Origin: an uncultured Ruminococcus sp.
Lineage (GTDB): Bacteria; Bacillota; Clostridia; Oscillospirales; Ruminococcaceae
DNA: 33,118 nt
Assembly: GCA_947177755.1 (NCBI GenBank)
Contig: CAMWVV010000007.1
Coordinates: 1 to 33,118, forward strand
Reading direction: 5' to 3'
Shown here: one piece after another, positions 1 through 33,118 of the stretch
Numbering within the stretch: the first letter of the stretch is position 1
Layout: each line of letters begins with the position of its first letter
Program-made: the position numbers and the translations under genes
The notes under the pieces: generated by a model
What the model saw: the letters and a program-made list of their open reading frames with translations, nothing else
Database searches by the model: none
What the model was told of the DNA's origin: nothing

Positions 1-760
1 CGAGAATAGGGAAAAGCTTGCATATATCGTCACGCTGGATTTCGGTGTTTCTGTATATTTTACGCTGTTTTGTGCGGTTCGCAATCTGTGCGAACTCCGC
101 CTTTTTACCGCCCATTCTTGTAATCGTTTCAACATTTCCGATGAAACATATTCCGAGCGTCTGACCTTTATCGTTGAAGTAGTCGGAAAAACTTCTGAGT
201 ACTTCAATTGTCTTGACCGTCAGATGCTGTGCCTCGTCGAATATAAGGATTGCCCCGTCCGAAAGCTTGTTTGCAATTGAGAACCAGAGTTCGTTGACGG
301 ACTTTTCCTGACCTGCACCGATGCGGTCGGCAATTGTTTTTAAAAGACTTTTTACGTTGGTCAGGCACGGATTAATTGTTATTAAAAAGCTGTTTGAAGG
401 GTTGTCCGACACGAATTTCTGTGCGGCTTTTGTCTTGCCTATTCCTGCATCGCCGCACGCCACTGCAAGTCCTCCCTTGACCTGACACACGGAAATTATG
501 TCGTAAATCTGTTCTGAAATGGTTGTCGGAGCGTAGCCGACTTCTGAATATGTAAGCTTTGCCTTTTCCTTTACCCCGAAATACTGCTCCAGAACATCGA
601 ATATTTTCTGTGGATTGGCATTGTATTTGCCGTTTCTTATCTGTGACAGTGCTGTTCCAGACACGCCGATGAGCTGACCGACGGCGTTCTGACTGAGATT
701 TTTTTCTTTCTGAAGAGCCTCTACCTTGTTTAAAAGCTCCGTCTGTTGTTGTGTATACAT
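1..760 (-). CDS. MuB-type AAA ATPase with N-terminal XRE-like HTH (partial, 3' end outside window)
   Basis: Not in the ORF track because it is open at the left edge. Translating the minus strand from the ATG at 760 gives MYTQQQTELLNKVEALQKEKNLSQNAVGQLIGVSGTALSQIRNGKY... (HTH), then GGLAVACGDAGIGKTKAA (Walker A) and DGAILIFDEAQHL (Walker B). It directly follows the transposase stop at 761. Confidence 0.88.
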   Translation of the reverse strand, partial: MYTQQQTELLNKVEALQKEKNLSQNAVGQLIGVSGTALSQIRNGKYNANPQKIFDVLEQYFGVKEKAKLTYSEVGYAPTTISEQIYDIISVCQVKGGLAVACGDAGIGKTKAAQKFVSDNPSNSFLITINPCLTNVKSLLKTIADRIGAGQEKSVNELWFSIANKLSDGAILIFDEAQHLTVKTIEVLRSFSDYFNDKGQTLGICFIGNVETITRMGGKKAEFAQIANRTKQRKIYRNTEIQRDDICKLFPIL

Positions 761-2752
761 TTATTTTTTCCTCATTTCCGAATTTTTTCTGATTTTTTTC
801 ATGTCAATAACGACACTTTCCGCACCGACCGCCATGCGTTCTTCCGCTTCTTCGTCCGCAGTTACTACGATTATATTTTTCGGCTGCTGTATATTGAATT
901 TGCCTGTATTTCGGCTTGCAATGTATCTCAGACCGTCTTTCTGCGTAAGACCGACACTGCCCCTGAGTTCCCTTGCACGTGCCTTGACCTGTTTTACAAC
1001 GTCCGCCTGTCCATGCCCGAGTTTCGCAAGTTTTTCCCTGCTTTCGCTGAAATAACGGGTAATAAGCCAGTCCGCACACTCCCAGCTGTACAGATACCTG
1101 TCTTCACGGTCATAAATACGGACGTTTGAAAGGTCGTTGCGGTCGTACCTCACACAGACCTCTTCACCGATGTGCTGCCACGTAATATTTTTATCATAGT
1201 ACCATATTTTTTCGCCGTGATACGTGATAAATACGCCGTCACGCTTGACTTTCTGGAATCCTGCATTTCTCAACATCAGCAGGTCGAGAACGTCCGCACT
1301 TGCTTTTCTGAACTCAGTTTCCCTGATTGAATCATTCCATACATCAATTAAAGTCATACCCTTGTACTTTGTCTCACTGCTTCCGTAAGGCTGAACATTG
1401 TAGACATTATCCGCAAAGTCCGCAAACGATTCACGCAGTTCCGATTCTGTTTCAATCGTACAGTTTTTTATATTCTGTTTCAGAATTTCAGGACGCTCCG
1501 TGATATTTCCTCCGCAGTAGCCGTACTGACCCATACAGAACTGTTCCTTTATTATGCGGTGAATCCGTTCGACGACTTTCGCCTGTGCGTTTGTGACTTT
1601 TGCGAAAATCAGCTTTATTCCAAGTTTTTCAATTATCGTAATCGGAATATTGCCCTGCTTGTTTCTGGAAACTTTTCGGTTACGCTGTTCACCTGCAATG
1701 TCAAGTGCCGTAAACTCACGACCGTTATCAAAATACAGATATTTCGGTATTCCGAATCTCATCATTGCAAACCTGAGTGCGTCAAGAGTTGACTGTGAAT
1801 CAGGACTTTCGGTTATATTCCAGCCCACAAGAACGTTTGATTTTACGTCAAGAACGGTGGTTATGTACATCCTCTTTGTCTTTTCAGAACCGTCATTCTG
1901 CCTGATGATAACGTCAAATGTGTAGTTGTCCATAACCCACACGTCGTTGGCATAAACGTTGCCTTTCTGACGGTTTGCATACGGAATGCAGTGGTCATGC
2001 AGTGCTTTTTCTCCTTTTCGTGAGTACTCAAGAACCGCAAAAGGAAGAGTTTTTATTTTTCTCCTGAAACACGCTTCTGACGGGATTTCTCCCATAAGTT
2101 CGGGATATTCTTCGACTATGTATGCGTTTACCATACGATAGCATTTACTCACTTTCGGCTCGCTCTGGTCAAGATACAGGCTAAGAAAACTCTGCCATAT
2201 TATATTGTTGTCATTGAGTTTGCTTTTACCCTTGTTCCAGCCGCCACGACCGTCAATAAGTTCTGCATAACATTCGTTTTTGTAAGCCGAATATTTACGG
2301 TACAGAATGTCCGTGCTTATTTCCAAATCCGGATTGAGATATTTCTGATGAGCAACAAACAGTTTGTCAAACTCGGTCTTGTCTTTGCGTTCAGAGCGTT
2401 CTGCCTGCCACTGTGTGAGCAGTTCAGTCCAGCGTTTTATTTCCGCACGCTCCGATTCGGAAAATTCTTCAAATGCTTTTTTAATACCTTTGGAACGATA
2501 TTTTAAAGCTGTTTTTTTGTTGCTTTGGTTGTCGGTCTTTTCGGGAAATATTCCCGTTTCAGTTTTTTTACTTCGGTAATATTTTTTCTGTAAATCATCT
2601 GATAAAACCGATACGGATATTATATATTTCATTCTGCCTTTGCAGTTCAGTTCCTGCTCCGCCCGAATTACGCCGTTCTTGCACAGTCTTTTTATATACC
2701 TTTCGGAACAGCCTTTTAATTCTGCTACTTCTTTTACTGTCAGATAATCCAC
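761..2752 (-). CDS. MuA-type DDE transposase/integrase (rve core)
   Basis: 663 aa; N-terminal helix-turn-helix MDYLTVKEVAELKGCSERYIKRLCKNG; catalytic-core segments NDVWVMDNYTFDV, YLYFDNGREF, VVERIHRIIKEQF; adjacent MuB-like ATPase. Confidence 0.9.
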   Translation of the reverse strand: MDYLTVKEVAELKGCSERYIKRLCKNGVIRAEQELNCKGRMKYIISVSVLSDDLQKKYYRSKKTETGIFPEKTDNQSNKKTALKYRSKGIKKAFEEFSESERAEIKRWTELLTQWQAERSERKDKTEFDKLFVAHQKYLNPDLEISTDILYRKYSAYKNECYAELIDGRGGWNKGKSKLNDNNIIWQSFLSLYLDQSEPKVSKCYRMVNAYIVEEYPELMGEIPSEACFRRKIKTLPFAVLEYSRKGEKALHDHCIPYANRQKGNVYANDVWVMDNYTFDVIIRQNDGSEKTKRMYITTVLDVKSNVLVGWNITESPDSQSTLDALRFAMMRFGIPKYLYFDNGREFTALDIAGEQRNRKVSRNKQGNIPITIIEKLGIKLIFAKVTNAQAKVVERIHRIIKEQFCMGQYGYCGGNITERPEILKQNIKNCTIETESELRESFADFADNVYNVQPYGSSETKYKGMTLIDVWNDSIRETEFRKASADVLDLLMLRNAGFQKVKRDGVFITYHGEKIWYYDKNITWQHIGEEVCVRYDRNDLSNVRIYDREDRYLYSWECADWLITRYFSESREKLAKLGHGQADVVKQVKARARELRGSVGLTQKDGLRYIASRNTGKFNIQQPKNIIVVTADEEAEERMAVGAESVVIDMKKIRKNSEMRKK

Positions 2753-2785
2753 AATTTTCTCCTCTCTGTTTATTTTTATTAAAAA

Positions 2786-2995
2786 TCAGACTGCTTTTCT
2801 TTCGTCAAAAAGCAGATAGTCAATACTCACTCCCAGTGCGGAGGCAATATTAATAAGCATCTGCATTGACGGATTGAAACCGTTTCTTTCCAGCCGTGAA
2901 ATATAAGGCTGTGAAGTTTTAGTTTTTTCTGCAAGTTCAATTTGAGTGTATCCGAGTTCTTCACGACGTTGCTTAACTTTCTGTCCGAATGTCAT
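2786..2995 (-). CDS. XRE-family HTH regulator (Ner-like position)
   Basis: 69 aa; MTFGQKVKQRREELGYTQIELAEKTKTSQPYISRLERNGFNPSMQMLINIASALGVSIDYLL, a classic Cro/C1 HTH; immediately upstream of the transposase. Confidence 0.9.
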   Translation of the reverse strand: MTFGQKVKQRREELGYTQIELAEKTKTSQPYISRLERNGFNPSMQMLINIASALGVSIDYLLFDERKAV

Positions 2996-3039
2996 AAAAT
3001 CATTCCTTTCTGTTTACTTTTCCAAATACTTGTGATAAA

Positions 3040-3068
3040 ATTATAATACGGGTTTTTATGCCCTTGAA
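3040..3068 (-). promoter_or_regulatory. Predicted sigma-A promoter for the XRE/MuA/MuB operon
   Basis: Minus strand TTCAAG (3063-3068), 17-nt spacer, TATAAT (3040-3045), upstream of the start at 2995. Confidence 0.65.
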
Positions 3069-3091
3069 TATTACCGTAATTTATATTATAA

Positions 3092-3106
3092 TTAGATTTT
3101 TTCTAA
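3092..3106. promoter_or_regulatory. Operator dyad O1 (TTAGATTTTTTCTAA)
   Basis: TTAGA-N5-TCTAA dyad; exact reverse complement of O2 at 3132-3146; between divergent XRE genes. Confidence 0.7.
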
Positions 3107-3131
3107 ATGTCAAGAGCTTTTAAAAATAAAA

Positions 3132-3146
3132 TTAGAAAAAATCTAA
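3132..3146. promoter_or_regulatory. Operator dyad O2 (TTAGAAAAAATCTAA)
   Basis: Exact reverse complement of O1, 40 bp centre to centre. Confidence 0.7.
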
Positions 3147-3180
3147 ATATGTTATTATTACTAAAAGGAGTGTGTTTGTT

Positions 3181-3756
3181 TTGGAGATTATAGACAGAAT
3201 TTCCTGTTTATTAGGTAACAGAGAACAAAAAGAACTGACTAATTACCTCGGACTGAATAGTGTCGCATTTTCAGAATGGAAATCAGGAAAAAGCAGGTCA
3301 TATAGAAAATATCTAATTGAAATAGCGGAATTTTTTCATGTTTCACTGGATTATTTGGTTTACGGAAATAAGAATAATTCAATAAAACTGAATCCCGATG
3401 AGCAGGAACTGCTTGAAAACTACAGCAGATTAAGTGAAGCAGACAAAAAAGAAGTATCGGAAAAAGTAAAAGAACTGTCTGTATATAATGATGTGTTCGG
3501 AAATAAAAGGGCAGGAAGTCAGAATGAAAATGAAATGCTTGAAATTTTTAAAAAATTCAATGACCGTGAACAGATAAAAATTATAGGCAGAATGGAAGAA
3601 TGGCTTGAAGTAAAATACAGAAGAAATGCAATAGACAAACAGCAGATAGTGGGCGTTCAGGTTGCCAGAAGAACAGATGGAAAATTCAGAAAAGAACCTG
3701 TTACCGCCGAAGAAATGGAAAAGATTAAAGCACTGCCCGAAGACACTGATTATTAA
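3181..3756 (+). CDS. XRE-family HTH repressor (phage c-repressor/ImmR-like)
   Basis: ORF track starts at GTG 3172, but AAAGGAG at 3164-3170 fits TTG 3181 better. HTH LLGNREQKELTNYLGLNSVAFSEWKSGKSRSYRKYLIEIAEFFHVSLDYLVYG. Confidence 0.82.
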   Translation: MEIIDRISCLLGNREQKELTNYLGLNSVAFSEWKSGKSRSYRKYLIEIAEFFHVSLDYLVYGNKNNSIKLNPDEQELLENYSRLSEADKKEVSEKVKELSVYNDVFGNKRAGSQNENEMLEIFKKFNDREQIKIIGRMEEWLEVKYRRNAIDKQQIVGVQVARRTDGKFRKEPVTAEEMEKIKALPEDTDY

Positions 3757-3767
3757 TATAGAAAAAA

Positions 3768-3801
3768 CACCTCCAAGACGTTAAAATATCTCTTGGAGGT
3801 G
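3768..3801 (+). promoter_or_regulatory. Perfect 11-bp hairpin sequestering the Shine-Dalgarno of the ImmA-like gene
   Basis: CACCTCCAAGA (3768-3778), 12-nt loop, TCTTGGAGGTG (3791-3801). GGAGGTG is the SD for TTG 3808. Confidence 0.8.
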
Positions 3802-3807
3802 ATTATT

Positions 3808-4377
3808 TTGAAATATAAAATTTATACAAACACAAGGGATTCAAGCTGGAAATTTCTTATTCAGCATAAAATTTCCTGTCTGCCGATTAATCTGAAACAG
3901 ATTACTTCAGAAATGGAAATAACCGTAAAAAAAGACACTTCAGGTATACTTCGTGAAAGTGAATCAGGCAGAGCAGTCAATGCAAACGGTGACTTACATA
4001 TTATAGTGCGTGAATCTCCCGTCCCTCAGAAACGTTATACTATCATGCACGAAATAGGTCATATTGTCCTCGGTCACACGGAAAAAGACATAGTATCAGA
4101 TATAAATGAATACGCTGCCGAACGGTTTGCAATTGATGTCTTGGCACCTGCCTGCGTTCTGTGGGGACTGAATATCCATTCCGCTGAAGAAATAGCCGAA
4201 ATATGCAATATTTCCCTTTCAGCTGCCCGAATCAGAGCAGAGAGAATGGAAATGCTATATAAGCGTGACAAATTCCTTACTTCTTCCCTTGAAAGACAGG
4301 TTTTTAACCAGTTTTACGACTTTATCAGTACAAGACGGATTTTTCTGTTTTCTGATAAAGAAAATTTCAGACGTTGA
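3808..4377 (+). CDS. ImmA/IrrE-family metallo-endopeptidase
   Basis: HEXXH motif in YTIMHEIGHIVLGHTEKD, followed by EYAAERFAIDVLAP; adjacent to an XRE repressor. ORF track starts at TTG 3793, inside the SD; TTG 3808 fits GGAGGTG. Confidence 0.85.
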   Translation: MKYKIYTNTRDSSWKFLIQHKISCLPINLKQITSEMEITVKKDTSGILRESESGRAVNANGDLHIIVRESPVPQKRYTIMHEIGHIVLGHTEKDIVSDINEYAAERFAIDVLAPACVLWGLNIHSAEEIAEICNISLSAARIRAERMEMLYKRDKFLTSSLERQVFNQFYDFISTRRIFLFSDKENFRR

Positions 4378-4464
4378 ATTACATAATAATATTGACAAAA
4401 CTAAAAAACATCTTGCAGACAACCAATATCTGCACATCAAAATTTTACTGTGAGTATAAAAATG

Positions 4465-4514
4465 ATATGGGAACAAGTTCCCGTATCAATCGGAATCAGT
4501 TCCCATATTCCCAT
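4465..4514. repeat. Cluster of GTTCCC(A/G)TAT inverted/direct repeats
   Basis: ATATGGGAACAAGTTCCCGTAT (4465-4486), GTTCCCATAT (4499-4508), ATTCCCAT (4507-4514). Confidence 0.6.
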
Positions 4515-4636
4515 TTAATTTCTGCTTTTTCAAACTGAATTTCTGATTATACTTTCATAAGTCCTTAAAAAATTTTTAAAGACGATTCAGAGGATTCAAG
4601 CAGAAATTTCCATGCCGTATATAAGAATAACCACGC

Positions 4637-4682
4637 AAAAAAACCTTGAAAACGGATTTTTTATTCCGTAATCAAGTTTTTT
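4637..4682. terminator. Bidirectional terminator-like hairpin downstream of the ImmA-like gene
   Basis: A-run, then CTTGA (4645-4649)/TCAAG (4672-4676) and ACGGA (4652-4656)/TCCGT (4665-4669), then T-run 4677-4682. Confidence 0.5.
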
Positions 4683-4752
4683 CATTTCCACAGGATTTTT
4701 TATTTCGTTTTTTTCACTTTATCTCATATAATATCCGGCTATACATCACGAA

Positions 4753-4799
4753 TTTCCGCAGTATTTACGGCTTTTTCCGCATTTGTACGGCTTTTTTCA
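4753..4799. repeat. Tandem ~21-bp repeats, candidate transposase-binding end repeats of the Mu-like element
   Basis: TTTCCGCAGTATTTACGGCTTT followed at 21-bp offset by TTTCCGCATTTGTACGGCTTTTTTCA; lies in the gap between the element's regulatory genes and the PP2C gene. Confidence 0.5.
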
Positions 4800-4842
4800 T
4801 TTTTGTATTCTGCTTGTAAAATTACATTTATTTTAAAACATT

Positions 4843-4876
4843 ACCGCTGTGTTTTTAAATGCACAGCGGTTTTTTT
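4843..4876 (+). terminator. Rho-independent terminator
   Basis: ACCGCTGTG (4843-4851), 10-nt loop, CACAGCGGT (4862-4870), T-run. Confidence 0.75.
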
Positions 4877-4911
4877 AATGAATAAGGCAGTACAGAAAAC
4901 GACCGCACTAA

Positions 4912-5856
4912 TCATGTATAATTATTTTTCTGAATGACAACGCAGGTAACATTATCTTTTCCGCCTTTTTCAAGAGCCTTTTTAACAAGCAGTTCCGCAT
5001 AATTTTCAGAATCAGACGAAAGCATTTCCACAATTTCCTCATCACTGCACATATCTGTAAGACCATCACTGCAAATCAGTATTTTTCCATTGCCCATTTC
5101 AAACGGTTCATATTTCAGAGAATGAAGACCTATTCTGCGGTCGTCCACGCCTAAAAATAAAGTGATTTTATGTGAATCGGGACTGTTTCTTGCTTCTTCT
5201 TCGGTATAGATGTTTGCTTTAAGTTTTCGCATTGCAAGCGTCTGGTCTTCGGTTATCTGTTTTATTTTACCGTCGGAAAAAAAGTAAACCCTGCTGTCAC
5301 CTATATTGAAAGCATGCACATATTCACCGACCATACATACCATTGCGAGAGTGCTTCCGCTTCTTTTACAGCGTTTTTCTTCAACCATTTCACATATACG
5401 CCTGTTTGCCTCGTTGACATAACTATTTACTGCATCATGAAGTTTTTCGGGCAAAACAGAATTTATTTCACCGCTTAACTGTTCAAGTGTTTCTACAGCT
5501 ATCCGTGAAGCCTCTTCACCGTATGCTTCACCGCCCATTCCGTCGCATACGGCAAAAATACCTCTGCTTATCCTGTTTAAACTTTTCATGAAAGTGAAAT
5601 TTTTTTCTTTTCTGTATCCTACATGGTCACAGTAAAAATTATCTTCATTGTTTTCACGGATTTTTCCCACATCAGAAGAAACATAAACTATAATATCGGA
5701 TTTGTATTCCCTTTCATAAATTATTGTCTTTCTTTCGTGCGGTACTTCATTTATCTCCGTATTTCCGGCGTTATCTTCCGTGATTTTAGTTTCTTCGTCT
5801 TCGTCCACAATTGATTGATAAGGAACTTCCTTTTTTCTTCTGAATATATTCCACAT
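4912..5856 (-). CDS. PP2C-family Ser/Thr protein phosphatase
   Basis: SDVGKIRENNEDNFY, FAVCDGMGGEAYGEEAS, SGSTLAMVC, FNIGDSRVYFF, LICSDGLTDM, GGKDNVTCVVI: canonical PP2C motifs. Confidence 0.93.
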   Translation of the reverse strand: MWNIFRRKKEVPYQSIVDEDEETKITEDNAGNTEINEVPHERKTIIYEREYKSDIIVYVSSDVGKIRENNEDNFYCDHVGYRKEKNFTFMKSLNRISRGIFAVCDGMGGEAYGEEASRIAVETLEQLSGEINSVLPEKLHDAVNSYVNEANRRICEMVEEKRCKRSGSTLAMVCMVGEYVHAFNIGDSRVYFFSDGKIKQITEDQTLAMRKLKANIYTEEEARNSPDSHKITLFLGVDDRRIGLHSLKYEPFEMGNGKILICSDGLTDMCSDEEIVEMLSSDSENYAELLVKKALEKGGKDNVTCVVIQKNNYT

Positions 5857-5868
5857 ATTTCTCTCCTC

Positions 5869-6705
5869 TTAAGAACCTCTGTTACGTATTTTCAGGCTGA
5901 GAACCGATATTATCACGCACACAATATTTATAATCATGATAAATCCCCATGCTTTCAGAAGATTTTCTGAAGTACATTCATATGCCGGTTCGGTTTCAAG
6001 TCTCACCACTTCAGGAAATAAAAGGCTCATTTTAAGCGGTAAGTCCTCACTGTTCAAATCTCCTATACTTCCGAATGCGGACATTCCCCATTTGCTGAAA
6101 GTAATATCTGCAATTTTTTCCGCCCAGCCTTTCAGTTCAAAAAGTACACCGCTCATAACAAGCTGTAAAATAAGCACAAACGGCATTGCAGTCATTGCAA
6201 CGTTAGGAGTTGAAGCCACCGAAGAAATCATTATCCCCATTATATCCGAACCCCATACGACAAGAAAAACAGTAATGAAATATTCTATTATCGATTCCCC
6301 GAATATAATACCGTCAGACGGAAAATCAATGTAAACCATACATATTCCTATCAGAATAATACTCTGTATAAGGCATATAAGAAAATCAAAAATCACGTGT
6401 GACATTATGTATGCACTTATATGCAGACCCGAACGGTATTCGCTGGTAATAGTGTTATGTTCCTTACATATACGCTGAATTGAATTGAATACACCTATCC
6501 ATATTGCCGCAGAAGTAATCGCAAAAAATCCCGATTTTGTCGATTCATATGTTGAAAACATATCTTCACCGACAATCGAACATACAAGGAACGAAATAAC
6601 GCCTGCAATTATAATGAATTTCCAGTCTTTCTGATTCATAAAAAGTCTGCTGTTCTTTACCACATAAACGGGTATCTGTTTTACCATGGAAGTTTTCATT
6701 ATCAA
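5869..6705 (-). CDS. ABC-2 type transporter permease
   Basis: 278 aa with multiple hydrophobic spans; overlaps the stop of the upstream ABC ATPase gene by 4 nt. Confidence 0.78.
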   Translation of the reverse strand: MIMKTSMVKQIPVYVVKNSRLFMNQKDWKFIIIAGVISFLVCSIVGEDMFSTYESTKSGFFAITSAAIWIGVFNSIQRICKEHNTITSEYRSGLHISAYIMSHVIFDFLICLIQSIILIGICMVYIDFPSDGIIFGESIIEYFITVFLVVWGSDIMGIMISSVASTPNVAMTAMPFVLILQLVMSGVLFELKGWAEKIADITFSKWGMSAFGSIGDLNSEDLPLKMSLLFPEVVRLETEPAYECTSENLLKAWGFIMIINIVCVIISVLSLKIRNRGS

Positions 6706-8318
6706 CCCCTCCTTGTCCTTTCAAATTTCTGAATAAATTCGTCACCTCTGCCTTTACCACCCTCATAGTTTATTTCAAGAACGATTTCACTGAGCTTCTT
6801 AACTCCGAAAAATGAAAGTGCATTGGGAATATCTCCGTAATATGCAAGATGACCTGCATCATCAACTTTACTTTTTGCAAGCACAATTACTTTTTTGTAC
6901 ATATTCGCCACATCGTCGGGATAATGCGAAATCATAAGACCTGCCTTTCCGGAATCGGTACAATGCATAAGCTCCAGCGAATTATCTTTTGACTCTTCAA
7001 GTGTTATAGGACGTGTAATCTGTTTCATCTGGTCAACACGCCCTGCAACGTCAAGACCTGCGTCGGGTTCATCAAAAGTAAAGAAGCTTATGTCCCCTAC
7101 AGCCTTTATCGCTACCTGCACTCTCTTTCTCTGTCCTCCGCTTATGATACCAAGCATACTGTTTTTTATTGAAGAAAGCATCATACTTTCTATTACGTCG
7201 TCAACTCTCTGCTTAATTTCCTGTCTGCTGTATTCGGAAGCAAGCTGTAACTTTGCAGAATCCATAATTGTATTGTAAACCGTATCATTTGCACGGTAAT
7301 CGGGATATTGCGGAACTACTCCGATTTTATGTTTCAGTACCCTGAGATTTTTATAAAGATTCATACCTTCAAGAAATATATTTCCTTTTATATCAAGAGT
7401 CTGCTCTATATCATGATTCTGCCCTGTTATTGCCTTTATAAAAGTAGACTTTCCTGCTCCTGCTCCGCCAAGTACAAGTATAAAGTCTCCTGCTTCAATA
7501 TCAAGATTTATATCTTTCAATAGAGTTTTCTTTTTACCAAAATTGCCTCTTTTAGCTTTTACTTCATTAATATTTACATTCATTATTACAGAACGGTTGC
7601 TGTAGTCAAAACTGTCTGCCCTTTTAACCGAAGAATTTACGGAATTATATATAATTTCACTTCCTGTAAAAATAAGGGTGGTATTTGCAATACGGATTAC
7701 GTCAAGCGGATTAAGAAACTGTTCATATTCCACCTGATTCTTGTTTACTGAAACACCGTTTTTGCTGTTGTTGTCGACTATTTTCCATCTGCCTGCATTC
7801 CACTGAAGCATGGCATGATTTCTTGATGACATAAAATCCGTCAGTGAAATACCATCATCTATATTTCTGCCGATTTTTACATTGTAACTTCCATTAAGTG
7901 AGTATCTTTGCCACTGCTCATCTGCTGAAAAAGTAGTGCTGAAAATCATTTCAACCGCCTCATCATGCGGTACATTAAGCTGACTGCGGTCGATTCTGAT
8001 AACATCACCATCAGTGAGCTTTACCGCCCTTGAACCTCTTTCATTGTACTTTTCAAGCTTTATCCCGTTTATGAAAGTACCGTTAAGACTGTTATTGTCC
8101 TTATAATAATATGAACCATCAATGAAAGAAAATTCGCCGTGATTACGTGATGCAATACAGGAATAAAGTGTGATGTCACTGTATGAATCGGACGATTTTC
8201 TTCCCAAACTCATATCACCGCTAAGTCTGACTATTGATAAATTTATACCTTTTTCCAGAATAAAAAGCGTTGCCGGTTTCGGCGGAAGCGGTGCATAATA
8301 CACCGTTCTGTTATCCAT
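6702..8318 (-). CDS. Dual-FHA-domain ABC transporter ATP-binding protein
   Basis: FHA1 MSLGRKSSDSYSDITLYSCIASRNHGEF...NNSLNGTFING; FHA2 VKIGRNIDDGISLTDFMSSRNHAML...NNSKNGVSVN; ABC domain with GGAGAGKST, ISGGQRKRVQVA, FFTFDEPDAGLD, MISHYPDD. Confidence 0.93.
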   Translation of the reverse strand: MDNRTVYYAPLPPKPATLFILEKGINLSIVRLSGDMSLGRKSSDSYSDITLYSCIASRNHGEFSFIDGSYYYKDNNSLNGTFINGIKLEKYNERGSRAVKLTDGDVIRIDRSQLNVPHDEAVEMIFSTTFSADEQWQRYSLNGSYNVKIGRNIDDGISLTDFMSSRNHAMLQWNAGRWKIVDNNSKNGVSVNKNQVEYEQFLNPLDVIRIANTTLIFTGSEIIYNSVNSSVKRADSFDYSNRSVIMNVNINEVKAKRGNFGKKKTLLKDINLDIEAGDFILVLGGAGAGKSTFIKAITGQNHDIEQTLDIKGNIFLEGMNLYKNLRVLKHKIGVVPQYPDYRANDTVYNTIMDSAKLQLASEYSRQEIKQRVDDVIESMMLSSIKNSMLGIISGGQRKRVQVAIKAVGDISFFTFDEPDAGLDVAGRVDQMKQITRPITLEESKDNSLELMHCTDSGKAGLMISHYPDDVANMYKKVIVLAKSKVDDAGHLAYYGDIPNALSFFGVKKLSEIVLEINYEGGKGRGDEFIQKFERTRRG

Positions 8319-8384
8319 AATTATACCTCCCTATTAATAACATGATACAGATTAGATTTTATCATATTTTCCTTAAAATATCAA

Positions 8385-9215
8385 TTAAAATAATTTCTCA
8401 ACGTTTTTTCCAAGTTCCCAGAATGCAACAGCACTTGCGGCGGCTACATTCAGAGAGTCAACACCTTCCGCCATAGGAATTTTTACCGTATAGTCACAAC
8501 TTTCAATTGTCGACTGCTTAAGCCCCTCTCCCTCCGTACCAAGTATAACAGCCGTTTTTCCGATTGATTTAAGTGCAGGTGAATCAATATCAAGCGTATT
8601 GTCATGAAGTGCCATAGCAACGGTTGAAAAACCATATTTTTTAAGCAGTTCAATATAATTAATATTGTCGTCAAAATAAGCCCACGGCATTCTGAAAACC
8701 GTTCCCATACTCACACGCACCGAACGTCTGTAAAGAGGGTCACTGCACGCAGGTGTAAGCAGTACTGCATCAATGCCCATAGCAGCAGCCGACCTCATAA
8801 TTGCTCCCACATTTGTCTGATTCATAACGTCCTCAAGAACAGCTATTTTTGAAGAACATTTCAGAATTTCTTCAACGGACGGGTTTTCCCTGCGTTTCAT
8901 GGCACATAAAATGCCCTGAGTAAGTTTAAATCCAGTAATCTGAGTAAGTACACTGCTGTCGGCTGTATAAACAGGAATATTCCCACAGCGTTCAATTATA
9001 TCTTTTGCCTGACCATCTATATATTTTCTCTCCGCAAGAATCGAAAGCGGTTCATAGCCGTCATTTAACGCAAGACGTATTACTTTCGGACTTTCAGCTA
9101 TAAAAATACCGAGTTTGTCGGGTTCAAAATAACGTTTAAGCTGAATTTCCGAAGTAATGGTATATGGTTTTAAATCTTCCAATTCAAGATTATTTATTTC
9201 AATTATCCGTGACAT
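8385..9215 (-). CDS. TrmH/SpoU-family RNA 2'-O-methyltransferase
   Basis: IAVLEDVMNQTNVGAIMRSAAAMGIDAVLLTPACSDPLYRRSVRVSMGTVFRMPW and VILGTEGEGL...KIPMAEGVDSLNVAAASAVAFWEL. Confidence 0.92.
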   Translation of the reverse strand: MSRIIEINNLELEDLKPYTITSEIQLKRYFEPDKLGIFIAESPKVIRLALNDGYEPLSILAERKYIDGQAKDIIERCGNIPVYTADSSVLTQITGFKLTQGILCAMKRRENPSVEEILKCSSKIAVLEDVMNQTNVGAIMRSAAAMGIDAVLLTPACSDPLYRRSVRVSMGTVFRMPWAYFDDNINYIELLKKYGFSTVAMALHDNTLDIDSPALKSIGKTAVILGTEGEGLKQSTIESCDYTVKIPMAEGVDSLNVAAASAVAFWELGKNVEKLF

Positions 9216-9248
9216 AGTTTTCTCCTGTAAAATACTTTATCAAAAACA

Positions 9249-9270
9249 GGGACAGTCCCGAAACTGTCCC
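9249..9270 (-). terminator. Rho-independent terminator after metG
   Basis: GGGACAGT (9249-9256), loop CCCGAA, ACTGTCCC (9263-9270); minus-strand read-out ends TGTTTTTG. Confidence 0.75.
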
Positions 9271-9279
9271 TTATATTTT

Positions 9280-11244
9280 TTATCTTATTTTAGCACCGAC
9301 GGGAATACTGTCATCAACAAAAATAACCTTACAACCGCCGTCGGCAAGGTCTGCCGCACAAATCATGCCGTTGCTTTCAATACCGCAAAGTTTTGCAGGC
9401 TTTAAGTTGGCAATAAGCTGTATTTTTCTTCCTGTCAAATCCTCAGGCTTATAATACTGTGCAATACCTGAAACAACCTGTCTGCCACCCATACCGTCGT
9501 CAAGCTGTAAACAGAGAAGTTTTTTTGATTTCTTGACTTTCTCACATGAGAGAACTTTTGCCACACGTATTTCAACCTTTGCGAAATCGTCAATTGTTAT
9601 TTCGGGGGCAAGTTCTATTTTTTCAGACGGCTTTTCAGATTCTGAAAGATTAGCCTGTGCCTTTTCCATATTTTCCCTGATAATATTATTGAGTGCCTCA
9701 ATTTCCTTTTCAACGTCAATTCTCGGGAAAAGTATTTCCCCCTTATGAACAGTTACATTTACGGGAAGTACACCGAACTCCGAAAGTTTTTCATACTTCA
9801 CATCGTCGGCAGACGCACCAATCTGCTCCCATACTTTCGGCATAGTCGAGGGCATGAACGGTGAAAGAAATGCTGAAATAATTCTGACAGTATCAAGCAG
9901 GTTATAAAGAACAGACGCAAGTCTTGCCCTGTTTTCCTCACTCTTGCCGAGTTTCCACGGTTCAGTTTCGTCAATGTACTTGTTTGCCCTGTCAACTGTC
10001 CTGAATATCGCTTCAAGTGCGTTCTTTATTTTTGTTTCCGACATAGCAGAATCAACATCGGAAACTGTTTTCAGAACAACGTTTTTAAATTCTGTGTCTA
10101 TTTCAGCTTCTTCACGTTCTTCGGGGAGAGTTCCGCCAAAATACTTTTCAGCCATTGCAACAGTACGTGAAACAAGATTTCCGAAACCGTTTGCAAGGTC
10201 GGAATTTATACGGTTAATCATGATTTCATTTGAAAAAGAACTGTCCGAACCAAGAGCCATTTCCCTTAAAATATGATACCTGATAGCGTCACAGCCGTAA
10301 CGTTCACCAAGTACAAACGGGTCAACGACATTGCCGAGAGATTTGGACATCTTTTCACCGTTGAAAGTAATCCAGCCATGCACAGCAAGATGTTTCGGTA
10401 ACGGCAGGTCAAGAGCCATAAGCATAGCAGGCCATATAATTGCGTGGAAACGCATAATATCCTTTGCAACCATATGGATATCGGCAGGCCAGTATTTTTC
10501 AAACTCATCGGGTCTTCTGTTCTGATAGCCGAGAGCGGAAATATAGTTTGAAAGTGCATCAATCCAGACATACACAACATGACCTTCATCAAATGTCACG
10601 GGAATACCCCATTTGAAAGTTGTACGTGAAACACATAAATCCTCAAGTCCTGGCTTGATAAAATTGTTTACAAGTTCAACTGCCCTTGTTTTCGGCTGAA
10701 GATAGTCTGTTTCGGTGAGAAGTTTTTCAATTCTGTCCGCAAAAGGCGACATCTTAAAGAAATAAGCTTCCTCCTTTGCAAAAGTCACTGCACGGTGACA
10801 CTCGGGACAACAACCGTTTTCATCAAGCTGTGAATCCGTCCAGAAACTTTCACACGGAGTGCAGTATTTACCGGAATATTCGCCCTTATAGATATAACCC
10901 TTGTCATAAAGGTCTTTGAAAATTTTCTGAACACTTTCAATGTGGTAATCGTCAGTAGTTCTTATAAACTGGTCATAATTTATGTTCATGTATTTCCAGA
11001 GATTCTTGAATGTACCCACGATTTCGTCAACATACTCTTTTGGTGTGACACCCTTTTCAGCGGCTTTCTGTTCAATTTTAAGACCGTGTTCGTCAGTTCC
11101 TGTGAGAAACTTTACGTCATAGCCCTGCATTCTTTTGTAACGTGCTACAGAATCACACGCAACGGTCGTATAACAATGACCAATATGCGGATTTCCTGAC
11201 GGATAATATATCGGTGTAGTAATGTAAAAAGTTTTTTCTGACAT
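9280..11244 (-). CDS. metG: Methionyl-tRNA synthetase with C-terminal tRNA-binding (EMAP/Trbp111-like) domain
   Basis: YYPSGNPHIGHCYTT (HIGH), GEKMSKSLGNVVDP (KMSKS), C-terminal FAKVEIRVAKVLSCEKVKKSKKLLCLQLD. Start ATG 11244 preceded by GGAGCG; the track start at 11265 is over-extended. Confidence 0.97.
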   Translation of the reverse strand: MSEKTFYITTPIYYPSGNPHIGHCYTTVACDSVARYKRMQGYDVKFLTGTDEHGLKIEQKAAEKGVTPKEYVDEIVGTFKNLWKYMNINYDQFIRTTDDYHIESVQKIFKDLYDKGYIYKGEYSGKYCTPCESFWTDSQLDENGCCPECHRAVTFAKEEAYFFKMSPFADRIEKLLTETDYLQPKTRAVELVNNFIKPGLEDLCVSRTTFKWGIPVTFDEGHVVYVWIDALSNYISALGYQNRRPDEFEKYWPADIHMVAKDIMRFHAIIWPAMLMALDLPLPKHLAVHGWITFNGEKMSKSLGNVVDPFVLGERYGCDAIRYHILREMALGSDSSFSNEIMINRINSDLANGFGNLVSRTVAMAEKYFGGTLPEEREEAEIDTEFKNVVLKTVSDVDSAMSETKIKNALEAIFRTVDRANKYIDETEPWKLGKSEENRARLASVLYNLLDTVRIISAFLSPFMPSTMPKVWEQIGASADDVKYEKLSEFGVLPVNVTVHKGEILFPRIDVEKEIEALNNIIRENMEKAQANLSESEKPSEKIELAPEITIDDFAKVEIRVAKVLSCEKVKKSKKLLCLQLDDGMGGRQVVSGIAQYYKPEDLTGRKIQLIANLKPAKLCGIESNGMICAADLADGGCKVIFVDDSIPVGAKIR

Positions 11245-11339
11245 AGTAAATCGCTCCAATCGCATTATATTTGCAGTTATGCATTTTTATTATACACTAT
11301 TTCTTTCCTTTTGTCACGCTTTTTCAAAAATTAATATAT

Positions 11340-11792
11340 TCAAATAACAGGTACGTCTATATTCACACCCTCTGTACCTTCAATAAATATTTTATTTATA
11401 TTCGGACATCTTTTTTTCAGATGAAATATATCTGCTCTTGTCAGTTTTGGTATAAACTGAATATTTCCACATATAAACCTGTTGCCGTCTATTTCGGATT
11501 TTAAATAAGTCATAAAATCAAACCATTCTTTAAAAAAACAATCTTCCTTTTCATAATCAAAGAAAATGCTATACCCGTCGGCATCAATAAAAATCATCAA
11601 AGCTGTTCCGACATCACAGTACTTGTTGTCAATAATACTCCGAGGTACGTCAAAACCGTTGTCCCAGTTATAATTTACGGCTATTATATGTAAAATTTCT
11701 GAATCTTCTGTATGTTCAATATAACTCACAAACTCACTTTCTGATTTTTCATACAGCAGTTCATAAAATAATTCCGAATCATATTCAGTCAA
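11340..11792 (-). CDS. DUF4274-like protein of unknown function
   Basis: 150 aa; LHIIAVNYNWDNGFDVPRSIIDNKYCDVGTALMIFIDADG resembles DUF4274 as recalled; 4-nt overlap with the upstream gene. Confidence 0.6.
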   Translation of the reverse strand: MTEYDSELFYELLYEKSESEFVSYIEHTEDSEILHIIAVNYNWDNGFDVPRSIIDNKYCDVGTALMIFIDADGYSIFFDYEKEDCFFKEWFDFMTYLKSEIDGNRFICGNIQFIPKLTRADIFHLKKRCPNINKIFIEGTEGVNIDVPVI

Positions 11793-12529
11793 CGCAAATC
11801 CCCCATAATATCAATATATCTGTAATTTCCTATGTGATTTTTTATTACCGTATCAGTGAGGTTATACCAGCTTCCACACCTGTCAAGAATTAAAGCGTCT
11901 GCGGTAACAACACAACTTTTACTTTCAAGAATTGAATCGACACTGTTTTCCGTATAAACCTCAATTTCAAACGGTCTGTCCTGCATAATTTCAAGAATTT
12001 TCTGTTTAAGTCTGCCCGAATTTGAAACAGGTGCATCAAGATAAAATACAGCCTTTTCTATATTAAGGTATGTAAAAGTTTCGGCAACTGCACTGACCGC
12101 CATGTCCGTCTTGTCTATAAGACGGTATGTACCTCTAAGACCTGCAATATCACGGATTGTCCCGTCCATACACCTGAAAAGTATGGAATCGGAATATGCA
12201 ATCTCAAGTGTTATTATAGTGTTGAAACCGTCTATATACAGCGTTTTCCCTGCAACATCACTGTCTGAAAGTTCCTTGCTCTTTCTTATTTTTATATTTT
12301 CATCAGACGACACAGAACGTGCTATAGCTGTTCTTTGTCTTTCGGAAAGAAGATGATGATTTCCGACAAATGTCACGGCATTTTTCATTGCATATCCCCT
12401 GTTTATAAGAAAATATACCTCTTCCGCAGATTTGCGGAGTTTTTCAAGACTTTCCGCTGTTCCGAACTCTTTTGCATCGGTCGGCACAAACCCTCTCTTT
12501 ACCTGTTTTGGTGTATGTTCGATTTCCAT
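11789..12529 (-). CDS. DUF434-like protein
   Basis: N-terminal KRGFVPTDAKEFG...LEKLRKSAEEVYFLINRGYAMKNAVTFVGNHHLLSERQRTAIARSV resembles DUF434; C-terminal half with DGFNTIITLE and acidic residues. Confidence 0.7.
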   Translation of the reverse strand: MEIEHTPKQVKRGFVPTDAKEFGTAESLEKLRKSAEEVYFLINRGYAMKNAVTFVGNHHLLSERQRTAIARSVSSDENIKIRKSKELSDSDVAGKTLYIDGFNTIITLEIAYSDSILFRCMDGTIRDIAGLRGTYRLIDKTDMAVSAVAETFTYLNIEKAVFYLDAPVSNSGRLKQKILEIMQDRPFEIEVYTENSVDSILESKSCVVTADALILDRCGSWYNLTDTVIKNHIGNYRYIDIMGDLR

Positions 12530-12664
12530 ATCTATCTCCTCTCAATCCTGATTTCCAACATATTTTTATTATACTATTTTATTTCCTGTTTGTCAATTAC
12601 TGTAAAAATAATTTTCAAAATATACTGCAATATGATATAATTCAATCTGTACATATCAGAAAAA

Positions 12665-12702
12665 CCACAGCAGATACATTAAAAAATCCGCTGTGGCTTT
12701 TC
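12665..12702 (-). terminator. Terminator downstream of the multi-dockerin gene
   Basis: CCACAGCAGA / TCCGCTGTGG stem; minus-strand read-out ends GGTTTTT. Confidence 0.65.
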
Positions 12703-12747
12703 TTTCAGTTATTCAGAAGGAAAAAACGTCTGAATCGGGAGAGTATG

Positions 12748-14301
12748 TCAGGACTGTGTTGTACTCATCATCTGTATTTGCAGTGCGTCGGACGCTGTTA
12801 TACCGTCGCCTGTATTGTATACATCTGCATTGAATTTTCCTTTTGTTGTAAGCTTGTAATTATCGGGATTTGCAATTGACTGCATAATAAGTACAGCGTC
12901 TGCAATATTGACATCATCGTCATTGTTTGCGTTTCCTGAACGTTCTATATCAAGACTTAAAAGAACCTTGATATTATCTTCATAGTTTGCAGTTGTGGAA
13001 ATGGGTTCCGGAGTTTCACAGAGACTCTGGACATACTCATAATAAGAACCGTCAACGTCATCTATTTCATCAGCGTACTTTATTACATATAACTGCACTG
13101 CCGTGAGGTCGTATATGCTGGCACTGGTTCCTTCTCCGTCCAAATCATAGTTTTCGTTGATGTTGTTCCATGTTTCTGCCGGAAGTATGCTTTTTTCAGC
13201 TTTACTGCCCTTCAATTTGTCACTCCAGTAAATGTTTATATCGAAGTAGTCCATGTAGTCAACAACTCCATCCATATTTACATCGGGAGCAGGTCGGATA
13301 CCGTTTTCAACATCGGAACAGTATGAATCAAAGAACGGAGTAAATTCATTCATATTAAGCATATAATGAAAATCATTGATGTCATATGTCGGTCCTATAT
13401 TATCACTTACTTCGATGCCCATTTTTGAAGCAGCATTTATTACCAGTGAGGGAATACTATATGAAGATACATAGCCTTCAATATTCTCTTTGTAGTATTC
13501 TATCGTGAAATATTCCTGTTTTACTTCTATGTGATTTAAAATATAAGCTGCTACCGCCACCGACATAATAGGACCATAATAATTATGCGGAACAAGATGC
13601 TCTGAATAATAGAAAGAGAAATCCCAGCATTTTTGATATTCTTCTTCAGTAAGAATCTGCTTTATTACTTCGGTTTTCTTCTCTGTAAAGAATACGTCCA
13701 TACAGTAAATATCATCAACATCAAGCTGACCGTTTCCGTTAATATCGAGGTCTGCTGTACCGCTCTGATACAGTTCATCAATCAGATAATATTGAGCTTC
13801 CAGATATTCCACATGATAGAACATACGCATAGGGAAAACGTATGCCTGAATTTCCTTGTATTTTCCGAAATCGTCCTCAGTAGTAAGCGGTTCAATATCA
13901 GGGTCATAATATGCAGGATTGAGATATTCATATTTAATGTTTCCATCGACTATAAAGTACCTCATCAGATGTAATGTATCATCAAAGTCAACTGTTCCGT
14001 TGCCGTCATAGTCGGCTATGCTTTCGATACGCTGTACTATTTCAGGGTCAATATCATTCTCATAAGAATAGTATTCTGAACGGTAAGCGTCAAGCAGATA
14101 GCAGTCCATGATGTCAAATTCACCGTTGCCGTTGATGTCAACGTCCAGTTCTCCGCTTTCCATTTTAGCGAAAATTTCTTTTTCACCCTGCCAGTATCTT
14201 GACGGATTAACCTTAAAAGGTACGCCTGAAGCATTGCTTGTTGTGGGCATAGCAGAACTCATTATTGTAAGTGCCGATATAAAAGACATAAATTTTTTCA
14301 T
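12748..14301 (-). CDS. Alternative internal-start product: secreted multi-dockerin protein (517 aa)
   Basis: In-frame ATG at 14301 preceded by GAAGGGAGTTATTAT (SD AAGGGAG, ~8-nt spacing) and followed by a typical signal peptide. Confidence 0.6.
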   Translation of the reverse strand: MKKFMSFISALTIMSSAMPTTSNASGVPFKVNPSRYWQGEKEIFAKMESGELDVDINGNGEFDIMDCYLLDAYRSEYYSYENDIDPEIVQRIESIADYDGNGTVDFDDTLHLMRYFIVDGNIKYEYLNPAYYDPDIEPLTTEDDFGKYKEIQAYVFPMRMFYHVEYLEAQYYLIDELYQSGTADLDINGNGQLDVDDIYCMDVFFTEKKTEVIKQILTEEEYQKCWDFSFYYSEHLVPHNYYGPIMSVAVAAYILNHIEVKQEYFTIEYYKENIEGYVSSYSIPSLVINAASKMGIEVSDNIGPTYDINDFHYMLNMNEFTPFFDSYCSDVENGIRPAPDVNMDGVVDYMDYFDINIYWSDKLKGSKAEKSILPAETWNNINENYDLDGEGTSASIYDLTAVQLYVIKYADEIDDVDGSYYEYVQSLCETPEPISTTANYEDNIKVLLSLDIERSGNANNDDDVNIADAVLIMQSIANPDNYKLTTKGKFNADVYNTGDGITASDALQIQMMSTTQS

Positions 14302-14862
14302 ATAATAACTCCCTTCGTCATCAATATTCTGCGGCGGACTTATAATCTCCGTCTCCGTCACAGTTAAGTCTGTTTGTGGTTCATATCTGATGGTTGTCTG
14401 GATTACTTCTTGTAAAGGTTGGGTTTGATAATCTGTTTTATTAATCGGAGAAGTCTGTGATAACGTGGTTGTAGTATAAACTGTACTGTCTGTAATTTCG
14501 GAAAATTCTGTTGTATATGAAGTTATAATGTTACTTTCGGTAATATTCGGAACTGTAGTTGTCACGGAAGTTACAGATGTATATTTTTCTGATTCTGTAA
14601 CAGAAGTCTGCAACGGCTTTTCAGTGCTTGTCTGCGTAACAGATTCGTTTTCCGTAACCATTTGAAAGTCATCTGAATAATTTTTGAATGCATTTTTTAA
14701 GTCATTATTTTTCCACACTCCGAAGCCTACAATAACAACAGCACATATTCCCGAAATCATAAGTGAGGTTCTTTTTATTATTGCTGTTCTTCTCCGTCTT
14801 TTTTCAAGAATTTCATCGCCTTTTCTGAATACTCTTTCTGTAATATCCTCATAGCTCTTCAT
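12748..14862 (-). CDS. Continuous frame: anti-sigma-like one-TM protein (N-term) fused in frame to a secreted protein with several dockerin-like motifs
   Basis: Start ATG 14862 (MKSYEDITERVFRKGDEILEKRRRRTAIIKRTSLMISGICAVVIVGFGVW...) after AGAGGGG, overlapping the sigma gene by 14 nt. Thr/Ser-rich linker, then an internal signal peptide MKKFMSFISALTIMSSAMPTTSNA at 14301. Dockerin-like motifs: DINGNGEFDIMD, DYDGNGTVDFDD, DINGNGQLDVDD, DVNMDGVVDYMD, DLDGEGTSASIYD, NANNDDDVNIAD, DVYNTGDGITASD. Confidence 0.75.
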   Translation of the reverse strand: MKSYEDITERVFRKGDEILEKRRRRTAIIKRTSLMISGICAVVIVGFGVWKNNDLKNAFKNYSDDFQMVTENESVTQTSTEKPLQTSVTESEKYTSVTSVTTTVPNITESNIITSYTTEFSEITDSTVYTTTTLSQTSPINKTDYQTQPLQEVIQTTIRYEPQTDLTVTETEIISPPQNIDDEGSYYMKKFMSFISALTIMSSAMPTTSNASGVPFKVNPSRYWQGEKEIFAKMESGELDVDINGNGEFDIMDCYLLDAYRSEYYSYENDIDPEIVQRIESIADYDGNGTVDFDDTLHLMRYFIVDGNIKYEYLNPAYYDPDIEPLTTEDDFGKYKEIQAYVFPMRMFYHVEYLEAQYYLIDELYQSGTADLDINGNGQLDVDDIYCMDVFFTEKKTEVIKQILTEEEYQKCWDFSFYYSEHLVPHNYYGPIMSVAVAAYILNHIEVKQEYFTIEYYKENIEGYVSSYSIPSLVINAASKMGIEVSDNIGPTYDINDFHYMLNMNEFTPFFDSYCSDVENGIRPAPDVNMDGVVDYMDYFDINIYWSDKLKGSKAEKSILPAETWNNINENYDLDGEGTSASIYDLTAVQLYVIKYADEIDDVDGSYYEYVQSLCETPEPISTTANYEDNIKVLLSLDIERSGNANNDDDVNIADAVLIMQSIANPDNYKLTTKGKFNADVYNTGDGITASDALQIQMMSTTQS

Positions 14863-15403
14863 AGGTAAACCCCTCTCTTTCAAGCTCTGATTTAAGAGAT
14901 TTTTTAGCCCTGTAAAGTAAATATGTAATCTGACGATTGGTTTTGTGCATGATTTTTGCGGTTTGTGAAGTGTTGAATTCTTCAAAATATGTTAAATAAA
15001 GTACCTGACGGTAGTCCTGATTCAGCTTCTGCATTACCCTGTGAATGAAAATTTTCTGTTCATCTTTTATATAGTTCTGTTCAAGTTCTGTTTTATCTTC
15101 AAGGCTGTAGAAATCATCAATCGGAACAGAAACAAATTTTGAAGTTTTCCTGATATGGTCAATCGCTGTAAATCTTCCTATGGAGTAAAGCCACGTTTTG
15201 AATGAACTTTTTCCCGAAAATCTTGGCTTTCTGACATAAAGCTTTATAAATACTTCCTCCGCAATTTCCTCCGCATTACATATATTGTCAGTATAACTAT
15301 ATACATACATCACAAGCCCGTCTCTGTATTCACGGATTATCTCAGCAAGAGCATTTTTGTCACCTTCAAGAAAACGGTGGTAGCTACTTGCACCGTTATC
15401 CAT
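14849..15403 (-). CDS. ECF-family RNA polymerase sigma factor
   Basis: Region 2: DNICNAEEIAEEVFIKLYVRKPRFSGKSSFKTWLYSIGRFTAIDHIRK; region 4: MQKLNQDYRQVLYLTYFEEFNTSQTAKIMHKTNRQITYLLYRAKKSLKSEL. Confidence 0.93.
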   Translation of the reverse strand: MDNGASSYHRFLEGDKNALAEIIREYRDGLVMYVYSYTDNICNAEEIAEEVFIKLYVRKPRFSGKSSFKTWLYSIGRFTAIDHIRKTSKFVSVPIDDFYSLEDKTELEQNYIKDEQKIFIHRVMQKLNQDYRQVLYLTYFEEFNTSQTAKIMHKTNRQITYLLYRAKKSLKSELEREGFTYEEL

Positions 15404-15439
15404 ATATCTGCCCCTTTCTGAAAATATATCTTCACTACT

Positions 15440-15467
15440 TAGTCGTATGAATTTTGTGATTGTTGCA
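15440..15467 (-). promoter_or_regulatory. Predicted autoregulatory ECF-type promoter of the sigma gene
   Basis: Minus strand TGCAAC (15462-15467), 16 nt, CGACTA (15440-15445), upstream of the start at 15403; fits the general ECF AAC-N16-CGnC pattern. Confidence 0.5.
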
Positions 15468-15522
15468 GTCGAATCATGAATTTATAAAAAAAATTTTATA
15501 GCCAGATTTTCTGAAGAAAATA

Positions 15523-15569
15523 ATACACTCATTGTTGACGAATAGCAGGACAATCAACAATGAGTGTAT
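15523..15569. repeat. Perfect 16-bp inverted repeat between the GH30 gene and the ECF sigma gene
   Basis: ATACACTCATTGTTGA (15523-15538), 15-nt loop, TCAACAATGAGTGTAT (15554-15569). Confidence 0.8.
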
Positions 15570-15614
15570 ATTAGTTATGAAAAATAAATTTATGGATTAT
15601 TTCCGGCATTCAGT

Positions 15615-18600
15615 TCATGAAAAATACCAGTAATCAAAATCAACGTCTCCGCTGAACAAGAAACATAAATCAGTACTTCCGCTGAGCGAACTGCTGACAG
15701 GTACTTTTATTTCGGACATACCCGAAGGAATTTCCGCATATGCAACAGCCTCACCCTTTGCGTCACCTTTGCAGACCTTTATTACTGCACCATTTTTTGA
15801 TGATGCTTTTATTGTAAGAGTTTTTGCACCCTTTGAAAAGTCTGCACCGTTAACGGAAATCCAGCTTCCCTTTGTACCATGCACTGTAGTATCACCCAGA
15901 CCGTTTACAGAAATGTCTTTTGACTGATTTGACATGGTTTCAGCCTGTACTTTTGAATACGGATTGAGTTTCTTAAGCTGTGCGATTCCTGTCATAGTTC
16001 CTGTTACCTGATTCATTTTTTCACCGCTCATGGTGATTTTGTCAACCTGCGGACTTCTGTAATTGCCGTCGATTCCCATAGCCTTTTCAACGGGACGTGA
16101 GTGGTAGAACAGATAAAGCTGGTTATTGAGTTCAACAATTGAATGATGGTTATTGCCTGTCATTCCTGCAAAGAAATTTCCCTGATTCTTGAACAGTTCT
16201 CCGCCATATGTGTAAGGTCCGAGAGGATTATCCGCAACCATATATTCTATGCCTGCCGTAGAAAGTCCGTACTGATTTCCGCCTGTATTCCAGTTTGAAC
16301 AGTAAGTATAATAATATTTGTTGCCTATTTTGTTTATACCCGAATCTTCAAAGACATACGGAGCGTCAATTGTAGACGGTGTTCCGACAATACTTGTCAT
16401 ATCGTCACCGAGTTTTACAACTCTTGTTGTTGAAGGCATTGCTTGCTTACCCTCGGGAACTCCTCCGCCGAAACATAAATAACCTGTTCCGTCGTCGTCA
16501 ACAAAAACAGCAGGGTCAAAGAGCCACGGAATATTATTACAGTTCGGAACAGCTCTTGTTATAAGTTCATGACCGAGGGGGTCGCTCCACGGACCTGTAG
16601 GACTATCGGCAGTAAGCACGCAAACACCGTTTCCGCCGTTGCAGAAGTAAAGGAAGAATTTTTCCTTGCCGTTTATAGTTTTGTGTGCTGCACACGGAGC
16701 CCATGAAAGCGATGCCCATTTTGCCACGCCGTCTGAACCTGCTACATTTATAGCACCGTGGTCAGTCCAGTTAACCATATCGTCGGACGAAATACAGTTG
16801 ATTTTGTTTACTTTTCCGTAAGTGTTTTCGGTGACATTTCCGTTTGCATCATATTCAACAACATCATTTGTCATATACACATAAACCCTGCCATTGTACT
16901 CCATAACTCCAGGGTCTGCACCGAATCTCTGCGTATAAAGAGGATTGTTTTCACCTGATTTTTTGTAGCTTGCTGTCGGACTTACTAAAGAAAAGAGTTT
17001 TTCCATAGCGGCATTGTCAACAATTTTTTCAGCAACCGGAAATTCTTTTATCTGCCCGAGAATAAACTTCTGAATCAGAACAGCATCATTAACATTATAT
17101 TCACCGCTTTGGTCAACGTCTGCGGAAATCTTTTCTGACGATTCACTGAAACCGTTCACAAGTCCTTTTCTTGCCATTACCATATCAAATGAATTGATTA
17201 CGCCGTCTGAATTTATGTCACCGAGAATAATATTTTTTGATTCTCCTGCACCTAAAATTGAAGTTCTTGCAATTGCACCTATAACTTCGTCGATATAGAA
17301 ATTGCTTGTTGAATCGGCAGTTTCGATATAAATCTGCATATTTGTAGCACCATCGGGAATTTTATAGTTTTTGTTTGCAAGCTGTACCCATTCACCCTTT
17401 ATTGCTGTTGCCTCTGCAATGGTGCTGTAACGGGTATCGCCGTTTGAGTCGGTGTACTGTAGTTTGAGATAAAATTTATCTGTCGGTTCACCATCGTAGT
17501 ACATTACATTTGCACTGAAACTGTATTCACTGCCTGCCTCAAATGCTCTGCCGAGAGTTTTTGAAGCACCGTTCCATGCAGCAGTTCTGTCTTTTACGAG
17601 AAGTGATTCGTTGCCTACATATGCAGTACGTCCGCTTGTGAGAACTTCTCCCGAGCCTCTTATACCCCAGTCACAAGTACTTCCCTCAAAGCCGTCCGCA
17701 AAATACCAGCCGTAATCGTTGGGGGTTATTGGTGTTGATTCATCAGAAAGAGTAACAACAAACGTTGAAACGCTGTTTGCAGGAAGCTGAGCATAGAAAT
17801 TATCGCCGTCGAAATCCATATTAAGTGTAGGAGCAATATTTTCATTTGCGGAAGTTCTGTAACGGTCAACGTCCGAAATATTTTCATTGTCTATTCTGAA
17901 ATTCTGAGTATATTCTTTTTCACTCTTGTTTACCGCAACAATAGTGACCTGATTGTCATCGCCTTTATATGCAGAAACATAGACATCTTTTTCAGGCTGT
18001 TCTGTAGCGTCAACACGCACATCACCGGGACGTACATATTTTGAATACTGTGCCATGCAGTAGCCACGCTTGCTTATCTTGCCGTCCTCAGTCATAAGAC
18101 CATAACTTCTGCGGATATACCACCATGTATATGCACTCATATTGCCCACAACCATAGCATTGTGGATATTTTCCGCAACTTCTATAGCTTCGGGATATTT
18201 GTTAGCTGAATCGGCATCACTGTTAGGTACATAGACTTCTGTCATCCATATTTCCTTACCGCTGTTTTCGAGGTCAGGGAAGTCCATCCAATCTCTTGTA
18301 GTTCCGTACATATGAGTACCGAAAAGGTCACAGTTTGCCATAGCTTTTTCATTATTAAGTATTTTACGGTAGAATTTCTTTCCGCCGTCCTTGACCCATG
18401 AAGCATTTTCGGGAGCGTACTGGAAACTTTCAGGCGACATAAGTCTTGTGCTTGTTATCTTATCGCCATAGTTTGCGATAAAATCCGTTGTTTCGTCGGT
18501 TGACCAGTATGTCCACTCTTCAGCATAGTCAGGCTCATTCTGAACCGATATAGAGTAAAGGTCAACGCCGTTATCTTTCATATACTGTCCGAAATTGTTA

Positions 18601-19058
18601 AGATGTTCGGCATAAGCACCATAATTTGACTTTGGAATATGAAGTTTGCCATTGCTTCCGCCTGATTCTGCGAGATTTGCAGGTGGTTCCCACGGCGATG
18701 CAAAAACAGTAGCACCCATTTTTGTGGCAAACTGTGCTGTCGGGACAGCAAGTTTCCACTGCGAACTATCGGGATTTACAAACACACGGAGTATAGTAAG
18801 CCCGAGTTCATTGTCTCCGTTACCGAAAGCGGTCTGTCTTTGAGCATCAGACAAATCACCGCCCTTGTCTGCCGTCCATTCAGGGTGATTGATGCCTCCG
18901 AAACCACGTATTGTCTGATATTCCTTGTTAATGTCAACTACCACTTCACTGGCAGCTGCAACGTTTTTTTGTTCGGGCAGTGCCGATGTTAATGTAAACA
19001 TCATAGCAGACGATGTAAGCAAAGATAAAATTTTTTTTACTGATTTTTTGGTTTTCAT
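15615..19058 (-). CDS. Cellulosomal bifunctional xylan hydrolase: GH30 - CBM22 - dockerin - GH43 - CBM6-like
   Basis: Signal peptide. GH30: TIRGFGGINHPEW, FASPWEPPANLAESGG, VQNEPDY, WMTEVYV. CBM22-like: YGWYFADGFEGSTCDW...FYIDEVIGA. Dockerin: LGDINSDGVINSFDMVMARKGL...SADVDQSGEYNVNDAVLIQKFIL. GH43: ADPGVMEYNGRVYVYMTND, FDPAVFVDDDGTGYLCFGG, EDSGINKIGNKYYYTY. C-terminal CBM6-like VQAETMS...DFDYWYFS. Confidence 0.9.
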   Translation of the reverse strand: MKTKKSVKKILSLLTSSAMMFTLTSALPEQKNVAAASEVVVDINKEYQTIRGFGGINHPEWTADKGGDLSDAQRQTAFGNGDNELGLTILRVFVNPDSSQWKLAVPTAQFATKMGATVFASPWEPPANLAESGGSNGKLHIPKSNYGAYAEHLNNFGQYMKDNGVDLYSISVQNEPDYAEEWTYWSTDETTDFIANYGDKITSTRLMSPESFQYAPENASWVKDGGKKFYRKILNNEKAMANCDLFGTHMYGTTRDWMDFPDLENSGKEIWMTEVYVPNSDADSANKYPEAIEVAENIHNAMVVGNMSAYTWWYIRRSYGLMTEDGKISKRGYCMAQYSKYVRPGDVRVDATEQPEKDVYVSAYKGDDNQVTIVAVNKSEKEYTQNFRIDNENISDVDRYRTSANENIAPTLNMDFDGDNFYAQLPANSVSTFVVTLSDESTPITPNDYGWYFADGFEGSTCDWGIRGSGEVLTSGRTAYVGNESLLVKDRTAAWNGASKTLGRAFEAGSEYSFSANVMYYDGEPTDKFYLKLQYTDSNGDTRYSTIAEATAIKGEWVQLANKNYKIPDGATNMQIYIETADSTSNFYIDEVIGAIARTSILGAGESKNIILGDINSDGVINSFDMVMARKGLVNGFSESSEKISADVDQSGEYNVNDAVLIQKFILGQIKEFPVAEKIVDNAAMEKLFSLVSPTASYKKSGENNPLYTQRFGADPGVMEYNGRVYVYMTNDVVEYDANGNVTENTYGKVNKINCISSDDMVNWTDHGAINVAGSDGVAKWASLSWAPCAAHKTINGKEKFFLYFCNGGNGVCVLTADSPTGPWSDPLGHELITRAVPNCNNIPWLFDPAVFVDDDGTGYLCFGGGVPEGKQAMPSTTRVVKLGDDMTSIVGTPSTIDAPYVFEDSGINKIGNKYYYTYCSNWNTGGNQYGLSTAGIEYMVADNPLGPYTYGGELFKNQGNFFAGMTGNNHHSIVELNNQLYLFYHSRPVEKAMGIDGNYRSPQVDKITMSGEKMNQVTGTMTGIAQLKKLNPYSKVQAETMSNQSKDISVNGLGDTTVHGTKGSWISVNGADFSKGAKTLTIKASSKNGAVIKVCKGDAKGEAVAYAEIPSGMSEIKVPVSSSLSGSTDLCFLFSGDVDFDYWYFS
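17038..17714 (-). repeat. CBM22-dockerin cassette, copy 1
   Basis: Collinear with 21461-22137 at a constant 4423-bp offset with no net indel; ~39 differences in ~225 aa counted by eye. Confidence 0.85.
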
Positions 19059-19101
19059 AATTACCTCCCATTATAAATATCGTTCATATAATATTAATAA
19101 T

Positions 19102-19163
19102 ATTCTAACATATATGACAATATTTGTATTGCACATTTGTCATTTAAATGGTATTTTTGTAAT
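19102..19163 (-). promoter_or_regulatory. Predicted activator-dependent promoter of the GH30/GH43 gene
   Basis: -10 TAGAAT (19102-19107), weak -35 AATACA (19125-19130), TTTGT-elements on the plus strand at 19123, 19136 and 19156. Confidence 0.65.
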
Positions 19164-19182
19164 GCAATATTTTAATATGAAG

Positions 19183-19211
19183 TTGAAATTTTTTCTGATG
19201 TGTAGTATAAT
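19183..19211 (+). promoter_or_regulatory. Predicted sigma-A promoter for the AraC-type regulator
   Basis: TTGAAA (19183-19188), 17-nt spacer, TATAAT (19206-19211), 31 nt before ATG 19243. Confidence 0.75.
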
Positions 19212-19242
19212 ATTAATGTATAATATTTTAAGGAGGTCAATT

Positions 19243-20466
19243 ATGGATTATGAAAAAATTTCTGATATAACACAGGAAGAACTTATTTACATAAGCAGAC
19301 AGTTTGCGAATATGTTCGGATTTCCCGTAAGACTTTACAACAAGAGTGAACTTATTTTCTTTCACTCTACCGCTAATCTGACAGCCGACCCCGTTTCACT
19401 TTGTCTTGACGAAATAATTCAAAAACAGGAACAAATCGACTATTATGTCTATGAAAGTACTTTTTATTATGGCATTGTCAACTGCGGACAGTATAAATTT
19501 GTAACTGGCCCTGTAAGCGAACTAAGACTATCAGACCATGAATTTAACAGGCTCGGATTTATTCTCGGAATAGAAAACAATGATATTCCGATTTTTACTG
19601 CGTCCATGAAAAGTCTTTCGGGAATACATCTTGACACGCTTATTCAGGCAATTATTCTCTATAATTTTTCCGTAAACAAAACAATGTATAACATATCGGA
19701 TATAAGAATAAAAAGTACAGAACAGAATAACATATCCACCGATATAAAGGAAAATGAGATTTCCGACATCGGCGAAAGGCTTTTTATGAATAACTCACGT
19801 TCATATGCTATTGAAAGAGATATGATTAAAAAGGTAATGAATGGTGACGTTGAAGGGCTGATTGACGGTGCAACCAAAATCCCGTCTGTAAGTTCGGGAA
19901 ATCTTGCACCGCACCTGCTCCGCCACAGCAAGAACTTTTTCATAAAACTTGAAACCATTATGGCACGTGCCGCAGTTGAAGCAGGTTTAGACGTTGATGA
20001 AATTTTTTCTATTGAAGAAATGTATATCAGGAAATGCGAGTCACTTGACAATATCGACCGCATTAAAAATCTCCAGTATCATATGATAGTTGACTATGCG
20101 GACAGAGTAAAAAAACTTAAACAATATAACGGACAAAATTCAAAAATGGTCACGGAGATTTCCGCATATATCCGCAGTCATATTTCCGAATCAATAAAAA
20201 CTTCCGATATTGCCGAACACTTCGGAAAGAGCAGGGGCGGAATAACAACGGAATTTAAAAAGCAGACTGGTATGAATCTTTCGGATTTTATCAAACTTAA
20301 AAAAATTCAGGAGGCTCAGGAACTCCTTTATGAAACAAATAAAAGTCTTGTACTGATAAGCGATTATCTCGGCTTTTCGTCGCAAAGCCATTTCACAAGG
20401 GTATTCAAGGAAATTACGGGAATTACTCCGAAAGAATACAGAGATAAAAATCATATCGGCAAATAA
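19243..20466 (+). CDS. AraC-family transcriptional regulator (likely local xylanase regulator)
   Basis: C-terminal double HTH: VTEISAYIRSHISESIKTSDIAEHFGKSRGGITTEFKKQTGMNLSDFIKLKKIQEAQELLYETNKSLVLISDYLGFSSQSHFTRVFKEITGITPKEYRDK. Start ATG 19243 after AGGAGG at 19231; the track start at 18925 overlaps the divergent GH30 gene. Confidence 0.9.
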   Translation: MDYEKISDITQEELIYISRQFANMFGFPVRLYNKSELIFFHSTANLTADPVSLCLDEIIQKQEQIDYYVYESTFYYGIVNCGQYKFVTGPVSELRLSDHEFNRLGFILGIENNDIPIFTASMKSLSGIHLDTLIQAIILYNFSVNKTMYNISDIRIKSTEQNNISTDIKENEISDIGERLFMNNSRSYAIERDMIKKVMNGDVEGLIDGATKIPSVSSGNLAPHLLRHSKNFFIKLETIMARAAVEAGLDVDEIFSIEEMYIRKCESLDNIDRIKNLQYHMIVDYADRVKKLKQYNGQNSKMVTEISAYIRSHISESIKTSDIAEHFGKSRGGITTEFKKQTGMNLSDFIKLKKIQEAQELLYETNKSLVLISDYLGFSSQSHFTRVFKEITGITPKEYRDKNHIGK

Positions 20467-20467
20467 A

Positions 20468-20502
20468 AAAACCGTGGGTATTTCACCACAGTTTTATTAT
20501 GA
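20468..20502. terminator. Bidirectional terminator between the convergent AraC-type and GH10 genes
   Basis: AAAAAAACCGTGG GTATTTCA CCACAGTTTTATT, one imperfect pair. Confidence 0.55.
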
Positions 20503-20601
20503 TTGTCACCATAAAAGGAACAATCCTCCATAAAATTATTTATTAAACGACTGATTTTCTTTTTGTGCAGATAAGTCAATCAGTAGATTTAATTTTTTAA
20601 C

Positions 20602-23600
20602 TTATGCTTTGAAAACGGCTCTTACAAAGTTGTAAATGTGAGCGTGAATGCTGTTATCGCCATGATAACCGCCGTTTACATAATGCCATATATGCGGAAC
20701 GTTGTTTTTAGCAAAATTATTATGATAATTTTCAGGATTTGAATAAACGATAGTGTCATTGCTTCCTGCTGTAATAAAGAGGAGAGAGGGAGCTTCCTTT
20801 TCAGAATCCCACTTGAAACTTCCCGTCACACCAGGAGCAGGGCATATTGCACCCACATAGCCGAAAAGGTCAGCACGCTGCATACCTATGAGGAGAGATT
20901 CTCTGCCACCCATTGAAAAACCCGTTATTGCGGTGTTTTCTCTTCCTGTTTTCACACTGTATGTGCTTTCAATATGAGGCATAAGGTCTTTTGTAAGGTC
21001 ATTTATAAAATTATCATATGCGGCATTGTTTTCGTCGTCCATAGCCGAACAGTTTTCCTGTGTTGCACTTGAATAAACATAAGGGAATACAACTATCATA
21101 TCTTCCGCTTCACCCTCGGCGATAGCGTTTCCGATAATCTGACGTGTATACATAGTATCGTTGCCTTTTATAATCATTCTGTCCTGATTTTCCCAGTAAC
21201 CGTGAAGAACGTAAAGAACAGGATATTTTTTGTTTTCGTTATAGTTGGCAGGCAGAAGAATATTATAAGGTTTATTGCGGTTGCAGGTTGTTGAATAGTA
21301 TGTGCCTGATTTTACCGTACCATACTGAACACCTGCTTTTTCCTGTTTTGAATCTGCTGTTTCAAATTCGGAAACTTTTGCCTGTACTGTCGGTGTATAT
21401 TCGGACATTGTAATCATATCTTTAGAAGAAGATGACGGAGGAGTTACAGACTGAGATACGGGAAATTCTTTTATCTGTCCGAGAATGAATTTCTGAATCA
21501 GAACAGCGTCATTTATATTATATTCACCGTTCTGGTCAACGTCTGCGGAAAGTTTTTCTGCCGAATCGCTGAAACCGTTTATAAGACCGTTTCTTGCAAG
21601 AACCATGTCAAAAGAATTGATTGCACCGTCCGAGTTTATGTCGCCGAGAGTAACATTTTTGGATTCACCAGCACCGAGAATTGTAGTTCCTGCAACTGCA
21701 CCTATAACTTCGTCGATATAGAAATTGTTTGTTGTTTCTGCTGTTTCAACGTATATCTGCATATTTGAAGCATCAGACGGAATTTTGTAATTCTTGTTTG
21801 CAAGCTGTACCCATTCGCCTTTTATTGCTGTGGCTTCTGCGATAGTGTCATACTGTGTTTCACCGCTTGCATCAGTATACTGAAGTTTGAGATAGAATTT
21901 ATCCGTTGCATCGCCGTCAAAGTACATTACATTTGCACTGAAACTATATTCATTTCCTGCAACAAACGCTCTGTTAAGAGCCTTTGAAGCACCGTTCCAT
22001 GCGTTTGTCCTGTCCTTGACAAGAAGTGATTCGTCACCTACGTATGCAGTTCTTCCACTTGTGAGAATTTCTCCTGCACCTCTTGAAGTCCAGTCACAAG
22101 TACTGCCCTCAAAGCCGTCCGCAAAGTACCAGCCGTATGCATTCGGTTCAATGGGCTTGACTTCTCCGCCGCCCTGATAATTACTTCCGTCGCCCCACTC
22201 GGACTGCGGAATCATTGAAGTAAGCGTTGTATATGCAGGCTTAGGCTGATTATTTTTATCGTAAAGAAGTGCATCACTGCCCGCTTTCAGCCATGAATTA
22301 GCGTCGTTAGGTCCCCATATTGCAACAAGCGTTACCTTGCCGTTGTATTTTCCGCTTGTGTTCACGTCCATAGCGTGCTTGAAAATTGCCTTGTACTTGT
22401 CTGCCTGGTCCTGAAGTGAATAGATAACATTACCATTACTGTCTGTAAGAGCTATATCAAGTTCTGTAACCTGAACGTCACAGCCGATTGAAAGATATTT
22501 GTCCATAGCCTCTAAATAAGAGTCAGTGCCTGCAAATCCAGTGGCATTTGCAGGAACGTGCGACTGCATTCCAACGCCGTCGAGCAATCCCTTTTCGTAA
22601 AGAGATTTACACATATTGTATATGGTATCTCTCTTATGGTCCCAGTATTCGTTGTAGTCGTTGTAATAGAGGTCACAGCCTTCGGGAGCGTACCTTCTTG
22701 CATAAGTGAAAGCCTTTTCAACAAAGCTGTTGTCTCCGTAAACCTGTACCCAGCCAGATTTACCACCCTGTCCCTGTACATTATTGTCACCGGGTTCTCT
22801 TGCTCCTCCAAAATTAGCTGTTCTGTTTGAGTCGTCACTTATACATTCGTTGGCAACGTCATAGGCATATAAATTAAGTTCAGGGTACTGAGTTTCAATC
22901 GCATTGAACATATTTTTAATATAGCTTTCCATACGCTTATCCATAGTAGCAGAATCAACCCAGTTGCCGTTAGCATCAAAATTTTCTTTGAAAAACCATA
23001 CAGGTGTCTGACTGTGCCACACAAAAGTATGACCTCTAATAGCTATATTGTTCTGCACACAGAAATCCATTATTGCTGCTGCACTATTGAGTGAAACACC
23101 AATATTTGTACCGCTGCACTGTGACTGTACAAGAGTAGCATCGGGCTTCATTTCGTTCTCGCACTCAATGCTGTTGAAATCCTTAATCACGTTTGCGGTA
23201 ATGGCAGAATTTTTTACAGTTCCGCCATTAAGGATATTACCTACTCTGAAATAGTCTGCAAATTCGTCCTTAAGACCCTTTTCTCCTGCCGCATATGCTG
23301 AAAGACCTTTTTTTGAAGTGATTTTAACGTTGTCAAAGCTGAAATCATTTGTACTTTCTGTTGTGAGAGTAAGCCGAAACTCATAGCTGTTTGCAGGTGC
23401 TTTATAATCTGCGGAAAGTTCAGTCCACTGTCCTGCTTTTACCTTTTTTTCGGCAAGTTCAACAACCGTTTCAACACCTGTTTCCTCATCTATACACAAT
23501 AAATTCAGACGGAATTTTTCATCTGATTCGCTGTAAACCTGAACACTGTAATTATATTCAACCGCACCCGAAAGATAAAATCCCTTTGAAGAACTTGCAC

Positions 23601-23841
23601 CGTCATTTACAGAAGTACGTCCTGAAACGTTCATACCTCTCGAACCGTTGTAACCTTTACCATTTTCGGCTGTAAGCCTGACTGTATCGCTGTTGCCGTA
23701 CCAGCCGTCATAATTCACTTCAAAATCATTGCTGACCTGTTCGCTTGCAAATGCTCTTTCTGCAACCGTCGGCATATATGAAGCTATTCCTGCACTGCAT
23801 ATCAATGCTGTAATACCAGACGTAATTTTTTTTAAACGCAT
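20602..23841 (-). CDS. Cellulosomal bifunctional xylanase/esterase: CBM22 - GH10 - CBM22 - dockerin - CE1
   Basis: Signal peptide. N-terminal CBM22-like SNDFEVNYDGWYG...FSFDNVKITSK. GH10: FVWHSQTPVWFF, DVANECISDD (acid/base), VQVTELDIAL (nucleophile). CBM22-like plus dockerin LGDINSDGAINSFDMVLARNGL...SADVDQNGEYNINDAVLIQKFIL. CE1: YPVLYVLHGYWENQD, ITGFSMGGRESLL. Confidence 0.93.
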   Translation of the reverse strand: MRLKKITSGITALICSAGIASYMPTVAERAFASEQVSNDFEVNYDGWYGNSDTVRLTAENGKGYNGSRGMNVSGRTSVNDGASSSKGFYLSGAVEYNYSVQVYSESDEKFRLNLLCIDEETGVETVVELAEKKVKAGQWTELSADYKAPANSYEFRLTLTTESTNDFSFDNVKITSKKGLSAYAAGEKGLKDEFADYFRVGNILNGGTVKNSAITANVIKDFNSIECENEMKPDATLVQSQCSGTNIGVSLNSAAAIMDFCVQNNIAIRGHTFVWHSQTPVWFFKENFDANGNWVDSATMDKRMESYIKNMFNAIETQYPELNLYAYDVANECISDDSNRTANFGGAREPGDNNVQGQGGKSGWVQVYGDNSFVEKAFTYARRYAPEGCDLYYNDYNEYWDHKRDTIYNMCKSLYEKGLLDGVGMQSHVPANATGFAGTDSYLEAMDKYLSIGCDVQVTELDIALTDSNGNVIYSLQDQADKYKAIFKHAMDVNTSGKYNGKVTLVAIWGPNDANSWLKAGSDALLYDKNNQPKPAYTTLTSMIPQSEWGDGSNYQGGGEVKPIEPNAYGWYFADGFEGSTCDWTSRGAGEILTSGRTAYVGDESLLVKDRTNAWNGASKALNRAFVAGNEYSFSANVMYFDGDATDKFYLKLQYTDASGETQYDTIAEATAIKGEWVQLANKNYKIPSDASNMQIYVETAETTNNFYIDEVIGAVAGTTILGAGESKNVTLGDINSDGAINSFDMVLARNGLINGFSDSAEKLSADVDQNGEYNINDAVLIQKFILGQIKEFPVSQSVTPPSSSSKDMITMSEYTPTVQAKVSEFETADSKQEKAGVQYGTVKSGTYYSTTCNRNKPYNILLPANYNENKKYPVLYVLHGYWENQDRMIIKGNDTMYTRQIIGNAIAEGEAEDMIVVFPYVYSSATQENCSAMDDENNAAYDNFINDLTKDLMPHIESTYSVKTGRENTAITGFSMGGRESLLIGMQRADLFGYVGAICPAPGVTGSFKWDSEKEAPSLLFITAGSNDTIVYSNPENYHNNFAKNNVPHIWHYVNGGYHGDNSIHAHIYNFVRAVFKA
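21461..22137 (-). repeat. CBM22-dockerin cassette, copy 2
   Basis: See copy 1 at 17038-17714. Confidence 0.85.
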
Positions 23842-23890
23842 TTAAAAACCCCTCCTGTTAATATAAGAATTTCGTGTTTAACTATTGCTA

Positions 23891-23952
23891 ATTCTATCAT
23901 ATTCTTATAATTTTGTATTGCACTTTTGTCATGTAATTTACATATTTGTCAT
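23891..23952 (-). promoter_or_regulatory. Predicted activator-dependent promoter of the GH10/CE1 gene
   Basis: -10 TAGAAT (23891-23896), weak -35 AATACA (23914-23919), TTTGT-elements on the plus strand at 23912, 23925 and 23945. Confidence 0.65.
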
Positions 23953-24033
23953 TCAAATTTAACAGATTCCTAACAATTATAAAAGAAATTTATATAGGAG
24001 AAGTTCATAAAAACTTACATATGACAAAAATTT

Positions 24034-26448
24034 TTATTGTTCAGTCAGCATATGCTTCATAAGACAAAGGTCAAATATATCAATTCTGTCATCTTCATAA
24101 ATATCCCCTGCTTTCCAGTTGGCAAGCGTTATATCGGGTACATCTAAAAGCCATTTCTGCATAGTCACTGCATCTGCAATATTAAATGCACCATCATCAT
24201 TGACATCTCCCGTAATTATTTCTGATGTACCTATTTTAAGCTGTCTGATAGCCGATGTCCCGTTATTTGTAAAATATGAACAATATAATTTTTGTCCACT
24301 GTATGCAAGTGACAAGAAATTGACTAAATCCATTGCCAGTATATTTCCCGTCATTTCCCAGTTTTCACCGTTCAGTGAATATAAAGCCAGTTCATAGGGA
24401 TTCTGCGTATTGACTGCCAAACAGCATTTACCGTCAGCTAAAATCGGTACTTGAGAAAAAGCATTTTCAGAAATGGTATCAGGCAACGGATAAGACGTTA
24501 TTTTTCCGTCAGAAAATTTATAAACTGCATTTCCGCTTCCTGACGGTGCAATCCATGCATTATTTCCGTCCGATATCATAGACACAGAACCACAGGCAGT
24601 TTCCGAAATTGTTTTTATATTCCATTCACCGTTATTGTTATTGTAAACAGCAATCTTTGATTTGTTTCCGTCGCTAATATCCCTGTAGGCAATCACAGTA
24701 TTACCGTTCAGAACGGCAACAGACATATTACATACATTTTTATCGATGTTTTCGCCGAGCGTTGTTAAAACTTCAGTTTCCGGGTTATAACAGGCGGAAT
24801 GCAGTGCATAGGGAAAAGTTCCTGTTGTATATGTAAAATATACTTTGTTTCGGTCGGCTGTCAGGTCGGCATATTGTGCAAGTTCTGTCCCCTTATAGAC
24901 CTCCGTCCAATTTCCCGAAGAATGTTCATAACGACATAAATGCAGTAAGAAATTTCTGTCCTGATACAATACATACGGAGTATTTCCACAAAACGCAAGT
25001 TTCGGCTGATTCATATCTGTATAACTGCCCGTTCCGAGAGACTGTCCCTGTTTTGTAAGTTCATTGCCATCAAATTTATAAAGCATGGCAGATGATTCAT
25101 CTGACGCAATCAGGTACACTGTGCCGTCTTCCGATGATGCAATCTGACAGGGTTTATAATTCTCTAAATTTTCACTGCTTATACTTTCCCATAATTTTTC
25201 TTCAGAAATATCTGCAAATTCAACGGAAAACGTCAAAGCTTCCTCATTCATTGTAATATTGCTTATCCTGATACCGCTGTTTGTTCCGTTGGAATAGACA
25301 AGCGCACCGTCGGTAATATCAGCATTCGGGTTCAAAGAACCGACTGAATCGGGGGCATTCTCACCACCGTAGTTAGAAGAAAAAAGATTGCCTTCTCCTG
25401 CATCAAGTGCGGTTTCTTCAGGACGAAAAACATATATTTCATCTTTATTTTCTTTGAAGTTTCCGTCAACTTCCGTATTCACACGATAAACAACCAGACC
25501 TGTTCCGTATATCTTCACGTCCATTTCATCTGAATAGCGTTCACCCTGCTGTCTGTATTCCACGGCAAAAAATTCCGTATCTGAAAGCGGTGTTTTCAGC
25601 AGATAAAGACGATTTCCGCTGTCGGAAGAAACAGGGGCAAGCGTATATGTTCCGCTTGTTGTAATATCCTCAGACTCCAGCCATTTTGAAATTTCTGCCC
25701 TGTGATAGGCAAGCGGATACTGCAAAAATACCGAATCAGATGCCATAATATCCCACAACCCGACAGGTGTTCCAGTACGATTGTTGCGATATAAATCGGG
25801 ATAACCCAAAGAATGAAGAAATTCATGGCACAATACGCCCTCCGCACCTGTAATCTGATTTTCAAAAAGCTGTGTGCTGTTCTGAATATTCACTCTGTTT
25901 ACTGAAAGTCCATTAATTTTTATTCCGCTCATAGAAAACGCCCTTGGCCATATGGGAGAACTCATATCAGCCGCCTTGCCGTCAACGACAAGAATAATAT
26001 TGTCAATAATTCCGTCAGCATTTCCGTCCATTTGTGTATCATTCGGAATATTGATATTCTGAAGTATTTCCACTGCAATCTGTGAACAGGTTGAATATGC
26101 TGTTTCGTCAGAGGAAAGTATATACGGAGTAATTACGCCGTTCTCCATCTGTGGAAAATAACTGGTTACGTGCATTTTTCCGTAAGAAATTTTATCAATA
26201 TATCCCGATAATGAATGACAAGTATCAGTACCGTTACACATAGAAATAATGTCTTCAGTCCGGTTTTCCATGAAATTTGATGATGAAAGGGAGTCGGACT
26301 GTGCAAAGAGTACAATATTGTTAAACTGCACTTCTGAAGTTTCTGCCGCCGCAGACTGTCCGACCGCAACAACAGGTATTGAAGATACCAGTAACATCTG
26401 TGCCATAACAGATGCTGTGATTTTTTTAAATAATCTTATTGTTTTCAT
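24034..26448 (-). CDS. Secreted M6-like metallopeptidase with propeller-like region and C-terminal dockerin
   Basis: Signal peptide; zinc motif GVLCHEFLHSLGYPDLYRNNRTGTPVGLWDIMAS; dockerin IITGDVNDDGAFNIADAVTMQKWLL...AGDIYEDDRIDIFDLCLMKHML. Confidence 0.88.
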   Translation of the reverse strand: MKTIRLFKKITASVMAQMLLVSSIPVVAVGQSAAAETSEVQFNNIVLFAQSDSLSSSNFMENRTEDIISMCNGTDTCHSLSGYIDKISYGKMHVTSYFPQMENGVITPYILSSDETAYSTCSQIAVEILQNINIPNDTQMDGNADGIIDNIILVVDGKAADMSSPIWPRAFSMSGIKINGLSVNRVNIQNSTQLFENQITGAEGVLCHEFLHSLGYPDLYRNNRTGTPVGLWDIMASDSVFLQYPLAYHRAEISKWLESEDITTSGTYTLAPVSSDSGNRLYLLKTPLSDTEFFAVEYRQQGERYSDEMDVKIYGTGLVVYRVNTEVDGNFKENKDEIYVFRPEETALDAGEGNLFSSNYGGENAPDSVGSLNPNADITDGALVYSNGTNSGIRISNITMNEEALTFSVEFADISEEKLWESISSENLENYKPCQIASSEDGTVYLIASDESSAMLYKFDGNELTKQGQSLGTGSYTDMNQPKLAFCGNTPYVLYQDRNFLLHLCRYEHSSGNWTEVYKGTELAQYADLTADRNKVYFTYTTGTFPYALHSACYNPETEVLTTLGENIDKNVCNMSVAVLNGNTVIAYRDISDGNKSKIAVYNNNNGEWNIKTISETACGSVSMISDGNNAWIAPSGSGNAVYKFSDGKITSYPLPDTISENAFSQVPILADGKCCLAVNTQNPYELALYSLNGENWEMTGNILAMDLVNFLSLAYSGQKLYCSYFTNNGTSAIRQLKIGTSEIITGDVNDDGAFNIADAVTMQKWLLDVPDITLANWKAGDIYEDDRIDIFDLCLMKHMLTEQ

Positions 26449-26530
26449 AGTAAACCTGCATGATATAATAATAAAATCATGCGACCTTTCCGTTTAATAT
26501 TTTCAATAATAATATGAACAAAAGCATAAA

Positions 26531-29500
26531 TTATTTTAAAATATCTTTCAGCGTTTCCATAAGTTTGTCTATATTGATAGGCTTTGCTACATATCCGTTC
26601 ATTCCTGCCTCTATAGCTTCCTGCCTGTCTTCTTCAAAGGCATTGGCGGTCATTGCTATAATAGGAATCCCCGATTTTGCAGGGTCGTCCAATGCACGAA
26701 TAGCCCTTGTAGCCTGATAGCCGTTCATAATGGGCATCTGAACATCCATAAGAACAACATCATATGTACCTGCGGACTTATTCTTCATCATATCCACGGC
26801 TACTGTTCCGTCGTCGGCAGTATCAATGACGAATCCGACATTTTCAAGAATAGCCTGTGCAATCTCCTGATTCAGTTCATTATCCTCGACAAGCAGAATT
26901 TTTCTTCCATCGAAACGCAATTCATGCTCTTCTGTTTCCTCCGAATTTTCCTTATCCATATAAGGTGCAGCCAGAACGCCACGCAGTTCGGAGAAGAAAA
27001 TAGGTTTGGAACAGAATGCCGTCACGCCTGCTTCCCTAGCTTCATCTTCAATGTCTGCCCAGTCGTAAGCGGTAAGTATTATAATGGGTGTTTCATCTCC
27101 GATTACTTTACGGATTCGGCGGACAAGTTCAATTCCATTCATATCAGGCATAAGCCAGTCAATGATATATGCACTGTATGATTCGTTCTGTTCAAGTGCA
27201 AATTCCGTACGGATAATAGCTTCTTTTCCCAAAGTAGTCCAGTCGGGGTGCATACCTATGGCAGAAAGCATTTTGCTTACACTTACACAAGTGTTCACAT
27301 CATCGTCTACCACCAAAGCCCTGAGATTTGCAAGCTGTTCCAGTCGCTGTGTCTCTACATGACTTTCAGCAACTTTGAAACGGAATTTTACAATAAATTC
27401 CGAGCCTTTTCCCTCTTCGCTCTCAACTGTAATAGTACCGTTCATCATGTCCACTATGTTTTTAGTAATGGCAAGACCGAGACCCGTTCCCTGAATACCG
27501 CTTACAGTAGCAGTCTGTTCCCTCTCAAACGGCTCAAAGACGTGTTTCAGAAATTCGGGGCTCATGCCTATACCAGTGTCCTTGACCCTAAATTCATAAG
27601 AAGCATAATTTTCCTGTGATTCCGCAGTCTGAATTATACGCACGCTTACCATACCGCCCGGCTTTGTATATTTCATGGCATTGCTGAGAATATTAAGCAA
27701 CACCTGATTCAGACGAAGTTTGTCGCAGATAATCGTTTCGTTTGTTACATCTAATGTATCTATGTAAAATTCCAGCTGTTTTGCTTTCACGTCAGCCTGA
27801 ACAATTGTTTTAAGGTCATGCATTATGTCGGGCAGACTGACTTCCTTTTCTTCTATCTTGACTTTTCCGCTCTCGATTCGGCTCATATCCAGTACGTCGT
27901 TAATAAGACTTAAAAGATGATTGCTTGAAGTCATTATTTTACCCAGATAGTCCTGTACCTGTGCTTTGTTGTCAATATGAGTTACTGCCAGTGATGTGAA
28001 GCCAATAATAGCGTTCATAGGCGTGCGGATATCATGCGACATATTGTTAAGGAAAGTAGTCTTTGCATTATTGGCATACTGAGCTTGTGCCAGTGCCTCC
28101 GCCAGCATCTCTTTCTGCTCATGTTCCCTGCGTATCATCTCATCAATATTTCGGAATCCGACAAGTATAAAACCATCCTGCTCAGGTGTATCTTCTCCGA
28201 CCTTAACATAAGTATATTGAAAATGATGATTTTCCCCGTCCACCTGTATACGATAGCTTCCTGTATATTCCGTGTTTGTCTCTAACTGTTCTTTTACTTT
28301 ATCCAGTGCCAGTGCTTCGGTGAGATACTGCCTGTCTTCAGGGTGAACACGGTCATGGATATACTGTTCCAGAATGGGAGCGTAGGGGTGTTCTTCCACA
28401 GAATCCTTTTTCAGTCCTTTTGTCACATAACCTTCCAGTTTTACGATTTTTGCGGTGTCCTTTTCCTTATTGACGGCAAAAACATTTGTATAGTCATGGC
28501 TCAGTGCCTCCACAATGGCAAGCTGTTCACTCATCTCCCTGTTTGACTGCTCTGTAGCGTTTAAAAGCTTCTTGTTCCACCGACCTTTTAAAAAGAGTAT
28601 CAGGACAATGCAGATAATCAGGGCAGTAATAAAAGAAACTATAAGCATAATTTTCGGATTAGACTGAAGATATTGCATAAGATTCATATCCCCGACATTA
28701 TAAGTGGTATATTCCGAAACAAACTGATTCAGTTTATCGTCAGGTATCTGTTGCAGGCACTTGTTTAATATAGTTATAAGTTCATGGTCTGCACTGTCAC
28801 GAACATACATTCGGAAATCAATTTTTATATCATTTGTAATACTGTAATACAAAGAATTAGTAGTATCATTATTAACAAATAACTGTGCTGAATAGGTATA
28901 CACATATGCAACATCTGCTTCATGATTCAGGACAGCCTGCATGGCATCTTCCCGTGTGGGATAGTTCAGAATTTCAATATCTCCGTGAAGTGCCTGAAGA
29001 ATAAGCTCTTTGCTCTGAGAGTCTGTCACCGCAATTTTTTTAATCTCGCCTTCAAAATTCTGCCGTATAACCCTTGCTATTCCTGCTGTCATATATGCAT
29101 CTGTACTGAATCCACGATAAGCGGATTCCTCCGCCGTCGGAGGTGAATTTATTTTATCAATTACAACGTCCACGCCGTTAGTGCCTGCCATATTGTAATA
29201 GTCTTCCTTGTCCTTTGGGATAATGATTTCATAAGGCAGTCCTGCAAGTTCCATGACATAGGCGAAATAATCAGGAAGAATACCCTTTAATTCCCCGTTC
29301 TCCACATAGGAATACGGCTCCCTGTTGCCAAGGGCAGTAACAGTGATTGTTTTTTCTCCTGAAACGACTTTATTAATATATTCCTTTTCACGTTCTGTAA
29401 AAGCAAATGCAGACGGATAGACAGGTCCATAATACTGATAAAACAGCACATTCTGCCAGTCGCCTTCATTCATGTCCATCTGCTCGATAGCATAATTGAT

Positions 29501-30196
29501 TTCTTCAAGAAGTTCTGTATCATCTTTTCTGACAATCGCATAGAAATTATCTTCTTCAATGATTTCCAATGTCTTTTCGTTTTCTGTCTTTCTAAGGTCA
29601 CTGGAAAGTATCGCATCAACTTCACCATTCTGCAAAGCGGCAGTAAGTACATCTGAATTATCGTATTCCTTTACCTTGTAAGAAAATCCCTTTTTCTCGG
29701 CAAACTTCACAAGGCTTTGATTCTGACTGCTCCCCGTGAGTTCTCCAACAATCATTCCGTCATATGTCTTGTAATCACTGCTGTGCAGTTTTGCATTATC
29801 AATCCGAACTGAAAGAATAGTATTGTTTCTTCCGATTGGATAGGAAAAGGCAAATTTTTCTTCACGTTCCGAAGTTTTTCGGGCAGAAGTCACTACATCA
29901 ATTTCACCGTCCTCCAGCATTGTGAGCATTTCACCCCATGAATTGTCATAACCTGTGTACTGAAAATTCAAATGGGAATATTCCGAAACCAAATTGAGAA
30001 ATTCAATACCGTATCCTGTCAGTCTGCCGTCGTCGTCTTTCATATGGTAACCTTCAAAATAAAATATACCTGCTTTAACTGTCCTGTTATTAAGCAGTTC
30101 TTCGGCTGATACTGTTGTGAAATTTGATACCATAAATATTAAGACTGTCATAAATGCGACAAATATCTTTTTGTATATTTTGTTTTCAGTCTGCAT
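26531..30196 (-). CDS. BvgS/EvgS-like hybrid sensor histidine kinase: SBP_bac_3 x2 - TM - PAS-like - HisKA - HATPase - REC - REC
   Basis: Two solute-binding segments (VKAGIFYFEGYHMKDDDGRLTGYGIEFLNLV; ITVTALGNREPYSYVENGELKGILPDYFAYV); TM KIMLIVSFITALIICIVLILFL; NMSHDIRTPMNAIIGF; LLNILSNAMKYTKPGG; REC1 YIIDWLMPDMNG; REC2 VVLMDVQMPIMNG. Start ATG 30196 after AGGAGGT; the track start at 30232 is over-extended. Confidence 0.93.
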   Translation of the reverse strand: MQTENKIYKKIFVAFMTVLIFMVSNFTTVSAEELLNNRTVKAGIFYFEGYHMKDDDGRLTGYGIEFLNLVSEYSHLNFQYTGYDNSWGEMLTMLEDGEIDVVTSARKTSEREEKFAFSYPIGRNNTILSVRIDNAKLHSSDYKTYDGMIVGELTGSSQNQSLVKFAEKKGFSYKVKEYDNSDVLTAALQNGEVDAILSSDLRKTENEKTLEIIEEDNFYAIVRKDDTELLEEINYAIEQMDMNEGDWQNVLFYQYYGPVYPSAFAFTEREKEYINKVVSGEKTITVTALGNREPYSYVENGELKGILPDYFAYVMELAGLPYEIIIPKDKEDYYNMAGTNGVDVVIDKINSPPTAEESAYRGFSTDAYMTAGIARVIRQNFEGEIKKIAVTDSQSKELILQALHGDIEILNYPTREDAMQAVLNHEADVAYVYTYSAQLFVNNDTTNSLYYSITNDIKIDFRMYVRDSADHELITILNKCLQQIPDDKLNQFVSEYTTYNVGDMNLMQYLQSNPKIMLIVSFITALIICIVLILFLKGRWNKKLLNATEQSNREMSEQLAIVEALSHDYTNVFAVNKEKDTAKIVKLEGYVTKGLKKDSVEEHPYAPILEQYIHDRVHPEDRQYLTEALALDKVKEQLETNTEYTGSYRIQVDGENHHFQYTYVKVGEDTPEQDGFILVGFRNIDEMIRREHEQKEMLAEALAQAQYANNAKTTFLNNMSHDIRTPMNAIIGFTSLAVTHIDNKAQVQDYLGKIMTSSNHLLSLINDVLDMSRIESGKVKIEEKEVSLPDIMHDLKTIVQADVKAKQLEFYIDTLDVTNETIICDKLRLNQVLLNILSNAMKYTKPGGMVSVRIIQTAESQENYASYEFRVKDTGIGMSPEFLKHVFEPFEREQTATVSGIQGTGLGLAITKNIVDMMNGTITVESEEGKGSEFIVKFRFKVAESHVETQRLEQLANLRALVVDDDVNTCVSVSKMLSAIGMHPDWTTLGKEAIIRTEFALEQNESYSAYIIDWLMPDMNGIELVRRIRKVIGDETPIIILTAYDWADIEDEAREAGVTAFCSKPIFFSELRGVLAAPYMDKENSEETEEHELRFDGRKILLVEDNELNQEIAQAILENVGFVIDTADDGTVAVDMMKNKSAGTYDVVLMDVQMPIMNGYQATRAIRALDDPAKSGIPIIAMTANAFEEDRQEAIEAGMNGYVAKPINIDKLMETLKDILK

Positions 30197-30561
30197 TGTT
30201 TTTACCTCCTGATTGCCATCAGTCATTGACAAGTTTTTATTTTTCTATTATACCACTTCTCAGAAATATTTGCAATAATAATTTTTATATTTTGTGTTCA
30301 CCTGCGAAAGATATAGTCAATCCATTTTATAAAAAAGTACAAAAGTGATATAATAAAAATATGAGGGGAGTGGGCTAAATGCGTCGTTTATAATTGAATA
30401 AAAAATTTTATATAATATTGTAATGTCACTATATCCTGATAACATCAAAGCTACATATTTCTGTGTCTGATTTTTTAACACTGCTATTAGCCACTTTTGC
30501 GGTAAATAACTGATTGACATAATTTTCAATATATGTTATAATTTCGTGGGAGATGATTTTT

Positions 30562-31653
30562 TTGAAAAATACATTTGGTTCAAGCGTTGCCGTCACGATT
30601 TTCGGAGAAAGTCACGGCAATATGATTGGTGCGGTTCTTGACGGTTTAGCGTCGGGTATTAACATTGACGAAAATTTTATAGCATCACAGATGGAACTAA
30701 GAAAATCTGTCGGTGCATTGTCTACCGCACGCCGTGAAGCCGACGAGGTTAAAATTGTAAGCGGTGTTTTCAACGGCAAGACTACAGGTACACCAATAAC
30801 ATTTATAATTGAAAACAAGGACACAAGAAGTAAAGACTATGGCGAACTTGCTTACAAAGCCCGTCCAGGTCATGCCGACTACACCGCACAGATGAAATAT
30901 CACGGTTTTCAGGATTTCAGAGGCGGAGGACATTTTTCAGGCAGAATCACAGCTGGACTTGTTGCCGCCGGTGCTGTCGCTATAAATGCACTCAGAAAAA
31001 AGGGTATCTATATTGGTACTCATATACTTTCATGTGCGGGAGTACGCGACCGTGATTTCAGCAATATTGCAGAAGATATAAACACACTCAATAATCTTGA
31101 CTTTGCCGTACTGGACGAAAGTGCAAAAAATGAAATGACAGGAAAAATTGAAGAGGCAAAAAGAAACGGTGACAGCGTGGGCGGTCGTCTTGAAACTGCT
31201 GTAATCGGTTTTCCATCAGGTGTTGGCGAACCGTGGTTCGACACCATCGAGGGCGTGCTTGCACACATTCTTTTCAGTGTTCCTGCGGTAAAAGGCGTTG
31301 AGTTCGGTGACGGCTTTGAACTTGCCGAAAAATACGGAAGCACGGCAAATGATGCTTACTATTCAGACAACGGAAACGTCTACACGAAAACAAACCACAA
31401 CGGCGGAATTTTAGGCGGTATAACAAACGGTATGCCGATTGTTTTCCGCACTGCCGTAAAACCCACGCCGTCCATTTACAAGGAACAAAACACTATTGAC
31501 CTCAACACCATGCAGGAAACAACATTGCAGATAAAAGGTCGTCACGACCCTGCAATCATACACCGTGCAAGAGTAGTTATCGACAGTGTGACCGCCCTCG
31601 TACTTTGTGACCAGCTCGCCCTCAGATATGGTACGAACTGGCTCGCCGAATAA
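30562..31653 (+). CDS. aroC: Chorismate synthase
   Basis: FGSSVAVTIFGESHGNMIGAVLDGLASG, RPGHADYTAQMKYHGFQDFRGGGHFSGRITAG, GRHDPAIIHRARVV. Start ATG 30553 or TTG 30562; GGGAG at 30548-30552 favours TTG. Confidence 0.95.
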   Translation: MKNTFGSSVAVTIFGESHGNMIGAVLDGLASGINIDENFIASQMELRKSVGALSTARREADEVKIVSGVFNGKTTGTPITFIIENKDTRSKDYGELAYKARPGHADYTAQMKYHGFQDFRGGGHFSGRITAGLVAAGAVAINALRKKGIYIGTHILSCAGVRDRDFSNIAEDINTLNNLDFAVLDESAKNEMTGKIEEAKRNGDSVGGRLETAVIGFPSGVGEPWFDTIEGVLAHILFSVPAVKGVEFGDGFELAEKYGSTANDAYYSDNGNVYTKTNHNGGILGGITNGMPIVFRTAVKPTPSIYKEQNTIDLNTMQETTLQIKGRHDPAIIHRARVVIDSVTALVLCDQLALRYGTNWLAE

Positions 31654-31676
31654 TTTATAAAAGGAAGTTTTTAATT

Positions 31677-32705
31677 ATGGCTATGAATATTATAAGGGAA
31701 TTACCCCACCCGACAGAAATTAAATCCGCTCACCCTCTTTCACAGGAACTTATTGACGTGAAAGCAAAGAATGACGAGGAAATCAAAAAGATTTTCAGCG
31801 GAGAGTCCGACAAGTTTATTCTTATTATAGGACCTTGTTCCGCTGACAAGGAAGAAAGTGTTATTGACTATATAACACGCCTCAGAGAAGTTCAGGAAAA
31901 AGTAAAGGACAAGATTTTTATTATTCCGAGAATCTACACAGGTAAACCACGTACTACAGGCGACGGCTACAAGGGAATGTTACATCAGCCGAATCCCACG
32001 GGTATGCCCGACCTCAAAAGCGGTATCATTGCAGTAAGGCATCTCCACATGAAAGCTCTTGCCGAAACAGGTTTTTCCAGTGCCGACGAAATGCTTTACC
32101 CCGAAAACTACAGCTATCTTGATGACCTGCTTTCATATATCGCTATCGGCGCACGTTCCGTCGAAAATCAACAGCACAGACTTGTTTCAAGCGGTGTGAC
32201 TATTCCCGTCGGTATGAAAAACCCCACAGCAGGCGATATTTCCGTAATGATGAACTCTATCACCGCCGCACAGCATTCACACGCATTTATTTACAGGGGC
32301 TGTGAAGTAAAAAGCGACGGCAACCCCTATGCACACGCTATTCTCCGTGGATATGTTGACGACATGGGTAATTCTTTCCCGAATTATCACTATGAAGATT
32401 TAATCAGACTTTCTGACATCTATGCACAGAAAAATCTTCTCAATCCTGCACTTATCGTCGATACTAACCACTCAAACTCAGGCAAGCAGTATAATGAACA
32501 GATTCGCATTGCTAAGGAAGTACTCCACAGTATGCGTCACAGCGACGACATCAGAAAACTTGTAAAGGGTCTTATGATTGAAAGCTATATAGAAGACGGC
32601 TGTCAGAAAATCGGTGAGAACATCTATGGAAAGTCTATTACAGACCCATGTTTAGGCTGGGAAAAGTCTGAAAAGCTTATTTACGAAATTGCAGACCTGC
32701 TCTGA
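31677..32705 (+). CDS. aroF: 3-deoxy-7-phosphoheptulonate (DAHP) synthase, AroFGH-type
   Basis: FILIIGPCSADKEESV, IIPRIYTGKPRTTGDGYKGMLHQPNP, GARSVENQQHRLVSSGVTIPVGMKNPTAGD, LIVDTNHSNSGKQ. Confidence 0.93.
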   Translation: MAMNIIRELPHPTEIKSAHPLSQELIDVKAKNDEEIKKIFSGESDKFILIIGPCSADKEESVIDYITRLREVQEKVKDKIFIIPRIYTGKPRTTGDGYKGMLHQPNPTGMPDLKSGIIAVRHLHMKALAETGFSSADEMLYPENYSYLDDLLSYIAIGARSVENQQHRLVSSGVTIPVGMKNPTAGDISVMMNSITAAQHSHAFIYRGCEVKSDGNPYAHAILRGYVDDMGNSFPNYHYEDLIRLSDIYAQKNLLNPALIVDTNHSNSGKQYNEQIRIAKEVLHSMRHSDDIRKLVKGLMIESYIEDGCQKIGENIYGKSITDPCLGWEKSEKLIYEIADLL

Positions 32706-32738
32706 TATAACCAAAAACACACTCATAAAGATTGTAGT

Positions 32739-32987
32739 ATGAAAAAAAGCAGAAAAGTTATCTTTGCTATACTTGTTGTAATTCTTCTTATGATTCCTAT
32801 TCCGCTAAATGGTAATGGGAGATACGAAGCTATACTATGGGGACGACGAAGAGATACCGAGGTATTGGAATGGAATGTTGGTGGTATCGAAAATCATGTT
32901 AAATATTACAACATATATAAGTACAGAATTATTTTTATACCAATAACTATTGAAGATAAATCAAACATATACTACGCACAATGGTAA
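32739..32987 (+). CDS. Small hypothetical protein with N-terminal TM/signal
   Basis: 82 aa; MKKSRKVIFAILVVILLMIPIPLNGNG hydrophobic N-terminus. Confidence 0.5.
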   Translation: MKKSRKVIFAILVVILLMIPIPLNGNGRYEAILWGRRRDTEVLEWNVGGIENHVKYYNIYKYRIIFIPITIEDKSNIYYAQW

Positions 32988-33064
32988 AATTTAATTAAAG
33001 TAATAAGGAATATATTTATACAATTAAATTCTGATTTATGCGAACAAACAAATAATTAAAATTA

Positions 33065-33096
33065 GCCCGAAAGCAGTTGAAAAACTACTTTCGGGC
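33065..33096. terminator. Terminator-like hairpin
   Basis: GCCCGAAAGCAGT / ACTACTTTCGGGC near-perfect stem; only weak T-rich tracts either side. Confidence 0.45.
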
Positions 33097-33118
33097 ATTA
33101 CTTCTATATGAGTATCGC

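Follow-up and report, generated by a model that had tools for sequence, protein, structure and literature searches.

The window analysed here is the whole 33,118-nucleotide stretch of contig CAMWVV010000007.1 from an uncultured Ruminococcus sp., and the part that concerns us contains two cellulosome xylanase genes on the minus strand and, between them, a regulator gene on the plus strand:

15615 to 19058, minus strand: GH30 (XynC-like)-CBM-dockerin-GH43-CBM6 xylanase, predicted target 1 (domain searches)
19243 to 20466, plus strand: AraC-type regulator of 407 amino acids with HTH_18 at residues 323-401, predicted binder and activator (Pfam; co-occurrence of orthologs and sites)
20602 to 23841, minus strand: GH10-CBM-dockerin-esterase (CE1-type) xylanase, predicted target 2 (domain searches)

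The GH30/GH43 (15615-19058) and GH10/CE1 (20602-23841) proteins share a very similar CBM-dockerin segment and differ in their catalytic domains. Elsewhere, a CE1 end was found on the GH30 gene in locus L008, and GH10-GH43 paralogs also occur, and these arrangements, together with the shared segment, point to module shuffling. At positions 12748-15403 of the window, an ECF-type sigma factor gene and a dockerin protein gene overlap; a membrane segment is predicted in the dockerin protein, and the two proteins are possibly a sigma/anti-sigma pair.

Domain analysis of the 407-residue protein revealed a C-terminal two helix-turn-helix domain of the AraC/XylS family (HTH_18 67.6 bits, HTH_AraC 57.2 bits), for which PDB sequence matches and fold matches to AraC-type domains were also obtained. 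For the first ~300 residues, neither a Pfam match nor a convincing fold match was found in a structure search with the AlphaFold2 model, which is of moderate quality (pLDDT 70). The best full-length match was TIGR04094 (YSIRK-targeted surface antigen transcriptional regulator; residues 23-400, E-value = 4.8e-40), with a score of 137.7 bits that is below the family cut-off of 200; judging by its name, that family controls unrelated surface antigens.

Upstream of both xylanase genes lie the same three plus-strand elements, TTTGTATT, TTTGTCAT and TTTGTAAT, at 19123, 19136 and 19156 in the GH30/GH43 copy and at 23912, 23925 and 23945 in the GH10/CE1 copy. The original prediction had described them as three elements with 13- and 20-bp spacing, and a re-check of the sequence found all coordinates and offsets to be exact at both promoters. 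TAGAAT lies on the minus strand at 19107-19102 and 23896-23891, in both copies 21 bp from the first element, and 20 of 21 bases are identical between the copies (TTTGTATTGCAC[A/T]TTTGTCAT). The promoter features are as follows:

19144 to 19163, minus strand: distal 20-bp repeat of the GH30/GH43 operator, ATTACAAAAATACCATTTAA on the promoter strand (kept in orthologous promoters; period-20 test)
19123 to 19143, minus strand: proximal repeat of the GH30/GH43 operator, ATGACAAATGTGCAATACAAA, which overlaps the weak -35 (ACAAANNTGCAATACAAA hardly varies across 23 sites)
19125 to 19130, minus strand: poor -35 position AATACA of the GH30/GH43 gene, with a 17-bp spacer to the -10 (sequence; position relative to TAGAAT)
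19102 to 19112, minus strand: extended -10 of the GH30/GH43 gene, TATGTTAGAAT (TATGNTANAAT conserved in 23 sites)
23933 to 23952, minus strand: distal 20-bp repeat of the GH10/CE1 operator, ATGACAAATATGTAAATTAC (23-site alignment; period-20 test)
23912 to 23932, minus strand: proximal repeat of the GH10/CE1 operator, ATGACAAAAGTGCAATACAAA (pattern searches; 23-site alignment)
23891 to 23901, minus strand: extended -10 of the GH10/CE1 gene, TATGATAGAAT (23-site alignment)
19183 to 19211, plus strand: sigma-A promoter of the araC-type gene, TTGAAA-17-TATAAT, not overlapped by the operator (conserved in 9 loci)

Comparison of the two window promoters revealed 80% identity in the 41-bp operator and 91% in the -10 block, and 35% upstream, 20% in the spacer and 21% downstream. 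Because identity is confined to operator and -10, the two promoters are not a duplicated intergenic region.

The genome-wide search proposed with the original prediction was performed on the 2.6-Mb genome, in which the 41-bp pattern occurs exactly twice (reversed control: 0). With up to three mismatches, the 21-mer matched the two window sites alone (control: 1 match), and the pattern with the -10 offset again retrieved just these two. Within the window, three matches with up to three mismatches were found where 0.21 were expected, and none of 100 shuffles reached three. With a 62-bp sequence profile trained on 15 sites, all outside the window, both window sites scored 51.8 bits each (E-value = 2e-13), and the next best position in the genome reached 15.8 bits. 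A wider regulon in this genome was thus rejected, as nothing above 15.8 bits exists beyond the two window sites, and the M6 peptidase and kinase genes, judged by eye to lack the element, indeed have no strong site. Random recurrence of the motif through the genome, named in advance as counting against the prediction, was not found: the whole 2.6 Mb holds two strong sites.

Alignment of 23 sites gave the promoter-strand consensus ATKACAAAWATRYNAWTTNN-NTKACAAANRTGCAATACAAA-N10-TATGNTANAAT, with the G of the TG of the extended -10 TATGNTANAAT present in 22 of the 23 sites and little conservation of spacer and flanks between the GH30 and GH10 site groups. When alignment columns were compared at shifts of 5 to 29 bp, a positive score was obtained at 20 bp only (sum 12.0; null mean -9.5, sd 5.3; 0/2000 permutations reached the observed value), and 20 bp is therefore read as the repeat unit. 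The 13-bp shift was below significance (P-value about 0.11), and the 33-bp shift (20+13) reached a P-value of 0.0015 because the first and last ACAAA align. The operator thus appears to be better read as two 20-bp head-to-tail repeats, each consisting of a box A, TKACAAA, and a box B, ATRYNAW, the B box of the distal repeat being weaker than that of the proximal one. Three equal elements at 13 and 20 bp were rejected, since the 13-bp offset matches the ACAAA core alone; of the original three-element anatomy, the positions and spacings hold and the equality of the elements gives way to two direct repeats. No conserved B box accompanies the third TTTGT, and we infer that this element forms the end of the proximal repeat that faces the promoter, at the -35 position, where the adjoining ACAAA could be partly retained for RNA polymerase. 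The distance from the operator to the xylanase -10 is constant at 15 bp, with a single 16-bp case (the GH30 site of L012). Features of a class II arrangement are present, namely tandem repeats about two helical turns apart (period 20) and an operator overlapping or abutting the -35. The proposed activator-type arrangement is strongly supported by this rigid operator/-10 geometry, the poor -35, the extended -10 and the comparative evidence.

Eleven orthologs of the AraC-type protein (57-94% identity; ten aligned) were collected, their records mostly labelled Ruminococcus, with one labelled Alistipes and one merely Clostridia. The contig labelled Alistipes senegalensis (L006, JAMPEF010000003.1) bears this Ruminococcus locus, and its assembly is probably mislabelled or mixed. 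In the orthologous loci, the element was found upstream of GH30 and of GH10 wherever upstream DNA is present. In distant orthologs, the DNA-binding domain is better conserved than the N-terminus (73-76% vs 42-61%), and the operator is likewise conserved in their loci.

A profile scan of 125 genomes of the genus identified sites with E-value < 1e-6 in 11 genomes, 10 of which have an AraC ortholog. In the eleventh, G358, the C-terminal part of the ortholog (78% identity) lies directly beside the site near a contig end; this open frame of 96 residues (G358:C149:3880-4158, in L068) adjoins an intact operator, and the fragment reflects either a contig-end effect or a decaying gene. Only G362 has an ortholog and no site, and its contig ends 31 bp before the aligned gene start. 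In G339, the site is truncated by a contig end and no ortholog was detected. Some of the site-bearing genomes supplied training sites for the profile; none of these came from the window, G280, the second contig of G342, the GH98 site of G284, G379 or G210. In a blind scan of the family (299 genomes, 126 genera), the site was found in four genomes, all four of which have the ortholog, and in two other genera the ortholog (58-66% identity) adjoins the site. Fisher's test of the association between site and ortholog gave 6e-15, a number that is descriptive only, since the genomes are related and the co-occurrences are not independent events. No match to the site was found among viral contigs.

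GH10 homologs are present in 108 of the 125 genus genomes, so that loci with and without the regulator could be compared. Among 30 GH10 loci, the site is present in every one that has an ortholog and sufficient upstream DNA (47-70 bits, the lowest-scoring one, at 47 bits, being partly masked by N), while it is absent from all 18 loci without an ortholog (best -5.8 bits), though their GH10 is about 63-80% identical. Since the positive sites went into the scoring matrix, it is the 18 negative loci that are informative, and they indicate that the site is not simply part of GH10 gene history. Inheritance of the site together with the regulator strongly supports the earlier suggestion that the neighbouring AraC-type protein is the candidate binder.

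In three of six control species without an AraC ortholog, the GH10 homolog is divergent from a gene for a protein of ~735-743 residues. Two of the three were scanned and have LacI-like sugar-binding (Peripla_BP), weak GGDEF-like and AraC-type domains, and the third, upstream of GH10 in L169, is alike by its start:

L168, 4349 to 6553: Peripla_BP-(GGDEF-like)-AraC protein beside GH10 (domain-scanned)
L173, 3923 to 6148: Peripla_BP-(GGDEF-like)-AraC protein beside GH10 (domain-scanned)

These proteins resemble the regulator described here in their AraC-type DNA-binding end and their divergent position from the GH10 homolog. They differ in being much larger, in having a LacI-like sugar-binding part and in the absence of the operator described here. 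Different regulators at a conserved GH10 gene would mean that the same gene was rewired by regulator replacement, and we tentatively suggest that GH10 xylanase control may have been exchanged within the genus between the small AraC-type protein, with its presumed N-terminal sensor and this operator, and the Peripla_BP-GGDEF-like-AraC type with a different operator, a possibility with slightly less than even prospects.

The distance from the operator to the araC promoter varies (50-68 bp in the window group). Regulator and site are arranged in tandem in L014, L015, G350, G358 and G210, which places the site downstream of the regulator gene there; G379 has the regulator gene in divergent orientation to a GH10 gene. 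As the site is not always upstream of araC and its distance to the araC promoter is variable, the operator serves the xylanase promoter, and autoregulation of araC through it was rejected on the same grounds. The location of the GH30 site in the intergenic region shared with the araC-type gene, to which the original prediction had given weight, is real in the window and appears incidental, since the sites of several relatives are not upstream of araC.

Other strong sites precede a GH10-GH43 paralog in G331 and the gene of a secreted GH98-CBM6-dockerin protein in G284. GH98 includes xylan-active enzymes, and all strong sites with a readable downstream gene drive xylan-type hydrolases (GH30, GH10, the GH10-GH43 paralog and GH98), so the regulon comprises two to a few secreted xylan-degrading enzymes. 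The weak matches of the genus scan (E-value 1e-4 to 0.1) that were examined have unrelated downstream genes and look like chance. A different promoter-like block, TTTGTAAAGCA with a ATTATACTACA-like sequence, recurs in several Ruminococcus genomes (G253:C68, G331:C36, G348:C154, G359:C128 and G362:C56; L082-L086).

The sites, their repeat register and rigid spacing, their gene targets and their co-inheritance with the regulator were obtained directly by computation. On this basis, the element is very probably the operator-promoter of a local, pathway-specific class II activator of the AraC/XylS type, the protein encoded at 19243, which would control secreted xylanases. Two subunits of this protein would bind the two 20-bp repeats head to tail on one DNA face, and, with the proximal repeat overlapping the degenerate -35, the bound activator would contact and recruit sigma-A RNA polymerase. 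The polymerase would recognise the extended -10 TATGNTANAAT with no good -35. The araC-type gene would be expressed at a basal level from its own near-consensus promoter. A xylan breakdown product would probably act through the N-terminal region to switch the regulator on, the inducer being a guess because the structural model is moderate and this region has no Pfam or convincing fold match. The GH30/GH43 and GH10/CE1 dockerin-bearing secreted xylanases would then be induced together.

Binding, activation rather than repression, and the inducer are points that we infer from sequence, and other readings were weighed. AraC-family proteins can repress, and as the proximal repeat overlaps the -35 position, the protein might mainly cover the -35 until an inducer releases it. 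This is unlikely, because there is no usable -35 to occlude, and the rigid -10 spacing and the retained extended -10 are expected of a protein that recruits polymerase. It is more improbable still that another cellular regulator binds the sites. The evidence naming the binder is all sequence-based, and a first look at the own genome gave 11 candidates for the 19243 protein, so other AraC-type proteins are likely present; yet the site accompanies the ortholog both within the genus and in other genera, it is absent from GH10 homologs in genomes without the ortholog, and a head-to-tail 20-bp repeat fits an AraC-type protein.

Two further explanations are very improbable. The ECF-type sigma factor (14849-15403, next to the dockerin protein) is encoded directly downstream of the GH30/GH43 gene, and the conserved block might have been its promoter; but the -10 is a sigma-A extended -10, and this candidate was rejected because no counterpart of the sigma factor gene was found at orthologous loci that have kept the site. 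The likeness of the two promoters might also be due to chance or be the leftover of a duplicated upstream region, in keeping with the very similar CBM-dockerin segment of both genes. This reading is already refuted, as the similarity is confined to operator and -10 and the element is conserved across species and genera and unique in the genome. We therefore retain the class II activator of secreted xylanases as the preferred reading.

Ruminococcus species are leading gut fibre degraders. The outcome for this genome is a named protein, a base-resolved predicted operator and a two-promoter regulon, which make xylanase control directly testable, and the system could become a xylan-responsive sensor or promoter.

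In the open-licence literature searched, no Ruminococcus xylanase regulator or operator, and no description of the present ones, was found. Ruminococcus goes unmentioned in a 2024 review on how hemicellulase genes are regulated (PMC10766802), and the available text of the R. flavefaciens FD-1 genome paper mentions shared regulators in general terms only. In Clostridium (Ruminiclostridium) cellulolyticum, the AraC-type XydR of the XydS/XydR system controls secreted cellulosomal hemicellulases in response to plant material. XydR belongs to the two-component response regulators, with a receiver domain and a kinase as its presumed partner, and no base-resolved operator is given in the available part of that report (PMC3572039). 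Unlike XydR, the 407-residue protein has no Response_reg match in Pfam. The closer comparison is XylS at the Pm promoter of Pseudomonas putida, where two direct repeats, each with a box A and a box B, overlap the site of the polymerase (PMC5481539). Two-subunit binding and polymerase recruitment are proposed here by analogy with XylS at Pm. The head-to-tail A/B-box repeats and the overlap of activator and polymerase sites are common to both systems, whereas the boxes are TGCA and GGTA at Pm and TKACAAA and ATRYNAW here, and the 20-bp repeat pitch, the extended -10 promoter and the xylanase targets set the Ruminococcus system apart.
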